Assembly (NCBI RefSeq): GCF_024158125.1
Contig: NZ_JAMZFT010000001.1
Location: 992,001-1,056,000, forward strand
Length of the DNA: 64,000 nucleotides
Source of the DNA: Futiania mangrovi
Lineage (GTDB): Bacteria > Pseudomonadota > Alphaproteobacteria > Futianiales > Futianiaceae
Direction of reading: 5' to 3'
Part shown: in pieces, positions 1 through 64,000 of the stretch
How positions within the stretch are numbered: position 1 is the stretch's first letter
How the letters are laid out: the number at the start of each line of letters is the position of its first letter
The notes under the pieces: model-generated
What the model was told of the DNA's origin: nothing
What the model saw: only the letters and a program-made list of their open reading frames with translations
Database searches by the model: none
Translations under genes and position numbers: made by a program

Positions 1-344
1 GCCTTCGCCACCGAGGCATAGAGCGTGAACGGCTCGTCGAAGGACCGCGCGAGCAGGCTCTCGTACACATACTCGCGGATGCCGGCTGCCGCCTGTCCCT
101 TCACGATCAGCGGGTTGAGGCTGTCGAAGCCGCCAAGCTGGCCGAGTACCAGCCGCCCGCCCTTTGGCGCAGCCGGGTCGGCGTAGGGGAAATGGGCGAA
201 GTCCGGGGGCAGCGCCGGTTCCCCGTGCATGGCGATGGCATGGCGCGGCTCCGCAGCGGCGGGCGCTGCGGCGAGGGTGAGCGCGGCAAGTCCGGCGAGG
301 GCCGGTCTCACCGCGCGCGTCAGTGATTCCCATGTGAGTCTCAT
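1..344 (-). CDS. ABC transporter substrate-binding protein, YejA-like (N-terminal part, cut by window edge)
   Basis: This is the N-terminal 114 residues of a periplasmic solute-binding protein of family 5. The start is an ATG at 342-344. A hydrophobic signal peptide with an Ala-rich cleavage region (about residues 1-31) is followed by a segment containing HAIAMHGEP, PPDFAHFPYADP and APKGG. These are characteristic of YejA-type binding proteins, which deliver oligopeptides or peptide antibiotics to the YejBEF importer. The rest, and any transporter genes, lie left of the window. It follows the Kef-type antiporter gene on the same strand after a gap of about 80 bp. The family call is good; the ligand is unknown. 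Confidence 0.75.
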   Translation of the reverse strand, partial: MRLTWESLTRAVRPALAGLAALTLAAAPAAAEPRHAIAMHGEPALPPDFAHFPYADPAAPKGGRLVLGQLGGFDSLNPLIVKGQAAAGIREYVYESLLARSFDEPFTLYASVAK

Positions 345-366
345 GCCGCGATGATGGCAGAAAGCC

Positions 367-403
367 CATGGCAACACATGGGCATTGCATGGGAAAACGC
401 ATG
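367..403. repeat. Four CATG-centred repeats phased at 10-12 bp
   Basis: Four CATG cores, three of them followed by GG, start at 367, 377, 388 and 400. The spacing is 10, 11 and 12 bp, so all lie on roughly one face of the helix. They sit in the short gap between the antiporter stop and the YejA-like start, in the expected promoter region of the latter. A regulatory role is inferred only from phasing and position. Confidence 0.35.
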
Positions 404-423
404 GGCAGGGCAGCAGGGCGGGC

Positions 424-2211
424 TCAGCGGTCCTTGCCCGCGATGTCCTTCTGGATCAGTTCGGCCAACTCGTCGGCGGCCTTCCGCGTCAGCTGGCGGC
501 GCTTCTCGAAATCGTCCTTGATCTCGTAGTGGGTGGCCAGCAGGTGCTCGTCGTGCTGGCGGAACGTGTCCACGGTCAGTTCAGCCGCCCGGTCCGGCAG
601 GCCAAGACCACGCAGCACGCTGCGTGCAAGGTGCAGCGAGCCGCGGAAGGTCTCCCGCTCGATCAGGCGCACGCCGAGGTCCATGAGGCGGTAGGCGTGC
701 TCCCGGTTGATCGCGCGGGCATAGATCTCGAGCTTCGGAAAGGCCTGGCGCACGGTCGCCGCGATCTTCAGCGAGGCCTCCATGTTGCCGACCGCAAGCA
801 CGAAAACGGCCGCCTTGTCCGCACCCGCCGCCCGCAGCAGGTCGACGCGCGAAGCGTCTCCGAAATAGCTCTTGTTGCCGAAACTCGCGACCAGCTTGAC
901 CTGCCGCGGGTCCTTCTCCAGCCCGACGAAGGGGATGCCGCGTGCCTTGAGGATGCGGCCAACGATCTGCCCGACCCGTCCGAACCCGGCGATGATGACC
1001 TGCGGGGCCTCTTCCTCCAGCGCCGCCATGTCCTCCTCGGCGTCCTCTGTCTTCTCGTGGCTGCGCGATTCCTCGTAGAGGTCGAGCAGGAGGAAGGCGA
1101 GCGGGGTCAGCGCCATCGATATCGTCACCGAAACGACCAGGATGTCCACGACGGCCGGGCGAAGTGCCCCCTCGGCGATTGCCACGGTGAAGATGACGAA
1201 CGCGAACTCGCCGCCCTGCGACAGGCCGATGGCGAGCGTGCGCGTCCCGTGCCTGCCAAGCGTGAACCACCAGCCGAGAGCCGCGAGGATCGTGCCCTTG
1301 AGCAGCATCAGGCCGAGCGCGATGCCGATGACCGCAACGGGCGCTTCGAGCGCGGTATCGATGTTCGCCGACATGCCGACCGCGATGAAGAACAGGCCGA
1401 GCAGCAGCGCCTTGAACGGCTCGATGTCCGTCTCGACCTGGTGGCGGAACTCGGAGTCCGCGAGCAGCACGCCCGCGAGGAAGGCGCCGAGGCCCATCGA
1501 AAGCCCCACCGACTCCATCAGAAGTGCGGTGCCGATCACGATGAGCAGGGCGAGCGCGGTCAGCACCTCCGGCACGTCCGCCGCCGCGACCGCGGAGTAG
1601 GCCGCGCCGACGATGAACCGGCCGCCGACGACGACGACGAACAGCGCGCCCAGCGCCTGCACGATCTTGGCCGGATCGGCAATCTCCTCGACCGGTTCGA
1701 GCCCCGTTGTCAGGAAGGGAATGAGCGCAAGGATCGGGATGACGGCGAGGTCCTGGAACAGGAGGACGGCAAAGCCCGTACGGCCCTGGCGCGTCGTCAT
1801 CTCGCCACGCTCGGCCAGGATCTGCAGTGCGAAGGCGGTGGACGAGAGGGCAAGCGCCAGGCCGACGATGATCGCCTCCTGCAGCGCCAGTCCGAACGCG
1901 AGGCCGATCGCGCCCAGCGCCAGCGTGGTTGCCGCCATCTGGCCGCCGCCCGCGCCGAGGATCGCGCGCCGCATGACCCACAGGCGCGAGGGCTGAAGCT
2001 CCAGCCCGATGATGAAGAGGAGAAGGACCACCCCGAACTCGGCGAAATGCAGGATGTTCTCGGGCTCCGCGATGAAGCCGAAGCCGAACGGGCCGATCAG
2101 GACGCCGGCCGCCAGGTAGCCGATGATCGAGCCAAGGCCAAGCCGCTTCGATACCGGCACGGCCAGCACCGCTGCGACGAGAAAGATGGCGGCTTCGCCG
2201 AGAAAATACAT
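424..2211 (-). CDS. Monovalent cation:proton antiporter of the CPA2/Kef type with a TrkA-N domain
   Basis: The 595-residue product has the usual CPA2 layout. A hydrophobic membrane domain of about 12 helices spans residues 1-375, with the typical stretches GYLAAGVLIGP and LLLFIIGLEL. A charged linker follows, then a cytosolic nucleotide-binding RCK (TrkA-N) domain from about residue 405 with the Rossmann motif GFGRVG. Length matches KefB/KefC (about 600). The family exchanges potassium for protons and in several bacteria protects against electrophiles. The gene lies 118 bp downstream of chrR on the same strand, so it may be read through from the sigma-factor operon. No separate KefF/KefG ancillary gene is seen. 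The exact Kef subtype cannot be decided. Confidence 0.88.
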   Translation of the reverse strand: MYFLGEAAIFLVAAVLAVPVSKRLGLGSIIGYLAAGVLIGPFGFGFIAEPENILHFAEFGVVLLLFIIGLELQPSRLWVMRRAILGAGGGQMAATTLALGAIGLAFGLALQEAIIVGLALALSSTAFALQILAERGEMTTRQGRTGFAVLLFQDLAVIPILALIPFLTTGLEPVEEIADPAKIVQALGALFVVVVGGRFIVGAAYSAVAAADVPEVLTALALLIVIGTALLMESVGLSMGLGAFLAGVLLADSEFRHQVETDIEPFKALLLGLFFIAVGMSANIDTALEAPVAVIGIALGLMLLKGTILAALGWWFTLGRHGTRTLAIGLSQGGEFAFVIFTVAIAEGALRPAVVDILVVSVTISMALTPLAFLLLDLYEESRSHEKTEDAEEDMAALEEEAPQVIIAGFGRVGQIVGRILKARGIPFVGLEKDPRQVKLVASFGNKSYFGDASRVDLLRAAGADKAAVFVLAVGNMEASLKIAATVRQAFPKLEIYARAINREHAYRLMDLGVRLIERETFRGSLHLARSVLRGLGLPDRAAELTVDTFRQHDEHLLATHYEIKDDFEKRRQLTRKAADELAELIQKDIAGKDR

Positions 2212-2329
2212 TATGGGTCCGATGCGCAGGGACAGGCGACCAGACCTGTTTTGCGCCCCGGACCGGACAATTCAAGGCTCAATTGCAGATAGGGCGGATG
2301 CGTCCGCGCGAAATCCCCCGCGCGCCCCC

Positions 2330-2989
2330 TCAGATCCGGATGAAGGGGTTGAGATAGCGTCCGATCGGGCCCGTCAGGCGCAACGGCGCGCTGGTGACGG
2401 CCAGGCAGATGCACTCCCCGTCCGCGTCGGCGACCGGCTGGTGGTCGTCGTCCGGACCGGCGATGGCCACGTCGCCGCGCACGAAGTGATTCCCCCGGTC
2501 CGTGAATCCGCCAGCGAGGACGAGTGTCATCTCCGCACCCTCGTGCGTGTGCCGCGGCATCACCGCGCCGGGCGCAATGCGCATCAGGCGGGTCGTGAAG
2601 CCCGGCCGGCCCTTCAGGAGCTCGACCTCCTTCAGGCCGATCATCGAGCGCCAGCCAAGTCCGCCGAAGCTTTCCCCAAGATAGCGCGCAAGCGGCATCG
2701 GCACCGCGAACGGCGCATCTGTTGCCGGGCGCGCACCTGCCTGCGGAGCAAGCTCCGCAGCATCGTCAAGGCAGTCGAGCACGCGGTCGAGAAGGCTTTC
2801 GGACACGGGCTCCGGTCCGATTTCCTCAAGCATCGCGCCACCCAGCGTCTCGAGGCGCGCGGCCTCCGCACGGCACGCGGGGCACAGTGTAAGATGCGTC
2901 GCGACCAGCAGGGCCAGCGGCTCAGGCATGGAGCCTGCCGCATACTCCAGAAGCAGGTCTTCACCCGGATGATGGATGGGTCCGGTCAT
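2330..2989 (-). CDS. chrR: ChrR-type zinc-binding anti-sigma factor
   Basis: The 219-residue protein has both ChrR domains. The N-terminal zinc anti-sigma domain carries H6, H32, C36 and C39, in nearly the same spacing as the zinc ligands of Rhodobacter sphaeroides ChrR. The C-terminal cupin domain carries H147, H149, E153 and H183. In the characterised system the N-domain sequesters RpoE, and the cupin domain is needed for release when singlet oxygen or organic hydroperoxides appear. The start ATG overlaps the stop of the sigma-factor gene (ATGA), so the two are translationally coupled. All expected metal ligands are present, so a working anti-sigma factor is inferred. Confidence 0.93.
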   Translation of the reverse strand: MTGPIHHPGEDLLLEYAAGSMPEPLALLVATHLTLCPACRAEAARLETLGGAMLEEIGPEPVSESLLDRVLDCLDDAAELAPQAGARPATDAPFAVPMPLARYLGESFGGLGWRSMIGLKEVELLKGRPGFTTRLMRIAPGAVMPRHTHEGAEMTLVLAGGFTDRGNHFVRGDVAIAGPDDDHQPVADADGECICLAVTSAPLRLTGPIGRYLNPFIRI

Positions 2990-3543
2990 GCAATATGCTC
3001 CAGAACGCTCTTCAGCCTGGCCGTGGCCAGCCGTAATCTCGATTTCACCGTGCCGAGCGGAAGGTCCATCCGCTCGGCGATCTGGCTGTGCGACAGGTCC
3101 TCGAAGTAGGCGAGCTTCAGAAGCGAAAGCTGACCTTCTGGAAGTCCCTGCATCGCGCTGTGCAGCCGCTCTCCCATGTCCGCCGCCTCGAGCGCATCGT
3201 CCGCCGCGGGCGGCGCGTCCGCGACCAGCGCGGGGTCTTCCGGGTCGATTTCCGGCCGCCGTTCCCGCCGCAGCACGTCGATCCGGCGGTTCCGTGCGAT
3301 CGTGAAGATCCAGGTGCTGGCCGAGGCCTTTGCTGGATCGAACTGAACTGCCCGGCGCCAAACCGTCAGCATGACGTCCTGAACCAGGTCTTCCGCTACC
3401 TCGTCCGTGGCGCCGAGGCGACGCAGATAGGCCTTGATCCGCGGCGCCATCACGCGGAACAGCGATGCGAACGCACCGCGATCGCGGTCCACCGCAATCG
3501 CTGCCATCAGGGATTGAAGGTCGTAGGCGTCGGACAGGGTCAC
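2986..3543 (-). CDS. rpoE: ECF sigma factor, RpoE of the singlet-oxygen response (ECF11 type)
   Basis: The 185-residue protein has sigma region 2 (about residues 20-90, with EDLVQDVMLTVW and STWIFTIARNRRID) and region 4 (about 130-180, with LSHSQIAERMDLPLGTVKSR). It directs RNA polymerase to genes of the photo-oxidative response. Pairing with ChrR in an overlapping operon supports this subtype. The start is uncertain. I chose GTG at 3543, which gives the usual length and has GGAG just upstream. The only in-frame ATG nearby (3507) has no visible ribosome site and would clip the protein. A promoter-like TGATCC-N18-TAAAAC lies about 130 bp upstream, suggesting autoregulation. Confidence 0.92.
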   Translation of the reverse strand: MTLSDAYDLQSLMAAIAVDRDRGAFASLFRVMAPRIKAYLRRLGATDEVAEDLVQDVMLTVWRRAVQFDPAKASASTWIFTIARNRRIDVLRRERRPEIDPEDPALVADAPPAADDALEAADMGERLHSAMQGLPEGQLSLLKLAYFEDLSHSQIAERMDLPLGTVKSRLRLATARLKSVLEHIA

Positions 3544-3673
3544 GGTCTCCGAAGTCTTCGGGCCATTTGACGGAAGGACACGCCCTCCCGCAACCCCGAT
3601 CCCGGGGCGGCCTTGACGTTCGAGAACCCGCACGCTGTCCACGCGACCTCGCTTCCCTCGCTTGTAACGAACC

Positions 3674-3703
3674 GTTTTACGCAAGCCCCCGCATGCCGGA
3701 TCA
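3674..3703 (-). promoter_or_regulatory. Putative RpoE-type promoter for rpoE-chrR
   Basis: Read on the minus strand, TGATCC (3703-3698) is followed after exactly 18 bp by TAAAAC (3679-3674). This fits the TGATCC -35 element and TA-rich -10 element described for Rhodobacter RpoE. It points toward the rpoE gene, whose start is about 130 bp away. Confidence 0.65.
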
Positions 3704-3722
3704 CTTGGGCCGCAGCCGCGTA

Positions 3723-3752
3723 TGATCCGCCTGTGCGCGGGGCGCGTATTCC
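3723..3752 (+). promoter_or_regulatory. Putative RpoE-type promoter for the ufaD operon
   Basis: TGATCC (3723-3728) is followed after 18 bp by TATTCC (3747-3752), pointing toward the flavin oxidoreductase gene that starts at 3823. The -10 match is weaker than in the opposite promoter. The two -35 elements are only 19 bp apart, so the sigma factor would control both directions from one short region. Confidence 0.6.
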
Positions 3753-3822
3753 GATAGAGCTTGTTGCCGGCCCTCCACTCCGGGTGGCCGCCGATCCCCC
3801 GGACGAAAGGGCAGTACCCCGT

Positions 3823-5175
3823 ATGAGAATTGCAGTCATCGGCAGCGGCGTGAGCGGTCTGTCGGCAGCGTGGGCGCTTTCGCGCGTGCACGACGTTGCC
3901 CTTTACGAGGCCGAGCCGCGCCTTGGCGGTCATGCCAACACCGTCACCGTCATGGACCGCGGGCGCGAGGTGCCCGTGGACACTGGCTTCATCGTCTACA
4001 ACGAGCACAATTATCCCAACCTCGTACGCTTCTTCGATGCGCTGGGCGTACCGACGCAGGCGAGCGACATGTCGTTTGCCGTTTCCGCCGACGGTGGGGC
4101 GTTCGAATATGCAGGCGACGTCCGCGGTCTCGTTGCGCAACCGGCGAACCTGTTGCGCCGGCGTTACTGGCGGATGCTGGCCGACGTGGTGCGCTTCTAC
4201 CGGTCGGGGGCCTCCGTGCTGGCAAGGTTGCCTGACGCCCGCCACGATGCGCAGGCGCCGACGCTGCGCGATATCCTGGAGGACGGGGGCTATTCGCAGA
4301 CCTTCGCCGTGGACCATTTGTTGCCGATGGCAGCCGCGATCTGGTCGTCGACTGTGGAGAAGATCCTCGATTTTCCGGCGGAGACGTTTCTCAACTTCTT
4401 CGTCAACCACGGCCTGCTGAACCTGGGGGAGCGGCCGCGCTGGCGCACGGTCACGGGCGGCAGCCGGTCTTACGTGGAGAAGGTGGGCGCCCACCTCGGC
4501 CAGCGGGTGCGCCTTGCCACGCCTGTCGCCGAGGTGCGCCGCACGCCCGCGGGCGTCGTCGTGATCGACCGGCAGGGGCATCGCGACACCTTCGACGAGG
4601 TGATCCTCGCCACCCATGCCGACCAGTCGCTGGCCCTTCTGGGCGCGGGCGCGACGGTGAGCGAGCGCGGCGTCCTCGGCCGCTTCCGCTTCCAGCCCAA
4701 TCTCGCGATCCTGCACACCGATCCCTCGCTGATGCCCCAGCGCCGCATGGCGTGGGCCAGCTGGAACTATATCTCGGCAGGCGCCGAGGACCGGTCGCGG
4801 CACGTCACGCTGACCTACTGGATGAACCGGCTGCAGGGGCTGGAAACGCAGAAGCCGCTGTTCGTGACGCTCAATCCGCTGAAGCCTCCCGCGCCGGAGA
4901 CGGTCGTCACGCGCACCATGTACCGCCATCCGGTCATGGACCGCGAAACCCTCAAGGGGCAGGGGGAGTTGCCCTCGATCCAGGGGCTCGACGGCATCTG
5001 GCATTGCGGCGCATGGTGCGGATACGGGTTCCACGAGGACGGCGCGCAGGCGGGCTTCGCGGTCGCCGCCGCGCTGGGCGCACCCGTGCCGTGGGCGGAC
5101 GCCATCCGCGAGATGAGCCCGGCGGGCAGCGCCGCCCTGCCGCGCCGGCGGGAAGGGATCGCGCTCACGGGATGA
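3823..5175 (+). CDS. ufaD: FAD-dependent oxidoreductase, UfaD-like (furan fatty acid desaturase)
   Basis: The 450-residue protein starts with a Rossmann FAD motif (GSGVSGLSAAW, residues 7-17) and has the layout of flavin amine-oxidase-like enzymes. It fits the R. sphaeroides RSP_1091 type. In that organism UfaD introduces a second double bond into methylated vaccenoyl chains of phospholipids, on the way to furan fatty acids, and the locus belongs to the RpoE regulon. The call rests on family features and on identical gene order (next gene DUF1365, then symporter and DUF3833). The start ATG at 3823 was chosen because the FAD motif follows at once; upstream in-frame sequence belongs to the promoter region. 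It overlaps the next gene by ATGA. Confidence 0.82.
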   Translation: MRIAVIGSGVSGLSAAWALSRVHDVALYEAEPRLGGHANTVTVMDRGREVPVDTGFIVYNEHNYPNLVRFFDALGVPTQASDMSFAVSADGGAFEYAGDVRGLVAQPANLLRRRYWRMLADVVRFYRSGASVLARLPDARHDAQAPTLRDILEDGGYSQTFAVDHLLPMAAAIWSSTVEKILDFPAETFLNFFVNHGLLNLGERPRWRTVTGGSRSYVEKVGAHLGQRVRLATPVAEVRRTPAGVVVIDRQGHRDTFDEVILATHADQSLALLGAGATVSERGVLGRFRFQPNLAILHTDPSLMPQRRMAWASWNYISAGAEDRSRHVTLTYWMNRLQGLETQKPLFVTLNPLKPPAPETVVTRTMYRHPVMDRETLKGQGELPSIQGLDGIWHCGAWCGYGFHEDGAQAGFAVAAALGAPVPWADAIREMSPAGSAALPRRREGIALTG

Positions 5176-5987
5176 CCGGAACCGCACGCCAGCGCGCCTC
5201 GGCACTCTACCGGGGCGAGGTGATCCACCGGCGCCATGCCGCGCCGGCGCACGAGTTGCGCGCCAACGTCTATTCTCTCCTGCTCGATCTCGACGAGCTT
5301 GAGGACCTCACCCGGGAGCTTTCGCTCTTCGGGCACGGGAAGCGGCGTCCCTTTTCCTTCCGCGACCGCGATCACGGACCGCGCGACGGCACGCCGCTCA
5401 AGGCCTGGATCGTGGAGGAACTGACCCGCGCCGGACTGTCCGCCGAACGCTGGAGCATTCGCCTCCATTGCTTCCCCCGCGTACTCGGCAGCGTGTTCAA
5501 CCCGCTCTCGACCTGGTTCGCCCATGACGAGACGGGCGCTTTACGCGCCATTCTCTACGAGGTGTCGAACACCTTCGGGCAGCGGCACGGCTATCTGGTG
5601 CCCATCGACCCGGAGGAGGGTGCCGCGCACCGGCACACGGCGCAGAAGACCTTCCACGTCTCGCCCTTCTTCGACGTCGCCGGCACCTATGCCTTCCGCA
5701 CGGCGGTTCCGGGGGAGCGTCTGAACCTGATGATCCGCTACGACGGACCGGAGGGGCCGCGCCTCACCGCCACGCACACCGGCGAGCGCCGGGCTCTGAC
5801 GGACACGGAGTTGCTGAAGGCCGCCGCCGCCTGCCCGTACCTCACCTTCCGCGTGCTGCGCGGCATCCACTGGCACGCGCTGAAACTGTGGCTGAAGGGC
5901 GCGCGCTATCACGCCCCGCCCGCACCGCCCGCGCGTCTTGTCGAGGTGGTGAAGGGCCCGGACGCGCTGGCCGGTCCCGCGGAATGA
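5172..5987 (+). CDS. ufaO: DUF1365 protein, UfaO-like (furan ring formation)
   Basis: The 271-residue protein is a full-length DUF1365 member with the conserved stretches HRRHAAPAHELRANVYSLLLD, NPLSTWF and KTFHVSPFF. In R. sphaeroides the DUF1365 protein at this position (RSP_1090, UfaO) is needed with oxygen to turn the diunsaturated methylated acyl chain into the furan ring. Here it follows ufaD with an ATGA overlap and is followed by another overlapping gene, so the operon is tightly coupled. DUF1365 proteins elsewhere occur with cyclopropane synthase genes without a defined role, so the enzymatic assignment depends on the operon context. Confidence 0.8.
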   Translation: MTGTARQRASALYRGEVIHRRHAAPAHELRANVYSLLLDLDELEDLTRELSLFGHGKRRPFSFRDRDHGPRDGTPLKAWIVEELTRAGLSAERWSIRLHCFPRVLGSVFNPLSTWFAHDETGALRAILYEVSNTFGQRHGYLVPIDPEEGAAHRHTAQKTFHVSPFFDVAGTYAFRTAVPGERLNLMIRYDGPEGPRLTATHTGERRALTDTELLKAAAACPYLTFRVLRGIHWHALKLWLKGARYHAPPAPPARLVEVVKGPDALAGPAE

Positions 5988-7309
5988 CCCGGCCCGCCAC
6001 CTGGGGGCGGGCGCTCGCCTACGGGCTGCCGGGCCTGCCGCTCGCGGCGCTTCTCTTGCCGCTCTATGTCTATCTGCCGTCCTTCTATGCCGAGGACATG
6101 GGGCTGGGGCTCGCCGCCGTCGGCACGGTCCTTCTCGCCGCGCGGCTGTGGGACATGGGGACCGACCCGGTCGTCGGCTATTTCTCCGACCATATCCGGA
6201 CGCGCTTCGGGCGCAGGCGGCTCCTGATGGCGGCGGGCGCGCCGGTCCTGCTCGTCTCGACCTGGGCGTTGTTCGTGCCGCCCGAGGGGGCGGGTCCGCT
6301 CTACCTGCTGGTCACGAGCATGGGGGCCTATCTCGGCCTGACACTCGTCCTCCTGCCGTTCAGCGCGTGGGGGGCGGAGCTTTCGAACGACTACGACGGG
6401 CGCACCTCGCTCGCGGCGGGGCGCGAGGGGTTCACGCTCGCAGGCACCCTGATCGGCGTCGGCGTGCCCGCAGCACTCGGCCTGACGGGTGGAGATGCAC
6501 TCGAACTGATCGCTTTGGGCCTTCTCATCGTATTACCGGCATGTCTGTTCGTGACCTTCCTTTCGGTGCCGGAACCGCCGGCCCATCGGCAGACCTTGCC
6601 ACCCCTGTCGCAAGGGGTGCGGGTGCTGGCGCGCAACCGGCCGTTCGTGAAGCTGCTCGTGGCCTATGTGCTCAACGGCTGCGCCAACGGCCTGCCGGCG
6701 ACACTGTTTCTCCTGTACGTCAAGCATGTCCTGCAAGTGCCCGACATGTCAGGACTTCTTCTTCTGATTTATTTCGGGTGCGGGGCGGCGTCGGTGCCGC
6801 TGTGGGTCTGGGTCAGCAAGCGCACGGGAAAGAAACCCGCCTGGATCGGCTCGATGATCTGGGCGGCCGTGATCTTCGCATTCGTGCCGCTTCTGGGACC
6901 TGGCGACGTGGGCTGGTACATTGCGATCATCGTGGCGACAGGCATCGGGCTTGGCGCGGACCTGGCGCTTCCGGCATCGATGCAGGCGGACGTGATCGAC
7001 CTCGACCGGGTGGAAACGGGGACGGAGCGTGCGGGCCTCTATTTCTCGCTGTGGGGCATGGCGACCAAGCTGGCGCTGGCGCTGGCGGTCGGCATCGCCT
7101 TCCCGCTGCTCGACCTTGCGGGCTTCGCGCCGGAGGCGGAGGCGAACGGCCCACAGGCGCTGACGGCGCTGGCGTTGCTTTACGCCTTCGGACCGTCGCT
7201 TCTGAAACTCGCCGCCGTCGCGGTGGTCTGGACCTATCCGATCGACGCGGCCGCGCAGGCGGAGATCCGTGCGCGGCTAACGGACGGGGAAGCCGCGCGG
7301 CATGCATGA
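5984..7309 (+). CDS. GPH/MelB-type major facilitator symporter
   Basis: The 441-residue protein has about 12 hydrophobic helices and the GPH-family signature region near the N-terminus (DMGTDPVVGYFSDHIRTRFGRRR, residues about 58-80). Family members move sugars or other organic solutes with protons or cations. Position and type match the symporter gene of the R. sphaeroides RpoE-dependent operon (RSP_1089). Its substrate is unknown, and a lipid-related or stress-related solute can only be guessed. The ATG at 5984 overlaps the previous stop. In-frame sequence upstream belongs to the DUF1365 gene. Confidence 0.85.
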   Translation: MTRPATWGRALAYGLPGLPLAALLLPLYVYLPSFYAEDMGLGLAAVGTVLLAARLWDMGTDPVVGYFSDHIRTRFGRRRLLMAAGAPVLLVSTWALFVPPEGAGPLYLLVTSMGAYLGLTLVLLPFSAWGAELSNDYDGRTSLAAGREGFTLAGTLIGVGVPAALGLTGGDALELIALGLLIVLPACLFVTFLSVPEPPAHRQTLPPLSQGVRVLARNRPFVKLLVAYVLNGCANGLPATLFLLYVKHVLQVPDMSGLLLLIYFGCGAASVPLWVWVSKRTGKKPAWIGSMIWAAVIFAFVPLLGPGDVGWYIAIIVATGIGLGADLALPASMQADVIDLDRVETGTERAGLYFSLWGMATKLALALAVGIAFPLLDLAGFAPEAEANGPQALTALALLYAFGPSLLKLAAVAVVWTYPIDAAAQAEIRARLTDGEAARHA

Positions 7310-7328
7310 CCGGCAGAGGGAGCATTTC

Positions 7329-7919
7329 ATGTCCTGGTCTCGTCTCGGGCTGGCGGGTCTGCTCGCCCTCGTTCTCGCAGGGTGCGGCGGCATGAACGTT
7401 CAGGACTTCAAGGGCCGCGAGCCGCGCCTGGTGATCGAGGACTATTTCGCGGGCCGCACGCTCGCCTGGGGCATGTTCCACGACCGCTTCGGCAATCTGC
7501 GCCGCGAGTTCGAGGTGACCATCGACGGCACCTGGGACGAGGCCAAGCAGACCCTGACCCTCGTCGAGGACTTCGTCTATGCCGACGGGGAGGAGGAGCG
7601 GCGCGTCTGGACCATCGTCAAGACCGGCCCCGACACCTACACCGGAACCGCGGACGGCGTCGTCGGCACGGCGGAGGGGGAGGCGCAGGGCAACACGCTC
7701 AACTGGCGCTACACCTTCGCGCTGCCCGTGGGCGAAAGCGTCTGGAACGTGCAGTTCGACGACTGGCTCTATCTCCAGCCGGGCGGTGCGCTGCTGAACC
7801 GCGCGGTGGTCAGCAAGTTCGGCCTGACGCTGGGGGAGGTGTCGCTCGCCTTCGTGAAGCCGGAGAAGCTGTCGGCTGCCGCGGGGAATGAGCCGATGCA
7901 GACGGCAGCCGCGGAATAG
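7329..7919 (+). CDS. DUF3833 lipoprotein
   Basis: The product is a lipoprotein of 196 residues. A signal peptide ends in a lipobox (LVLAGC), and the mature domain contains the DUF3833 features NVQDFKG and RTLAWGMFHDRFGNLRR. The ATG at 7329 was preferred over one at 7302 because GAGGGAG lies a proper distance upstream and the signal peptide then begins directly. It is the last gene of the RpoE-type operon, in the position of RSP_1088 in R. sphaeroides. The fold resembles small lipocalin-like barrels, which would suit lipid handling at the membrane, but no activity is known. Confidence 0.82.
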   Translation: MSWSRLGLAGLLALVLAGCGGMNVQDFKGREPRLVIEDYFAGRTLAWGMFHDRFGNLRREFEVTIDGTWDEAKQTLTLVEDFVYADGEEERRVWTIVKTGPDTYTGTADGVVGTAEGEAQGNTLNWRYTFALPVGESVWNVQFDDWLYLQPGGALLNRAVVSKFGLTLGEVSLAFVKPEKLSAAAGNEPMQTAAAE

Positions 7920-7923
7920 GGCG

Positions 7924-8364
7924 TCAGGTCTTCAACGCCAGGCGGCGGCGCACGACACGCACGAGCGGGCCGATCAGCGGCAGCTTCGCATAGAACTCAG
8001 CCCCCGAATCCCAGTGATCGAGGTGGCGGACGATGCGGCCGCCTGCGTCGATCTCCACCTCGCTCATGCCCGGGATCTCCCAGTCGCGGCCGAGCGCGCG
8101 GAAGCGGAATACCCAGCGGATGTAGCCCGCGCGCGCGGTCAGCGCCTGGTCCAGCACCTCGAAGCGCGGGTTCTCCGTATCCTCGAACATGTGCGCCAGG
8201 ATGCGCTTGTACGCCTCCACCCCGCGCACGTCGTTGAACGGGTCGGTGAAATGGATGTCGGGCGCGCACAGCGTATCGAGCGTGCCGAGCGTTTCAGGAC
8301 TCAGGGTCTCGAACAGCCGGGCATAGGCCCCAAGCTTCGCCGCGCGGGCGTCATGGCCGCTCAC
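7924..8364 (-). CDS. SnoaL/NTF2-like protein
   Basis: The 146-residue protein has the small alpha+beta cone layout of SnoaL-like/NTF2 proteins: an N-terminal helix (ARLFETLSPETL), FTDPFNDVRGVEAYKRILAHMF, then strands ending in VRHLDHWD. Some members isomerise or hydrate small ligands and others only bind. The start is GTG at 8364 inside a GTGA overlap with the SDR stop, so translation is coupled. It converges with the DUF3833 gene with only four bases between the stops and no visible terminator. A similar small protein in RpoE-type regulons suggests a shared role with the SDR. Confidence 0.78.
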   Translation of the reverse strand: MSGHDARAAKLGAYARLFETLSPETLGTLDTLCAPDIHFTDPFNDVRGVEAYKRILAHMFEDTENPRFEVLDQALTARAGYIRWVFRFRALGRDWEIPGMSEVEIDAGGRIVRHLDHWDSGAEFYAKLPLIGPLVRVVRRRLALKT

Positions 8365-9143
8365 GCTGTCGCGCGGGCCGCCTTGGCGGCCTCCTCCGGC
8401 ACCATGCGGCGGGCGAGCATCAGCGCCAGCGGGTAGGGCAGCATACGGTAAAGCTTCATCAGCCAGCCGAAGACGCGGGGGAAGACAATCTCGAAGCGGT
8501 CCGACATCAGCCCCTTGTAGAAGGCGTCGGCGGCGTCTTCCACCTCGATCAGGAAGGGCATGGGGAAATCGTTCCTGGCGGTCAGCGGCGTCTTCACGAA
8601 ACCGGGGCAGACGAGTTGCAGACGAATTCCCATCATCTCCGCCTCGGGGCGCAGCGCCTCGGTGAAATTGATCAGCCCCGCCTTGGTCAGGCCATAGGCC
8701 GCCGAGGTCGGCAATCCTCTGTATCCCGCGACCGAGGCCACGACCGCGATCTGACCCACGCGGCGCGCCTTCATCGCGGCGAACACGGGCAGGAAGCCGT
8801 TGAGCGTGCCGAACACATTGACCTCGACAAGCTTGCGGAACGTGTCCGCCTCGAGGTCGGCCGCGTGCACCGGCTGGTGCGTGCCCGCGTTGAAGACGGC
8901 GATGTCGATGGCGCCCAGGTCCGCCTCGATCCGCGCGACGGTATCGGCCATGGCGTTCGCGTCGGTCGTGTCGCAGGGGTAGGGGACGATGCGTCCGTGT
9001 GCGGCTTCTCCGGCTACCTCTGCCAGTGCTCCCTCGGAGCGCGCGGTGATCGCGACGCGCCACCCCTCGTGCGCCATCTTCAGCGCCAGCGCGCGGCCCA
9101 GGCCGCTGCTCGCGCCCGTGATCCAGGCGAGGCCGGTGGTCAT
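8361..9143 (-). CDS. Short-chain dehydrogenase/reductase (RSP_1087-like)
   Basis: The 260-residue enzyme is a classical SDR. It has the cofactor motif TGASSGLGRA (residues 9-18), NAG, a catalytic Ser in VVASVAG and the YGLTK motif. A hydrophobic C-terminal tail suggests membrane contact. Such enzymes oxidise or reduce alcohol/ketone groups with NAD(P). In R. sphaeroides an SDR belongs to the RSP_1087-1091 RpoE operon, and its product affects turnover of ChrR. Here the SDR has moved to a convergent operon beside the ufa genes. It overlaps both neighbours by ATGA/GTGA. Confidence 0.87.
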   Translation of the reverse strand: MTTGLAWITGASSGLGRALALKMAHEGWRVAITARSEGALAEVAGEAAHGRIVPYPCDTTDANAMADTVARIEADLGAIDIAVFNAGTHQPVHAADLEADTFRKLVEVNVFGTLNGFLPVFAAMKARRVGQIAVVASVAGYRGLPTSAAYGLTKAGLINFTEALRPEAEMMGIRLQLVCPGFVKTPLTARNDFPMPFLIEVEDAADAFYKGLMSDRFEIVFPRVFGWLMKLYRMLPYPLALMLARRMVPEEAAKAARATA

Positions 9144-9868
9144 CGGGGCAGTTCGGTGGGCCGGTATTCGAAGCGGTCGCCATCGATCGAGAAGGCGAGT
9201 TTCGCCCAGTCGCCGGATGGCGTGTACCAGATGTCGAGGTCGAGGTCGCCAGAGAGCTTCCATTCCATCGCCCGGCGGCGCATCTCGCCCGTGCCGACCG
9301 TGTCCTCGCGCACCGGCTGGGCGGTGACGCTCAGCACGCGGCCGTTCTGCGTGTCGAGAAGCGTGTCTGCCTCCACGAATGCATTGCGCCAATACGTCGT
9401 CGGCACGACGTCGCCGTCCACGGTCTTGCGGCCCTGCGGCCCGTCGATCACGACCTTGCCGCCCTCGCGCCGGGCGGTGACGCTCAGCTTCTCGCCATTG
9501 TCGTTGGTTTGCGCGTCGAGGGAGAGGAGCCGTCCGTCCGGGCCCACGATCTCCACGGCCTCGTGCCGGTAGGTGTAGAGCGGGATGAAGCCCAGCTTGA
9601 CCTTCAGGTCGATGGTCACGCGCGCCTGCCGGCGTCCGTCGGGCAGCCGCTCAACGCGCACGGTGTGCGTGCCGATGGGGCTGCCCTCGCGGTAGACGTC
9701 GAAGCTGTAGACGGTCGCGTCCTGCGTGCGCTCTGCCTGCGGCGCGGCCTCGAGCGAGGCCATCTGCACGCCGCTCGCGCCCGCGGGCGCACCAAGCCCC
9801 GCACCGAGCATGAGGGCCAGCCCGGCGGTCGCGATGGTGAGGCGTGTGGTTGTGTGTCGCATGAACAT
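9140..9868 (-). CDS. Exported DUF6134-like protein
   Basis: The 242-residue protein has a signal peptide (about residues 1-32, ending near APAGAS). The mature domain is rich in beta strands, with YSFDVYREGSPIGTHTVRV, FIPLYTYRHEAVE and VVPTTYWRNAF. This fits an alphaproteobacterial family that I recall as DUF6134, distantly like DUF3108. A periplasmic location is likely. It is the first gene of the small operon with the SDR and the SnoaL-like protein. It lies 82 bp downstream of dnaE2 on the same strand. I found no TGATCC element upstream, so RpoE control is not shown. Function is unknown. Confidence 0.65.
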   Translation of the reverse strand: MFMRHTTTRLTIATAGLALMLGAGLGAPAGASGVQMASLEAAPQAERTQDATVYSFDVYREGSPIGTHTVRVERLPDGRRQARVTIDLKVKLGFIPLYTYRHEAVEIVGPDGRLLSLDAQTNDNGEKLSVTARREGGKVVIDGPQGRKTVDGDVVPTTYWRNAFVEADTLLDTQNGRVLSVTAQPVREDTVGTGEMRRRAMEWKLSGDLDLDIWYTPSGDWAKLAFSIDGDRFEYRPTELPR

Positions 9869-9950
9869 GATACGCGCCGAACCCGCTCATGGTTCACGAT
9901 GTCCCAACAGTTTGTGCGAGGGCGCGCCCGTGCGCAAGCGGAACGCGCCT

Positions 9951-12900
9951 TCACCGGAAGTTGCGCCCGCGCGGCATGGCGCGGACCGGGCGCTTCACCT
10001 CGTCGGCGTGGGCGAGGCTCTGGACCCGCGTGTGCGCCTCGCCCAGCGTGGCCAGCAGGTCGCTCGCGTCCTCCAGTTTCTCCGCGATCAGGTGAACGAT
10101 GCCCGCCTCCGACTGCAGCCGCCCGCGCACGACCAGCAGGCGCGCGCCCAACGTCTCGGCCCGGTACGCCTCGAAGAGCTTGGGCCAGACGATCACGTTC
10201 ACCGTGCCCGTCTCGTCCTCCAGCGTGAGGAAGATCACGCCCCGCGCGGAACCGGGACGCTGACGCACCAGGACGAGGCCCGCCGCCGCCGTCAGCGTCC
10301 CGTCGCGCATCCGCTCCAGCGCCTCGGCGGGCTGGGCGCGCAGGCCGGCGAGGCGGCCGCGCAGGAAGCTCACCGGGTGCGCGCGCAGGCTCAGGCCCAG
10401 GTGACGATAGTCCTCCGCCACCTGCTGGCCGGGCGGCATGGGCGGCAGGGCTGCGTCTGGCTCGCGCGCGGGGCCCGACAACGCCCGCAGCAGCGGCAGG
10501 TCGTCGGCATCCCCCGTCCGCCCCAGCCCCCGCACGGCCCAGAGCGCATCGCGCCGCGCGAGGCCGAGGCCCGCGAACGCATCCGCCTCCGCCAGGCGTT
10601 CGAGCGCGGCGGGCGACAGTCCCGTGCGCAGCCACACGTCGCGCACGCTGTCGTAACCCGCGCCCCGGTGCGCGACGAGCGCCTCGGCCGCCGCGTCCCC
10701 AAGCCCCCGCACGGTGGCGAAGCCCAGGCGCACGGCGCGCGCGGTCCGCATCTCTACCGCCATCCAGGCGAAGCGCGGGTGGGGCGCCGCACCGTTCTCT
10801 GGGCGGTCCTTCGGCGCGAGCGGTTCGAGCGTCGCCTCCACCCCGCTCGCGTTCACGTCCACGGCACGCACCGCGACCCCGTGCTCGCGCGCGTCGCGGA
10901 CCAGTTGCGCGGGCGCATAGAAGCCCAGCGGCTGCGCGTTCAGCATCGCGGCGAGATAGACGTCCGGATAGCGGCACTTCGCCCAGGCCGACGCATAGAC
11001 CAGCAGCGCGAAGCTCGCCGCGTGCGACATGGGAAAGCCATAGGTGCCGAAGCCCTCGATCTGGCGGAAGCACTGCTCGGCGAAGGCGCGGTCATAGCCG
11101 CGTTCGGCCATCCCCTCGACCATCTTGTCGAAGAAGGTGTGGATCGTCCCGACCCGCTTGAAGGTTGCCATGGCGCGGCGCAGGCGGTCGGCTTCCTCCG
11201 GCGTGAAGCCCGCGGCCACGATGGCGATCTTCATGCACTGTTCCTGGAACAGCGGCACGCCGAGCGTCGGGCCCAGCACCTCCTCCAGCTCGCGGGAGGG
11301 GTAGGCGACCGGGTCGATGCCCTGGCGGCGGCGCAGATAGGGATGCACCATGTCGCCCTGGATCGGGCCGGGGCGCACGATCGCCACCTCCACCACCAGG
11401 TCGAAGAACCGCCGCGGTTTCAGCCGCGGCAGCATGTTCTGCTGCGCCCGGCTTTCCACCTGGAAGAGGCCCACGCTGTCCGCCCGGCACAGCATCTCGT
11501 AGACGGCGGGCTCCTCCTTCGGGATCGTGGCGAGCGTGAGGTCTTGCCCGTACTCCTCTGACATGAATGTGAAAAACCGCCTCAGCGCGCTCAGCATCCC
11601 GAGGCCCAGGATATCCACCTTGAGGAAATCCAGCGCCTCCAGGTCGTCCTTGTTCCACTCGATGACCGTGCGGTCCTCCATCGCCGCGTTCTGGATGGGG
11701 ACAAGTTCGTCCAGCCGGTCGCGCGCGATCACCATGCCGCCTGTGTGCTGCGAGAGATGCCGGGGAAAGCCGATCAGGTCGCGCGCCAGCGCCAGCACCA
11801 GCGCGAGGCGCGGGTCGGCGGCGTCGAGACCGGCGCGGGCGGCGTCCTCCGCGTCCACGCCCTCGCGCGACCAGCCCCAGACCGAGCCCGACAGCGCCGA
11901 CAGCGTGTCCTCGCTCAGCCCGAAGGCGCGGCCCACGTCGCGCACCGCCATGCGCGCGCCATAGGTCACCACGGTCGAGGTCAGCGCCACCCGCGCCCGT
12001 CCATAGCGGCGGTAGATGTATTGCAGCACCTCCTCGCGCCGCTGATGCTCGAAATCCACGTCGATGTCGGGCGGCTCCCCGCGCGCGGCGGAGATGAAGC
12101 GTTCGAACAGCAGGTCGTGTTCGATGGGATCGACCTCCGTGATGCCGAGGCAGAAGCAGACGACGGAATTCGCAGCCGATCCGCGGCCCTGGCAGAGAAT
12201 TCCCTCGCGCCGCGCGAAGCACACGATGTCGTGGACGGTCAGGAAATAGGGTGCGTAGCCGAGCCGGCCGATCAGCGCCAGTTCCCGCTCCATCGTCGCC
12301 GCCACCGCCGCCGGCACGCCCGCGGGATAGCGCCGCCGCGCCCCCTCGCGCGCGAAATGTTCGAGCGCGGCCTGCGCGCTCCCGAACCCGGCGCGGGCCT
12401 CGTCCGGATACTGGTAGCGCAACTCCTCCAGCGAGAAATGAAGCCGGTCGAGCAGGCGCAGGCTTTCGCCCACGGCCTCGGGAAGGTCCGCGTAGAGCCG
12501 CGCGGTCTCGGCGGGCGTCTTCAGGTGGCGCTCGGCGTGGGGGGCGAGCCGCGTTCCGGCCGCGTCGAGCGTGGTGTGCAGGCACACGCAGGTCAGCACG
12601 TCGTGCAACGGGCGGCGTTCCGGCGCGTGGTAGAGCGCGTCATGGGTCGCGAGCAGGGGCACGCCCGCCGCAGCCGCAATCTCCCGCAGCCGGGCGAGGC
12701 GGCGGCGGTCCTCGCCGCCCATGCGCAAGGGGGCTGCCAGCCAGACCGCGCCGGGCCGCGCCGCCGTCAGCGTGGCGAGCGTTTCCGGCGTCTCCCTGCC
12801 CGGCTTCTCGGGCGGCATGAGGATCAGCGACAGGCCGTCGGCCCACGCCAGCAGGTCGGGGAGGTCGAGATGACATTCCCCCTTGGGCGCGCGCCGGTTG

Positions 12901-13226
12901 CCGTGCGTCAGCAGGCGGCAGAGGCGGCCATAGGCGGTCCGGTCCTCCGGGTATGCGATCACGTCCGGAGTGCCGTCGCGGAAGACGAGGCGGGCGCCCA
13001 CCGCGAGTTTCAGGCCCTTCTCCCGCGCGCCCGTCTCGCGCCAGGCCATGTGCGCGCGCACCGCGCCCGCCAGCGTGTTGCGGTCGGCGATCCCGATACC
13101 GGAAAGGCCGAGGCGCAGGGCTTCGGCCACCATCTCCTCCGGGTGCGAGGCGCCGTGCTGGAAGGAGAAATTGCTCGCCGCGGCAAGTTCGGCGAAGCGG
13201 GGCGGGAGGGAGGACGGCGTACTCAT
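9951..13226 (-). CDS. dnaE2: Error-prone DNA polymerase DnaE2
   Basis: The 1091-residue protein is a C-family polymerase of the DnaE2 type. It begins with a PHP domain (FSFQHGASHPEE, IADRNTLAGAV), has the polymerase catalytic region with the aspartates of PDIDVDFEH, and ends in an OB-fold (GVIFLTLEDETGTVNVIVW). The length is typical of DnaE2, shorter than the replicative DnaE1. With ImuA and ImuB it carries out translesion synthesis and induced mutagenesis. The start overlaps the imuB stop by ATGA. It is the last gene of the cassette and would follow LexA control of imuA. Confidence 0.95.
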   Translation of the reverse strand: MSTPSSLPPRFAELAAASNFSFQHGASHPEEMVAEALRLGLSGIGIADRNTLAGAVRAHMAWRETGAREKGLKLAVGARLVFRDGTPDVIAYPEDRTAYGRLCRLLTHGNRRAPKGECHLDLPDLLAWADGLSLILMPPEKPGRETPETLATLTAARPGAVWLAAPLRMGGEDRRRLARLREIAAAAGVPLLATHDALYHAPERRPLHDVLTCVCLHTTLDAAGTRLAPHAERHLKTPAETARLYADLPEAVGESLRLLDRLHFSLEELRYQYPDEARAGFGSAQAALEHFAREGARRRYPAGVPAAVAATMERELALIGRLGYAPYFLTVHDIVCFARREGILCQGRGSAANSVVCFCLGITEVDPIEHDLLFERFISAARGEPPDIDVDFEHQRREEVLQYIYRRYGRARVALTSTVVTYGARMAVRDVGRAFGLSEDTLSALSGSVWGWSREGVDAEDAARAGLDAADPRLALVLALARDLIGFPRHLSQHTGGMVIARDRLDELVPIQNAAMEDRTVIEWNKDDLEALDFLKVDILGLGMLSALRRFFTFMSEEYGQDLTLATIPKEEPAVYEMLCRADSVGLFQVESRAQQNMLPRLKPRRFFDLVVEVAIVRPGPIQGDMVHPYLRRRQGIDPVAYPSRELEEVLGPTLGVPLFQEQCMKIAIVAAGFTPEEADRLRRAMATFKRVGTIHTFFDKMVEGMAERGYDRAFAEQCFRQIEGFGTYGFPMSHAASFALLVYASAWAKCRYPDVYLAAMLNAQPLGFYAPAQLVRDAREHGVAVRAVDVNASGVEATLEPLAPKDRPENGAAPHPRFAWMAVEMRTARAVRLGFATVRGLGDAAAEALVAHRGAGYDSVRDVWLRTGLSPAALERLAEADAFAGLGLARRDALWAVRGLGRTGDADDLPLLRALSGPAREPDAALPPMPPGQQVAEDYRHLGLSLRAHPVSFLRGRLAGLRAQPAEALERMRDGTLTAAAGLVLVRQRPGSARGVIFLTLEDETGTVNVIVWPKLFEAYRAETLGARLLVVRGRLQSEAGIVHLIAEKLEDASDLLATLGEAHTRVQSLAHADEVKRPVRAMPRGRNFR

Positions 13227-14878
13227 GCGAAGAGCCCGTGCAGGTACCAGCGCGGGCGCATGGTCTCGTGGCCATAGAGGCCTGCGCGGAACAGCCAGAA
13301 GCGCCGTCCGCGCGCATCCTCCACGCGGAAATAGTCGCGCGTCAGGTCGCCGTCGGCGGCGTGCCACCATTCGGGCGCGATCCGCTCCGGCCCCTCCGCG
13401 CGCACCACGTCGTGCACCACGCGCCGCCAGCGGAAGCGGATCGGCGGCCCGTCCGGCACGGCCGCCAGCGTCTCCACCGGCTGCGGCGGATCGAACAGGC
13501 AAAGGGGGCGCAGGGGCGGCGCGCCCGCCTCGCGCCGGCGCGGCCAGGCGGGCAGGGCGCCTGTGTCGAGTGCGCTCAGCGCCAGCGCCTCACGCTCCGG
13601 CACATGGGTGTCGCGGCGGGTAAAGCGCAGGACATGGGTGCGCCCGACGCGCGCGGCCAGCCGCTCCACCAGGGCGGCGAGGTCGTCGGCGGTATCGGTG
13701 CGCCCGGCCAGCGTCTCCTGCCGGGTGCCGAAGGGCGCGGCGCGCAGCACGGCAAGGCGGATCGTGTCGAAGCCGAAGCCGGGGTCGAGCGGATCGGCGA
13801 GCGCCTCCAGCCGCTCCCGGAAGAGCCGCGCCATCACGTCTGGATCGCGCAAGGCGCGCGCCGTCTCCACCGTGCAGCGCCGGACCTGCCCGTCTGCGCG
13901 GAAGAACGCGGCCTCCAGCGCGCGCGCGCCTTGGCCGCGGCCCTCCAGCATGTCCTTCAGGTCGCCGGCGAGCATGGCCAGCGTGGCGAGCAGCGCGTCG
14001 ATGTCCGTGAGCGGCTCGGCGAAGCGCCGCTCTGCCGTCATCAGGGGCGCGGGCCGGCGCGGCGCGATGGGCGGACGGGTCCGGCCGAGGAGCGCGTCGA
14101 GCCGGTCCACGAGATCCGCCCCGAACCGCGCGGCGAGGGGCGCACGCGGGCGGTCCGCCAGTTCCCCGATGGCGTGGAGCCCCATGCGGTGCAGCGCGGC
14201 CTGCGTCTCCGCCTCCGCCCGCAAGGCCGCGACGGGGAGGGGGCGCACGGCCTCCGCCTCGCCGCCCGGCGGCACGATGGGGGCCGAGGATGTCCCCGAA
14301 TCTCCGCCCCCGAACCGGGCAAGCGCATGGGCCGCGGGTCCGTTGCCCGCAATGGCCGCGCGCACCGCGAAGCCCTGCCGGAGGAGCGCCCGCAGCGCCT
14401 GTTGCAGCAGCGCCGTCTCGCCGCCGAAGAGGTGCGCGCAGCCCGTGATGTCGAGCGTCAGCCCGTCCGCGCCGTCCAGCGCCACGAGCGGGGTGTAGCG
14501 GTCGCACCAGTCCGCTACCGCGTCGAGGCAGGCGCAGTCGGCCGCCGGATCGTGGTCGGCGGTGCGGATGTCCGGATGCCGCGCGCGCGCGTCGGCCAGC
14601 GCCATGCCGGGGAGGAGCCCCAGTGCGCGCGCCGCCCGGTCCGCCGCCGCGATGCGCAGCGCGCCGCCGGCCTTCGCCACGAAGACGAGGGGGTGGGCGG
14701 CGGCCCTTGCGTCCGTTTTGTCCGCGCGCGCCTCATCCTGCGCGCCTGAGAGGCCGGAAGAGGGGTGCACGGGCGTCTCCCCATGCGCCCCCCGGTCCCG
14801 CCGCCGCAGCCGGTCGGCCGGCAGGTCCGGAAACCACAGGGCGAGCATGCGCCTCGATGTCGCGGAAGCGTCCGCCAT
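13223..14878 (-). CDS. imuB: ImuB, Y-family polymerase-like mutasome protein
   Basis: The 551-residue protein has the Y-family fold (LALWFPDLPADRLRRR near the start, then the palm region with LTLDITGCAHLFGGE and a helix-hairpin segment MGLHAIGELADRP). ImuB proteins are catalytically inactive and act as the hub linking ImuA, DnaE2 and the beta clamp. The start at 14878 gives 10 residues before the first conserved strand; ATG at 14848 is a shorter alternative. The start lies 146 bases inside imuA. The C-terminal tail ends in YLHGLFA, close to the usual ImuB ending. Confidence 0.93.
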   Translation of the reverse strand: MADASATSRRMLALWFPDLPADRLRRRDRGAHGETPVHPSSGLSGAQDEARADKTDARAAAHPLVFVAKAGGALRIAAADRAARALGLLPGMALADARARHPDIRTADHDPAADCACLDAVADWCDRYTPLVALDGADGLTLDITGCAHLFGGETALLQQALRALLRQGFAVRAAIAGNGPAAHALARFGGGDSGTSSAPIVPPGGEAEAVRPLPVAALRAEAETQAALHRMGLHAIGELADRPRAPLAARFGADLVDRLDALLGRTRPPIAPRRPAPLMTAERRFAEPLTDIDALLATLAMLAGDLKDMLEGRGQGARALEAAFFRADGQVRRCTVETARALRDPDVMARLFRERLEALADPLDPGFGFDTIRLAVLRAAPFGTRQETLAGRTDTADDLAALVERLAARVGRTHVLRFTRRDTHVPEREALALSALDTGALPAWPRRREAGAPPLRPLCLFDPPQPVETLAAVPDGPPIRFRWRRVVHDVVRAEGPERIAPEWWHAADGDLTRDYFRVEDARGRRFWLFRAGLYGHETMRPRWYLHGLFA

Positions 14879-15617
14879 CGCTGTCCCAGTCCAGAATCCA
14901 TGTTCCTGACGGCCCCGCCCGGTTGCGGGTGAGCGCGGCCTCGAACGCGGGGCGTCCCGGCGCGCCCGCCACGCTGTCCGCCGAGGGGCCTGCGCGGATC
15001 CGCCAGCGTGTCGCCGCCGCGCTGGGCCCCGGTTCGGCGCCGAGCCGCAGGGCGATCGCCGTCGCGCCCGTCCGCCCCGCCGCGAGCCCCAGCCGCCGCG
15101 TCGCCGTGAGGCCGTAGAGCCGCGCCTCGCCCCAGAGGTCGAGGATCGCCGCCCCGACACCGGGGCAGGCCAGCGCCTCCTCGCCCGCGCGCAGCACGCC
15201 GCGCACGTCCTTCGCCCGCACCAGGACGACGCAGCCCGGGTCGAGGCCGAGGTCGGCGAGCCCCGCGGGGTTGAGCCGCCCGGCCTCCGCCTCCGTCATC
15301 GCGTCGCGCACCCACACCGCCGCCTGGCCGGAACCGCCGCCTGTGAGACGCGCCGCCAGCGCCACGGCAAAGCCGAGCGGGGCCGCCGTTTCCGACGCCT
15401 CCGCGCCATAGACCTCGTGCAGCGTGCCGCGCGCGAGCCCGCCGCCGAGCGCTGCATCCGCCGCCGCGCAACCCAGGGAGAGGTGGTCCGGCCCGTCGCT
15501 GCCTTCCGCGCGTGGCGACGCCCCGATGCGGGTGACGGCGGCCTGAAGCGCCGCGCGCGTGCCTGGGCGCGTGCCCTTGCCCTTGCCCTTGCCCTCGCCT
15601 GTGTCCGCAACCTCCAT
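14733..15617 (-). CDS. imuA: ImuA, RecA/SulA-like mutasome protein
   Basis: The 294-residue protein matches ImuA in its central domain (SLGCAAADAALGGGLARGTLHEVYG, FAVALAARLT, AVWVRDAMTEAEAGRLNPAGL). ImuA is a RecA-like protein that binds ImuB and is required for DnaE2-dependent mutagenesis. The N-terminal 20 residues hold a Gly-Lys repeat coded by a short tandem repeat. The C-terminus overlaps imuB by 146 bases, so coupling is tight. A LexA box lies 25 bp upstream of the start. The order imuA-imuB-dnaE2 is the canonical one. Confidence 0.9.
   Translation of the reverse strand: MEVADTGEGKGKGKGTRPGTRAALQAAVTRIGASPRAEGSDGPDHLSLGCAAADAALGGGLARGTLHEVYGAEASETAAPLGFAVALAARLTGGGSGQAAVWVRDAMTEAEAGRLNPAGLADLGLDPGCVVLVRAKDVRGVLRAGEEALACPGVGAAILDLWGEARLYGLTATRRLGLAAGRTGATAIALRLGAEPGPSAAATRWRIRAGPSADSVAGAPGRPAFEAALTRNRAGPSGTWILDWDSDGGRFRDIEAHARPVVSGPAGRPAAAAGPGGAWGDARAPLFRPLRRAG
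15573..15598. repeat. Hexanucleotide tandem repeat inside imuA
   Basis: The six-base unit GCCCTT (coding strand AAGGGC) is repeated about four times with one variant base in the last copy. It encodes the Gly-Lys repeat near the ImuA N-terminus. Gain or loss of units would keep the reading frame. Confidence 0.7.
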
Positions 15618-15641
15618 GGCCGGTTCCTGCGCGCCCTTCGT

Positions 15642-15656
15642 GTTCCTAATATGTTC
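15642..15656 (-). promoter_or_regulatory. LexA (SOS) box upstream of imuA
   Basis: The sequence GTTC-CTAATAT-GTTC is an exact match to the alphaproteobacterial LexA box GTTC-N7-GTTC. It is centred about 30 bp upstream of the imuA start, where a repressor would block transcription of imuA-imuB-dnaE2. Confidence 0.88.
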
Positions 15657-15696
15657 TCATTGAAACGAGGCCGCACGCGCCTGTCAAGACGGCAGA

Positions 15697-15721
15697 GGCA
15701 CCCTCGGGGGGCGAGGGTGCC
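15697..15721. other. Perfect 10-bp inverted repeat between divergent genes
   Basis: GGCACCCTCG (15697-15706) and CGAGGGTGCC (15712-15721) form a perfect 10-bp stem with a five-base loop. It lies between the imuA promoter and the oxygenase-like gene. There is no T-run on either side, so a terminator is unlikely. It could be an operator or a leader hairpin. Confidence 0.45.
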
Positions 15722-15803
15722 CAAAGGGTGGCCGCGGTGGACGCCGCCGCGCTGAGTCTGCTATTCAGAACGACGTCAGATCCCTTGCCGAAGGACACCG
15801 GTC

Positions 15804-16652
15804 ATGGCCGATGCGTCCGTGGCCCATGCCGAACCGGCTGCCGCCACAAAGGAACGAGCCGCCGCGCTCAAGCCGCTCGACACGCTGAGCCCGCGCGCCC
15901 GCCGCATCGCGGAGCACGTGGCCGCCCGCGTCGCCGGCGTGGCCGTGGAGGATGTGCCCTACGAGAACTTCTACCTGGAGGACGCCTTCCCCGCCGACAT
16001 CTATGCGGAGATGCGCCGCCGGATGCCGCCGCGCGAGGCCTATCTGCCGCTCAACATCAAGCGCTGGAAGAACGCGCAAGGCACCTCCACGCGCGATCGC
16101 CTGCGCCTGTCGGAGGGAGAGATCGCGCGCATCCCGGATGCCGAGGCGCGCGCCTTCTGGCAGGACGTGACCGACGCGCTGATGTCCGTGACGGTGCAGC
16201 AGGCGGTCTATGCGAAGCTCGCAGGCGACGTCGCGCGCCGCCTGGGCTGCCGTCCGGAGGAGGTGACGGACAAGCAGGCGTGGCCTACCGCCATGCTCGT
16301 GCGCGACTTCGCCGAGTACAAGCTGAAGCCGCACCCGGACGGGCCGCCGCGTGTCGTGACGATGATGTTTTATCTCGCCGACCCGGGCATGCCGGAGGAT
16401 CTGGGCACCTCGGTCTACCGGCGCACGTCCGCGCTGCAGCGGCTGATGGGCCGCCGGTTCGAGGAGGTGAAGCGCTTTCCCTTCCGTCCGAACAGCGCGG
16501 CGACCTTCGCCGTCAACGACCTGCCCGACCGCATCAGCCTGCACGGGCGCGAGTTGATCACCGGGCCGGAGATCGTGCGCGACAGCCTGATCGTTGCATG
16601 GCTGTCGGAGGACTTTCCGGAGTTCGGCGCCAAGCACAACGACGCCTACTGA
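15804..16652 (+). CDS. Putative 2-oxoglutarate/Fe(II) oxygenase-like protein
   Basis: The 282-residue protein has no signal peptide. The central part (about residues 165-265) resembles the double-stranded beta-helix of 2OG-Fe(II) oxygenases. It has H-P-D in KPHPDGPP as a possible HxD metal pair, strands VVTMMFYLADP and GTSVYRR, and a later His in ISLHGRE as the possible third ligand. Such enzymes hydroxylate small molecules or proteins. AAGGA stands upstream of the ATG. The next gene, an aldehyde dehydrogenase, starts about 100 bp downstream on the same strand, so the two may act in one pathway. The family call is moderate and the substrate is unknown. Confidence 0.55.
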   Translation: MADASVAHAEPAAATKERAAALKPLDTLSPRARRIAEHVAARVAGVAVEDVPYENFYLEDAFPADIYAEMRRRMPPREAYLPLNIKRWKNAQGTSTRDRLRLSEGEIARIPDAEARAFWQDVTDALMSVTVQQAVYAKLAGDVARRLGCRPEEVTDKQAWPTAMLVRDFAEYKLKPHPDGPPRVVTMMFYLADPGMPEDLGTSVYRRTSALQRLMGRRFEEVKRFPFRPNSAATFAVNDLPDRISLHGRELITGPEIVRDSLIVAWLSEDFPEFGAKHNDAY

Positions 16653-16750
16653 TCCCGCGCCGGAGACAGGGCCCGGGACCGAGCGGACAGGCGCGCCGCC
16701 TGACAGCCGGCGGGCCCGGGCGAAACATGAAGAAGAAGGGCGAAACGCAC

Positions 16751-18199
16751 ATGACGAGGACGACTGAATTCTACATCGACGGCGCCTGGGTGACGTCCAC
16801 CACGGGCAAGACGCTCGACGTCATCAATCCCGCGACGGAGGAGGCGTGCGCCACCATCGCGCTCGGCGGACAGGCCGACGTCGACAAGGCGGTCGCTGCG
16901 GCGAAGCGCGCGTTCCAGACCTGGGGCTACACCGATCCGGCCGAACGCATCGCGCTGGTGGAGAAGCTGGCGGCCGTCTACGAGCGCCGTTCGGGCGAGA
17001 TGGCGCAGGCGATCTCGCAGGAGATGGGCGCGCCGATGAAGCTCGCCACCAACGCGCAGGCCGCAGCCGGCCTCGGCCACATCAAGGCCTTCCTGCGCGT
17101 GGCCAAGACCTTCGTGTGGGAGCACCCGCTGCGCGAAGGCGCGGAGGCCGAGCACATCGTCTATGAGCCGATCGGCGTCTGCGGCCTCATCACGCCGTGG
17201 AACTGGCCGATGAACCAGGTCACGCTGAAGGTCGTGCCGGCGCTTCTCGCGGGCTGCACCATGGTGCTGAAGCCGTCGGAGGTGGCGCCGCTCTCCTCCC
17301 TGCTGTTCGCCGAGATGCTCGACGAGGCGGGCGTGCCTGCAGGTGTCTTCAACCTCGTGAACGGCGACGGGCCCGGCGTGGGCGAGGCGCTGGCCCGCCA
17401 TCCCGACGTCGACATGATGTCGCTGACGGGCTCGACCCGCGCGGGAACCGCGGTCAGCAAGGCCGCCGCCGACACGATCAAGCGCGTCTCGCTGGAACTG
17501 GGCGGCAAGGGCCCGAACATCGTCTTCGCCGACGTCGACGTGGACAAGGCCGTCGCGCGCGGTGCCGCGCACTGCTTCCAGAACACCGGGCAGTCGTGCA
17601 ACGCGCCGACCCGGATGCTGGTCGAGCGTCCGATCTACGACCGTGCGGTCGAGGTGGCGGCAAGGACCGCCGAGGCGACGAAGGTGGGCGAGCCGTCGGA
17701 GGACGGAAACCACATCGGCCCGCTGGTCAGCCAGGCGCAGTTCGACAAGGTGCAGGACCTGATCCGGAAGGGCATCGAGGAGGGTGCGCGCCTCGTCGCC
17801 GGCGGCCCCGGCCGGCCCGAGGGCTTCAACCGCGGCTATTTCGTGCGCCCGACCGTCTTTGCGGACGTCAGCAACAACATGACCATCGCGCGGGAGGAGA
17901 TCTTCGGTCCCGTGCTCTCGATCATCCCGTTCGAGAGCGAGGACGAAGCCATCGCCATCGCCAACGACACGGTCTACGGCCTTGCCTCCTATGTGCAGAG
18001 CGGCGACCAGGCCCGGGCCCAGAAGGTGGCCCGCAAGCTGCGCGCCGGCATGGTCCAGATCAACGGTGCGGGGCGCGCCTCGGGTAGCCCGTTCGGCGGC
18101 TACAAGCAGTCCGGCAACGGCCGCGAGGGCGGCGTCGAGGGGCTCAAGGACTTCCTCGAGGTGAAGGCGGTCTCCGGCTGGGATCCGGCCGCGGCCTGA
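16751..18199 (+). CDS. NAD(P)-dependent aldehyde dehydrogenase
   Basis: The 482-residue enzyme has the full aldehyde dehydrogenase set: the TPWNWPMNQ motif (about 148-156), the general base E249 in LELGGKGPN and the nucleophile C283 in NTGQSCNAPTR. Length matches the family. It oxidises an aldehyde to the carboxylic acid in the cytosol; the substrate cannot be read from the sequence. The start at 16751 is supported by AAGGG upstream. An in-frame ATG at 16727 is possible but adds a basic tail. A strong terminator follows the stop, so it ends the oxygenase-dehydrogenase unit. Confidence 0.93.
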   Translation: MTRTTEFYIDGAWVTSTTGKTLDVINPATEEACATIALGGQADVDKAVAAAKRAFQTWGYTDPAERIALVEKLAAVYERRSGEMAQAISQEMGAPMKLATNAQAAAGLGHIKAFLRVAKTFVWEHPLREGAEAEHIVYEPIGVCGLITPWNWPMNQVTLKVVPALLAGCTMVLKPSEVAPLSSLLFAEMLDEAGVPAGVFNLVNGDGPGVGEALARHPDVDMMSLTGSTRAGTAVSKAAADTIKRVSLELGGKGPNIVFADVDVDKAVARGAAHCFQNTGQSCNAPTRMLVERPIYDRAVEVAARTAEATKVGEPSEDGNHIGPLVSQAQFDKVQDLIRKGIEEGARLVAGGPGRPEGFNRGYFVRPTVFADVSNNMTIAREEIFGPVLSIIPFESEDEAIAIANDTVYGLASYVQSGDQARAQKVARKLRAGMVQINGAGRASGSPFGGYKQSGNGREGGVEGLKDFLEVKAVSGWDPAAA

Positions 18200-18242
18200 C
18201 CGCGGAGCGGGACGGCCCGGACCCGACAGACGAGCATTTGGA

Positions 18243-18276
18243 GGGCCTCGCGGGTGTCGCACCGCGAGGCCCTTTT
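18243..18276 (+). terminator. Rho-independent terminator after the aldehyde dehydrogenase gene
   Basis: GGGCCTCGCGG (18243-18253) and CCGCGAGGCCC (18262-18272) form an 11-bp stem with an eight-base loop, followed at once by TTTT (18273-18276). Confidence 0.85.
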
Positions 18277-18522
18277 GCATGCGCGAGATAGGCGCTGCAT
18301 CGCAAGCGCCAATAAATGGGGGCAAATGGTGTAAATAAAACTTTCGTATTAAGCCTTATGGCGCATGTTGATCGTCGCATAATTGTGCGCTGCAAAATAT
18401 AGACCTTTCAATACATTAGTATCATTGCCTCACCGGGTGTTTTTCGGGACGTTGCCTGACGGGTCAGAACCCAGGAGCTTTCGCGTGCGCGTCTGCTCGA
18501 CAAGAACCTGAGGGAGGACGTC
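18277..18522 (+). promoter_or_regulatory. AT-rich upstream region of the ABC transporter operon with a palindrome
   Basis: This gap is much richer in A and T than its surroundings (about 18305-18425). It contains CGCATAATTGTGCG (18376-18389), symmetric except for one base pair on each side of the centre. The region must hold the promoter of the transporter operon. The palindrome is a candidate operator, but no matching regulator gene is adjacent. Confidence 0.4.
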
Positions 18523-19866
18523 ATGTCTGAATTCACGATCAATCGCCGCGGTCTGCTGAAGACCAGCGCCATCGTGGGCGCCGGCCTTGCCATGCCGACG
18601 ATCTTCACGAGCGCGGCGCGCGCCTACACGAACGAGCCCAAGGGCGGCACCGTGACGCTGGGCTTCAACGTTCCGCAGACGGGCGCCTATGCCGACGAGG
18701 GCGCTGACGAGCTGCGCGCCTATCAGCTTGCCGTCAAGCACCTCAATGGCGAGGGCGATGGCGGGATGCTCAACACCTTCTCCTCGAAGGTGCTGAAGGG
18801 CAACGGCATCCTCGGCAAGAAGGTCGCCTATGTGACCGGCGACACGCAAACGAAGTCGGACGCCGCGCGCGCCTCGGCCCAGTCGATGATTCAGAAGGAC
18901 GGCGCGGTGATGATCACCGGCGGCTCGTCCTCGGGCGTCGCGATCGCGGTGCAGGGCCTCTGCCAGGAGGCGGGCGTCATCTTCATGGCGGGCCTCACGC
19001 ACTCCAACGACACGACGGGCAAGGACAAGAAGGCGAACGGCTTCCGGCACTTCTTCAACGCCTACATGTCGGGCGCGGCGCTCGCACCGGTGCTGAAGGC
19101 CAACTACGGCTCCGACCGCAAGGCCTATCACCTGACCGCCGACTACACCTGGGGCTGGACGCAGGAAGAATCGATCGCGGCCGCGACCGAGGGCCTCGGC
19201 TGGGAGACGGTGGCGAAGGTCCGCACGCCCCTCGGCGCGGGCGACTTCTCGCAGTACCTGACGCCGGTGCTGAATTCCGGCGCGGACGTGCTGATCCTCA
19301 ATCACTACGGCCGCGACATGGTCAACTCGCTGACCCAGGCGGTGCAGTTCGGTATGCGCGACAAGATGGTCAACGGCAAGAAACTCGAGATCGTCGTGCC
19401 GCTTTACTCGCGCCTCATGGCGCAGGGTGCCGGCAAGAACGTGAAGGGCATCTTCGGCTCGACCAACTGGCACTGGTCCCTGCAGGACGAGGGCAGCAAG
19501 GCCTTCGTGAAGTCCTTCGGCCAGGAATACGGCTTCCCGCCGAGCCAGGCGGCCCATACCTGCTACGTGCAGACGCTGCTCTATGCGGATGCGTGCGAGC
19601 GGGCGGGCACGTTCAACCCCTGTGGTGTCGTCAAGGCGCTGGAAGGGTTCGAGTTCGACGGCATGGGCAACGGTCCGACCCTCTACCGGGCCGAAGACCA
19701 CCAGTGCTTCAAGGACGTACTCGTGGTGAAGGGCAAGGAGAACCCGGAATCGCAGTTCGACCTGCTGGAAGTCGTCGACGTCACGCCGGCCGCGCAGGTC
19801 ACCTATCCGCCGGATCATCCGATGTTCGCGGGCGGCAACCTCGGCACCTGCAGCGCGGGCGCCTGA
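18523..19866 (+). CDS. Branched-chain-amino-acid-type ABC transporter substrate-binding protein
   Basis: The 447-residue protein begins with a Tat-like signal (NRRGLLKTSA, then a hydrophobic stretch to about residue 34). It has the two-lobed periplasmic binding fold of the HAAT family (VTLGFNVPQTGAYADEGADELRAYQLAVKHLN, GGSSSGVAIAVQ). It captures a ligand in the periplasm and feeds the LivHMGF-like proteins encoded next. It is longer than typical LivJ (about 370). Ligands of this family include branched-chain amino acids, amides, urea and aromatic acids; the sequence does not decide. GAGGGAGG precedes the ATG. Confidence 0.9.
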   Translation: MSEFTINRRGLLKTSAIVGAGLAMPTIFTSAARAYTNEPKGGTVTLGFNVPQTGAYADEGADELRAYQLAVKHLNGEGDGGMLNTFSSKVLKGNGILGKKVAYVTGDTQTKSDAARASAQSMIQKDGAVMITGGSSSGVAIAVQGLCQEAGVIFMAGLTHSNDTTGKDKKANGFRHFFNAYMSGAALAPVLKANYGSDRKAYHLTADYTWGWTQEESIAAATEGLGWETVAKVRTPLGAGDFSQYLTPVLNSGADVLILNHYGRDMVNSLTQAVQFGMRDKMVNGKKLEIVVPLYSRLMAQGAGKNVKGIFGSTNWHWSLQDEGSKAFVKSFGQEYGFPPSQAAHTCYVQTLLYADACERAGTFNPCGVVKALEGFEFDGMGNGPTLYRAEDHQCFKDVLVVKGKENPESQFDLLEVVDVTPAAQVTYPPDHPMFAGGNLGTCSAGA

Positions 19867-19884
19867 TCGTCCTTCCATGACTGC

Positions 19885-19908
19885 GGCCGCCCGGGGGTCC
19901 GGGCGGCC
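19885..19908 (+). other. Strong hairpin between binding-protein and permease genes
   Basis: GGCCGCCCGG (19885-19894) and CCGGGCGGCC (19899-19908) form a perfect 10-bp stem with a four-base loop. No T-run follows. In such operons a hairpin here often protects the upstream mRNA, so that binding protein is made in excess over permease. Confidence 0.65.
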
Positions 19909-19966
19909 GGCCTTGTCCAGCCGCATCGGGCGGCGGATGCGCGGCAAACCTTGAGCGGGTAGGGGC

Positions 19967-20995
19967 ATGGACGCGGTCCTTCTGCAAATCCTGAACGGGC
20001 TCGACAAGGGCAGCGCCTATGCGCTCATCGCCCTTGGCCTGACCCTGATCTTCGGAACATTGGGCGTCGTGAACTTCGCGCACGGCGCGCTGTTCATGAT
20101 CGGCGCCTTCTGCGCGGTCGTGGTCCAGAAGACGCTGACCCTGTCGAAAGTGGTCCTCAGCGAGACCGAGAAGACGCCCTGGGGCACGCCGAAGGAGATC
20201 CACACCTATTATGTGCAGGAGTGGTTCGGCGATTTCGGCCTGGTGCTGCAGGACTATTCGGTGCCCGTGGCGATCCTGCTGGCGCTGCCGGTGATGCTGC
20301 TGGCGGGCATCGCGATGGAGCGGGGCCTCATCAAGCACTTCTACAAGCGCCCCCATGCCGACCAGATCCTCGTGACGTTCGGCCTCGCGATCGTCCTGCA
20401 GGAGATCGTGAAGGCGCTGTTCGGCGCCAATCCGATCCCGCAGCCCGCGCCGCAGGCGCTACAGGGCGCGCTGGACGTGGGCACGATGATCGGCTTCGAC
20501 CCGGGCGTGATCGTCTATCCCTACTGGCGGTTCATATATTTCGTTTTCGCCGCGGCCGTGGTGTCCGCCGTCTTTGCATTCCTGCAGTACACGACCTTCG
20601 GGATGGTGGTCCGCGCGGGCATGGCGGACCGGGAGACGGTGGGCCTGCTCGGCATCAACATCGACAAGCGCTTCACGGCCATGTTCGGCTTCGCCGCCGT
20701 GGTGACCGGACTTGCGGGCGTGATGTATGCGCCGATCCTGTCGCCCGACTACCACATGGGCATGGACTTCCTCGTGCTCTGCTTCGTGGTGGTCGTCGTG
20801 GGGGGCATGGGCTCGCTGCCGGGCGCTGTCGCCGCGGGCTTCCTTCTGGGCGTCCTGCAGAGTTTCGCCGCCATGAACGAGGTCAAGGCGATCCTGCCCG
20901 GCATCGACCAGATCATCATCTATCTTGTGGCCGTCGTCATCCTGCTGACGCGGCCGCGCGGTCTCATGGGCCGCAAGGGTGTCATGGAGGACTGA
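19967..20995 (+). CDS. LivH-type ABC permease
   Basis: The 342-residue integral membrane protein has the LivH features KGSAYALIALGLTLIFGTLGVVNFAHGALFM near the N-terminus and the cytoplasmic coupling region VVRAGMADRETVGLLGINID. It forms one half of the transmembrane channel together with the next product. Residues about 53-97 are an extra hydrophilic loop (KTPWGTPKEIHTYYVQEWFG and around), absent from Escherichia coli LivH. This suggests a distinct subfamily, perhaps with specific docking of the long binding protein. It lies 100 bp after the binding-protein gene and three bases before the livM-like gene. Confidence 0.9.
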   Translation: MDAVLLQILNGLDKGSAYALIALGLTLIFGTLGVVNFAHGALFMIGAFCAVVVQKTLTLSKVVLSETEKTPWGTPKEIHTYYVQEWFGDFGLVLQDYSVPVAILLALPVMLLAGIAMERGLIKHFYKRPHADQILVTFGLAIVLQEIVKALFGANPIPQPAPQALQGALDVGTMIGFDPGVIVYPYWRFIYFVFAAAVVSAVFAFLQYTTFGMVVRAGMADRETVGLLGINIDKRFTAMFGFAAVVTGLAGVMYAPILSPDYHMGMDFLVLCFVVVVVGGMGSLPGAVAAGFLLGVLQSFAAMNEVKAILPGIDQIIIYLVAVVILLTRPRGLMGRKGVMED

Positions 20996-20998
20996 CGC

Positions 20999-22180
20999 AT
21001 GACGGCGACGCGCACCAACGACACCCTGCTGATGATCGGCTTCACCGTCGCCGTGCTGGCGATGCCGCTCATCCTCGCGCCCTTCGGTGCGGGCTACCCC
21101 GACCTGATGCAGCGCTTCGCGATCTACGGGATCTTCGCCATCGGCTTCAACCTGCTGTTCGGCCTGACGGGCTATCTCTCCTTCGGCCACGCGGCCTTCC
21201 TGGGCGTGGGGTCCTACACCGCCGTCTGGATGTTCAAGCTGCTGACGCTGAACGTGCTGCCCGCCATCGTGCTGGCGATCGTCGTCTCGGGTCTCTTTGC
21301 GCTGGTGATCGGGTTCGTCTCCCTGCGCCGGTCGGGCATCTATTTCTCGATCCTGACGCTCGCCTTCGCGCAGATGAGCTACAACCTCGCCTATTCGGTG
21401 CTGACGCCGATCACGAACGGCGAGACGGGACTGCAGATCAATCTCGACGATCCGCGTATCCTCGATCCGAAACTCGAAACCGGCGACCTGCCCCTGACCA
21501 ACATCTTCGGGTTCCACATGAACGACGTGTTCTGGAATCCGACCTTCCTGGGCCAGCAGTTGCAGTTTTCCTATGGCTTCTACACCTGCGCACTCGTGCT
21601 GATCGTGGCGTTCTACATCTCGCTGCGGGTCTTCCGCTCGCCCTTCGGGATGATGCTGCGGGCGGTGAAGACGAACCAGAACCGCCTCAACTACACCGGC
21701 GTGAACACGCGGCCCTATACGCTTGCGGCCTTCGTGATCTCGGGCATGTACGCGGGCCTCGCAGGTGCGCTGCTCGCCTGCATGGACCCGCTGGCCGGTG
21801 CGGAGCGGATGCAGTGGACGGCCTCTGGCGAGGTGGTGCTGATGACCATTCTCGGCGGCGCAGGCACGCTGCTGGGTCCAGTCCTCGGTGCAGGCTTCAT
21901 CAAGTATTTCGAGAACATCTTCTCCAAGGTGAACAACAATGTCCTGCACGAGGCGTTCGCCTTCCTGCCCGATGGGCTGGAGGACTTCGTGGTCTGGATC
22001 GTCAGCCCGTTCGTCGGCGCCGGCTGGCACCTGACGCTGGGCGCGGTGTTCATGCTGGTCGTGATCTTCCTGCCGGGCGGCCTGCTGGAGGGCGCGCAGC
22101 GCATCGTCAACCTGCTGACCGGGCGCAGCGCGAAGGGCGGATCGAGGTCGTCCGGCGCGGCCTCGGCGCCGGCCGAATAG
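20999..22180 (+). CDS. LivM-type ABC permease
   Basis: The 393-residue protein is the second membrane subunit, with [22 protein letters not shown] near the N-terminus and the coupling segment [25 protein letters not shown] periplasmic insertion at about residues 140-190 ([15 protein letters not shown] and around) parallels the extra loop of the LivH partner. It starts three bases after the previous stop and is followed by the ATPase genes. It should be required for import of the same ligand. Confidence 0.9.
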
Positions 22181-22196
22181 GGAGGGACGGGAACCC

Positions 22197-22955
22197 ATGG
22201 GTATTCTCGAGGTTCGCAACGTCTCCAAGCGCTTCGGCGGTCTGCAGGCGCTCAACAACGTCAACCTGACGGTGGAGCAGGGCAGCGTCCACGCGATCAT
22301 CGGGCCGAACGGCGCGGGCAAGTCGACCTTGCTCAACTGTTTCGTCGGCCGCCTGACGCCGGACACCGGCTCCGTCATGTTCGACGGGCACAGCCTGCTT
22401 GGCGCCAAGCCGCACCAGATCAACCAGTTCGGCGTCAGCCGCGTGTTCCAGACACCTGAGATCTTCACCGATCTGACCGTGCTGGAGAACGTGATGATCC
22501 CGACGTTCGCCAAGCGCGACGGGGCCTACAAGCTCAATCCGCTGGCCCGCGTCTCGCAGGAGACAGAGGTGCGCGACCACGCGGAGGCGACGCTGTCCGA
22601 CGTCGGTCTCCTCGACAAGCGCAAGATGGTCGCCTCCTCGCTGTCGCGCGGGGACAAGCGGCGGCTGGAGATGGCGATGTGCCTGGCGCAGGATCCCAAG
22701 CTCCTGCTGCTCGACGAGCCGACGGCGGGGATGAGCCGCGCCGACACGAACCGCACCATCGACCTGCTCAAGCAGATCGGCGAGAGCCGCGGCATCACCA
22801 AGGTCATCATCGAGCATGACATGCACGTGGTCTTCTCGCTGGCGCAGAAGATCGCGGTGCTGGCGCAGGGGACGGTGATCGTCGAGGACGTGCCGGAGAA
22901 CATCAAGGGCCATCCCAAGGTCCGCGAAGCCTATCTCGGGGAGGCCCAGGTATGA
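22197..22955 (+). CDS. LivG-type ABC ATP-binding protein
   Basis: The 252-residue ATPase has Walker A (GPNGAGKST, residues 38-46), a signature loop with LSRGDKRRLEMA in place of the usual LSGGQQ, Walker B (LLLLDEPTAGMS) and a switch His (IIEHDMHVVF). It powers the transporter together with the LivF partner. The Arg-Gly-Asp-Lys variant of the signature is seen in other LivG-like proteins. GGAGGGACGGG precedes the ATG. It overlaps the next gene by ATGA. Confidence 0.92.
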   Translation: MGILEVRNVSKRFGGLQALNNVNLTVEQGSVHAIIGPNGAGKSTLLNCFVGRLTPDTGSVMFDGHSLLGAKPHQINQFGVSRVFQTPEIFTDLTVLENVMIPTFAKRDGAYKLNPLARVSQETEVRDHAEATLSDVGLLDKRKMVASSLSRGDKRRLEMAMCLAQDPKLLLLDEPTAGMSRADTNRTIDLLKQIGESRGITKVIIEHDMHVVFSLAQKIAVLAQGTVIVEDVPENIKGHPKVREAYLGEAQV

Positions 22956-23716
22956 CACTGACAGACGCCGACTTCGGCCGCGCCTCCGCCAGCCATCTCG
23001 GGCGGCAGGAGTACGCCTATTTCTCCGCGCACGAAATTCACGCCTATTACGGCGAGAGCTACATCGTGCAGGGCGTGAGCTTCAACGTGCACGAGGGCGA
23101 AATCCTTGCGCTTCTCGGCCGCAACGGGGCGGGCAAGACCTCGACGCTGCGCACCATCGCGCGCGTCGACAGCCCGGCCTTGACCCGTGGCGAGATCTGG
23201 CTGGACCACAAGCCGCTGCACGAGATGAAGTCCTACCAGGCAGCGGCGAACGGGGTCGCGCTCGTGCCGGAGGACCGGCGGATCATTCCCGGCCTCACGG
23301 TGGAGGAAAACCTCCAGCTCGCCCAGATCGCGCCGCCGCACGGCTGGTCGATCCAGCGGATCTACGAGCTGTTTCCGCGGCTCGGCGAGCGGCGCAAGCA
23401 GGAAGGCGTCACGCTTTCGGGCGGCGAGCAGCAGATGCTCGCCATCGGGCGGGCGCTGGCGCGCGATGTGAAGCTGCTGTTGCTCGACGAGCCCTATGAA
23501 GGGCTCGCGCCCGTGATCGTGCAGGAGATCGAGCGCACGCTGGTCGAGATCAAGGCCCTCGGCATGACCACGATCATCGTGGAGCAGAACGCCATCGCGG
23601 CCCTCAAGCTCGCCGACCGCGCGGTCATCCTCGACATGGGCTGCGTGGTGTTCGACGGTACCGCGCAGGAGGTTCTCGACAACGCAGAGCTGCGCGAGGA
23701 ATACCTCGCGATCTGA
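22952..23716 (+). CDS. LivF-type ABC ATP-binding protein
   Basis: The 254-residue ATPase has Walker A (GRNGAGKTS), the signature LSGGEQQMLAIGRAL, Walker B (LLLLDEPYEGLAP) and the switch His replaced by Gln in IIVEQNA, as is normal for LivF. About 25 extra residues precede the conserved domain. It closes the five-gene importer operon; no clear terminator follows. The translation start overlaps the livG stop. Confidence 0.92.
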   Translation: MTLTDADFGRASASHLGRQEYAYFSAHEIHAYYGESYIVQGVSFNVHEGEILALLGRNGAGKTSTLRTIARVDSPALTRGEIWLDHKPLHEMKSYQAAANGVALVPEDRRIIPGLTVEENLQLAQIAPPHGWSIQRIYELFPRLGERRKQEGVTLSGGEQQMLAIGRALARDVKLLLLDEPYEGLAPVIVQEIERTLVEIKALGMTTIIVEQNAIAALKLADRAVILDMGCVVFDGTAQEVLDNAELREEYLAI

Positions 23717-23835
23717 CGGGGCGCCGCGGCCCCGCGACGGCAAGGAGCCCGGCCCCGGCAGATTGCCAGGTCGGCGTTACGGCACACGTCCATGTATCCT
23801 GTCGATGGTTCTGCTGCCGGGGCGCTAACCTATCA

Positions 23836-23845
23836 TTGTATACAT
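23836..23845. promoter_or_regulatory. Operator-like palindrome upstream of the FadR-type regulator
   Basis: TTGTATACAT holds the palindrome TGTATACA (23837-23844), about 70 bp upstream of the regulator start. The same element, as a perfect TTGTATACAA, stands upstream of the amidase gene. Such short AT-centred palindromes are typical targets of FadR-subfamily GntR regulators. Confidence 0.65.
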
Positions 23846-23911
23846 AAATCTCTGGAATTTCCCGCGATGGCTATCCAGAATAGCCCCGACAGCCATCAGG
23901 GAGGCGCAAGC

Positions 23912-24655
23912 ATGGCGGACGCGGCACCGTCACCCGGGGTTCGCAGCGGGGCAGTTGAGCGGGTCTACACCGGGCTTCGCAAGCTGCTGATCGAAGGCGC
24001 CTATCCGCCGGGCACGCATTTGCGGGAGGAGAGCCTGGCAAGCCAGCTGGGCGTCAGCCGGACGCCGGTGCGGGAGGCGATCCGCAAGCTCGCAACGGAA
24101 GGCTGGCTCGACATCATCCAGAACCAGGGCGCCTTTGTGCGCCGCTGGTCGCGGGCCGACATCGAGGAGGTGCTGAGCCTGCGCGCGATGCTCGAAAGCC
24201 ATGCCGCGCGCCACGCCGCCCGTCATGCGACAGTTGGGCAGATCGCTGAAATGAAGGCGATATGCAGCCGCGCCCTATCCTTGCTGCCATGCGAGGATCC
24301 GCAGGCCATCGCGGAAGTCGCAGCGCTGAACAGCCGCTTCCACAAGCTGATCCTCGATGCCTCGGGGCAGAGGAGGACGGCGGCGATCATTGCCAATCTC
24401 GTCGAACTTCCGATCACGCTGCGGTACTTCAAGCAGCTGGAGCCTGACGACATGGAGCGCAGCATCCGGGAGCATCGGGCGCTTGTGGAAGCCTTCGAGA
24501 CCCGCGACCCCCATTGGGCCGCTGCACTCATGGAGGCGCATGTGCATGGCGGAAAATCCCTGTTCCTTGGCCGTGTGACGTCTCTCGGCGAGGACGATAT
24601 GACCGCGGAGGAGCCTGCGGGGGATGTGGGCTCCAACACAAATTCGGGGAATTGA
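23912..24655 (+). CDS. GntR-family transcriptional regulator, FadR/FCD type
   Basis: The 247-residue protein has an N-terminal winged helix (VYTGLRKLLIEGAYPPGTHL, LASQLGVSRTPVREAIRKLATEGWL) and an all-helical FCD ligand domain (about residues 90-220) with the metal-site type residues of this group. It should sense a metabolite of the neighbouring catabolic operon. The start at 23912 is supported by GGGAGG seven bases upstream; in-frame ATGs at 23792 and 23867 lack such sites. The palindromes at 23836 and 24677 suggest that it represses itself and the amidase-transporter operon. Confidence 0.9.
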   Translation: MADAAPSPGVRSGAVERVYTGLRKLLIEGAYPPGTHLREESLASQLGVSRTPVREAIRKLATEGWLDIIQNQGAFVRRWSRADIEEVLSLRAMLESHAARHAARHATVGQIAEMKAICSRALSLLPCEDPQAIAEVAALNSRFHKLILDASGQRRTAAIIANLVELPITLRYFKQLEPDDMERSIREHRALVEAFETRDPHWAAALMEAHVHGGKSLFLGRVTSLGEDDMTAEEPAGDVGSNTNSGN

Positions 24656-24676
24656 CAGGACAAATTTCCGCGCCCA

Positions 24677-24686
24677 TTGTATACAA
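24677..24686. promoter_or_regulatory. Operator-like palindrome upstream of the amidase operon
   Basis: TTGTATACAA is a perfect 10-bp palindrome lying 25 bp upstream of the amidase start and 22 bp after the regulator stop. It repeats the element found upstream of the regulator gene. Confidence 0.7.
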
Positions 24687-24710
24687 ATTACGACTTTGGG
24701 ATAATGCCTG

Positions 24711-26360
24711 ATGCCAGACGACGCGATCCGGCCGCACCTATCGCCTTCGCCGCAGCCAGCGGCGGGCCGCGGCGGGCCGGGCTGGTCTCTCGGCGTGGCG
24801 GAAGCCTCCCGCCGGATTAGCGCGGGCATCCTGACACCGGCAGAGCTTCTGGAATCGGTTCTTTCCCGGATCGGCGAGGTCGACGGCGCGGTCCGCAGCT
24901 ACATCCGCGTGATGGCGGAGGAGGCGCGCGCGGCGGCGGCAGAGGCTACGGCGGACATCGCCGCAGGGCATTGGCGCGGGCCGCTGCACGGCATCCCCTT
25001 CGCGGTGAAGGACAATTACGATGTGGCGGGCGTGGCCGCGACGGCGGCGAGCCATGCGCGCCTCGACCGCGTTCCGGCACGCGATGCGGCGCTCGTGACC
25101 GCGCTGAGGGACGCGGGCGCCATCCTCGTCGGCAAGCTGGCGACATGGGAGTACGGAACGGGCAACGGCGGCGAGTACTTCGACCTGCCGTTCCCGCCCG
25201 CGCGCAATCCCTGGGACCTGTCGCGCTTCACGGGTGGGTCGTCGACGGGTGCGGGAGCATCGGTCGCGGCGGGAACGGCGCTGTTCGCGCTCGGCTCCGA
25301 CACCACCGGGTCCGTGCGCCTGCCCGCGGGCGGCACCGGCATGACCGGGATCATTCCGACGCCCGGGCTGCTGAGCCTCGAGGGCATCCTGCCCAATTGT
25401 TATTCGCTGGACGTGCCCGGACCGATCTGCCGCACGGCGGAGGATACCGCGCTCGTGCTCGACGCGCTCGCGCCGGGCAGAGGGTTTGCGCGGGCTTCGA
25501 CGCAGGGGATCGCCGGTCTCCGGATTGCCGTGGTGCGCGACAAGGGGCCGGGATTCCCTGCGCCCGACGCGCCCTTGGCGGCAGCCTTCGAGATGGCGCT
25601 GCGGGTTCTCGCCGATCTCGGTGCCATTGTCGAAGAGGTTCGCCTGCCGGTCCCGGCCGCTGAGTGCCTTGCCGTCACGCAGATGATCGGCCCGTCGGAA
25701 TCCGCCGCGATCCACGAGGAGGAACTGCGCACGCGACCGGGCGACCTGGGGCGCGCGCTGCGCGACAAGTTGCTTGCAGGGTCGTCTGTGCGCGCCGTCG
25801 ACTACATCCAGGCGCTGCGCCGGCGGACCGAGGTCGCGTACGCCATCGACGCGCTGATGGCGCGGTTCGACGCGCTCGTGACCTACGGCACGCTGCATCT
25901 TCCGCCCCGCCTCGGCGTGGAGCCGGAGATGACCGCCTACACGCTGGAGACGATGCTCGCGCCTTTCAACCTGTCGGCGAGCCCCGCGCTCGTCCAGTGC
26001 ACGGGTTTCACGGCGGAGGGGCTGCCGACCCATTGGCAGATCGTGGGCAACCGCGGCGACGAGGCCATGGCGCTGAGGGTTGCGGCGGCCTACGAGCGTG
26101 AAACCCGCTGGGGGGACCGCTGGCCGGACATTCCCGCGGAGGCGCCGCCGCCCCCACCGGTCGCGGCGCCGGAGAGGACCGAGCCTTCGGGGGCGTTCCG
26201 CGAACGTGCCGCGCGCATGGGTCTGGGCCACCTGAACGATGTCGACATGGCGCGGATGGAAGAGCTTGAGGAGCGCGCGGTCAGCCGCGGCGCAGCCTTG
26301 CCCCGTCCGCGTGCAAAGGAGGTTCAGCCCGGCTTCGGGCTGCAACGGCCCCCGGTCTGA
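24711..26360 (+). CDS. Amidase-signature family amidohydrolase
   Basis: The 549-residue enzyme has the Ser-cisSer-Lys triad of the amidase signature family: K100 in PFAVKDN, S177 in GGSSTGAG and the nucleophile S201 in DTTGSVRLPA. It hydrolyses a carboxamide to acid and ammonia in the cytosol. It is somewhat long because of a Pro/Ala-rich C-terminal extension from about residue 470. It directly follows the regulator and palindrome and precedes a peptide-type importer and a second amidohydrolase, so it probably acts on an imported amide or its product. GatA can be excluded because gatB and gatC are absent. Confidence 0.9.
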   Translation: MPDDAIRPHLSPSPQPAAGRGGPGWSLGVAEASRRISAGILTPAELLESVLSRIGEVDGAVRSYIRVMAEEARAAAAEATADIAAGHWRGPLHGIPFAVKDNYDVAGVAATAASHARLDRVPARDAALVTALRDAGAILVGKLATWEYGTGNGGEYFDLPFPPARNPWDLSRFTGGSSTGAGASVAAGTALFALGSDTTGSVRLPAGGTGMTGIIPTPGLLSLEGILPNCYSLDVPGPICRTAEDTALVLDALAPGRGFARASTQGIAGLRIAVVRDKGPGFPAPDAPLAAAFEMALRVLADLGAIVEEVRLPVPAAECLAVTQMIGPSESAAIHEEELRTRPGDLGRALRDKLLAGSSVRAVDYIQALRRRTEVAYAIDALMARFDALVTYGTLHLPPRLGVEPEMTAYTLETMLAPFNLSASPALVQCTGFTAEGLPTHWQIVGNRGDEAMALRVAAAYERETRWGDRWPDIPAEAPPPPPVAAPERTEPSGAFRERAARMGLGHLNDVDMARMEELEERAVSRGAALPRPRAKEVQPGFGLQRPPV

Positions 26361-26556
26361 AGGGGGAGGCAAGACCGGCGGCGGCGCCCGAAGCCCGCAA
26401 GGGGCGCCGCACGGCCATGCGGGACCGGGACGAACGGACCGGCGCGCGGCGAAAGAAAGCGGGCGTGAAGCAGCCCGGCAGGGCGGGAGGGTTCAGGCCC
26501 GATGCCCGGAAAGCCGGCAGGGAAATGCGTCTAACGGGACGAATTGGGGAGACATC

Positions 26557-28128
26557 ATGTCTGATCACGAGAAAACGGGCGGATTGGCGACCAACCGCCG
26601 CCGCTTCCTGCAACTCACCGGTGCGGCCGGTCTCGGCCTCGCGGTGCCTTTCAACCTCGCCAATGTCCGGCTGGCGCATGCCGCGGGCGGACAGCTTCGC
26701 GTCCGCGTCGGTTCGGACATCTCGATCCTCGACCCGGCGCTGATCTTCCAGATCGAGAACCAGACGGTCGCGGGCCATGTCTACAACGGTCTCGTGAAGT
26801 ACGACCAGGCGACCAACGCGATCGTGCCCGACCTTGCGAAGGAATGGGAGGTGTCGGAGGACGGCAAGACCTATACCTTCCACCTGCACGAGGGCATCAA
26901 CTTCCACAAGGGCTATGGCGCGCTGAAGGCGTCCGACGTCAAGTTCTCCTTCGACCGCGTCCGCGCCGAGGCGACGGGCAGCCGTTACAAGGGGCAGTTC
27001 GCGTCCATCGAGAACGTGGCCGCCCCCGACGACAAGACCGTCGTCATCACGCTGAAGGGTGCCAATTCCGGCTTCCTGCACAAGGTCTGCGCCTTCAACC
27101 AGGGCTGGATCGTCAGCGAGAAGGCGGTGACGGAGAAGGGTGAGGGCTACAAGCTCGATCCCATCGGCACCGGCCCCTTCGTGTTCGACAGCTGGACCGC
27201 CGGGTCGTCCGTGCGGATGGTCGCCAACCCCGACTATTTCGAGGGCGCGCCCAAGGTGGACGAGGTCGTCCTGCGCATCATCAAGGACGAGACGGCGTCG
27301 GCCATCGCGCTGGAGAACGGCGAGATCGACATCGCCTTCGCCATCCAGCAGCCGGAGGTCATCGACCGCCTGAAGGCGGCCAATGGCGTGACCATGCTGA
27401 GCCGGGAGGCGAACAACACCGTCAACCTGGTGCTCAACACCACGATCAAGCCGATGGACGACGTGCGGGTGCGCCGTGCGATCATCCACGCGCTCAACCG
27501 CAAGGGGCTGATCGACGGCTTCTTCAAGGGCACGAAGGCAGAGGCCTACAGCGTGCTCACGCCGACGTTCCAGGAATACACCGAGAACGTGCCCAAGTAC
27601 GACTACGACCCGGACAAGGCACGCGCCCTGCTCAAGGAAGCGGGGGCGGAAGGCTTCGAGTTCGAGATCGTGACCGTCGCGCTCAACCCTTACGACAAGT
27701 TCCCGGTGCCGATGGCCGACGACCTGAACGCGGTCGGCATCAAGACCAGCATCCGCGTGCTGGAGCGGGGCGCCTATGTCCAGGCCCGTGCGAGCGGCAA
27801 GGTCAAGAGCTGCATCACCGCGGTGGTCGGCCCGCCGGACCCGGACTCGCCGCTGGTGACGCTGTTCTCCACGGCGTCCTTCCCGCCGGGCCTCAACACG
27901 TCGCAGTACGGAGAGGTCGACGACCTGTTGCAGGCGGCGTCGGCTGAGCAGGACCTGGAGACGCGCAAGGGCCTTTACGAGAAGATCGCCCAGAAGACGA
28001 TGGAGGACGTGCCCGTGGTGCCGATTTTCGCCGACCGGCTGTTCATGGCGCACAGCGACAAGGTCCAGGGGCTCGTGCAGAACTCGCTCTTCACGGTCAA
28101 CACCTACTCGGTCTCCCTGACGGGGTAA
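26557..28128 (+). CDS. Dipeptide/oligopeptide-type ABC transporter substrate-binding protein
   Basis: The 523-residue protein is a family 5 binding protein with a Tat-like signal (NRRRFLQLTGAAGLGLAVP, cleavage after HAA near residue 46). The mature part contains the usual sequence features (NGLVKYDQATN, PDLAKEWEVSEDGKTYTFHL, GTGPFVFDSW). It collects the solute for the permeases encoded next. The ATG at 26557 has GGGGA upstream. The 196 bp between the amidase and this gene show no clear promoter or terminator, so the operon may be continuous. Confidence 0.92.
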   Translation: MSDHEKTGGLATNRRRFLQLTGAAGLGLAVPFNLANVRLAHAAGGQLRVRVGSDISILDPALIFQIENQTVAGHVYNGLVKYDQATNAIVPDLAKEWEVSEDGKTYTFHLHEGINFHKGYGALKASDVKFSFDRVRAEATGSRYKGQFASIENVAAPDDKTVVITLKGANSGFLHKVCAFNQGWIVSEKAVTEKGEGYKLDPIGTGPFVFDSWTAGSSVRMVANPDYFEGAPKVDEVVLRIIKDETASAIALENGEIDIAFAIQQPEVIDRLKAANGVTMLSREANNTVNLVLNTTIKPMDDVRVRRAIIHALNRKGLIDGFFKGTKAEAYSVLTPTFQEYTENVPKYDYDPDKARALLKEAGAEGFEFEIVTVALNPYDKFPVPMADDLNAVGIKTSIRVLERGAYVQARASGKVKSCITAVVGPPDPDSPLVTLFSTASFPPGLNTSQYGEVDDLLQAASAEQDLETRKGLYEKIAQKTMEDVPVVPIFADRLFMAHSDKVQGLVQNSLFTVNTYSVSLTG

Positions 28129-28135
28129 TGCATCC

Positions 28136-29077
28136 GTGACTTACTATCTGAGCCGGACCCTGCTGCAGCTTGCAGTGACGATCTTCGGGATCGTGACCGT
28201 CGCATTCTTCCTGATGCGCGCGATTCCGGGCGATCCCGCCCTCTACATGCTGGGCGATTTCGCGACGGAGGCGTCGCTGCAGGCGCTCAGGGCCCGGCTC
28301 GGCCTCGACCTGCCCGTGTGGCAGCAATACCTGCTGTTCGTCGAGCGCGCGGTGACCGGCGATCTCGGCCGGTCGGTCGTGACCGGCCAGCCTGCGCTGA
28401 AGGAAATGCTTGCGGCCTTGCCCTGGTCCCTGTCGCTCGCGGTCGCGGGGCTACTCGTCGCGGTGGTGACGGGTGTTCCTCTCGGCATCCTGTCGGCGAT
28501 CAAGCGCGGCACCTGGGTCGACGTGACGATCATGTTCATTGCACTGCTCGGTATTTCCTTCCCGGTGTTCTGGGTCGGGCTTGCGGCAATCCTGATCTTC
28601 TCGCACGAACTGGGCCTCTTTCCCGCGCTCGGGGCCAGCACGCAACAGGGCTTCTGGGTGCAGGCGCATCATCTCGTTCTGCCGGCGGTCGTTCTGGGGC
28701 TGTCGGTCGCGGCCTATATCGCGCGGCTGACGCGCAGCGCGATGCTGGAGGTGCTGGGGCAGGACTATATCCGCGTGGCCCGCGCCATGGGCGTGCCGGA
28801 GAAGCGGATCTTCTTCCGCCTGGCCCTGCGCAACGCGCTCATTCCCATCCTGGCCGTGATCGGCGTGACGTTTGCCTGGTCGCTCGGCAACGCGATCCTC
28901 GTGGAGGTCGTATTCAGCCGTCCCGGCCTCGGCTCCACCGTTCTCAAGGCGATCCTCGCGCGCGACTACCAGCTCGTCCAGGCGGGCGTGCTGATCCTCG
29001 CGGCGGGCGTCGTCCTCATCAATGTCACGCTGGACCTTCTCTACGGCGTGATCGACCCGCGCGTGAGGCAAGGCTGA
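28136..29077 (+). CDS. DppB-type ABC permease
   Basis: The 313-residue protein has the DppB/OppB layout: an N-terminal helix (LQLAVTIFGIVTVAFFLMRAIPGDP), a periplasmic segment, then five helices and the EAA-type loop RVARAMGVPEKRIFFRLALRNALIPI. The start is GTG at 28136. The ATG at 28129 reads into a stop after three codons and can be excluded. It overlaps the next gene by one base in TGATG. Confidence 0.92.
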   Translation: MTYYLSRTLLQLAVTIFGIVTVAFFLMRAIPGDPALYMLGDFATEASLQALRARLGLDLPVWQQYLLFVERAVTGDLGRSVVTGQPALKEMLAALPWSLSLAVAGLLVAVVTGVPLGILSAIKRGTWVDVTIMFIALLGISFPVFWVGLAAILIFSHELGLFPALGASTQQGFWVQAHHLVLPAVVLGLSVAAYIARLTRSAMLEVLGQDYIRVARAMGVPEKRIFFRLALRNALIPILAVIGVTFAWSLGNAILVEVVFSRPGLGSTVLKAILARDYQLVQAGVLILAAGVVLINVTLDLLYGVIDPRVRQG

Positions 29078-30000
29078 TGACCGATCTCGCAACCGGACCC
29101 GCATTCGACGCCGACGCGCTGCGCGACCGGGAGGCCGCGCGCCGCCGCCGCCGGCAGGCCATGCGCCGCTACCTGACGCACCCGGCGTTCATGATCGGCG
29201 GCACGCTGCTCATCCTCCTGGGGATCGTCGCGATCTTCGCGCCCTGGATCGCGCCGAACGCGCCGCTCAAGACCAACATGAGCCTGATCCTCGCAGGCCC
29301 GTCGTGGGAGTATCCGCTGGGCACCGACCAGTACGGGCGCTGCGTGCTTTCCCGCCTGGTCTACGGGACGCGCATCTCGCTGCAGGTGGCGTTCTGGGTG
29401 GTGACGATCTCGCTGACGCTCGGCACGTTCATCGGTTCGCTCGCGGGGTACATCGGCGGCTGGATCGAGCGTGCGATCGTGGTGATGATCGACATCCTGC
29501 TCGCGTTTCCGGGCTTTCTTCTGGCGCTGGCGCTGGTGGCGGCGCAGGGCTCCTCGCTGCAATCGGTCATCATCGCGGTCGCCATCGCGTACACGCCGCG
29601 GGTTGCGACCGTCATGCGTTCCGTCGTGCTGACCATCAGGCCGCGCCCCTTCATCGAGGCGTCGCACGCGATCGGCCTCGGCCACCTGCGGATCCTGCTG
29701 CGCCACGTCATCCCGAACGCCATGGCGCCTGTGATCGTCGTGGCGACGGTCAGCGCGGCGACGGCGATCCTCGCCGAGGCAGGATTGAGCTTCCTCGGCC
29801 TCGGCGTCCAGCCGCCGACGCCGACCTGGGGCAGCGTCATCGCCGACGGGCAGGCGGTCATCACCACGAATCCGTCGATCTCGATCTCGGCGGGCCTGTG
29901 CATCGCGGTCACGGTGATCGCGCTCAACCTGCTGGGCGACGGCCTGCGCGACACGCTGGACCCTCAGATGCGCCGCCAGACCGGCGCGAAGATGCTGTGA
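29077..30000 (+). CDS. DppC-type ABC permease
   Basis: The 307-residue protein has the DppC pattern: a basic cytosolic N-terminus (RDREAARRRRRQAMRRY), a first helix, LGTDQYGRCVLSRLVYGTRISL and the EAA loop EASHAIGLGHLRILLRHVIPNAMAP. It pairs with the DppB-like product to form the channel. Its start overlaps the stop of the previous gene and it ends 13 bases before the first ATPase gene. Confidence 0.92.
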   Translation: MTDLATGPAFDADALRDREAARRRRRQAMRRYLTHPAFMIGGTLLILLGIVAIFAPWIAPNAPLKTNMSLILAGPSWEYPLGTDQYGRCVLSRLVYGTRISLQVAFWVVTISLTLGTFIGSLAGYIGGWIERAIVVMIDILLAFPGFLLALALVAAQGSSLQSVIIAVAIAYTPRVATVMRSVVLTIRPRPFIEASHAIGLGHLRILLRHVIPNAMAPVIVVATVSAATAILAEAGLSFLGLGVQPPTPTWGSVIADGQAVITTNPSISISAGLCIAVTVIALNLLGDGLRDTLDPQMRRQTGAKML

Positions 30001-30013
30001 GGGGGCGAGGGGC

Positions 30014-31113
30014 ATGACCGCACGCAACGTGATCTCCGGCCCGTTTCCGAAGGCGGTGCCGCCTGCGCAGGCGTCCGAACCGCGCCCCGATCCCCGCTCC
30101 GATCCGCGCGCGGGGCTCGCGCCTGTGCTGGACCTGCGCAGCGTGACCACGCGCTTTCCGGGCGAGGAGGGCGCCATAACCATCGTCGACGATGTGAGCC
30201 TGTCGGTCCGCCCGGGCGAGACGCTGGCCGTTGTGGGCGAGAGCGGATCCGGCAAGACCATGACGTTCCTGTCCGCGATCGGCCTCGTCCCGCCGCCAGG
30301 CCGGGTCGTGTCGGGTCAGGTGATGCTCGGCGGCACGGACCTGCTCAAGCTGCCGCCGGAGGAGTTGCGCAAGCATCGCGGCACCGGTCTGTCGATGGTG
30401 TTCCAGGATCCGCTGACCGGTCTCAACCCGGTCTTCACCATCGGCGACCAGATCGCCGAGGTGCTGCGCGCGCACAAGGACATGAGCCGCGCCGAGGCCC
30501 GCAACCGGGCCATCGAACTGCTCGACCGGGTGCACATCCCCGACCCGAAGCGGCGGGTGAACGACTATCCGCACCAGCTGTCCGGCGGCATGCGCCAGCG
30601 GGTCCTGATCGCCATGGCCATCGCGCTCGAGCCGCGCGTGCTGATCGCGGACGAGCCGACGACCGCGCTCGACGTGACGGTGCAGGCGCAGGTGCTGGAA
30701 CTGCTCGGCGAACTGCGCGACGCCTCGGGCATGGCGATGGTGCTGATCACACACGATCTGGGCCTCGTCGCACGCCATGCCGACCAGGTGGCGGTGATGT
30801 ACGCGGGCCGCGTCGTGGAGCAGGGGCCCATCGAGGCCGTGTTCGACGCAACCGCCCATCCCTACACGGTCTCGCTGTTCGAGAGCGTGCCGCACCTGGA
30901 TTCCGACTCTGCCGCCGACCTCACGCCCATCGAGGGGCAGCCGCCGAACCCGGCCTTCCTGCCGGCCGGTTGCGCGTTCGAGGCGCGCTGCTTCCTGGGC
31001 AGGGGCCGCGAGGACTGCCTGGCCCGGCGTCCATCGCTCGCAGCCGCCCGCGGCGCGGGGCACGAGACGGCGTGCCATCACTGGGGCGAGATTGCATCGG
31101 GGGAGGGCAGGTC

Positions 31114-31117
<4 letters not shown>
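30014..31117 (+). CDS. DppD-type ABC ATP-binding protein
   Basis: The 367-residue ATPase has Walker A (GESGSGKTM), signature LSGGMRQRV, Walker B ([13 protein letters not shown]) and the C-terminal oligopeptide-transporter extension with the Cys-rich motif ([22 protein letters not shown]). About 40 Pro/Arg-rich residues precede the conserved domain, which is unusual. The ATG at 30014 has GGGGCGAGGGG upstream. It overlaps the next ATPase gene by ATGA. Confidence 0.92.
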
Positions 31118-32231
<1,114 letters not shown>

Positions 32232-32235
<4 letters not shown>

Positions 32236-32876
32236 CCGAAAGCCGCGAAACCAATTATGCCGGCGTGTTCGACAACCGCCTCGGCTGGGGCAGGAAGCCC
32301 GCTGTACTCGTCATCGACTTCACCTATGGCTACACGACGCCTGGATCGCCGCTCTATGCCGAGGGCGTGGTCAAGGCCGTCGAGGCGAGCGTCGACCTGC
32401 TCGACGCCGCGCGCGCGGCCGGCGTACCCATCATCTACACCAAGGTGATGTACCACCCCTCCGGCATGGACGGAGGGCTCTTCGCGCAGAAGGTTCCGGT
32501 GCTGCAACGCCTCGTTCCGGGTGAGCGCCTCGTGGAGATCGACGACCGGGTCGCGCCGCACCCCGAGGACCTCGTCATCGTGAAAAACTATCCGAGTGCC
32601 TTCTTCGGGACCTCGCTAGCCGCCACGCTCACGTCGGAGGGCATCGACACGCTGATCCTGCTCGGCTGTTCCACGAGCGGCTGCGTGCGCGCGACCGCCA
32701 TCGACACCATCCAGCACGGCTTCCGCGGGATCGTCCCGCGCGAATGTGTCGGCGACCGTCACGACGGGCCGCACGATGCGAACCTGTTCGACATGAACGC
32801 GAAATACGCCGATGTCCTGCCGCGTGAGGAGGTCATCGCGCACCTGAAGGGACTGGCCCGCACCAAGGCGGCATGA
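32232..32876 (+). CDS. Isochorismatase-superfamily cysteine amidohydrolase (N-carbamoylsarcosine/maleamate amidase-like)
   Basis: The 214-residue enzyme has the D-K-C triad of the isochorismatase-like hydrolases: D29 in VLVIDF, K118 in IVKNYPSAFFGT and C151 in LLGCSTSGCVRAT. Opening residues (YAGVFDNRLGWGRKPAVLVIDF) resemble N-carbamoylsarcosine amidase and maleamate amidohydrolase more than nicotinamidase. It releases ammonia from a small amide or carbamoyl compound. Overlap with the importer ATPase gene and the amidase at the operon start suggest stepwise deamidation of an imported compound. Confidence 0.85.
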
Positions 32877-32901
32877 GCCCAGATATCCGGGAGGACCGAC
32901 A

Positions 32902-33693
32902 ATGACCCAGACCATACCGACAGCCGAGGACCGGATTTCGGTCTATTGGCAGACCGGCTGCACAAGCTGCCTGCGTACCAAGGAATTCCTGACCGAGCAC
33001 GGCATCGAGTTCCGTTCCCGCAACGTGCTGGAGGACGACACCGCGCTCGACGAGCTTGCCCGCTTCGGCCTGCGCCAGGTGCCGATCGTGGTGCGCGGCG
33101 ACGAGTGGGCGAACGGCCAGATCCTGCGCGATGTGGCGAAGCTGTGCGGTATTCCGTGGGGCGACGACAGGATCCTGCCGCCGGAGGAATTGCGCCGGCG
33201 CATCAATACGATCATCGCCGCAACGCGCGAGAACACGCTGAAGCTGCCGCAGTCGGAGATGCAGACCAACCTGCCGAACCGTCCGCGCAGCTATGCCGAC
33301 CTCGTCTACCACACCTTCAACATCGTGGATGCGTTCGTGGAGCAGGAGGAGGGCATCCCCCTCGTCTACGAAAGCTATTACCGCCTACCCCCGAAGGAGA
33401 TGCAGACGCCCGAGGGCCTCGCCGCCTACGGCGACCACGTGGCCAGGCGCTTCAACGACTGGTTCGACGCAAACGGCAAGTCCGTGGACTGGAGCGAGCG
33501 CGTCGACGTCTATTACGGCGAGCAGTCGCGCCACGACTTCCTGGAGCGGACCACCTGGCACTCCGGCCAGCACGCCCGCCAGCTGATCTGGGTGCTGGAA
33601 CGGCTGGGCATCGAGCCCGCGCACCGTTTCGCCCCGGACGCCTTCCGCGGGCTGCCGATCCCGGAGAAGGTCTGGGACAGCGAGGCGGCCTGA
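32902..33693 (+). CDS. Glutaredoxin-DinB fusion protein
   Basis: The 263-residue protein joins two domains. Residues about 10-85 form a glutaredoxin-like thioredoxin fold with the pair C20-T-S-C23 and cis-Pro in RQVPIVV. Residues about 125-250 form a DinB-like four-helix bundle with the possible metal triad H137, H220 and H224. Several DinB proteins are thiol-dependent enzymes, such as mycothiol-dependent maleylpyruvate isomerase. The fusion therefore suggests a glutathione-linked transferase or isomerase. It is the last gene of the amidase operon, 25 bp after the amidohydrolase. The enzymatic role is inferred. Confidence 0.75.
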   Translation: MTQTIPTAEDRISVYWQTGCTSCLRTKEFLTEHGIEFRSRNVLEDDTALDELARFGLRQVPIVVRGDEWANGQILRDVAKLCGIPWGDDRILPPEELRRRINTIIAATRENTLKLPQSEMQTNLPNRPRSYADLVYHTFNIVDAFVEQEEGIPLVYESYYRLPPKEMQTPEGLAAYGDHVARRFNDWFDANGKSVDWSERVDVYYGEQSRHDFLERTTWHSGQHARQLIWVLERLGIEPAHRFAPDAFRGLPIPEKVWDSEAA

Positions 33694-33738
33694 GCCGCCA
33701 GGACCAATGACTGGACGGGCCCAATGGCAGGGCGGGCC

Positions 33739-34221
33739 TCAGCCCGCCTTGCGCGCCTGCCAGCCGTCGAGCTTCGAGCGCGCCCCGTTCGTCGCGGGAT
33801 CCATCGCCGCGTCGTGGTTGTCGCGCTTCGCCGTCAGCTCGATCACATAGCCGTTCGGATCGCGGAAATAGATCGAATCGATGAACCCGTGGTCCGAGAT
33901 GCCGCGTGTCTCGCGCCCCTCCGCCTTGCCCTTCTCGAACATGGCGTGCAGGTCGTCGTGGCTGACCTCCAGTGCGATGTGGAGGTCGAAATCGTGCTGG
34001 TCCTTGAACTCGAAGGGGCGGTCGGGCGCCTCGAAGAACGCGAGGTACGACCCGTCGTCCAGCTCGTAGAAGGTGTGCAGCGTGTTCGTCCCGCGCCCGC
34101 TCTTCGTCTCGGTGATCTCCAGCGTGTGGGCAAGCGGCAGGCCCAGGAAATCCTCGTAGAACGCCCGCGTCTCCTCGGAGTCGCGGCAGCGGTAGGCGTT
34201 GTGGTGCAATCCCTTGATCAT
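33739..34221 (-). CDS. VOC-family (glyoxalase/dioxygenase-fold) protein
   Basis: The 160-residue protein is a two-module VOC protein. The first module begins GLHHNAYRCRDSEETRAFYEDFLGLPL and the second holds DHGFIDSIYFRDPNGYVIEL, with the usual metal ligands (an early His, a central His and a late Glu). Such proteins bind Fe, Mn or Zn and include dioxygenases, isomerases and resistance enzymes. The start at 34221 is fixed by AAGGAGG nine bases upstream. It converges with the glutaredoxin-DinB gene. A GGCGGGC/GCCCGCC hairpin (33731-33748) covers its stop codon and may slow transcription from both sides. Confidence 0.83.
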   Translation of the reverse strand: MIKGLHHNAYRCRDSEETRAFYEDFLGLPLAHTLEITETKSGRGTNTLHTFYELDDGSYLAFFEAPDRPFEFKDQHDFDLHIALEVSHDDLHAMFEKGKAEGRETRGISDHGFIDSIYFRDPNGYVIELTAKRDNHDAAMDPATNGARSKLDGWQARKAG

Positions 34222-34369
34222 CGGGCGTCCTCCTTGCGGCATGTCGTCGTCGGCGCCCTTTCCACTTAGTGTCGCGCGGGCACAGGGGCAAATGCGGGGC
34301 GGCTGTCTCGCACGGGGCCGCGTGTTATGCTGCCCGGCTGTGGCCTGGATGGCGCGGGGGAGTAGAGCA

Positions 34370-35008
34370 ATGTCCGTAACGCAGTCCGAACTCGCGCTCT
34401 TCGTGCGCGACGCCCTTACCCGCGGTGTGCGCCGCGAGGAGATCGCCGCCGCACTCGACAAGGCCGGTTGGCGGCGGGAGCAGGTGCGCGACGCGCTCGC
34501 GGCCTATGCGGAGGTCGATTTCGTCGTGCCGGTCCCGCGGCCCAGGCCTTATGTCTCCGCGCGCGACGCCTTTCTCTACCTCGTGCTGTTCTCCACGCTT
34601 GGGCTCAGTGCCTGGCACCTTGGAATTCTGCTCTTCAACCTCATCGACCTGCTGATCCCCGATCCGGCGCAGCCTTGGGGGGAGTACCGGGCGATGGGGA
34701 TCCGCTGGTCCGTTTCCGTGCTGGTGGTGGCCTTCCCGCTCTACCTCTACCTTGCGCGCAAGACGTCGCGGGAGGTGGCGGAGGATCCGGCCCGGCGCGC
34801 CTCGCGGGTGCGCAAGTGGCTGACCTATGTGACGCTCTTCGTTGCCGCGCTGGCGATCCTGGGCGACGTGGTCGCGCTGATCTACCAGTTCCTGTCGGGC
34901 GACCTGACGGTGCCCTTGCTCCTGAAGATCCTCGTGGTGGCGCTGATCGCGGTACCGATCTTCCTGTTCTACCTGCGTGACGTCTCGTCGGACGAAGGGG
35001 AGGGCTAG
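34370..35008 (+). CDS. DUF5671-like membrane protein
   Basis: The 212-residue protein has a soluble N-terminal helical part (about residues 1-50, LALFVRDALTRGVRREEIAAALDKAGW) that looks like a small winged-helix or helical hairpin. Four hydrophobic helices follow (near residues 65-90, 105-125, 148-170 and 180-200). This fits DUF5671, an inner-membrane family of unknown role. GGGGGAG precedes the ATG. The next gene starts three bases after its stop, so the two form a unit. Confidence 0.65.
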   Translation: MSVTQSELALFVRDALTRGVRREEIAAALDKAGWRREQVRDALAAYAEVDFVVPVPRPRPYVSARDAFLYLVLFSTLGLSAWHLGILLFNLIDLLIPDPAQPWGEYRAMGIRWSVSVLVVAFPLYLYLARKTSREVAEDPARRASRVRKWLTYVTLFVAALAILGDVVALIYQFLSGDLTVPLLLKILVVALIAVPIFLFYLRDVSSDEGEG

Positions 35009-35011
35009 GAG

Positions 35012-35515
35012 ATGCCCGCACGCATCCCCGGAACGGCGCTGGCCATCGGCGCGGTCGTCGTGATCGCGGTGGCGGTGGCCGTCGCGCTGACGGTGATCGA
35101 CAGTCCCTGGACGGCGCGGGCCAAGCGTCTCGACGGCCAGCGCGCCATGCACCTGCAGACGATTTCGGGCGCACTCGACTGCTACTGGACGCTTGAGAAG
35201 CAGCGGGCGCTGCCCGACAGCCTCGATGACCTGAAGGCGCGTATGGAGGAAGAGACCGCTGCCCGCGGGCTTCCCGCCTACTGCCTGCCGGGTAGGCTGT
35301 CCGATCCGGAGACCGGCGAAACCTATGGCTACAGGCCGCTGGAGGGACCCGCCTACGAGCTTTGCGCCAGTTTCGCCCGCGCGTCGGAGGGGGTCGGCAC
35401 CTACGACATGCCCCGCCGTTCTTATGCGCAGCGCTGGGCGCATCCCGAGGGGCGGCACTGCTTCCGGCTGGACGCGGGGACGATCGACCTGCCGGGCGTC
35501 GCGGACGGCGACTGA
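35012..35515 (+). CDS. Membrane-anchored hypothetical protein, pseudopilin-like
   Basis: The 167-residue protein has one N-terminal membrane helix (about residues 8-28) and then an exposed domain. Its first helix and following segment (RAMHLQTISGALDCYWTLEKQRALPDSLDDL) resemble the layout of minor pseudopilins, but there is no prepilin-peptidase site. Cys residues at C55, C91, C117 and C150 (by count) could form disulfides in the periplasm. It is coded with the DUF5671-like protein, and the two probably act together in the inner membrane. I do not recognise a function. Confidence 0.55.
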   Translation: MPARIPGTALAIGAVVVIAVAVAVALTVIDSPWTARAKRLDGQRAMHLQTISGALDCYWTLEKQRALPDSLDDLKARMEEETAARGLPAYCLPGRLSDPETGETYGYRPLEGPAYELCASFARASEGVGTYDMPRRSYAQRWAHPEGRHCFRLDAGTIDLPGVADGD

Positions 35516-35572
35516 CGCCCCCCGGGCTTGTCCGGACCTCTTGACTCCTCCGCGCGTTCGCGGGACGCTTTG

Positions 35573-35582
35573 TGTTATAACA
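35573..35582. promoter_or_regulatory. Perfect palindrome upstream of the TPP dehydrogenase operon
   Basis: TGTTATAACA is a perfect 10-bp palindrome 21 bp upstream of the E1-alpha start. It lies in the only AT-rich spot of this gap. It could be the operator of the GntR regulator coded at the end of the same gene run, or part of a -10 element. Confidence 0.45.
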
Positions 35583-35603
35583 AATGACGCAAGGGAGCGG
35601 GGG

Positions 35604-36587
35604 ATGCCGGCCAATCGTCCGACGCTGGACGAACGCCTCGAGATGCATAGGCGCATGCTGGTCACGCGCCGGATCGAGGAACGCCTCGGCGAGATGCACA
35701 AGGCCGGGCAGACGCGCGGCCCGATCCACCGCTGCGACGGGCAGGAGGCGGTGGGCGTCGGCGCGACCGCGGCGCTGGAGCAGCGCGACTATGTGACGAC
35801 CACCCATCGCGGACACGCAGTCTATATCGGCAAGGGGCTCGACCCCCGCCGCGTGGTAGCAGAGATCTTCGGGCGCGAGACCGGCTATGGCGCGGGCCGG
35901 GCGGGCCACATGCTGGTCGCGGACGCGAGCCGGGGCATGATCGGCGGCAATGCGATCGTCGGCGGCTCGATCCCGGCGGCGACGGGCATGGCGCTCTCGA
36001 TCCAGATCCTGCGGGAGGAGCGGGTGGCGATGGCCGTCTTCGGCGACGGCGCTGCGCAGACCGGCATCTGCCACGAGTCCATGAACATGGCGGGCTTGTG
36101 GAAGCTGCCGGTGATCTTCCTGCTGGAGCACAACGAGTACGGCCTGACCGTCCACCACACGGCGCAATCGGCGGTGCCCGAGCTGCACGTGCGGGCGGCG
36201 GGCTATGGCATGCCGGGGGTGCAGGTCGACGGCAACGACGCGGTTGCGGTCTTCCAGGCGGTGGCGGACGCGCGGGCACGCGCGCTCCGCGGCGAGGGGC
36301 CGACGCTGATCGAAGCTCGGACCTATCGCGTCGAGGGGTTCTCGACCTCCGACATGGGCGGCTACCAGCGGCAGGAGGACATCGACCGCTGGAAGGCGCG
36401 CGATCCGCTTCTCGTCTCCCGCGCGGTCCTCGGGGAGGAGGCCGACGCCGCCCGCATCGCCGCGGTCGAGAAGGACGCCGAGGAGACGGTGGCCGCGGCG
36501 TTCGAGGCTGCGCTCTCCGACCCCTTGCCGGAGTTCGCGCCCCATGCGCCCAGCGCGCCCTATGCCAATGCCGGGGGAGGGTGCTGA
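35604..36587 (+). CDS. TPP-dependent dehydrogenase E1 alpha subunit (AcoA/PdhA-like)
   Basis: The 327-residue protein is an E1-alpha subunit with THRGHAVYIGKG, the phosphate-binding region GGNAIVGGSIPAATGMAL and the TPP motif from GDGAAQTG to EHNEYG. With the beta subunit it decarboxylates a 2-oxo acid or cleaves acetoin and passes the acyl group to a lipoyl protein. Length is closer to acetoin dehydrogenase alpha than to PdhA. The start has GGGAGCGGGGG upstream. It is the first gene of a run of 10 or more genes on the same strand. The substrate is not known. Confidence 0.9.
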   Translation: MPANRPTLDERLEMHRRMLVTRRIEERLGEMHKAGQTRGPIHRCDGQEAVGVGATAALEQRDYVTTTHRGHAVYIGKGLDPRRVVAEIFGRETGYGAGRAGHMLVADASRGMIGGNAIVGGSIPAATGMALSIQILREERVAMAVFGDGAAQTGICHESMNMAGLWKLPVIFLLEHNEYGLTVHHTAQSAVPELHVRAAGYGMPGVQVDGNDAVAVFQAVADARARALRGEGPTLIEARTYRVEGFSTSDMGGYQRQEDIDRWKARDPLLVSRAVLGEEADAARIAAVEKDAEETVAAAFEAALSDPLPEFAPHAPSAPYANAGGGC

Positions 36588-36588
36588 C

Positions 36589-37560
36589 ATGGCCATCATG
36601 CGCTATGCCGAGGCCCTCAACGCCGCCCTGCGCGAGGAGATGGAGCGCGACCCGACGGTCTTCGTCTTTGGCGAGGACATCGCGACCTATGGCGGCGTGT
36701 TCAAGGTGACGGCGGGCCTGGCGGAGGCGTTCGGCGACCGGGTGCGCGACACGCCCATCTCGGAGCAGGCGCTGACGGCGATGGCGGTCACCGCCGCCAT
36801 GACCGGGACGAAGCCGGTGCTGGAGATCATGTACGCCGACTTCATGCCGCTGACGCTCGACGCGCTGATCAACCAGGCATCGATCTACAACTACATCTGG
36901 GATGGGCAGGTCACGATGCCCTTCGTCCTGCGCACGCAGGGCGGCGGCGGCGTGGGTACGGGCGCACAGCACGCCAAATCGCTCGACAGTCTCGTCGCGC
37001 ACATCCCCGGCATCAAGGTCGTGGCCCCGGTCACGCCGGCGGACGCGAAGGGCCTGCTGCTCGCCGCGATCCGCGATCCACACCCCGTCGTCGTGCTGGA
37101 GCACAAGCTGCTCTACAACACGCGCGGCGAGGTGCCGGACGACCAGGGGCCGGTCGAGATCGGGCGCGCCCGCACGGTGCACGAGGGGAGCGACGTTTCG
37201 ATCTTCGCCACCTCCCGCATGGTGCTGGAAGCCGAGAAGGCAGCGGACGCGCTGGCGGGCGACGGCATTTCGGCGGAGGTGATCGATCTGCGCACGCTGC
37301 GCCCCCTCGACCTCGGCGCGATCACGGCGTCGGTCGCCAAGACCAACCACGCGGTCGTCGTGAACGAGGACTGGGGCTTCTGCGGCTATGCGGCGGAACT
37401 GTCGGCGACGATCATGGACCATGCGTTCGACGATCTGGATGCCCCCGTCGAGCGGGTGGCGGCGCTCGACATGCCGATCCCCTATTCCCAGCCGCTGGAG
37501 GAGGTCGTCATCCCCAATGCCGACCGGATCGCGGCGGCCGCGCGCCGCGCGCTGGCCTGA
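36589..37560 (+). CDS. TPP-dependent dehydrogenase E1 beta subunit (AcoB/PdhB-like)
   Basis: The 323-residue protein is the E1-beta partner, with EALNAALREEMERDPTVFVFGEDIATYGGVFKVT at the start, PISEQALTAMAVTAAMTGTKPV and the C-terminal transketolase domain (EVIDLRTLRPLD). It completes the alpha2beta2 TPP enzyme. It begins one base after the alpha subunit stop and is followed nine bases later by the lipoyl-hydrolase fusion gene. Confidence 0.92.
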   Translation: MAIMRYAEALNAALREEMERDPTVFVFGEDIATYGGVFKVTAGLAEAFGDRVRDTPISEQALTAMAVTAAMTGTKPVLEIMYADFMPLTLDALINQASIYNYIWDGQVTMPFVLRTQGGGGVGTGAQHAKSLDSLVAHIPGIKVVAPVTPADAKGLLLAAIRDPHPVVVLEHKLLYNTRGEVPDDQGPVEIGRARTVHEGSDVSIFATSRMVLEAEKAADALAGDGISAEVIDLRTLRPLDLGAITASVAKTNHAVVVNEDWGFCGYAAELSATIMDHAFDDLDAPVERVAALDMPIPYSQPLEEVVIPNADRIAAAARRALA

Positions 37561-37569
37561 GGGGCGGGG

Positions 37570-38847
37570 ATGGCGACGCCGATCACCATCGGGGCGGCTG
37601 GCGGCGAATATATGGAGTCCGTCGTGGTCGTCGAATGGCGCGTGAAGCCAGGCGACACGGTCAAGGCGGGCGAGGTGGTCGCGGTCGTCGAGACGGCGAA
37701 GGCCGCGACCGAGGTGACGGCGCCCTGCGACGGCACGATGGGCCGGATCCTGGCCGAGGAAGGTGCGGAGGTCGGTGTCAAGGATCCCATCGGCCTGATC
37801 GGCGAGGGCGAACTGGATACGCCGCCCGCGCAGGCGCCAGGCGTCACGCTACCGGCAGAAAAGGCGGTACCTGCCGCGCCTGCAGTCCCGCGCAAGGCGG
37901 GCCGCGTTGTGGCGAGCCCCGTCGCCCGCAAGGTCGCGGCGCGGGAGGGGGTGGACCTCGAAGCACTCGCGGGAACGGGACCGCGCGGCCGGATCAAGCG
38001 CCGCGACGTGGAGGCCGCCCTGCGTGCGGGCGGCGCGGGGTCCGGGGCGGCGTCCTTCGCGGAAGAAGCAGGCCCCCTGGCCGTCACGCGCGGCGGCGGC
38101 GGAGAAGGCGCGCCCATCCTGCTGATCCACGGATTTGCGAGCGACGCGATGGTCTGGCGCGCGGTGGAACGGGCGCTCGGCAAGGTCCGGCCCGTCATCC
38201 GCGTGGAACTTCCCTGCCACGGCCAATCGCCGAAGCGGCGGATCGGCAGTTTCCGGGAGCTTGCGCGCGCGGTGACGGAGGCGGTCGACGCGCTCGACGC
38301 CGGGCCGGTGCACCTCGTCGGGCATTCGCTGGGGGGCGCGGTCGCGCTGGCGCTGGCCGATACGCGCCCGCAGGTTGTCCGTTCCCTCATGTTGCTCGCG
38401 CCCGCGGGGCTGGGGCCGGAGATGGAGGGGACGATCACCGCCGGGCTCTGCCGGGCCACTCGCGTGGAAAGCCTTGCGCCCTGGCTGAAGCGCCTCGTCG
38501 GCGACCCTGCCATCGTGACGGAGAAGTACGCCGCCGCCGCCATGCAGGCGCGCGCGGACGCGAGGCTCCGCGCGGCGCAGACGGCGCTTGCCGGGGTTCT
38601 CTTCCCCGACGGGACGCAGGCGATGGACCTGACGGCTGCGCTCTCTCGCACTGCGGTGCCTGCGCGGATCGTCTGGGGCAAGGCGGATGCGCTGCTGCCG
38701 TGGCGGCACGCAATCGCAGCCCCCGGCACGGTCGGGCTGCACCTGCTCGAGGGCATCGGGCACATGCCGCATGTAGAGGCGCCGGAGACGGTCGCCCGCA
38801 TCCTTCAAGACCTCATCGCCGCCGCCGAAAGCGGCGGGCCACGCTGA
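37570..38847 (+). CDS. Lipoyl domain/E3-binding domain protein fused to an alpha/beta hydrolase (AcoC-like)
   Basis: The 425-residue protein has three parts. Residues about 5-80 are a lipoyl domain with the attachment Lys in VVETAKAATEV. Residues about 118-155 are a peripheral-subunit-binding segment (VASPVARKVAAREGVDLEALAGTGPRGRI). From about 170 an alpha/beta hydrolase replaces the normal acyltransferase, with oxyanion motif LLIHGFASD and nucleophile elbow GHSLGG. This is the architecture of acetoin-dehydrogenase AcoC, in which the hydrolase is presumed to take over the acyl group. No E3 gene is nearby, so a shared dihydrolipoamide dehydrogenase must be used. Confidence 0.88.
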   Translation: MATPITIGAAGGEYMESVVVVEWRVKPGDTVKAGEVVAVVETAKAATEVTAPCDGTMGRILAEEGAEVGVKDPIGLIGEGELDTPPAQAPGVTLPAEKAVPAAPAVPRKAGRVVASPVARKVAAREGVDLEALAGTGPRGRIKRRDVEAALRAGGAGSGAASFAEEAGPLAVTRGGGGEGAPILLIHGFASDAMVWRAVERALGKVRPVIRVELPCHGQSPKRRIGSFRELARAVTEAVDALDAGPVHLVGHSLGGAVALALADTRPQVVRSLMLLAPAGLGPEMEGTITAGLCRATRVESLAPWLKRLVGDPAIVTEKYAAAAMQARADARLRAAQTALAGVLFPDGTQAMDLTAALSRTAVPARIVWGKADALLPWRHAIAAPGTVGLHLLEGIGHMPHVEAPETVARILQDLIAAAESGGPR

Positions 38848-38867
38848 CGGACAGGGAGCCGGAGACC

Positions 38868-39635
38868 ATGCGTGACCTCGCCGGAAAACGGGTGCTCGTC
38901 ACGGGCGCGAAGCAGGGGATCGGGTTCGCCATCGCCGAACGCTTCCGCGACGAGGGCGCGCGCCTCTGCCTGTTCGGCCGCAGCGGCATGGACGCGGCGC
39001 TGGCCCGCCTCGGCGCGGCGGACGCGCTCGCGGTGACGGGGGATGTCACCTCGGAAGCAGACCTCGACACCGCGGTCGGCGAGATGATCCGCGCCTGGGG
39101 CGGCGTCGACGTGCTGGTGACGGCGGCGGGCGTCACGCACATCGCGGCCATGGACAAGCTCACGCCCGCGCAGTTCCGCGAGGTCATGGACATCAATGTC
39201 ACCGGCTCCTGGCTCGCGGTGCGCGCCTGCCTGCCCGCGATGGGTGAGGGCGCATCCACCATCATGCTGGGCTCGGTCTACGGCACGGGCGGCGCGCCCG
39301 ACCGGTCGGCCTATTGCGCGTCGAAGGGGGCCGTCCACAACCTTGTCCGCGCGCTGGCGATGGAGCTTGGCCCGCGCGGCATCAGGGTCAACGCGGTGGC
39401 GCCCACGGGCGTGCGCACGCCGATGGTAGAGGACCTGATCGAGCGCGGCATCTACGACCTTGCGGGGGTATCGGGGCGCGCGGCGCTGAACCGCCTCGCG
39501 ACGCTTGAGGAGGTGGCGGGCGCGTGCGCCTTCCTCGCCAGCGGGGATGCGTCGATGATCAGCGGCGCAATCCTGCCCGTCGACGGCGGATGGACCGCCA
39601 ACGGCTTCATCCTGGGCCGGGGGGAGCGGACATGA
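38868..39635 (+). CDS. Short-chain dehydrogenase/reductase
   Basis: The 255-residue enzyme is a classical SDR with TGAKQGIGFAIA (cofactor), a catalytic Ser in GSVYG, the YCASKGAV motif and the C-terminal DGGWTAN. It would oxidise or reduce a hydroxy or oxo group with NAD(P). Placed right after the dehydrogenase complex, it could make the oxo substrate or process the product; an acetoin/butanediol-type or sugar-acid substrate is possible but not shown. GGGAGCCGGAG precedes the ATG and the stop overlaps the next gene. Confidence 0.9.
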   Translation: MRDLAGKRVLVTGAKQGIGFAIAERFRDEGARLCLFGRSGMDAALARLGAADALAVTGDVTSEADLDTAVGEMIRAWGGVDVLVTAAGVTHIAAMDKLTPAQFREVMDINVTGSWLAVRACLPAMGEGASTIMLGSVYGTGGAPDRSAYCASKGAVHNLVRALAMELGPRGIRVNAVAPTGVRTPMVEDLIERGIYDLAGVSGRAALNRLATLEEVAGACAFLASGDASMISGAILPVDGGWTANGFILGRGERT

Positions 39636-40516
39636 ACGGGCGGCTGATCTTCGAGGTCGCGGGCACGCGCCATCCCATCGACGTCACCGACGCGCACGCG
39701 CCGCGCACGCTCGCCGCGCTGCGCCGCTGGCTGCCGGCGGAAATCACCATTCACTGCGCCAAGATCGCGGGCTGCCACATCTACTGGCCGACGCCCATCC
39801 TGGAGACGCTGGAGGAGGGGGCGGACATCCACTCCCTGCCGCCGGGCGCGTTCCTTTACTACCCCGACCGGCAGTACATGGAGATCACCTACGACGCCCT
39901 GCAGGCGGAGACGGCGGCGGTCAACATGCTGGGGACGTTCGCGGGCGACCTCGGCTGGCTCAGGGCCTTCGCCGACGACCAGCGCGCGCGCCACGGGCGG
40001 GAGATCTTCACGGCGCGGCTGTTCTTCGAGGGCGAGGAGACGCAGAAAGCCCCAGCACCTGCGGGGGAGGAAGCGCACGGACGGTTGAGAGCCGCGCTCG
40101 CGGCGGCGTGGGAGGCGGAGCCGCAGGAACTGCGCGACTTCCTGATGCGAACGGGCCTCAACATTCCCTTCGGGCCGGTCATCACGGCGGAAGGGGAGTT
40201 CCGGCGCACGCAGGAGTTGATGTGGCGGCTGTGGCGGAACGCGAACGGCCATGACGACGCCACGCGCGCGGCCATCGCGCGGGAAACCCTCGAACTCACG
40301 CTCGCGCGCATCGTCGGTTATTGCCACCTGGGCGAGGCAGGCGCCGCGCTGGAGGCGGGGCGCGACGCCCTGCTGGCACCGGGGGCGGACGTCACCGCCA
40401 TCCTGGGCGATCTCACGATCTACTGCGGGCGCATGGGGGCATGGCTCGACCTGCACGTGCCGTGGTGGGAGTGCAACGCGCTGATGCGGCGCGCGCTCGG
40501 CCGCGACGACGCCTGA
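39632..40516 (+). CDS. DUF3830/cyclophilin-like domain protein with a helical extension
   Basis: The 294-residue protein starts with about 110 residues that resemble DUF3830 cyclophilin-like proteins (FEVAGTRHPIDVTDAHAPRTLAALRRWLP, GCHIYWPTPI, AFLYYPDRQYMEITY). The remaining 170 residues are mostly helical (LRDFLMRTGLNIPFGPVI, TRAAIARETLELTLARIVGYCHLGEAGAALEAG) and I do not recognise them. DUF3830 proteins often occur beside amidohydrolase and TRAP genes. It is coupled to the SDR by an ATGA overlap. The N-terminal call is moderate. Function is unknown. Confidence 0.5.
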   Translation: MNGRLIFEVAGTRHPIDVTDAHAPRTLAALRRWLPAEITIHCAKIAGCHIYWPTPILETLEEGADIHSLPPGAFLYYPDRQYMEITYDALQAETAAVNMLGTFAGDLGWLRAFADDQRARHGREIFTARLFFEGEETQKAPAPAGEEAHGRLRAALAAAWEAEPQELRDFLMRTGLNIPFGPVITAEGEFRRTQELMWRLWRNANGHDDATRAAIARETLELTLARIVGYCHLGEAGAALEAGRDALLAPGADVTAILGDLTIYCGRMGAWLDLHVPWWECNALMRRALGRDDA

Positions 40517-40543
40517 GCCAAGGGACAGGAAAGGAACGGATCC

Positions 40544-40933
40544 ATGAAGCGGGAAAACATCGGCTCGGGCTCGCACTTCGAGGAGGCCTACGGATACAGC
40601 CGCGCGGTCGCCGTCGGCGACACGATCTATGTCGCGGGCACCATCGGCATGGACTATGGCGCGCGGCAGATGTCACCCGATCCGGCGGAGCAGACGCGCC
40701 AGTCGCTGCGCAACATCGAGGCCGCGCTCGCCCGCCTCGGCTCCTCCCTGAAGGACCTCGTGCAGATCACGACCTTCGTCGACGCGGGCGAAACCTTCGA
40801 GAAGGTGGGGCCCGTGCTGGGCGAGGTGCTGGGCGGTATCCGCCCGACCAATGCCGCACTGGTGGTGGGCTTTCCCTTCCCCGACATCAAGGTCGAGATC
40901 CAGGCCATCGCGGTCAGGGGCTGCGGCGGATGA
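40544..40933 (+). CDS. Rid-family protein (YjgF/YER057c/UK114)
   Basis: The 129-residue protein is a Rid-family trimer subunit: a beta-alpha fold with VGDTIYVAGTIGMDYG, QTRQSLRNIEAALARLGSSLKDLVQITTFVD and VEIQAIAV. Archetypal RidA deaminates reactive enamines with a conserved Arg just after the Pro of its P-A-R motif. Here that place reads RPTNA, so the Arg seems replaced by Asn. It likely belongs to another Rid subgroup with a catabolic role. AGGAAAGG stands upstream of the ATG, and the stop overlaps the regulator gene by ATGA. Confidence 0.88.
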   Translation: MKRENIGSGSHFEEAYGYSRAVAVGDTIYVAGTIGMDYGARQMSPDPAEQTRQSLRNIEAALARLGSSLKDLVQITTFVDAGETFEKVGPVLGEVLGGIRPTNAALVVGFPFPDIKVEIQAIAVRGCGG

Positions 40934-41634
40934 GCGAAGCGCTCGACCAGCTCGATCCCGTGGCGCGGCCCGCGACGCTTGCCGATCAGGCGCGCGAGCA
41001 ATTGCGCGCGGCGATCATGGCAGGCCGGTTCGATCCGGGCGCCAAGCTGACCATCCGGTCGGTCGCCAAGGCGCTCGACATTTCGCTGACGCCGGCGCGC
41101 GAGGCGCTCTACGGCCTGGTGTCGGAGGGTACGCTCGACCTCGGGGCGAACGGGACGGTTTTCGTCCCGGTCCTGGACGAGGCGCGGGTGCGCGAGCTTC
41201 TGGTGATCCGGCTGGCGCTCGAAGGGGCGGCGGCGCGGGAGGCGGTCAAGCACCTCAATGCGCGCGCGCTCGGCCGGATCCGGGCGCTGAACGACCGGCT
41301 CGTGGGGGCCGACGCGGCGCGCGACTACAAGGCGCTGATGCGGCTCAACTGGGAGTTTCATTTCGCGATCTACGGGCTCGCGGGGATGCCCGCGCTTGTC
41401 CGCATGATCGAGGGGTGCTGGCTGAAGACCGGCTCGTACCTCAACGTGCTCTACCCGGCTTATGGCGGCAGCGACCGCGGCGTGCAGAACCACGCCGACA
41501 TCATCGCAGCCCTCGAAGCCGGGGACGGGGACCGTCTGGCGGCGGCCGTGCAGGCCGATATCGAGACGGCAAGCAACGCGCTCCTGGTCGCGATCCGGGG
41601 GCGCATGGGGGGCAGCGGGACCGGGAGGGGCTGA
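40930..41634 (+). CDS. GntR-family transcriptional regulator, FCD type
   Basis: The 234-residue protein has a winged helix (ADQAREQLRAAIMAGRFDPGAKL, SVAKALDISLTPAREALYGL) and an FCD ligand domain (from about residue 85, with NWEFHFAIY and QNHADIIAALEAGD). It lies between the dehydrogenase/SDR/Rid genes and the TRAP genes, coupled to the Rid gene, and probably controls the whole run. A palindrome, TGTTATAACA, upstream of the E1-alpha gene is a candidate target. No matching palindrome was found between this gene and the TRAP binding-protein gene. Confidence 0.9.
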   Translation: MSEALDQLDPVARPATLADQAREQLRAAIMAGRFDPGAKLTIRSVAKALDISLTPAREALYGLVSEGTLDLGANGTVFVPVLDEARVRELLVIRLALEGAAAREAVKHLNARALGRIRALNDRLVGADAARDYKALMRLNWEFHFAIYGLAGMPALVRMIEGCWLKTGSYLNVLYPAYGGSDRGVQNHADIIAALEAGDGDRLAAAVQADIETASNALLVAIRGRMGGSGTGRG

Positions 41635-41743
41635 CACCCGTCACCCGGCGGACGGGCTGCGGCGGGTCCCGTTGTCTGCAATGATGGAGCAAACGCCGGA
41701 CGAAACAGGCGACCAAGGCAAACCCGAAAACGGAGGGGAGATC

Positions 41744-42817
41744 ATGTTGGGAGCAACGAGAACAGCAACGGTGGCGGCCCTCGCCATCGCCGGCACGTTC
41801 GCCACGGCGGCGAACGCGCAGGACTACACGTTCCGGATGGCCATCATCTCGAGCGAGAACAGCGTCTACTACGAGGACATGGCCAAGCCCTTCGCCGACC
41901 TCGTGGACCAGCTGACGGACGGGCGGGTGAAGATCGAGATCCTGCCCGCGGGCACGGTCGGCTCGGTGCTGAAACTGCACGAAGCGGTGCAGGACGGCCT
42001 GATCGACATGGCGCAGACCACGCCGATCTTCCTCGGCACCGCGGATGTGGTGAACGCGATGATCGCGTCCTTCCCGACGGGACTGGGAGTCGACAGCTAC
42101 CTGCCGTGGCTCTATTCCGCCGGCGGCCTGGAGCTGTGGCAGGAGCACCGGCGCGAGAAGATGGGCATGCATGCGCTCGTGAGCGCGCTTGGCCCGTCGG
42201 AGTTCTTCGCCCACGCCAACGTGCCCATCCGCAACGGCGACGACCTGCAGGGCAAGAAGTTCCGCACGCTCGGCAACTGGGCGGCCATCGTGCAGGAAAA
42301 CTATGGCGCGGTGCCGACGGTCGTCGCGGGCTCGGAAATCTACGGGATGCTCGAGAAGGGCGGCATCGACATGGCCGAGTACTCGATCCCGTCTGAGAAC
42401 CAGAAGATCGGCTTCCAGGAAGTGGCCAAGTACATCATTTATCCGGGTATCCAGGCCCCGGCCTGGGCGTTCGAGACGGTGATGCTGTCGGAGACGTGGG
42501 ACGAGCTTCCCGACGACATCAAGGCCAAGATGGAACTCGCGGCCGAGATCAACACCCACCGCAGCCTGCGCGTGATGACGGTGCGCGACCTCGACACGAT
42601 GGAGGAACTCAGCAAGGGCGGGAACGAATTCGTCCGCCTCGACGACGCCTTCATGGCCGATGCCATGGAGAAATCGCGCGCCTGGGCCCTGCGCAACGCC
42701 GAGGAAGCGAAGGCCAAGGGCGACGATCTGCCGATGCGGGTCGCAACCTCGATCTTCGAGTTCCAGGACCATTGGCGCAAGAACGCGGGCTATCTCGTGC
42801 TCGATACGCCGAAGTAA
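41744..42817 (+). CDS. TRAP transporter substrate-binding protein (DctP type)
   Basis: The 357-residue protein has a Sec signal (residues 1-25, ending ANAQ) and the DctP fold. Features include PFADLVDQLTDGRVKIEILPAG, GKKFRTLGNW and the KFRTL-type Arg that usually binds a carboxylate, with EIYGMLEKGGIDMAEYS. It captures an organic acid in the periplasm. It fits subfamilies that bind larger 2-oxo or hydroxy acids, but the ligand is unknown. GGAGGGGAG precedes the ATG. A long hairpin separates it from the permease genes. Confidence 0.92.
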   Translation: MLGATRTATVAALAIAGTFATAANAQDYTFRMAIISSENSVYYEDMAKPFADLVDQLTDGRVKIEILPAGTVGSVLKLHEAVQDGLIDMAQTTPIFLGTADVVNAMIASFPTGLGVDSYLPWLYSAGGLELWQEHRREKMGMHALVSALGPSEFFAHANVPIRNGDDLQGKKFRTLGNWAAIVQENYGAVPTVVAGSEIYGMLEKGGIDMAEYSIPSENQKIGFQEVAKYIIYPGIQAPAWAFETVMLSETWDELPDDIKAKMELAAEINTHRSLRVMTVRDLDTMEELSKGGNEFVRLDDAFMADAMEKSRAWALRNAEEAKAKGDDLPMRVATSIFEFQDHWRKNAGYLVLDTPK

Positions 42818-42828
42818 GCCAGCGGCGG

Positions 42829-42862
42829 GGGCCGGGCGGGACATTGCGTCTCCGCCCGGCCC
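42829..42862 (+). other. Strong hairpin between TRAP binding-protein and permease genes
   Basis: GGGCCGGGCGG (42829-42839) and CCGCCCGGCCC (42852-42862) form a perfect 11-bp stem with a 12-base loop. TTG follows but no T-run. As at 19885, it sits just after a binding-protein gene and could stabilise the upstream mRNA or reduce read-through into the permeases. Confidence 0.65.
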
Positions 42863-42892
42863 GCCTTGTCCATCCTGCGAAGGGAGGCGGCA

Positions 42893-43432
42893 GTGCGCGC
42901 GTTCATCGAGTTCCTGCTCGGCGTCGTCGACCGGCTGTCAGGCGCGCTGGCCGGCGTCGCGGTCCTGCTGACCGCCGGCATGATCGGCGCCATGCTGTAC
43001 GAGGTCGTCGCCCGCTATTTCTTCGGCGCGCCGACGATCTGGTCGAACGACATTTCCTACATGCTGAACGGCGCGGTATTCATGCTGGGCGCGGCCTACA
43101 CGCTGCGCCACGACGGGCACGTGCGCATCGACGTTCTGCAGCAGATGATGCCCTACCGGCTGCGCCATGGGCTGCAGGCGCTTTTCTATCTCGTCCTGTT
43201 TGCGCCGATCCTCTGGATGGTGCTGGACTTCGCCTGGACCCGCACGCTGCGCGCCTATGTCCGCGGCTCCCTGGAGACGGCAAGCGCATGGGAGCCGTTG
43301 ATCTGGCCGTTCCTGACGGGACTGACGGCCGGACTGGCCGCCTTGTTCGTCCAGGTGATCGCCGAGGCGGTCCGGCACGCGCTCGCGGTCTGGGACGGTC
43401 CGCGCGACGTGCCCGCCACCGACATGCGCTGA
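42893..43432 (+). CDS. TRAP transporter small permease (DctQ type)
   Basis: The 179-residue protein has four hydrophobic helices and the DctQ features LYEVVARYFFGAPTIWSNDISYMLNG and LRHDGHVRIDVLQQMMP. It supports the large permease in the membrane. The start is GTG at 42893, preceded by AGGGAGG; a TTG at 42866 is in frame but has no such site and overlaps the hairpin. Confidence 0.9.
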   Translation: MRAFIEFLLGVVDRLSGALAGVAVLLTAGMIGAMLYEVVARYFFGAPTIWSNDISYMLNGAVFMLGAAYTLRHDGHVRIDVLQQMMPYRLRHGLQALFYLVLFAPILWMVLDFAWTRTLRAYVRGSLETASAWEPLIWPFLTGLTAGLAALFVQVIAEAVRHALAVWDGPRDVPATDMR

Positions 43433-43456
43433 CGAGCGGGAAAGGCGACAGGCCCC

Positions 43457-44788
43457 GTGGAAAACGACGTTCTCGCGATCCTGATGTTCCCGGCGATGAT
43501 CGGGCTGCTGCTGCTTGGCTTCCAGGTGGCATTCTCCCTGCTCGTCGTCGGCACGCTGTTCGGCTGGGTGCTCTACGATCACCGCGTCGCGATCCAGCTG
43601 TTCAACGTGATCCAGACCACCGCCTCGCAATTCCTGCTGACGGCCGTGCCGCCCTTCATTCTCATGGGCTGCATCCTTGAGCGTTCCGGCATCGCCGAGC
43701 GGCTGTTCAATGTCGTCCAGCTGTGGGTCGGGCGGCTGCCCGGGGGGCTGGCGCTCACCACCATGCTGATGGCGGCGATGATCGCGGCCACCACGGGCAT
43801 CGTCGGTGCGGTCGAGGTGATGATCGGGCTGATGGCGATCCCGGCGATGCAGAGGCTCGGCTACCGCAACGACCTGATCGCAGGGACCGTGTGCGCCGGT
43901 GGCTCGCTCGGCACGATGATCCCGCCGTCGCTGGTGCTGATCGTCTATGCCTCGGTGGCGAACCTCTCGGTGGGCAAGCTCTTTGCCGCGGCGATCCTGC
44001 CCGGTGCGATTATGGTCGCGGCCTTCCTCGCCTACATCACCGTGCGCAGCATCGTCACGCCGCCCGCGACGCCGGAGCGTGAGGCCGCAGATCCGGGGCA
44101 CGGCATGACGCTCGGCCGCAAGCTGTGGCTGACGCTGGTCGGACTGCTGCCCGCCGCGGGCCTGATCTTTGCGGTGCTCGGCACGATCCTGAAGGGTATC
44201 GCGACGCCGACGGAGGCCGCCTCGGTCGGCGCGCTGGGTGCGCTTGTGCTGGCCGGGTTCTATCGCAGGCTCGACCTGCCCATGCTGCGCGAGGCGTTCC
44301 TGACCACGCTGAAGCTCACCTCCATGATCCTCTTCATCGTTGTGGGCGGCTCGATGTTCTCCTCGATCTTCCGGGGCCTCGGGGGGAACGACGTGGTGCG
44401 CGCGGTCGTGGAGGCGGCGGACCTCGGCACGTTCGGCATCGTCGCATTGCTGCTCGCCATCGTGTTCGTCGCGGGGTTCATCCTTGAGTGGGTGTCGGTG
44501 CTGCTGATCTGCCTGCCGATCTTCGTGCCGATCCTCGATGCCTACGCAGTGGACCCGATCTGGTTCGCGATGCTGACCTTCATCATGCTGCAGACGTCCT
44601 ACCTGACGCCGCCGATGGCACCGTCCATCTTCTATCTGAAGGGGATCGCGCCGCCTGGCATGACCACCCGGGAGATGTACGCGGGCGTCGTGCCCTTCAT
44701 TGCCTGCATGCTGTTCGTGCTGGCCCTTGTCATGCTGTTCCCCGGACTGGCCACCTGGCTCCCCGGGGTATTGGTGACCGGGTTCTGA
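43457..44788 (+). CDS. TRAP transporter large permease (DctM type)
   Basis: The 443-residue protein has about 12 hydrophobic segments and the DctM pattern (AVPPFILMGCILERSGIAERLFN, GGSLGTMIPPSLVLIVYA, FILEWVSVLLICLPIFVPIL, TPPMAPSIFYLKGIAP). It carries the solute with sodium across the membrane. The start is GTG at 43457. It is followed 44 bp later by the ring-opening hydrolase-like gene on the same strand, so the imported acid may be its substrate or that of the TPP complex. Confidence 0.92.
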   Translation: MENDVLAILMFPAMIGLLLLGFQVAFSLLVVGTLFGWVLYDHRVAIQLFNVIQTTASQFLLTAVPPFILMGCILERSGIAERLFNVVQLWVGRLPGGLALTTMLMAAMIAATTGIVGAVEVMIGLMAIPAMQRLGYRNDLIAGTVCAGGSLGTMIPPSLVLIVYASVANLSVGKLFAAAILPGAIMVAAFLAYITVRSIVTPPATPEREAADPGHGMTLGRKLWLTLVGLLPAAGLIFAVLGTILKGIATPTEAASVGALGALVLAGFYRRLDLPMLREAFLTTLKLTSMILFIVVGGSMFSSIFRGLGGNDVVRAVVEAADLGTFGIVALLLAIVFVAGFILEWVSVLLICLPIFVPILDAYAVDPIWFAMLTFIMLQTSYLTPPMAPSIFYLKGIAPPGMTTREMYAGVVPFIACMLFVLALVMLFPGLATWLPGVLVTGF

Positions 44789-44832
44789 GCACGGGCAAAA
44801 CCCACCGGACTTCCAGACCGGAGAAAGCGCCG

Positions 44833-45315
44833 ATGAGCACCATCACCAATCTCGAACGCCGCCGCATCCAGGGCGAGATCGTCAAGCCGATCTACGAGGA
44901 ACTGCTGGCGGAAGTGGGCCCGGAGAAGGCGCGCGAGATCCTGTCCCGCGCCGTCACCAAATCCGCCATTGCCGAGGCGCGTCAGGCCGCCGCCGCAGCA
45001 GAAGGCGGCGCGTCCATGGAGAGCTTCACCGAAAACTTCAACCGCACCTACCGCAACCGCGGGGCCGAGGCCGGCATCGAGGTCGAGGTGCTGGGCGAGG
45101 GACCTGGCCACCTGGACTTCAACGTGACCCGCTGCCGCTTCGTGGAGATGTACCGCGATCTTGGGCTGGGCGACATCGCCGACGTGCTCTCGTGCAACCG
45201 CGACGGCGTGTTCGCGGAAGCCTATGCACCGGACATCCGGCTCGACCGCGCGCAGACGATCGCCCAGGGCGCGCCCTGCTGTACCTTCCGGTACCGTCTG
45301 AAGTCAGGGGGCTGA
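44833..45315 (+). CDS. L-2-amino-thiazoline-4-carboxylate hydrolase-family protein
   Basis: The 160-residue protein matches the small family named for L-2-amino-thiazoline-4-carboxylic acid hydrolase. It has DFNVTRCRFVEMYRDLGLGDIADVLSCNRDGVF and IRLDRAQTIAQGAPCCTFRYR with conserved Cys and Asp residues. The founding enzyme opens a thiazoline ring on the way to cysteine. Family members also lie in clusters where no thiazoline is expected, so the reaction here is open. It is the last gene in this direction and converges with the RraA-like gene with 22 bp between the stops. Confidence 0.78.
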   Translation: MSTITNLERRRIQGEIVKPIYEELLAEVGPEKAREILSRAVTKSAIAEARQAAAAAEGGASMESFTENFNRTYRNRGAEAGIEVEVLGEGPGHLDFNVTRCRFVEMYRDLGLGDIADVLSCNRDGVFAEAYAPDIRLDRAQTIAQGAPCCTFRYRLKSGG

Positions 45316-45337
45316 GGACACGGGGTGCGCCGGCCGG

Positions 45338-45985
45338 TCAGTCCTTGCCCGTGGCCTTCCAGACGTCCGCCATCGGCAGGCCGGCAGCGATGGCGTCGGA
45401 CCAGGCGTCGTCCCGCGCAGATATGCGCCGTGCTTCCCTCAGCACGTCCTCCATGCGGTCCTGCGGCACGACGACAACGCCCGTGTCGTCCCCGAAGATC
45501 AGGTCGCCGGGTCTCACCGCGACGGGTCCGATGCACACGGGTTGCTGCGTGCTCTCGATACCGACCCGGCCCTTGCCGGTCCGCATGAAGACGCCGCGGC
45601 TGAACATCGGGTAATCGAGCCCGCGCGTGCCGTCGATGTCGCGGCAGACGCCGTCGATCACCGTACCTGCAAAGCCGTTCCGGGCAGCGAATTGAGACAG
45701 AGTATCTCCCCAGACCGACATTTGCGTCCTGCCGCCATTGTCGATGACGACCACGGCGCCGGCCGGCACATCGTCCATGAAGTCGGCGAACCGGCCGAGC
45801 GCGGCCCCGGCCAACGTGTAGCGCACAGTAAAGGCGGGCCCGCACATCCTCGCTCCCGGTGTCTGTGCCCCTATGCCGTCCACCGTGCCGTGGATGCCGA
45901 GAGCATCCAGCGCGTCCGAGACGATCGGTGAACTGAGCGCCCGAAACGCCCCCATCAACTCCTGAACGCTGCCGTCATCTGTCAT
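45338..45985 (-). CDS. RraA-like protein (HMG/CHA aldolase or oxaloacetate decarboxylase family)
   Basis: The 215-residue protein has the RraA fold with SPIVSDALDALG, GDTLSQFAARNGFAGTVIDGVCRDIDG, and PVAVRPGDLIFGDDTGVVVVP. The divalent-metal Asp of DGVCRD is typical of enzymatic members that cleave 4-hydroxy-4-methyl-2-oxoglutarate-type acids or decarboxylate oxaloacetate. RNase E inhibitors of the same fold lack part of this site. The ATG at 45985 has GGAAGGGAC upstream. It converges with the TRAP cluster, which could supply its oxo-acid substrate. Confidence 0.85.
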   Translation of the reverse strand: MTDDGSVQELMGAFRALSSPIVSDALDALGIHGTVDGIGAQTPGARMCGPAFTVRYTLAGAALGRFADFMDDVPAGAVVVIDNGGRTQMSVWGDTLSQFAARNGFAGTVIDGVCRDIDGTRGLDYPMFSRGVFMRTGKGRVGIESTQQPVCIGPVAVRPGDLIFGDDTGVVVVPQDRMEDVLREARRISARDDAWSDAIAAGLPMADVWKATGKD

Positions 45986-46424
45986 CCTGTGTCCCTTCCC
46001 CATGTTCCGGGCGCCGGACCGGCCTGCCACCCGCGCGAGGGATGGAGCCGGTACGGCACTCCCGGCAGGATGACAGGAAGCCGAAGCCACATTGAGCCGC
46101 AAATCGCGGAACCCCGCCATGCGCGCGCCCGGATCTCGCCGATGTGCAACATGCACCGTGCGCCAGGGACTCGTCCGGGCGCGGTGCATCGGGGGCGGCC
46201 GCGCCTTCGAGGCAGTAATCGACCTGCCGGGGGTCCGCGTGCGTCGATGTGCGCAGCCGGGATTCGGTGCGAATATTGACTTGCGTCATAAAACAAATTC
46301 GCTAATCAAATTATGAGTTTTCGAATATGATTTGTTTGGTGTTTTTGTTTTCCGGGTATCCGGTGCCGCTGTCTCGCGGCGCACCGGACGACCGGGCCGG
46401 GTCGGGAGCCACTGGGGGATTTTC
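45986..46424. other. Non-coding region between divergent genes with inverted repeats
   Basis: This 439-bp gap holds no convincing gene; short open frames on both strands have no ribosome sites or recognisable content. ATGCACCG (46151-46158) pairs with CGGTGCAT (46182-46189), with further pairing inside. In the AT-rich part, AAACAAAT (46291-46298) and ATTTGTTT (46330-46337) form an inverted repeat around a 31-base centre. TTGACT at 46276 is a weak -35 candidate. The AT-rich part probably drives the beta-barrel gene at 46425. Confidence 0.4.
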
Positions 46425-48938
46425 ATGACGCAGCGCAAGGGACGCATCTCGGTGATCGCGGTGGGGTGCCTCACGGCGGCGGCGGGGCTGGGCGTCCATT
46501 TCGGACCGGACGCGCGCGCGCAGGACGCGGTCCAGCCGGGCGACCCCACGGTCGGGCCGACTGTGAGCGGGTTCGAGGTCAACGGCGCCATCGACCTCTC
46601 CATCGGCTTCGACGACAACGTCTTCGCGACGCGCAACGACCGCGTGTCGGACGGGCTGGCGGTGCTGGGCTGGAGTGCGTCTGCCGAACGCGACGCGACC
46701 GGGCGCGACCTGCGCATCTACGCCAGCGGCGCGCACGCCCGCCATTTCTCCGAGAGCGACGAGAACTACGACGACGTCGCGCTCGGCACCGAGGCCGGGT
46801 TCCAGGCGGCGCCAACATGGCGGCTCTTCGGCGGGCTCTCGTTCGCGCGCGCGCACGAGAGCCGCGAGTCCCCGGACGATGCCGCGGGACAGGAGCCGAC
46901 CACCTACACGGATATCGAGGCGTTCGCGGGCTCCTCGACCCAGATCGGACGAGGCAGCGTCCGCGTCGGCGCGACCTACAGCCGGCTCGACTATGACGAC
47001 GTCTCGACGGCTGGCGGCGCGCCGATCGACAATGACGACCGCGACCGTCACGAGGTCACGTTCGGAGGGCGCGGGGGCTATGACCTCGGCGGCGGATACG
47101 AGATGTTCGGCCAGGCGCTTGCCGACCTGCGCATCTATGACGATGGCGCCGACGACAATGGCTTCGACCGGGATTCCCAGGGCTATGGCGTTGCCGTCGG
47201 CCTGCGCTACGACAACCGGCGCGACCTGGAACTGCAGGCGCTCGTGGGTTACCTGCACCAGACCTATGACGACGCACTGCTGGAAAACATCGGCGCGCTC
47301 GACATCGGCCTGTCCGGCACGTGGCGGCCGACCGGGCGCACCAGGGTAACGGGCGGCATCGCCCGCAGCATCGAGGAAACGACGATCAACGGTGCGTCCG
47401 GCTATGTGCTCACCAGCTACACGCTGGGGCTGGAGCAGGCAGTGCACCCGCAGATATCGCTCGACACGTCGGTGGGCTTCTACACCAACCGCTTCGTCGG
47501 CATCGCGCGGGACGACCATGTGCTGGGTCTCAGCGCTGGCGCCCGCTATTTCCCGATGAAGCACATCTTCGTCGGCACGTCCTACGAGTACCTGCAGCGG
47601 GACTCGAGCGATCCGAACGAGGATTACGACGAGAACCGCGTGTTCCTGCGCGTCGGGGCTCAGCTTGCACCGGGCTACGATCCGGCCTTCGACTATGGCG
47701 ACGTGCCGGCGTTCGTGCCCGGCACCTATGCCGGCGTGCAGGTGGGTTACGGCAACCTCGGCACCGAGCTTGAGGGCCAGCGCGGTGGCGCGGGCGGTGG
47801 CGTCCCCGGCAGCCTGACAGCCGACTTCGGCGACCACGGACCCGAAGCCGGCATCTTCGCAGGCTGGGGCGTCGATGTCGGGAACTGGTACTTGGGGCTG
47901 GAAGCGGACGCTGCCCATTCGACCGCGGACTGGGATCATGCAAACCTGCCGGGCGAGCGCATCTTCGGCGTCGAGCGGGGTACCTCGGTCGGGTTCGGTC
48001 CGCGCTTCGGCTACCGGCTGGACGGCGGCAATCTCGTCTATGGCAGGTTCGGCCTGGCCTTGACGGAGTTCGGCACCGACTATGCCGCCCCCGACGGGGC
48101 CGGCGGCTATCGGACCGCGAGCGAGGATCACTGGCTTCCCGGCCTGCGCTTCGGCCTTGGAACAGAAGCGCCGGTCGGCGGGGGCGGCGGCTTCGTTCGG
48201 CTCGACTACAGCTACACGGCCTATCGCGACTACGACGTGCATTGGCTGACGCCGACGAGTCAGCTCCGGCGCGACAATTTCGCAAACGACGAGAGCCTGA
48301 TGCGGCTGGGCTTCGGCTGGCGGCTGGGCGCGGCGCGCGATATCCCGGCACGGCCCGCCAGTTCCTTCGACGGCGCCTATGGCGGCGTGCTCGCAGGCCA
48401 CGGCGCGCTGAACAGCGTCGAGCGGGGTGCGCGCAGCGGCGGCGCCACGACCCTGACCGCGGACCGGGGTGACACGGGCGTTGCGGGCGGTTTCTTCGGT
48501 GGCTATGGCAAGACGTTCGGCAATGTCTATGTCGGCGTCGACGCGAGCGTCGAACTGGCCGACGTGACGCGCGACAATGAACGCGATCCGAACGGGCGCG
48601 TCATCTCGACCGACCGGAGGGGAAGTGCGGGGGCAGGCGTGCGCGTCGGTTATACGCCGGACGGCAACGCGCTCTTCTACCTGCGCCTCGGCGGCACCGC
48701 GAGCGTCGTCGACACGGGCTATGAGGCTGGCGGCACGGTCTATGATCAGACGGACACGCTGACAGGCGTGAGCGTCGGCGGCGGCATCGAGATTCCCGCC
48801 TCGGACAATGCGTTCGTCCGCATGGATTACACCTACACCGACTATGGCAGCTATCGGCTTCCGCAATCGGGCGGCAACGTCGACAGCTTCGATACGGACG
48901 AGAGTATTTTCCGTGTCGGGATCGGTTTCAGGTTCTGA
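46425..48938 (+). CDS. Large outer-membrane protein with three beta-barrel modules
   Basis: The 837-residue protein has a signal peptide (cleavage near residue 33, ARAQD). Residues about 40-430 form a beta-rich module of the BBP2-like type found in outer-membrane proteins (FEVNGAIDLSIGFDDNVFATRND). From about 433 and again from about 647 follow two modules typical of small eight-strand OmpA/Omp25-like barrels, beginning GTYAGVQVGYG and GAYGGVLAGHG. The last ends in FRVGIGFRF, with the terminal Phe used by the BAM machinery. The middle module also ends LMRLGFGWRL. Such a tandem of three barrels in one chain is unusual. GGGGGA precedes the ATG. A terminator follows. Confidence 0.8.
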   Translation: MTQRKGRISVIAVGCLTAAAGLGVHFGPDARAQDAVQPGDPTVGPTVSGFEVNGAIDLSIGFDDNVFATRNDRVSDGLAVLGWSASAERDATGRDLRIYASGAHARHFSESDENYDDVALGTEAGFQAAPTWRLFGGLSFARAHESRESPDDAAGQEPTTYTDIEAFAGSSTQIGRGSVRVGATYSRLDYDDVSTAGGAPIDNDDRDRHEVTFGGRGGYDLGGGYEMFGQALADLRIYDDGADDNGFDRDSQGYGVAVGLRYDNRRDLELQALVGYLHQTYDDALLENIGALDIGLSGTWRPTGRTRVTGGIARSIEETTINGASGYVLTSYTLGLEQAVHPQISLDTSVGFYTNRFVGIARDDHVLGLSAGARYFPMKHIFVGTSYEYLQRDSSDPNEDYDENRVFLRVGAQLAPGYDPAFDYGDVPAFVPGTYAGVQVGYGNLGTELEGQRGGAGGGVPGSLTADFGDHGPEAGIFAGWGVDVGNWYLGLEADAAHSTADWDHANLPGERIFGVERGTSVGFGPRFGYRLDGGNLVYGRFGLALTEFGTDYAAPDGAGGYRTASEDHWLPGLRFGLGTEAPVGGGGGFVRLDYSYTAYRDYDVHWLTPTSQLRRDNFANDESLMRLGFGWRLGAARDIPARPASSFDGAYGGVLAGHGALNSVERGARSGGATTLTADRGDTGVAGGFFGGYGKTFGNVYVGVDASVELADVTRDNERDPNGRVISTDRRGSAGAGVRVGYTPDGNALFYLRLGGTASVVDTGYEAGGTVYDQTDTLTGVSVGGGIEIPASDNAFVRMDYTYTDYGSYRLPQSGGNVDSFDTDESIFRVGIGFRF

Positions 48939-48966
48939 AAAAAGCGCATGTTTACAACGAGTTTGG

Positions 48967-48996
48967 AAAAGGGCGCCCAACCAAGCGCCCTTTTTT
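48967..48996 (+). terminator. Rho-independent terminator after the triple-barrel gene
   Basis: AAAAGGGCGC (48967-48976) pairs with GCGCCCTTTT (48985-48994) around an eight-base loop, and the T-run continues to 48996. Confidence 0.9.
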
Positions 48997-49148
48997 CCTT
49001 TCGTTTGCGGTAGATCAAGGTTCTTGCATGTGATTAATGGCCTTCTTATTTCTGTAAAATGAGATGACGGCCTGTCGGGAAGTGCTTCCCGGGGCCGCAA
49101 GACGGACCGCCGGGCAATCTGGCGGCCAAATCGATGGGAGCGGATATT

Positions 49149-50360
49149 ATGCAGTCCAGCGTTTCGAAGTTTGCCCGCCTTCTGGGCAGCGTCGCGGTTG
49201 GCGCGATTGCCGCAGGCGCACTCACGGTCGTGCTTGCAACGGGCACGGCGGGCACCGCGTCTGCCGACAACCACGGCGGCAAGGGCGGGCAGGGCGGCCA
49301 GTCCGGCCAGATGGGCGCCAGCAAGGGCGGCAAGGGCGATGCCCGCGGTCACGGCCTTCGCGGCAAGAGCCTGATGGACGTGCTTGCCGAAGAGGACGAG
49401 GACAGCGACCGCCCCTCCTGGGCGGGTGTCCCCGGCCGTGACGGCAAGCCTGGACGCGGCAATCCGTCGTCCGGCGGCAAGAAGGGCGACCTGTTCGGCG
49501 ACATGTACGTGCTGCTGCGTGACGATAACGGCGTTCCCATTCTCGTCGTCTGGTCGGACACGAACAATGACGGCATCCCCGACAGCTATGTCGAAAGCGC
49601 GGACGGCTTCGTCCAGCCGATCGACGCCGAGGGCAACCCCATTCCGCTCGATGCGGAAGGCGCGATCTACACAGGCTTCGAGGAGGACGCCCAGGAGGTC
49701 GAACTTGGCCGCCTGAACGTCGGCCGCTCGCCCGTGTTCGTGCTGGCGACCCGCTACGAGGAAGCGGTCAACACGCTCAACGACCCGAACGTGGCGTCGC
49801 TGTCGCTCGATCCCGTCGGCCGCATCCTGATCACCTACACCGACGGCACGACGAAGACGATCGACGCGCCGCTGGAGAACCTGGCGCTCTACCTCGAGAT
49901 CATGAGCACAGGTACGCTCACCGGTGTCACGAGCACCAGCCTGTTCACCGGCGACCTCGCGAACCTCGTCGACGGAAAGCTGACGTCGGCCGACCTGCTG
50001 GATGCGGCAAGCTTCTTCGCCGCGTCCTCGGACAAGTTCGGCACGGTGGTCGAGGATACGATCATCTACATGAACCAGATCCTCGGTCTCGCGACCTACG
50101 TGGGCGACGATTACATCGACTACAAGTCGTTCACCTATGATCGCGAAACGACTTGGGGCGACGTCGAGGTCACCCTCATGCTGCCCGGCACGACCGACGG
50201 CACCTGGGTCGAGACCGACGTGAACATCTGGGAAGACTTCTTCGACGAGGCCGAAGCTTCGGGCAGCAACGTCGACGGATTTGCGACGGCCACCAACGAC
50301 CTCGTCCAGGTGATCGAGTACATCCACGAGTATGCGGTCCCGGTCACCCCGACCGAGTAA
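49149..50360 (+). CDS. Secreted protein with a Gly-rich start and a calcium-loop motif, function unknown
   Basis: The 403-residue protein has a signal peptide (residues 1-39, ending TASAD) and a Gly/Lys/Gln-rich segment (42-70). A conserved-looking domain follows (KKGDLFGDMYVLLRDDNGVP), with DTNNDGIPDS near residue 137. This loop resembles calcium-binding EF-hand or thrombospondin-3 repeats. ELGRLNVGRSPVFVLATRYEEAV and TIDAPLENLALYLEIM follow, then an acidic C-terminus. I recall similar uncharacterised proteins in other proteobacteria but cannot name a family. The ATG at 49149 is chosen because GGGAG lies eight bases upstream. It is separated from the barrel gene by a terminator. Confidence 0.7.
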   Translation: MQSSVSKFARLLGSVAVGAIAAGALTVVLATGTAGTASADNHGGKGGQGGQSGQMGASKGGKGDARGHGLRGKSLMDVLAEEDEDSDRPSWAGVPGRDGKPGRGNPSSGGKKGDLFGDMYVLLRDDNGVPILVVWSDTNNDGIPDSYVESADGFVQPIDAEGNPIPLDAEGAIYTGFEEDAQEVELGRLNVGRSPVFVLATRYEEAVNTLNDPNVASLSLDPVGRILITYTDGTTKTIDAPLENLALYLEIMSTGTLTGVTSTSLFTGDLANLVDGKLTSADLLDAASFFAASSDKFGTVVEDTIIYMNQILGLATYVGDDYIDYKSFTYDRETTWGDVEVTLMLPGTTDGTWVETDVNIWEDFFDEAEASGSNVDGFATATNDLVQVIEYIHEYAVPVTPTE

Positions 50361-50375
50361 GTCCGCACCCTGCGT

Positions 50376-50413
50376 CCGGCCGGGTCCGTTCCCCCCCTGC
50401 GCGACCCGGCCGG
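50376..50413 (+). other. Hairpin between the two secreted-protein genes
   Basis: CCGGCCGGGTC (50376-50386) and GACCCGGCCGG (50403-50413) form a perfect 11-bp stem with a 16-base C-rich loop. Only short T-runs follow, so it is more likely a processing or stability element than a full terminator. Confidence 0.55.
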
Positions 50414-50448
50414 CGCTCCTTTCCGAAGTTTCTTCCGGAGGTTCCGCG

Positions 50449-50814
50449 ATGCGAACCTGCATGACTTCCGTTCTGGCGCTGCTGCTTGCCGGTGCGCTCG
50501 GAACCGCGCTGCCGTCGGCGGCGTTTGCCCAGCATCAGTCGGGCGGCGGCGGCGGCCACACGACACATACCGACGACCATGACGACGCCAGCCACTCAGG
50601 CGGCCACACGTCCGGCACCGCGGGCCACAAGGGCAAGAGCGGCCGCGGAACGCCTGGCGGCGGCCATTCGGTGGAGGATCGCGTGTTCAGCAAGGGCCAC
50701 AGCGATTCTGGCCGCGGCAAGGGCCCGAAATACATGGGCGGCGGCGCCGGCGGCCACGAGGATGGCGAGGACCATGACCACGAAGACGGAGACGACAGCC
50801 ATTCGCACGACTGA
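50449..50814 (+). CDS. Small secreted His/Asp/Gly-rich protein
   Basis: The 121-residue protein has a signal peptide (residues 1-28, AAFAQ). The mature part is low in complexity: His, Asp and Gly clusters (TTHTDDHDDASHSGGH; DHDHEDGDDSHSHD at the end) flank a better-defined core VEDRVF and GRGKGPKYMGG. The His/Asp clusters could bind zinc, copper or nickel in the periplasm or outside. The Gly/Lys-rich segment resembles that of the preceding secreted protein, and the two probably work together. CCGGAGG precedes the ATG. Confidence 0.65.
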   Translation: MRTCMTSVLALLLAGALGTALPSAAFAQHQSGGGGGHTTHTDDHDDASHSGGHTSGTAGHKGKSGRGTPGGGHSVEDRVFSKGHSDSGRGKGPKYMGGGAGGHEDGEDHDHEDGDDSHSHD

Positions 50815-50890
50815 GTGAGGATGGTGGCGGGTGAGGGGCTCACCGGGCGGTGCCGGGTTTCCGCAGCTGCCCTAGATTGGGAGAGCGACC

Positions 50891-51226
50891 ATGAGACAAC
50901 TCGATCGGCGTAGTCTTGTCGCGGGCGCTGCCGCGCTGGCGATCGGCCTGGGCGCACTGGCCCTGACGCCAATGCCGGCAGCGGCACAGCAGGGCGATCA
51001 GATTTACGGCAGCCAGCTGATGACCGAGCAGGAACGCATGGAATACCGTGAGCGCATGCGCAACGCGCGAACCCAGGAGGAGCGCGAACGTATCCGTTCC
51101 GAACATCACATGATGGTGCAGGAACGCGCCAAGCAGCGCGGCGTCGAACTTCCGCCGGAGCCACCTGCGGGCCGAGGCGGCGGCATGCAGATGCACAAGG
51201 GCGGCGGAATGGGACGGGGCGGCTAG
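50891..51226 (+). CDS. Small exported helical protein (MTEQERMEYRERMR type)
   Basis: The 111-residue protein has a signal peptide (residues 1-33, starting with DRRSLVAGAAAL and ending AAAQ). A charged helical core follows (YGSQLMTEQERMEYRERMRNARTQEERERIRSEHHMMVQERAKQRGVELP), then a Gly/Met-rich tail (GGGMQMHKGGGMGRGG). Similar small proteins with this helical core are common in proteobacteria, without a known role. The helical core resembles Spy/CpxP-like periplasmic chaperones only in general character. The Met/His/Gly tail could bind copper. It closes the secreted-protein run. Confidence 0.7.
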   Translation: MRQLDRRSLVAGAAALAIGLGALALTPMPAAAQQGDQIYGSQLMTEQERMEYRERMRNARTQEERERIRSEHHMMVQERAKQRGVELPPEPPAGRGGGMQMHKGGGMGRGG

Positions 51227-51341
51227 CAAGCGGCCCGCGGTTCCGGCTGCATTACGGGTAAAGGGTCTGGCGGCGGTGGGGAGCTTTCTTCGCCGCCGTC
51301 CTGCGTCCGATGTCGCGGTTGTGCCCTGCAAGGGCGGGGGG

Positions 51342-52571
51342 TCAGCGGGAGCTTGCTCCGGCGACGCTCCGCGCCGTGACCGCCGTGCCGGGCGCCACGC
51401 GGTCGCCGGGATGGACGAGAACGTCCTCGCCTTCCGACAATCCGTCGCGCACTTCCGCGGAGATGCCGTCGCGGTGTCCGACCTCGACATGGCGCAGGCG
51501 GGCGACGCCGTCCTCGGCCACGAAGACCGCCCAGCGCTCCCCGTCGCGGAAGAGCGCGGTCAGCGGCACGGTCAGCGCGCGTTCGGTCTGCCACAGCACA
51601 ACGCGGATTTCCACGCGGTAGCCATGCCCGAGGCGCGCCCACGACTCCGGCGGATCCGTGAGGTCGACGACCACGTTGACGCGCTGCTCCTCGATGCCCA
51701 GGGCCGAGACCTTGGTGAAGCCATAGGGCTCCACGCGCCGGACCAAGCCCGAGAGCGGCCGCGGGCCTCCCCAGTCGTCGATCACCACCTTCTGGCCGGG
51801 CTCCACCCGGATGGCATCGGAGGACAACAGGTCCGCCACGATCTCCAGGTCGCGCGGATCGCCGATCTCCACCAGCGGGTCGCCGGCCTGTACCACGCCC
51901 GCGCTTTCCCGCAACACCCGCAGGATCCGGCCCCCGACCGGCGCGACGATGGGAATGCAGACGCATCGCCCGTGCAGGATCTGCGTCTCGACCGGGGAGA
52001 CGAGGCGGGCGCGTGCCTGCTCGACCTCGAACCGGCGCATCTCCAGCCGCGCCTCGGCCGTCGCGACGGCAGCCTTGCGCGTCTTGAAGGCCCGTTCCGC
52101 CTCGTCCAGCGCGCGCTGGGAGATCGTTTCGCGCCGGATCAGTTCGCGCGCACGCTCAAGCTCCGCCACGCTGAAGTCGAGTTCCGCCTTTGCCTGGTCC
52201 AGTTCCGCGCGGGCGAGTTGCAGCGCCGATTGAGCGGCCCGCAGCGCGGCATCCGCTTCGCCTTCGGAGCGCACATCCAGGAAGCCGGGGTCGGCAGGCT
52301 CGATCTGCGCCACCTCCGTCTCGTCTGCAACGACCGCGTCGCCCACGTCCAGTTCGATCCGGCGCAGGCGCCCGCCGACGGGGGCGGAGAGCACGAAGAC
52401 GTCGCGCACGCGCGCCTCGCCCTCCTCGTCGATCGTGACGGTCATCGGGCCGGGTTCAACCCGGGCCAGGTCCACGGGCACGGGACGCGGCCAGAACGCG
52501 AACGCGAGGCCTCCCGCCAGCGCGAGGACCAGGATCCCCCAGATCGCGAGCCGCCGCCATTTGAGCGCCAT
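51342..52571 (-). CDS. Periplasmic adaptor of an ABC exporter (HlyD/MacA-like)
   Basis: The 409-residue protein has one N-terminal membrane helix (about residues 8-26). Then follow a lipoyl half (VFVLSAPVGGRLRRIELDVGDAV), a long helical hairpin (about 100-195, ALRAAQSALQLARAELDQAKAELD), the second lipoyl half (VAPVGGRILRVLRESAGVVQAGDPLVEI) and a beta-barrel domain. This is the adaptor layout that links an inner-membrane exporter with an outer-membrane channel. It ends the three-gene operon with the permease and ATPase. No TolC-like gene is in the window. Confidence 0.88.
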   Translation of the reverse strand: MALKWRRLAIWGILVLALAGGLAFAFWPRPVPVDLARVEPGPMTVTIDEEGEARVRDVFVLSAPVGGRLRRIELDVGDAVVADETEVAQIEPADPGFLDVRSEGEADAALRAAQSALQLARAELDQAKAELDFSVAELERARELIRRETISQRALDEAERAFKTRKAAVATAEARLEMRRFEVEQARARLVSPVETQILHGRCVCIPIVAPVGGRILRVLRESAGVVQAGDPLVEIGDPRDLEIVADLLSSDAIRVEPGQKVVIDDWGGPRPLSGLVRRVEPYGFTKVSALGIEEQRVNVVVDLTDPPESWARLGHGYRVEIRVVLWQTERALTVPLTALFRDGERWAVFVAEDGVARLRHVEVGHRDGISAEVRDGLSEGEDVLVHPGDRVAPGTAVTARSVAGASSR

Positions 52572-52578
52572 GACGTGT

Positions 52579-54942
52579 CTACTCCCGGGTCTTGAGGACG
52601 GAAATCAGGTCGAGCCGGTCCAGACGCCAGCGCACAAGGTACGCGGACGCCGCCGTGGCGGCCAGACCGATGAGGACCGCCCAGCCATAGGTCGCGGGCG
52701 CCACGACGAGGGGCACGCGGAACAGTTCGGTCTCGAAGCCTGCGACGATGAGTGCGGCCAGGCCATAGCCCGCGATGCAGCCCGCCGGCAGCGCCAGAAA
52801 CACGAGCACCGCCACTTCGCCCAGGAGGATATAGGCGATCTCCCCGCGCGTGAAGCCGAGCACGCGCAGCGTTGCAAGCTCGCGGCCCCGCTCCGACAGC
52901 GAGATGCGCGCACTGTTGTAGACGACCCCGAACGCCAGCGTGCAGGCGAAGACGACGAAGAAGGAGACGTAGATAAGCAGCGTGTCGCCCAGCGTCTGGT
53001 GAAAGGTCTGCACGGCGGCCTTGCGGATCGTCACGCCGGCTACCGCGGGCAGTTCCTTCAGTTCCGCATGGATCGCGGACACGTACAGGGGATCGACCAG
53101 CAGGTGCACCTGCTCGGCGCGCGGACCTTCACGCATCAGCCGGTCCAACGCGCCGATCCGCATGTAGGCAGGCGTCCCGATGAATGTTTCGATGATCGCG
53201 GTCACGGGAAGGTCGTGTACCGGGCGGCGGCCCTCGCGCACCTCCACGCGGACCAGGTCGCCCGCGTCCACGCCGAGCTTGCGCGCCAGTGTGGATGAGA
53301 GCAGCAACCCCTCCGGCGGCGGCGCAACCGCCCCGCGTTCCACATCGTACAGCAGGTTGAGGCGCGGCTCCTCCACGATGCCCTGGATCCCGCCCCGATG
53401 GGTGCGCGGACCCGCATGGAAGGTGACGGCGACGTAGCGGCCGGGCTCCGCCGCCAGGACGCCCGGCAGCCGTTCGAACGACCACACGGCAGAGCGCGGC
53501 TTGGTCTCGGCGAAACCCACCGTCATGTCTAGGCGCTGCTGCTCGTGGAAGGTGATGTCCACCATCCGGTCGATGGCGTCGAGCCATTGCATGGAGGTCA
53601 CGAGCACCGCGACCGACATGCCGATCCCGGATACGGTGAGCGCCGAGCGCACCGGCCAGCGCGCGAGCTGGCGCAGGAAGATCCGCGTCGGCTGGTCGAT
53701 CCAGCGTTCGAGCGCGGGTCCGTGCAGGCGCGTCTTGCGGTAGCGCGGCGGGGCAGGGGGGCGCATCGCCTCGGCTGGCGGCAGCCGGGCGGCCCTGCTC
53801 ACGGCACCTAGGCTTCCCGCCAGCGCCGCTCCCAGGCTGACGACCGCGGCAATGGCGAACCCGGACGGTCCGGGGCGGAAATAGAGGAAGGGAAAGCGAT
53901 AGAACTGGGCATAGACCTCGGTATTGTAGCGGCCGAGCCAGGCACCCGCCGCCCAGCCGAGCAGGATGCCGATGCCGGTCATCAGGATCACGAGTTTGGC
54001 GTAGTGCCAGCCGACCTCGAGATTGCTGTAGCCGAACGCCTTCATCAGGCCGATCTCGGCCCGCTCCGTCGCGATCAGACGGGCCAGAACCATGTGGGTC
54101 AGGAAAGCTGCAACCACCAGGAAGATCGTCGGCAGGATGCGCGCCATAGAGCGCAACTGGGCGATTTCGTTCATCAGGAACCAGTTGGACAGCTGTTCGG
54201 CACGCGCGTAGGCGCCGAGACCGCCGTAGGGTTCCAGGAGGCGGTCGAGCGCGGCGATGACCGTCGGTGTGCGTGCATCGGGCATGAGAGCCAGCGAAAT
54301 CTCGTTGAAGGCGCCGTCGAGATCGAAGGCCGCCTCCAGCGCGCCGCGCCCCATCCAGAGCACGCCGAAGCGCTTCTCGTCCGGCATCAGCTGTCCGGGC
54401 CCCAGCGCATAGACGTACTCCGGCGACAGGGCGGTGCCGACGACGCGCAAGGTGCGCTTGCGCCCGTTGAGGATCGCCGCGAGCGTGTCGCCGGGCCTCA
54501 GGCCGTGCGCCTCCGCGAAGGGTTCGGCCAGCACGACCTCGTCGGAGCGGCCGGGCTCGGCGAGGCGCCCTTGCCGGACGGCCAGCCGGTTGAGGCGTGC
54601 TGCCCCCCGCTCCGGCAGGGAGACGAGCTGGCCCACAACCGGCTCGCCGAAGCCCGGTACGTCGAGGGTGGCAGTCTCGACGATGCGCGTCTCGACCGTG
54701 CGCACCCCGTCGATCTCGGCCGCCCGGACGGCGATACGTTCGGGCGCACGCGTCAAGACGGCGAAGACGTCAGCGAAGTCAAAGGCCTCGTAGTAGGCCT
54801 CCGCCGTCTCCTCCAGCGCCTCGATGGAGGTGAGCGACATGACGAGAACGGCCACGCCCGATGCTACGACCAGCGCGACCGCCAGCACCTGGCCGCGCAG
54901 GCGCGACAGGTCGCGCAGGAGTTTGCGGTCGAGCGCGCGCAT
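52579..54942 (-). CDS. ABC exporter permease with two FtsX domains (MacB-like)
   Basis: The 787-residue protein has the ABC3 permease layout: an N-terminal helix (GQVLAVALVVASGVAVLVMSL), a periplasmic MacB-type domain, and an FtsX domain near residues 270-390 (LRSMARILPTIFLVVAAFLTHMVLARLIATERAEIGLMKAFGYS). A second copy follows, starting RSALTVSGIGMSVAVLVTSMQWLDAIDRM and ending with another FtsX domain (LATLRVLGFTRGEIAYILLGE). Such permeases move lipids, peptides or drugs with energy from a separate ATPase. The start is a weak point: no good ribosome site stands before ATG 54942, and overlapping translation from the ATPase gene is likely. Confidence 0.88.
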   Translation of the reverse strand: MRALDRKLLRDLSRLRGQVLAVALVVASGVAVLVMSLTSIEALEETAEAYYEAFDFADVFAVLTRAPERIAVRAAEIDGVRTVETRIVETATLDVPGFGEPVVGQLVSLPERGAARLNRLAVRQGRLAEPGRSDEVVLAEPFAEAHGLRPGDTLAAILNGRKRTLRVVGTALSPEYVYALGPGQLMPDEKRFGVLWMGRGALEAAFDLDGAFNEISLALMPDARTPTVIAALDRLLEPYGGLGAYARAEQLSNWFLMNEIAQLRSMARILPTIFLVVAAFLTHMVLARLIATERAEIGLMKAFGYSNLEVGWHYAKLVILMTGIGILLGWAAGAWLGRYNTEVYAQFYRFPFLYFRPGPSGFAIAAVVSLGAALAGSLGAVSRAARLPPAEAMRPPAPPRYRKTRLHGPALERWIDQPTRIFLRQLARWPVRSALTVSGIGMSVAVLVTSMQWLDAIDRMVDITFHEQQRLDMTVGFAETKPRSAVWSFERLPGVLAAEPGRYVAVTFHAGPRTHRGGIQGIVEEPRLNLLYDVERGAVAPPPEGLLLSSTLARKLGVDAGDLVRVEVREGRRPVHDLPVTAIIETFIGTPAYMRIGALDRLMREGPRAEQVHLLVDPLYVSAIHAELKELPAVAGVTIRKAAVQTFHQTLGDTLLIYVSFFVVFACTLAFGVVYNSARISLSERGRELATLRVLGFTRGEIAYILLGEVAVLVFLALPAGCIAGYGLAALIVAGFETELFRVPLVVAPATYGWAVLIGLAATAASAYLVRWRLDRLDLISVLKTRE

Positions 54943-54947
54943 CGCCG

Positions 54948-55676
54948 CTACCAGGACAGCGCGCGGGCGGGCTGGCGCTGCGCGTTGTGCCAGGTCTCGA
55001 CGATGCGTCCGTCCGCGAAGCTCACGACCCGGTCTGCCATGCCGCCGATGGACCTGTTGTGCGTGATCAGTGCCGTCGTGGTGCCGAGCCGCCGGTTCAC
55101 ACTCTCGATCGCCTCCAGCACGAGGATGCCCGTCTCGCTGTCGAGCGCGCCCGTCGGCTCGTCGCACAGGAGCACGTCCGGCTGCTTGGCGATGGCGCGG
55201 GCGATGGCAACGCGCTGCTGCTCGCCGCCCGAGAGTTGCGCGGGGAAATGGTCGAGCCGCTCCTCCAGGCCGACAAGCCCTAGCGCCTCGGCCGGATCCA
55301 TGGGGGCGCGCGCGATCTCGGTGACGAGAGCCACGTTCTCCCGCGCCGTCAGGCTGGGGATCAGGTTGTAGAACTGGAAGACGAAGCCGACATGGTCGCG
55401 CCGGTAGGCGGTCAGCGCCCGGTCGTCGTGTCCCTCAAGCTCCTCGCCGCGGAAGAACAGGCGGCCCTCGGTCGGCGTATCGAGCCCGCCCAGGATGTTC
55501 AGCAAGGTCGACTTGCCGCTGCCCGACGGCCCGAGCAGGACCGCAAGTTCACCTTCCGCGAGGTCGAGGTCGATGCCACGTAACGCATGAACCTCGACCT
55601 CCCCGGTCCTGTAGACCTTGGTGAGGCCCTTTGCCTGCAGGACGGTCCGCTTTTCCTCGGTGTCTGCAATGGTCAT
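54948..55676 (-). CDS. ABC exporter ATP-binding protein (MacB/LolD-like)
   Basis: The 242-residue ATPase has Walker A (GPSGSGKST), the LolD/MacB-type stretch [25 protein letters not shown], signature [15 protein letters not shown] and Walker B ([13 protein letters not shown]). It drives the two-FtsX permease coded downstream, five bases after its stop. It is the first gene of the exporter operon. The 200 bp upstream, before the tRNA-Ser gene, hold no gene I can support. Confidence 0.92.
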
Positions 55677-55877
55677 GCGGCTGCTCCGCGGCGGGCAGGG
55701 GACAGCCCGTCGAACGTCTTATTGCCGCAGACGCTGCCGGCCCGCCTTGAGCCAGATCAGCGCGCGAAGGGCACGGCGAGGCACGAAGTGCAGGGCGGCC
55801 ATGTCTGCGTGGCACCGCCGAGGGGTGCACCAATCCGTTGCAAGGAAATCCCGCAGACGGCCCGGCACCTGCAATCG

Positions 55878-55967
55878 TGGCGGAGGAGGTGGGATTCGAA
55901 CCCACGAGACCCTTCCGGGCCTGCCGGTTTTCAAGACCGGTGCCTTCAACCGCTCGGCCACTCCTCC
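55878..55967 (-). tRNA. tRNA-Ser (anticodon UGA)
   Basis: Read on the minus strand, the gene starts GGAGGAG and ends CTCCTCC-G-CCA, with a seven-base acceptor stem and the CCA encoded. The anticodon arm CCGGTCTTGAAAACCGG gives anticodon TGA (55931-55933). A long variable arm and the T-loop GGTTCGAATCC complete a class II tRNA-Ser. It reads UCA codons. It stands alone between the exporter operon and the transglycosylase gene. Confidence 0.97.
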
Positions 55968-56120
55968 AGCGCGCGGCCCAGATAGCACTCGCCGCCGTCC
56001 GGGTGCAATCGCCACGGCGCACCGGGCGAGGGTGCCTCGGCGCGTGGTCCGGCGGCGGATCGGAACACGTGCGCGGGGAAGGATTGCGGCGATCCGAACC
56101 TCGTGGCAGGAGTTATGTCC

Positions 56121-57128
56121 ATGAAGATGTTTTGCGAATCACCTGTTTCAGTGCGCGCGGTGTGCGCCGCCGCGGTTCTGTGCGTCGGGCTTGGCCTTTC
56201 CATGGGCACCCCGGCACGCGCACAGGGCGGCGATTTCGGCGAATGGCTGCAGGACCTGCGCAGCGAGGCGCGGGGCGCCGGCATTTCGGAGCGTACCCTC
56301 GATGCCGCGCTTGCAGGCGTGACCCCCAACCCCCGCGTGATCGAGCTTGACCGACGGCAGTCCGAATTCACCCTGACGTTCGAGCAATACCGCTCCCGCG
56401 TTGCGCCGCAATCCCGGATCGACCGCGGGCGGCGTCTCTACGCGGAGAACAAGCCGCTGCTGGACGAGATCGCGGCGGCCTATGGCGTGCCTGCGCGCTT
56501 CATCGTCGCGCTGTGGGGCGTGGAGACCGACTTCGGACGGAATACCGGCGGTTATTCGGTGGTGCGGTCGCTGGCCACGCTGGCGCACGACGGACGCCGG
56601 TCGGACTATTTCCGCAAGGAACTTCTGAACGCGCTGCGCATCATCGACGAGGGGCATATCACGGCCGAGGCCATGATCGGCTCATGGGCCGGCGCGATGG
56701 GGCAGTCGCAGTTCATGCCGTCGAGCTTCCTCAGCCGGGCTGTCGACTGGGACCGCGACGGGCGCCGGGACATCTGGACGACTCGGGCCGACGTGTTCGC
56801 GTCGGCTGCCAATTACCTCAAGAACGCCGGATGGGACGGGCGCTACACCTGGGGGCGCGAGGTGCGCCTTCCGCGCGGCTTCGACCGTGCGCAACTGGGC
56901 CTCGATACCCGCAAGCCGCTGGAGACCTGGGCGCGTCTCGGCGTGCGCCGTGCCGACGGGGGCGTCTTGCCGGTCGCAGACATCACCGGCTCGATCATCG
57001 TGCCGGACCGCAGCGGCGGGCGCGCCTTCATCGTCTATGACAACTTCCGGTCCATCCTGCGCTGGAACCGCTCGTACTATTTTGCATTGACCGTCGGCTA
57101 TCTGGCCGACCGCATTGGTGGAAACTGA
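56121..57128 (+). CDS. Lytic murein transglycosylase (MltB family)
   Basis: The 335-residue protein has a signal peptide (to about residue 34, ARAQGG) and the MltB/SltB domain: VPARFIVALWGVETDFGRNTGGY holds the catalytic Glu in the VETDFG motif, and SWAGAMGQSQFMPSSF is the second signature. It cleaves peptidoglycan glycan strands with formation of anhydromuramic ends, in the periplasm. There is no lipobox, so it is soluble. ATG 56121 was chosen over 56115 because GCAGGAG is at the proper distance. It precedes rlpA, another wall enzyme gene. Confidence 0.92.
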   Translation: MKMFCESPVSVRAVCAAAVLCVGLGLSMGTPARAQGGDFGEWLQDLRSEARGAGISERTLDAALAGVTPNPRVIELDRRQSEFTLTFEQYRSRVAPQSRIDRGRRLYAENKPLLDEIAAAYGVPARFIVALWGVETDFGRNTGGYSVVRSLATLAHDGRRSDYFRKELLNALRIIDEGHITAEAMIGSWAGAMGQSQFMPSSFLSRAVDWDRDGRRDIWTTRADVFASAANYLKNAGWDGRYTWGREVRLPRGFDRAQLGLDTRKPLETWARLGVRRADGGVLPVADITGSIIVPDRSGGRAFIVYDNFRSILRWNRSYYFALTVGYLADRIGGN

Positions 57129-57159
57129 CCTCAGGCGCCCCGGGGGAGGGGCTGGTGCG

Positions 57160-58212
57160 ATGACACGACGTCCTGACTGCGGTGCCGGCCGTGCGCGGCG
57201 GATGCGGATTGCCCTGCGTGCGTCTCCGGTTCTGCTTGCGCTGCTCGCCGCCGCTTGCGGCAGCGCGCCGGAACCGATGACCGGAACCTTCAAGCAGAAG
57301 GTAGGCCGCCCCTACCAGATCAACGGCGTCTGGTACTATCCGCGGGTCGAGGAGAACTACGACGCTGTCGGCATCGCCTCCTGGTACGGTCCAGGCTTTC
57401 ACGGGCGTGCGACGGCGAACGGCGAAACCTTCAACGAGAACGCCCTGACGGCCGCGCACACGACGCTGCCGCTGCCGAGCTATGTGGAGGTGACCAACCT
57501 CGACAATGGCAACCGGCTGGTTGTTCGGGTGAACGACCGCGGTCCCTTCGCCGATGGCCGCATCCTCGATCTCTCCAAGGCGGCCGCGCGGGAGCTTGGC
57601 TTTCTCGAGCGTGGGCTGGCCCGCGTGCGTGTACGCCTCGTCGCTCCGCCCGAGGGGGTGACCCTGATCGCGGCAGAGGACCGCGGCACGGCGCCGGTTC
57701 GCACTGCGGCAGCGCCTGCCGATGCTCCCGCGGTACCTGTGTCGGTTCCGGTTGTCCCCGTGTCGGCCTCGGCCGTTCCGGCGCCGGCCGGTGCAACCCG
57801 CGGGGTTGCAGGGCTCGCTGGCGCTGGTGCGCCATACCGGATGCGGCCTGTCGAGGACGGGCCGGCAACCGCCGCCGCCAGCGCCGCTGCACCCACGCCC
57901 AGGGCGTCACCGCCGCGGGCGCAGGCTGCCGCCGCCCTGGTGCCGCGTCCGGCTCCGGCCGCGTCTGCCGGCTCCGGCAATTTCCACGTTCAGGTCGGCA
58001 CCTTCTCGCAGCGTGACAATGCCGACCGCCTCGTTGCCCGGTTGGGACGGGACTGGCCGGGCAGCATCGACCCGGTGCAGTCGAGCGACGGGCGCACGCT
58101 TTACCGTGTGCGCCTTGGCCCGTTCCGTGACGCCGGGGAGGCGGCGCAGGCCCGTGACGCGGCCGCGCGTCATGGTCTCAATGACGCCAGAATCGTGACC
58201 GATCCGATCTGA
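57160..58212 (+). CDS. rlpA: Septal ring lytic transglycosylase RlpA (lipoprotein with DPBB and SPOR domains)
   Basis: The 350-residue protein has a basic N-terminus, a hydrophobic stretch and a lipobox-like LLAAACG with the Cys near residue 30. A double-psi beta-barrel domain follows (about 60-165, GIASWYGPGFHGRATANGE and VRVNDRGPFADGRILDLSKAAA, with the catalytic Asp/His type residues). Then come a long Ala/Pro linker and a C-terminal SPOR domain (about 278-348, NFHVQVGTFSQRDNADRL). It binds denuded glycan at the division site and can cleave it. ATG 57160 has GGGGGAGGGG upstream; a shorter start at 57202 is possible. Confidence 0.9.
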   Translation: MTRRPDCGAGRARRMRIALRASPVLLALLAAACGSAPEPMTGTFKQKVGRPYQINGVWYYPRVEENYDAVGIASWYGPGFHGRATANGETFNENALTAAHTTLPLPSYVEVTNLDNGNRLVVRVNDRGPFADGRILDLSKAAARELGFLERGLARVRVRLVAPPEGVTLIAAEDRGTAPVRTAAAPADAPAVPVSVPVVPVSASAVPAPAGATRGVAGLAGAGAPYRMRPVEDGPATAAASAAAPTPRASPPRAQAAAALVPRPAPAASAGSGNFHVQVGTFSQRDNADRLVARLGRDWPGSIDPVQSSDGRTLYRVRLGPFRDAGEAAQARDAAARHGLNDARIVTDPI

Positions 58213-58265
58213 CGAGACGGGCTTGCCCGATAACCCGGGCGCGGGACCGGACGAAAGGACATCGC

Positions 58266-59423
58266 ATGACGGCCGCTCTCCGCTTCACAACTCTCGCCGC
58301 GCTGGCATTGCTGGCGCTGTTCGCGGGCACGCTGTCCGCAAGGGCGCAGGTCGCGTTCGAGACGCAGGCGCGCGAGGCGATCCTCATCGATGCCCAGACG
58401 GGCACGATCCTTTTCGAGAAGAACGCCGACACCCCCATGCCGCCGGCATCCATGAGCAAGCTTATGACCACCTTCATGGTGTTCGAGGCAATCAAGGAGG
58501 GGCGGCTGAAACTGGAGGACCGCCTCCCTGTGAGCGAGCGGGCCTGGAAGATGGGCGGCTCCAAGATGTGGGTGCTCGTCGGTGACGAGATCCGCGTGGC
58601 CGACCTGCTGCGCGGCGTGATCGTCCAGTCCGGAAACGATGCCTGCATCGTGCTTGCGGAGGCGCTGGCGGGGTCGGAGGAAGCCTTTGCCGACCGCATG
58701 ACGCGGCGCGCGCGGGAAATGGGGTTCCAGACCGCGACCTTCATGAACGCGACAGGCTGGCCTGCCGAGGGGCACCAGATGACGGCGCGCGAGGTGGCCC
58801 TGCTGTCGCGCAGGATCATCGAGCAGTTTCCCGGCCTCTACAAGATCTACTCGGAAACGTCCTTCACCTGGGCCGGCATCACGCAGGAGAACCGCAATCC
58901 GCTCCTCTACACCGACATCGGGGCGGACGGGCTCAAGACCGGCCACACGGAGGAGGCCGGCTACGGGCTCGCCGGAACCGCCGTGCGCGACGGCAGACGC
59001 CTGATCGTCGTGGTGACGGGGCTGCCCTCGACCCGCGACCGGGCACAGGAATCCCAAAGGCTGCTGCGCTGGGGCTTCTCTGAGTTCGACAACATCAAGC
59101 TCTTCAGCAAGGGCGAGACGGTCGAAGTGGCGGACGTGTGGGCAGGCGATGCGGCAACGGTACCGCTGGTGGTCGCCGACGACATCACGGTCACGCTTCC
59201 TGTGGTGGCGCGCGACGGCGTCACCGTGACTGCAAGCTATGTCGGGCCCGTTCAGGCACCGGTAGCCGCCGGAACCCGTGTCGGCACGCTCAAGGTGTCG
59301 GTCCCGGACGGCGACGACGTGGAGCTTCCCCTTTACGCCGGCGCGGATGTTGGAAAGGCGGGCCTCATGGGACGCCTCAAGGCGGCAGCGACCTACGCCG
59401 TCCATAGCGTCCTGGGGAACTGA
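58266..59423 (+). CDS. D-alanyl-D-alanine carboxypeptidase (PBP5/6 type)
   Basis: The 385-residue enzyme is a low-molecular-weight penicillin-binding protein with a signal peptide (residues 1-28). It has S62-M-S-K65 (nucleophile and base), S122-G-N124 and K224-T-G226, then a C-terminal beta domain and a short amphipathic tail that would anchor it to the membrane. It removes the terminal D-Ala of peptidoglycan pentapeptides. Order after rlpA and before tmk is conserved in many alphaproteobacteria. The stop overlaps the tmk start by one base. Confidence 0.94.
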   Translation: MTAALRFTTLAALALLALFAGTLSARAQVAFETQAREAILIDAQTGTILFEKNADTPMPPASMSKLMTTFMVFEAIKEGRLKLEDRLPVSERAWKMGGSKMWVLVGDEIRVADLLRGVIVQSGNDACIVLAEALAGSEEAFADRMTRRAREMGFQTATFMNATGWPAEGHQMTAREVALLSRRIIEQFPGLYKIYSETSFTWAGITQENRNPLLYTDIGADGLKTGHTEEAGYGLAGTAVRDGRRLIVVVTGLPSTRDRAQESQRLLRWGFSEFDNIKLFSKGETVEVADVWAGDAATVPLVVADDITVTLPVVARDGVTVTASYVGPVQAPVAAGTRVGTLKVSVPDGDDVELPLYAGADVGKAGLMGRLKAAATYAVHSVLGN

Positions 59424-60091
59424 TGCCCGCGGGCGGCGAGGGGGGTACGAGTGGCCGCGGCCCCGGCCGCTTCATCACCTTCGAGGGCGGGGAGGGGACG
59501 GGAAAGTCGACCCAGATACGCCTCCTTGCACAGCATCTGGCAGCCGCCGGCCATGCGGTCACGCTCACGCGGGAGCCTGGCGGCACCGCGATGGCGGAGC
59601 AGGTCCGCACCCTGCTGCTCTTGCGCGGCGAGGCGCGGATGGATCCGATGGCAGAGACGCTGATGCACTTCGCCGCACGCGCCGACCACCTGGCGCATTG
59701 CATCCGGCCGGCACTGGCCGAAGGCCGCATCGTCCTGTGCGACCGCTTCACGGATTCGACGCGCGCCTACCAAGGCGCCGGACACGGTGTTCCCCTCACG
59801 CAGATCGACGCGCTCGACGAGATGGTGACTGGGACCACGCAGCCAGACCTGACGCTGCTGCTCGAGGTGCCGCCTGCGGTGAGCAGGCAACGGAGAGTCG
59901 CGCGGGACGGGGTGGGCGGCGGCGACCGCTACGAGGACCTTGCCGACGACTTTCATGCCCGCGTCGCAGCAGGCTTTTCGCAATTGCCGGCCCGCTATCC
60001 CGGGCGGATCGTCCGCGTCGACGGCAGCGGCACCGAGACCGCCGTCGCCGCCCGCATTGCCGCGATCGTTGCCGAACGGCTCGCACTCTGA
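59423..60091 (+). CDS. tmk: Thymidylate kinase
   Basis: The 222-residue enzyme phosphorylates dTMP to dTDP. It has the P-loop FEGGEGTGKST (residues 20-30), TREPGGTAMAEQVR, the DRFTDSTRAYQGAG motif and the lid region with QRRVARDGVGGGDRYED. About 15 Gly-rich residues precede the usual start. The ATG at 59423 overlaps the stop of the carboxypeptidase gene. The next gene, holB, starts 60 bp later. Confidence 0.95.
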   Translation: MPAGGEGGTSGRGPGRFITFEGGEGTGKSTQIRLLAQHLAAAGHAVTLTREPGGTAMAEQVRTLLLLRGEARMDPMAETLMHFAARADHLAHCIRPALAEGRIVLCDRFTDSTRAYQGAGHGVPLTQIDALDEMVTGTTQPDLTLLLEVPPAVSRQRRVARDGVGGGDRYEDLADDFHARVAAGFSQLPARYPGRIVRVDGSGTETAVAARIAAIVAERLAL

Positions 60092-60151
60092 GCACGCCTG
60101 TGCGAAAAGTGCGGTGCCTTCCCCTCCCGCGACGGACGCCGGCCTGACCCT

Positions 60152-61252
60152 ATGAGCGACGACACCCAGCAGGACAGCGACTGCCGCCCCGGCGCGCCGC
60201 ATCCGCGCACCCGCTTCGGCCTGCACGGACACGACCGCGCGGTCGAGGTGTTCCTGTCGTCCTGGGCCTCGGGGCGTCTGCCCCATGCGTGGCTGGTCGG
60301 GGGCGAGGAGGGGATCGGCAAGGCGACGATGGCCTACCACCTGATACGCGCGTTGCTGCGTCACGGGGACCGCGCGCCGGCCACGGTGGCGGAGGTGACG
60401 CAGGCCCCGCCCGACGAGGTCGCGCGGCGCATCGCCGCGGGCGGGCACGGCAACCTGATCGTTCTGCGTCGGCCGTGGGACGACAAGAAGAAGCGCGCCC
60501 AGGCGGTTCTGCCGGTGGCGGAGGTCCGCCGCCTCGGCGGGTTCCTGTCGCAGACTGCCAGCGAGAAGGGCTGGCGCATCGTCCTCGTCGACGGCGCAAA
60601 CGACATGAATACGAGCGCGGCGAACGCGCTTCTCAAGAGCCTTGAGGAACCGCCGCGCAAGACATTGTTTTTCCTGATTTCTGACCGGCCCGGAGCCTTG
60701 CTTCCGACAATCCGGTCACGGTGCGCCAGGTTGGAGTTGCAGCCCCTGACCCAGGCCGATACCCGATTGGTGCTGGCAGAGATCGGGACGATGGGTGAGG
60801 GGGAAGGGGACCTCGACGCCGCCGTGGCGCTGTCCGCTGGCAGCCCGGGGCAAGCAGTCTCGCTGATGACAGGCGGGGTGCTGGGTATCTACCGGGACCT
60901 GCTCGGATTGCTTGGGGACGGCGATCTCGCGCGCACGCAGCGCGAGGCCCTGGCGACAGCGGTGACGGCAAAGAGCGGCGAGGGGGATCTGGACGGCCTG
61001 GTTGCCGCCCTCGGCCTGCTTCTGCCGCAGATCGCACGTGCGGGGGCTTGCGGTGCTGCACCTGACGACGTGCCTGACTTTGCGCGCGACCTCATCGTGC
61101 GGGAAGCGGGGCGCAGGCCCCTTGATGCCTGGCCAGCCGTGTGGGAGAAGACCGTGGACATCGCCGGGGAAGCGCGCGCCTACAACCTGGACCCCTACCA
61201 GACCGCGCTCCACATTCTCGATGACTTCCTCGACCCGGGCGGAGCTGCATGA
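60152..61252 (+). CDS. holB: DNA polymerase III delta-prime subunit
   Basis: The 366-residue protein is the clamp-loader delta-prime subunit. It has HDRAVEVFLSSWASGRLPHAWLVGGEEGIGKATMAY (P-loop-like but with a weak Walker A), LVDGANDMNTSAANALLKSLEEPPRKTLFFLIS (sensor and SRC region) and TIRSRCARLELQPL. The order tmk-holB is standard. Its stop overlaps the tatD-like start, leaving no space for metG. Confidence 0.93.
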   Translation: MSDDTQQDSDCRPGAPHPRTRFGLHGHDRAVEVFLSSWASGRLPHAWLVGGEEGIGKATMAYHLIRALLRHGDRAPATVAEVTQAPPDEVARRIAAGGHGNLIVLRRPWDDKKKRAQAVLPVAEVRRLGGFLSQTASEKGWRIVLVDGANDMNTSAANALLKSLEEPPRKTLFFLISDRPGALLPTIRSRCARLELQPLTQADTRLVLAEIGTMGEGEGDLDAAVALSAGSPGQAVSLMTGGVLGIYRDLLGLLGDGDLARTQREALATAVTAKSGEGDLDGLVAALGLLLPQIARAGACGAAPDDVPDFARDLIVREAGRRPLDAWPAVWEKTVDIAGEARAYNLDPYQTALHILDDFLDPGGAA

Positions 61253-62034
61253 TGCTGGTCGACAGCCATTGCCATCTCGATTTTCCCCAATTCGGCGAAG
61301 ACCTTGACGGCGTTCTTTCACGTGCGGCGGAGGCGGGTGTCGGCGCGATGCTGACCATCTCGACGTCGATTGGGCGCTTTCCGGGCGTGCTCGAAGTCGC
61401 GCGCCGCTCCCCCGTACTCTATGCCTCCGTCGGGGTGCATCCGCACGAGGCGGGCGCGGAGCCCGACGTGACCACCAACGATCTGCTGATGCGCGCGCGT
61501 GATCCGAAGGTCATCGGCATCGGCGAGACGGGCCTCGACTATTTCTACGAACACAGCCCGCGCGAGGCGCAGATCGCTGGCTTCCGGCGCCATATCGCGG
61601 CAGCGCGGGAAACGGGCTTGCCGCTCATCGTGCATACCCGCGACGCCGACGAGGACACGGTGGCAATCCTGGCGGAGGAAACGGGGAAGGGGGCGTTCCC
61701 CTTTCTGATCCATTGCTTTTCTTCGAGCGGCTGGCTCGCGAAGGAGTGTCTCGCGCTGGGCGGCTACATTTCCGTCTCGGGGATCGTGACCTTCAAGAAG
61801 GCCGAGGCGTTGCGCGAAACCATTGCCGAGGTTCCGCTTGACCGGATCCTGGTGGAAACCGACGCGCCATATCTCGCGCCCGTGCCGTACCGCGGCAAGA
61901 CGAACGAACCCGCCTTCGTGGCGTACACGGCCGCTGCGGTCGCGCAACTTAAAAGCGTGGATGAAGACGCAGTCGCGCGCCAGACGACGGACAATTTTTT
62001 CCGCCTGTTTTCAAAGGCATCTCGGCCTCAATGA
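61249..62034 (+). CDS. TatD-family metal-dependent DNase
   Basis: The 261-residue enzyme has the TatD metal residues: H-x-H in DSHCHLDF, the Glu in GIGETGLDYFYE, His in PLIVHTRDAD and in FLIHCFSSS, and Asp in ETDAPYLAP. The family cuts DNA exonucleolytically and may also act in RNA or peptide quality control. The start overlaps the holB stop; a second in-frame ATG at 61252 is equivalent. The stop overlaps the next start by ATGA, so holB, this gene and the MBL gene are coupled. Confidence 0.93.
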   Translation: MMLVDSHCHLDFPQFGEDLDGVLSRAAEAGVGAMLTISTSIGRFPGVLEVARRSPVLYASVGVHPHEAGAEPDVTTNDLLMRARDPKVIGIGETGLDYFYEHSPREAQIAGFRRHIAAARETGLPLIVHTRDADEDTVAILAEETGKGAFPFLIHCFSSSGWLAKECLALGGYISVSGIVTFKKAEALRETIAEVPLDRILVETDAPYLAPVPYRGKTNEPAFVAYTAAAVAQLKSVDEDAVARQTTDNFFRLFSKASRPQ

Positions 62035-62834
62035 CGACAAGATCAAAAGCGCCGCTCAAGGTCACGATCCTGGGTTGCGGGTCATCGGGCGGCGTCCCGC
62101 GTGTCGGCAACGACTGGGGTGCGTGCGATCCGGCGGAGCCGCGCAACCGGCGGCGGCGCTGCTCGATCCTTGTCGAACGCGGCGAAACCGCGGTGCTGAT
62201 CGACACGTCCCCGGACCTGCGGGAACAACTGCTCGATGCGGGCACGCGGCGCCTGGACGCCGTCTTCTACACCCACGATCATGCCGATCAATCGCACGGC
62301 ATCGACGATCTGCGCGCACTGGCGCTGACCATGCGGCGGCGGATCGACGTCTATTCGGACGAAGCGACCGCGCGCACGCTGATGAGCCGGTTCGGCTATT
62401 GCTTCGAGGAGATCCGCGGCAGCGGCTATCCGCCGATCCTGCGCCTCAACGAGATCGGCATGGAACCGCTGACCGTGGACGGGCCCGGTGGCGCCATCAC
62501 GCTGACACCGTTCGAGGTGGAGCATGGCCGCATCCGCGCGCTCGGGTTCCGGATCGGGCCGGTGGCGTATACGCCGGACGTGAGCGACGTGCCGGAGGCC
62601 GCGTTCGATGTGCTGGACGGCGTCGACACATGGATCGTGGACGCTTTGCGCTACACGCCGCATCCGACCCATGCGCATCTGGAGAAGACGCTGCAGTGGG
62701 TGGCGCGCGTCAATCCGGCCCGCGCGGTTCTGACGAACCTGCACGTCGATCTGGATTACCACACGCTCTGCCGTGATCTTCCTGCCGGCGTCACGCCTGC
62801 GTTCGACGGCATGGTGCTCATCTTCGATGTATGA
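62031..62834 (+). CDS. MBL-fold metallo-hydrolase (PhnP-like)
   Basis: The 267-residue protein has the metallo-beta-lactamase fold with the PhnP/RNase Z-type Cys region (GCGSSGGVPRVGNDWGACDPAEPRNRRRRCSI) and the metal motif HDHADQSHGID, then later His in HPTHAHLEK and NLHVDLDYHTL. Relatives cleave cyclic phosphodiesters such as 5-phosphoribosyl-1,2-cyclic phosphate or cyclic nucleotides. No phn genes are near, so phosphonate use is not implied. The tatD-MBL pair is widely conserved in alphaproteobacteria. Confidence 0.9.
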   Translation: MTTRSKAPLKVTILGCGSSGGVPRVGNDWGACDPAEPRNRRRRCSILVERGETAVLIDTSPDLREQLLDAGTRRLDAVFYTHDHADQSHGIDDLRALALTMRRRIDVYSDEATARTLMSRFGYCFEEIRGSGYPPILRLNEIGMEPLTVDGPGGAITLTPFEVEHGRIRALGFRIGPVAYTPDVSDVPEAAFDVLDGVDTWIVDALRYTPHPTHAHLEKTLQWVARVNPARAVLTNLHVDLDYHTLCRDLPAGVTPAFDGMVLIFDV

Positions 62835-62843
62835 GTTTTGTGA

Positions 62844-62859
62844 CATAATCATCATTATG
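62844..62859. promoter_or_regulatory. Near-perfect palindrome in the mazG promoter region
   Basis: CATAATCATCATTATG has CATAAT and ATTATG arms around a four-base centre. It lies in a short AT-rich segment with TATAT-like bases (62865-62870), 35-50 bp upstream of the mazG start. It has the character of an operator, with some likeness to Fur-type boxes, but no regulator can be named. Confidence 0.45.
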
Positions 62860-62893
62860 CGAATTATATATGCTGGAACGAAGGGTCTCCTCC

Positions 62894-63745
62894 ATGAGCG
62901 GAACTGAGCGAACCCCTGCCGGTACCGAGCCTGGACCCAGCGACGCGGCCCGCGGCGATCTCCGCCGCATCGACGCGCTTCTCGCCATCATGGCCAAACT
63001 CCGCGATCCCGACGGCGGCTGCCCGTGGGACCTCGAACAGGATTTTTCGTCTATCGCGCCATATACCATCGAGGAAGCCTATGAGGTTGCCGACGCGATC
63101 CAGCGTGCCGACATGGCCGATCTCAAGGACGAGCTTGGCGATCTCCTCCTCCAGGTGGTGTTTCACGCCCAGATGGCTGACGAGGCCCGCCTTTTCCGGT
63201 TCGCTGACGTGGTCGCAGCCGTTTGTGAAAAGATGATCCGGCGGCATCCCCACGTGTTCGGAACCGCGCACATCGACTCGGCGGAAGGCCAGACGGTCAG
63301 CTGGGAAGCGATCAAGGCGGCCGAGCGTGCTGAGAAAGCCAAGGGCGATGCGAGCCTGCTCGACGATGTGCCGGTCGCCCTACCCGCGCTGCTGCGCGCC
63401 GTGAAACTTCAGAAGCGTGCTGCGCGTGCCCGCTTCGACTGGAACGACCCGGTGCGCGTCTTCGACAAGGTCGAGGAAGAACTTGCAGAACTGCGCGAGG
63501 CGGTCGCGAGCGGCGATGCGGCACACGTCGCCGAGGAGATGGGCGATCTGCTGTTCGTCATGGCGAACCTTGCACGCCATCTGAAGGTCGACCCGGAAGA
63601 TGCACTTCGTCAGGCCAACGCCAAATTCGTTCGCCGTTTCCACTATATCGAGCAGAATGCGGATACGCCGGACCTGGTTGCGGAACCGCTGAGCCTCGAA
63701 GCGCTCGAGGCCCTCTGGCAGGAGGCGAAGGCCAAGGGCCTCTAG
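62894..63745 (+). CDS. mazG: Nucleoside triphosphate pyrophosphohydrolase MazG
   Basis: The 283-residue enzyme has two MazG helical domains. The first holds LRDPDGGCPWDLEQ, IEEAYEVADAI and LKDELGDLLLQVVFHAQ with the E-E-x-x-E and E-x-x-D magnesium ligands. The second holds VEEELAELREAV and VAEEMGDLLFVMANLARHL. It hydrolyses NTPs to NMP and pyrophosphate and cleans the nucleotide pool. ATG 62894 was chosen because GAAGGG is eight bases upstream; 62870 has none. Its TAG stop shares the palindrome CTAG with the stop of the convergent gene. Confidence 0.94.
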   Translation: MSGTERTPAGTEPGPSDAARGDLRRIDALLAIMAKLRDPDGGCPWDLEQDFSSIAPYTIEEAYEVADAIQRADMADLKDELGDLLLQVVFHAQMADEARLFRFADVVAAVCEKMIRRHPHVFGTAHIDSAEGQTVSWEAIKAAERAEKAKGDASLLDDVPVALPALLRAVKLQKRAARARFDWNDPVRVFDKVEEELAELREAVASGDAAHVAEEMGDLLFVMANLARHLKVDPEDALRQANAKFVRRFHYIEQNADTPDLVAEPLSLEALEALWQEAKAKGL

Positions 63746-64000
63746 TCCGCCGCGCCGAAAAAGCGCGCGAGTTCGTCCGCCACCTCCTTGGGCCGTTCTT
63801 CGGGCAGGAAATGGCCGCAGTCGAGCGCCCGCCCCCGCACCTCGTGCGCCCACGGCCGCCAGAATCCGAGGTAATCGAAATCGCGCCCGTCCTTGTTGCG
63901 CCGCTCGCCCCAAAGACAGAGCAAGGGCGCGGCGATGCGCGTGCCCGCTGCCCGGTCAGCCGCATCGTTCTCGCAATCGCGCGTGGCGCCAGCGCGATAG
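63742..64000 (-). CDS. Alpha/beta hydrolase, haloacetate dehalogenase-like (C-terminal part, cut by window edge)
   Basis: The frame is open from the window edge to a TAG at 63744-63742, giving the last 85 residues. The text runs DCENDAADRAAG, PLLCLWGERR, then LGFWRPWAHEVRGRALDCGHFLPEERPKEVADELARFF. The catalytic-type His lies in CGHFLPEE, and the aspartate-rich DYE/DCEND region is typical of haloacetate/fluoroacetate dehalogenase-like hydrolases. The nucleophile region is outside the window, so dehalogenase and esterase activity cannot be told apart. It converges with mazG. Confidence 0.78.
   Translation of the reverse strand, partial: YRAGATRDCENDAADRAAGTRIAAPLLCLWGERRNKDGRDFDYLGFWRPWAHEVRGRALDCGHFLPEERPKEVADELARFFGAAD

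Follow-up and report, generated by a model that had tools for sequence, protein, structure and literature searches.

A predicted divergent pair of RpoE-type promoters between rpoE-chrR and a ufaD-type operon in Futiania mangrovi

The gap separating rpoE-chrR from a ufaD-type operon in Futiania mangrovi was read, with high confidence from its sequence, as two divergent ECF11/RpoE promoters subject to autoregulation, and it is very likely that RpoE controls both operons and that this control includes positive feedback. The window analysed is a stretch of 64,000 nt (GCF_024158125.1, NZ_JAMZFT010000001.1, positions 992,001-1,056,000, forward strand), and all coordinates without a contig label are window-based. 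The sites, together with the flanking genes and the conservation of both, lead us to infer the following for F. mangrovi as regards promoter activity, transcription starts and feedback. Singlet oxygen would lead to the loss of ChrR, and RpoE would then transcribe both operons, its own from a minus-strand promoter (predicted start near 3671) and the ufaD operon from a plus-strand promoter (predicted start near 3755). By analogy with Rhodobacter sphaeroides, UfaD and UfaO may promote ChrR turnover, which would provide the positive feedback, and may also contribute to the synthesis of furan fatty acids.

The predicted promoter pair and the genes it faces

The predicted RpoE-type promoter of rpoE-chrR was located at 3678-3703 on the minus strand (-35 TGATCC at 3698-3703, -10 core CGTA at 3678-3681) and that of the ufaD operon at 3723-3748 on the plus strand (-35 TGATCC at 3723-3728, -10 core CGTA at 3745-3748). 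Both are exact matches to TGATCC-N16-CGTA inside one 280-bp gap, and 19 bp separate their opposed -35 boxes, as the original prediction had proposed for the two TGATCC elements. Two exact sites were found in the window versus a mean of 0.00 and a maximum of 0 in 100 dinucleotide shuffles. The same prediction had placed the -10 elements at TAAAAC (3674-3679, minus strand) and TATTCC (3747-3752, plus strand), each of which does lie 18 bp from its own -35. The TA at this spacing was upheld, but the hexamers were rejected as -10 elements; nothing is conserved past TA, and the conserved part is CGTA at a spacing of 16. Across 71 sites from relatives, C and G carried 1.9 bits each and the bases past TA ≤ 0.2 bits; given that these sites had been picked by TGATCY and TA, the unbiased result is that for C and G only. 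The ECF11 consensus in Pseudomonas syringae is likewise TGATCC-N16-CGTA (PMC5507510), and the RpoE-dependent sRNA Pos19 of R. sphaeroides is preceded by TGATCC(N15)GCGTA (PMC5036791).

That one promoter faces rpoE-chrR and the other a ufaD-type flavin oxidoreductase operon was borne out by profile matches to the genes. The sigma factor gene rpoE (2986-3543, minus strand, with an inferred GTG start at 3543) encodes sigma-70 regions 2 and 4, and the closest solved relative of its product is R. sphaeroides RpoE (2q1z_A, E 8.7e-46). The adjoining chrR (2330-2989, minus strand) encodes a zinc anti-sigma factor with a cupin domain that scored over the TIGR02451 cut-off, with R. sphaeroides 2z2s_B as the closest solved relative (E 1.2e-39). 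All eight zinc ligands of the two ChrR domains, as named in PMC6852236, were identical (8/8) in an alignment read by eye. The sigma factor was assigned to ECF11 (RpoE-ChrR), with an adjacent ChrR-type gene, these zinc ligands and an exact motif before the sigma gene.

On the plus strand, the operon consists of a ufaD-type flavin oxidoreductase gene (RSP1091 type, 3823-5175; PF01593, PF13450; synteny with rpoE-chrR in 51 loci), a ufaO-type DUF1365 gene (RSP1090 type, 5172-5987; PF07103, E 1.2e-73), a GPH-type MFS transporter gene (RSP1089 type, 5984-7309; PF13347) and, as its last member, a DUF3833 gene (RSP1088 type by position, 7302-7919; PF12915). The ends of neighbouring genes overlap throughout.

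Homologues of UfaM, UfaD and UfaO, the three enzymes of the furan fatty acid pathway, are present in the genome, as assigned by family and synteny rather than against the R. sphaeroides sequences. Candidates for UfaM were the two full-length CFA-type synthases of the genome, and the one at C1:1325126 shares roughly 46-53% identity with the third gene of the ufaD operons of relatives, compared with roughly 31-37% for the other. It lies about 330 kb from the ufaD operon, directly after a photolyase gene; in this region (L158:1192-5947, C1 ~1321190-1325950) it is preceded by the photolyase gene and by a further ECF sigma gene. A search upstream of phrA-ufaM for an RpoE site yielded none with N16-CGTA, and a weak GCATCC-N17-CGTA was seen 37 nt before ufaM. 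The proposal that singlet-oxygen sensing and furan fatty acid synthesis form a single local switch thus held for UfaD and UfaO but not for UfaM; with its gene outside the operon and lacking a good RpoE site, UfaM, which acts first in the pathway, is not visibly on the switch.

Conservation among relatives and alternative readings

Loci carrying rpoE were collected from named genomes, and in 51 of 80 ufaD is adjacent to and divergent from rpoE. At these junctions TGATCY-N18-TA was found on the rpoE side in 48 of 51 and on the ufaD side in 23 of 51. Most of the remaining loci keep N16-CGTA on the ufaD side with a degenerate -35 (CGATCC, TAATCC, CAATCC), the weakest of these scoring no better than shuffled sequence and having their constant position as sole support; in many rhizobial loci this position is 26 bp from the other -35. 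Degeneracy of the ufaD-side -35 in about half of the relatives was counted against the preferred reading. Across the 51 loci the rpoE-side -35 is nearly always TGATCC, whereas the ufaD-side box is the one that varies, which suggests that autoregulation may be more tightly constrained than the output promoter.

A blind scan for a perfect double site was run on 387 whole genomes of the class, with the reversed pattern as control. Matches were obtained in 20 genomes at a gap of 10-40 bp and in 10 at 41-71 bp, against none for the reversed double site in the 387 genomes. Twenty-five of the 30 matches (the window's own included) fall at a rpoE-chrR/ufaD junction, and the others lie beside ufaD alone (one), beside an SDR gene with DUF6134 or SnoaL (three) and at locus L192 (one). 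The genomes searched all lie outside the organism's own order, too distant for close-range footprinting. Outside the Rhodobacteraceae, the transporter and DUF3833 genes are retained in loci L009, L010, L012, L040, L044, L046 and L050; conservation of RSP1089-1087 has been described as restricted to this family (PMC3818230).

Because only 19 bp lie between the -35 boxes, the pair might instead be one bidirectional element at which polymerases compete or cooperate, coupling rpoE and ufaD output mechanically. The gap of 19 bp here, like the 26 bp in many rhizobial loci, would be within reach of the alpha C-terminal domain, so that physical coupling is possible. The comparative data do not call for it, however: in relatives that carry the same genes, the -35 to -35 gap extends from 12-13 up to 104 bp (median 29), which argues against a required geometry. 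A single coupled element was accordingly judged unlikely, and since the distance varies so widely, the gap probably holds two independent promoters.

Service of the sites by an ECF sigma factor other than the adjacent RpoE was considered very improbable. CGT-containing -10 elements are common among ECF sigma factors, and the genome does hold other ECF sigma genes, for example at L158, but TGATCC-N16-CGTA matches what has been published for ECF11, the neighbouring sigma factor belongs to that type, and across genomes the motif occurs together with the sigma gene. A chance origin of the paired motif is scarcely credible: although ten fixed bases would naively give a few exact matches per genome, here two exact sites sit in one 280-bp gap, each directed towards an operon of the core regulon, and the recurrence of the same arrangement in many relatives refutes it.

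A third site and the predicted regulon

Exact TGATCC-N16-CGTA occurs five times in the 3.39-Mb genome, twice at the rpoE/ufaD junction, and TGAWCY-N16-CGTA gave 13 sites versus 0 for the reversed control. Given the naive estimate, the genome-wide count by itself is no proof of function; it is the position, orientation and conservation of the predicted sites that do argue for it. The original prediction had offered TGATCC-N18-TA as a regulon marker, and the close variant TGATCC-N17-19-TA returned 71 genome matches, which is too loose and means that CG must be part of the pattern. Beyond the junction, exact predicted RpoE sites precede a fasciclin gene (C1:633103) and a glutathione peroxidase gene (C2:640989), and a further exact site lies at C3:76337. 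A near-exact TGAACC site precedes a GTP cyclohydrolase gene (C2:108325), a PF01227 member whose identity with FolE2 is not established, and other TGAACC sites were found at C2:11010, C2:529492 and C1:664415. In R. sphaeroides, fasciclin (RSP1409) and folE2 (RSP1852) figure among the genes listed as induced by singlet oxygen; fasciclin and glutathione peroxidase are known regulon types, which was counted in favour of the RpoE reading. The core regulon is that defined by Dufour et al. (2008), as far as it is relayed in PMC6852236 and PMC5507510.

Within the window, a third predicted RpoE-type site, TGAACC-N16-CGTA, was found at 9871-9896 on the minus strand. Its end is 2 nt upstream of the first ATG of DUF6134, the first gene of a convergent DUF6134-SDR-SnoaL operon (7924-9868, minus strand). 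The genes were identified by Pfam matches, the block is kept in relatives, and the operon is a probable further RpoE target. A similar site, defined by N16, CGTA and a match to at least 5 of 6 -35 bases, is present near the DUF6134 start in seven of the nine best related loci and in 0/5 of the weaker DUF6134 paralogues without an SDR neighbour. In addition, perfect back-to-back RpoE sites face an SDR gene with DUF6134 or SnoaL in loci L196, L207 and L208. On this sequence evidence the third site probably drives the operon, and the case for placing the operon in the RpoE regulon is good; the 2-nt distance would make its transcription near-leaderless. We consider it likely that the region forms a three-unit RpoE island, comprising the divergent pair and a near-leaderless third promoter. 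Outside Rhodobacter, the singlet-oxygen response would then count DUF6134 and the SnoaL-like protein among its conserved but so far unstudied members.

Two observations were made in passing. In L208, a fasciclin-like gene was seen by eye on the other side of the double site, divergent from the genes named above. In the window, a long frame (9951-13502, minus strand) upstream of the DUF6134 operon resembles the error-prone polymerase DnaE2 and is a candidate for it.

Comparison with known systems

In R. sphaeroides, RSP_1091-1087 lies directly upstream of rpoEchrR (RSP_1092-1093) and each operon has an RpoE promoter (Nuss et al. 2013, PMC3818230); experiments there established that RpoE controls both operons and that RSP1091-1090 is needed for ChrR degradation (PMC3818230). 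RSP1091, RSP1090 and RSP2144 are UfaD, UfaO and UfaM (Lemke et al. 2020, PMC7380195). R. capsulatus does not have the operon at all, as opposed to having it at a separate place (PMC7074977). The statement that Rhodobacter keeps the two loci apart is thus incorrect, and the organisation seen here had been described before.

The F. mangrovi locus resembles that of R. sphaeroides in its divergent ufaD-ufaO operon, in the RpoE-type promoter before each operon and in the transporter and small protein genes downstream (PMC3818230, PMC7380195), as well as in having ufaM elsewhere beside phrA (the RSP2143-2144 arrangement). The ufaD-ufaO pair is also shared with Rhodopseudomonas palustris (RPA2571-2569) and with rhizobial ufaD-ufaO-ufaM operons, and its divergence from rpoE-chrR with the rhizobial loci, but ufaM is the third gene there and lies 330 kb away here. 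The divergent pair is thus the standard arrangement known from R. sphaeroides and widespread in alphaproteobacteria, an instance of ordinary, well-conserved regulation. A genome search of F. mangrovi found no photosynthetic reaction-centre gene, a difference from R. sphaeroides. The feedback module that links the sigma factor to furan fatty acids in R. sphaeroides thus appears here, with perfect predicted promoters, in an alphaproteobacterium that lacks such a reaction centre. Unlike in R. sphaeroides, the SDR gene lies outside the ufaD operon, in the convergent DUF6134-SDR-SnoaL operon with an RpoE-type site of its own, and the likely membership of that operon in the same regulon is the only part of this analysis able to add to what is known.

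Follow-up and report, generated by a model that had tools for sequence, protein, structure and literature searches.

A predicted triple-barrel outer-membrane protein is tied to an exported partner protein across proteobacterial genomes and may belong to a cell-surface system

In a 64,000-nucleotide stretch of the Futiania mangrovi genome (contig NZ_JAMZFT010000001.1, positions 992,001 to 1,056,000; hereafter the window), a gene for a predicted triple-barrel outer-membrane protein (B) is followed by genes for three exported proteins (P1, P2 and P3; Table 1). Genome comparison shows that B and P1 are tied together, with P2 as a companion and P3 as an optional neighbour, a more ordered arrangement than the first-pass annotation had seen when it grouped all four genes. 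Our tentatively preferred reading is that B, P1 and P2 together make up a dedicated system at the cell surface, in which B would deliver P1 and P2 to the surface or hold them there. No publication on the B-P1-P2-P3 gene set appeared among the matches listed for the open-licence PMC literature, which is no proof of its absence from print.

The genes for P1, P2 and P3 are three open reading frames (ORFs) with ATG starts on one strand, placed where the first-pass annotation had them. Each is preceded by a purine-rich ribosome-binding stretch and encodes a signal-peptide-like N terminus, and no Pfam or NCBIfam family matched any of the three, so the description of three same-strand genes with signal peptides and without a known family or function was borne out. 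Gaps of 210 nt (B-P1), 88 nt (P1-P2) and 76 nt (P2-P3) separate the genes. Homologues keep the same order in other genomes, which makes P1, P2 and P3 more than chance ORFs, and the genome holds one clear copy each of P1 and P2 (next-best P2 match, E 0.012). P2 contains 23% Gly, 12% His, 11% Asp and 11% Ser and ends in a His-rich tail, as its label of a His/Asp-rich protein implied. The same annotation called all three proteins low-complexity, but they are not alike in this; in P1 the term applies only to residues 41-72 (44% Gly). A 1383-aa antisense ORF overlies B and P1 (window 46311-50462, minus strand), and similar long ones in 65 loci are, like it, probably the codon-bias shadow of GC-rich genes. 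Past P3, the opposite strand (window 51345-55676, minus) carries genes for HlyD, an FtsX/MacB-like permease and an ABC ATPase, the last named by eye from its sequence.

Table 1. Positions of B, P1, P2 and P3 and of their main features in the window.
Feature	Position	Strand	Basis
B, triple-barrel outer-membrane protein (predicted), 837 aa, signal-peptide-like start	46425..48938	+	Pfam + AlphaFold2
B barrel 1, residues 50-413, 18 strands, BBP2_2 type	46572..47663	+	Pfam + AlphaFold2
B barrel 2, residues 430-634, 8 strands	47712..48326	+	AlphaFold2
B barrel 3, residues 650-836, 8 strands	48372..48932	+	Pfam + AlphaFold2
Intrinsic-terminator-like hairpin and T tract, between B and P1	48965..48996	+	
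P1, 403 aa: signal peptide, Gly-rich leader, domain at about 116-400 without a detected known fold	49149..50360	+	
P1 motif DSDRPSWAG, residues 85-93; conserved, low confidence in monomer model	49401..49427	+	
P1 calcium-loop-like insertion DTNNDGIPD, residues 137-145; not family-conserved	49557..49583	+	
P2, secreted, His/Gly/Asp/Ser-rich, 121 aa	50449..50814	+	
P2 motif HSVEDRVF	50665..50688	+	
P2 motif GKGPKYMGG	50716..50742	+	
P3, small helical exported protein, Gly/Met/His tail, 111 aa, optional neighbour	50891..51226	+	

B is predicted to be an outer-membrane protein with three barrels in one chain. An AlphaFold2 model built from 56 sequences (the long variants of loci L057 and L063 and chains under 700 aa were left out of the alignment) has a pLDDT of 87.8, a pTM of 0.82 and 18 + 8 + 8 strands, in agreement with the term 'triple barrel' that the protein already carried. 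With the start taken one codon earlier, Pfam family BBP2_2 (PF10082) matches residues 43-414 at 236.1 bits against a gathering cut-off of 23.7, and OMP_b-brl matches the C-terminal part at 86 bits. A Foldseek search of the Protein Data Bank (PDB) returned numerous porins and TonB receptors with low TM-scores, the Mtr complex being in the top row; these matches would indicate a barrel and nothing more specific.

Barrel 1 also has a distant similarity to EpsL (TIGR03014), an exosortase-associated outer-membrane protein whose model matches B residues 261-413 at 1.1e-13. On this basis B could be an EpsL/BBP2-type polymer porin, with P1 and P2 as matrix proteins; barrels of 18 strands occur elsewhere together with genes for polysaccharide export, according to the available part of PMC9603273, and the source records of our loci include two glass-biofilm isolates and one biocathode isolate. 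We nevertheless regard a role in matrix or exopolysaccharide export as unlikely. The EpsL score, 51 bits, is far below the family cut-off of 275, and a polysaccharide locus was rejected, as none of the 25 families commonest in the 129 flanking genes was of that kind and none turned up in the neighbouring window genes scanned. The flanking scan covered 129 of 131 first-neighbour genes and left out a very long gene at L055 and the RTX ORF at L074.

The partnership of B and P1 was examined in class-level and family-level genome sets and in 77 P1 loci, of which 74 came from a pattern scan and the others were two genome stretches and the window (L007 was dropped as the same genome as L047). P1 occurred in four of 289 genomes of the class (G000, G041, G092 and G153), from four families, and full-length B occurred in the same four; the other 66 of the 70 B-positive class genomes had single-barrel parts only, among the matches listed. 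With the F. mangrovi genome itself left out and shared ancestry ignored, the chance of three in 288 coinciding is about 2.5e-7. The family of G153 (149 genomes) had P1 in six genomes and B in three, with P1 beside B in all three. Where at least 2.5 kb of upstream sequence was available, B lay directly upstream of P1 on the same strand in 53 of 69 loci. Sixteen others included L027, with B 703 nt from P1, and L071, with B split over two frames; for the remaining 14, whole-genome searches found full-length B elsewhere in one genome (G657, locus L049), long B variants matched over the first barrel in two (G659 and G660), matches only to the 8-strand part of B in two (G656 and G665) and no B in nine. 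Distances among P1 sequences correlate with those among B sequences (r 0.877, 54 loci; none of 500 permutations reached this value), although common descent alone could also be a source of this correlation. B is not indispensable, since P1s with signal peptides exist without a detected B (L023, L070 and G740) or with matches only to its 8-strand part (L028 and L077).

The genes flanking B and P1 vary between loci. Crp/Fnr-type regulators make up 17 of the 129 flanking genes scanned, and Thiobacillus-type loci have one of about 234 aa just upstream of B (for example, L056:6248-6949), whose N terminus looks Cys-rich by eye, a feature that would point to an FNR-type redox sensor. Where B is a long variant (about 1100-1200 aa), multihaem cytochromes with Cytochrome_cB and MtrC/MtrF-like domains are encoded near P1 (L057:7667-9235 and L063:4703-6130).

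P2-type genes were recognized by a GPKYxGG-type motif together with a SVEDRVF-type motif, using patterns written after the P2 sequences had been viewed. In 68 loci the sequence extends 700 nt or more beyond P1. Of these, 29 had such a gene after P1 and eight more had a second P1-like gene there, giving P2 or a P1-like paralogue in 37; neither was detected by the strict two-motif test in the other 31. ORFs that resemble P2 by eye and fail the strict patterns were seen in L011, L034, L039 and L063. A test that combined the two motifs with composition selected not one of the 10849 other ORFs of these loci, and five had the first motif alone. Of two B loci added later, L157 has a P2-type gene and L158 does not. 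In Desertibaculum (L047, the genome G092), the gene in the place of P2 encodes a longer protein that includes a P1-like domain.

These counts bear on the possibility that the four genes adjoin one another while each has a role of its own, and that only the B-P1 pairing is meaningful. The terminator-like hairpin between B and P1 in the window means that a single transcript of all four genes is not assured, most P3-bearing genomes hold P3 on its own, and 31 loci showed no P2 or P1-like paralogue; against this, 29 loci have a P2-motif gene after P1, and the same test picked out no background ORF. Unrelated roles for the four genes thus seem distinctly unlikely to us. A terminator conserved between B and P1 was itself rejected as a general feature, with such hairpins in eight of 58 B-P1 gaps compared with one of 58 shuffled ones.

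P1 and P2 have a short linear motif in common, RPxWAG in P1 and GPKYxGG in P2. The fuller forms are [E/D]DSDRPxWAG and GKGPKYxGG, the latter often after S-[VL]-E-x-x-[VI]-[LF]. In L020 and L031 the P1 protein has GPHYGG or GPKYSG at the RPxWAG position, after NIEDKVF or SVESEVL, and for this reason we take the two motifs to be equivalent. RPxWAG is also kept in the B-less L023 and L070 and in the Bacteroidota forms of P1, so the partner of the motif may be something other than B, such as the P1 domain itself.

The P1 model (75 sequences) combines a disordered Gly-rich start with a confidently predicted domain at residues of about 116-400, with pLDDT above 90 over most of residues 121-395; it is mixed helix and strand with a helix at the end. 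Eleven positions are invariant in the alignment (D118, R124, G128, R188, R193, V198, D221, G224, R225, D239 and P241). Members of the alignment matched no Pfam or NCBIfam family over the P1 core; RTX models from these databases matched only 3-4 of the 75, and RHS/YD-repeat and LytB_SH3 models gave weak matches in one or two. With the whole model as query, Foldseek found no fold at E 0.001 or better in the PDB, and the best VIA-align result was Z 2.7 over 55 residues. A comparison with viral models was likewise empty at E 0.001 or better, sequence searches of the PDB gave credible matches only to the RTX tails of four members, and plasmids gave no match to P1. The absence of a structural match does not imply a new fold.

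The polar residues of the P1 motif at 85-93 (DSDRPSWAG) are kept in 87-91% of rows, yet the segment is poorly ordered in the monomer model, a pattern typical of a docking motif, which this segment may therefore be. The contig scan that supplied most relatives was built on the patterns KKGDLxGD and DSDRPxWA, so conservation of these stretches is inflated; a DSDRPxWA-type motif is nonetheless present in signal-peptide-type P1s found without that pattern (G153, G041, G092 and G804).

Other forms of P1 point to where its domain works. Four relatives (L073, L078, L079 and L080) have C-terminal RTX repeats and no signal peptide, in L074 the RTX part is a separate ORF, and a search of the family of G153 yielded P1 frames of 580 and 595 aa with RTX repeats and no B (L154 and L155). 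One of these genes (L073) lies downstream of TolC-like, ABC and HlyD genes, and B was detected in none of the seven RTX-type genomes. A hydrophobic N-terminal segment is absent only in these first five loci and in L031, which is cut by a contig end. In two Bacteroidota loci, L055 and L064 (Mangrovibacterium and a Cytophagales record), P1 begins with a lipobox-like start, and B was again not detected in the genomes. RTX proteins leave the cell by type I secretion, so the P1 domain most likely acts outside the cell; where P1 has neither RTX repeats nor a lipid anchor, its delivery or anchoring is most likely the task of B. Separately, further proteins near two loci with signal-peptide P1s carry 18 and 8 RTX-like repeats (L072:11073-13430 and L033:5044-7041, respectively).

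The RTX repeats of these relatives and the calcium-loop-like insertion in the window's P1 could also be read as signs of an RTX-like or S-layer-like coat, in which P1 would form a calcium-stabilized surface lattice. This is very unlikely, as the window's P1 has no RTX repeats, P1-type proteins are single-domain and about 400 aa, and calcium-type loops occur in only six of the 77 P1s, at differing places. The first-pass annotation was right about a Gly-rich P1 with a calcium-loop motif, but the loop is not a property of the family: at the window's position it is found only in the window and in Fodinicurvata (L026), an EF-hand or thrombospondin-3-like loop is not conserved across P1 proteins, and calcium binding as a common theme was rejected.

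P3 behaves differently from P1 and P2. Its core (YGxxLMTxxE ... EHHxxM ... RA) occurs alone in many proteobacteria and belongs to no known family (L145 and L140-L143). Ten of the 77 P1 loci have it: it lies downstream of P1 in six (the window, L020, L047, L049, L053 and L071), precedes B in three (L065, L067 and L081) and is at a distance of 4.2 kb in L057; in L047, L053 and L081 the ORF extends upstream of the likely start, which leaves the core unaffected. Among 398 genomes of the phylum, three have P1 and 16 have P3, and 15 of those 16 show no P1. A class-level P3 search did not serve as an association test, since its profile came from P1 loci and so favours them. P3, a small exported protein, is widespread and turns up repeatedly next to B-P1, but it stands outside the core; it was rejected as a fixed member, and with it the earlier assignment of the third protein to the set. 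Of the four genes whose co-occurrence the first-pass annotation had proposed to check, B, P1 and, less regularly, P2 do occur together. No common partner was seen by eye around six P3 genes elsewhere (L140-L145), comparison with solved structures gave nothing credible, and ten P3 members showed no match to the LTXXQ/Spy-CpxP family at E up to 0.1. The P3 signal peptide (window 50891-50990) starts MRQLDRRSLVAG and may on that account be of the twin-arginine kind; in some relatives the start is of the plain Sec type.

P3 does have the Met/His/Gly tail first described for it, along with a conserved His-His pair and a conserved Met, and the His/Asp richness of P2 would fit metal binding. Together with the His-rich tail of P2, these features could suit periplasmic metal handling, with B as a specialized porin for a metal or ligand and P1, P2 and P3 as periplasmic binders; the 129 flanking genes include five MerR, four E1-E2 ATPase and two Nramp genes. 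However, such neighbours are few among 129, P3 is optional, and the P1 relatives that carry RTX repeats or a lipobox-like start speak for a site outside the cell, so we consider periplasmic metal handling rather unlikely.

Under the preferred reading of a surface system, signal peptides would bring P1 and P2 to the periplasm, and B would pass them across the outer membrane or hold them on its outside, recognizing both through their common motif. The P1 domain would be the working module displayed outside, and P2 a small, probably metal-binding companion that bears this motif as well. Where no B was detected, the P1 domain would often reach the exterior by another route, either type I secretion with RTX repeats or, in Bacteroidota, lipidation. 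A surface location in F. mangrovi would be part of this scheme; any physiological role, adhesion, S-layer formation or metal handling included, is putative. The first-pass idea of an uncharacterized surface system around the barrel protein thus survives for P1 and P2, through co-occurrence, synteny and the RTX and lipoprotein forms, and lapses for P3. A bolder version, an undescribed delivery system in which a triple-barrel translocon or scaffold reads an aromatic-Gly motif on cargo of unsolved fold, with RTX repeats or lipidation as substitutes in some lineages, strikes us as rather unlikely.

Several known systems resemble this arrangement in part. Multi-barrel outer-membrane proteins carry more than one beta-barrel per chain (Solan et al. 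2021, PNAS, via the available parts of PMC8592465 and PMC9603273); B is predicted to do the same, with 8-stranded barrels among its three. The two-barrel example YjbH/GfcD belongs to polysaccharide loci in the available text of the same two sources, whereas B is predicted to have 18 + 8 + 8 strands and is accompanied by an exported protein for which no known fold was detected. Type XI secretion (Slam; DUF560, PF04575), as described in the accessible portion of PMC8406197, has a 14-stranded barrel encoded beside signal-peptide cargo of lipidated and soluble types, much as B is encoded beside exported, signal-peptide-bearing proteins. B differs from Slam in scoring 16.3 bits against a SlipAM gathering cut-off of 22, in the 18 predicted strands of its first barrel and in having no folded N-terminal domain; Slam cargo in that portion has a C-terminal 8-stranded barrel, whereas the P1 model is mixed alpha/beta with a helix at the end. 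Nonapeptide tails on some P1 relatives are a likeness to RTX proteins of type I secretion (available part of PMC3034196), from which the window's P1 differs by its signal peptide and its lack of glycine/aspartate-rich nonapeptide repeats. In type IX secretion, the parts of PMC9143113 at hand describe type B CTD proteins with PorP-like anchors, in which a barrel holds a secreted partner at the surface; for B and P1 this is an analogy only. The B-P1-P2 set is best filed as a variant of barrel-plus-cargo surface systems with a putative function.

The pairing of a triple barrel with a single partner gene, maintained in three classes of proteobacteria, offers a concrete case for testing what multi-barrel outer-membrane proteins are for. 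P1 itself invites structural study, as neither Pfam nor NCBIfam has a family for it and no solved fold was detected. Its RTX-bearing and lipoprotein-type relatives suggest that B takes the place of a delivery route, an idea open to direct testing in strains that can be cultured, for example Thiobacillus thioparus or Roseovarius.
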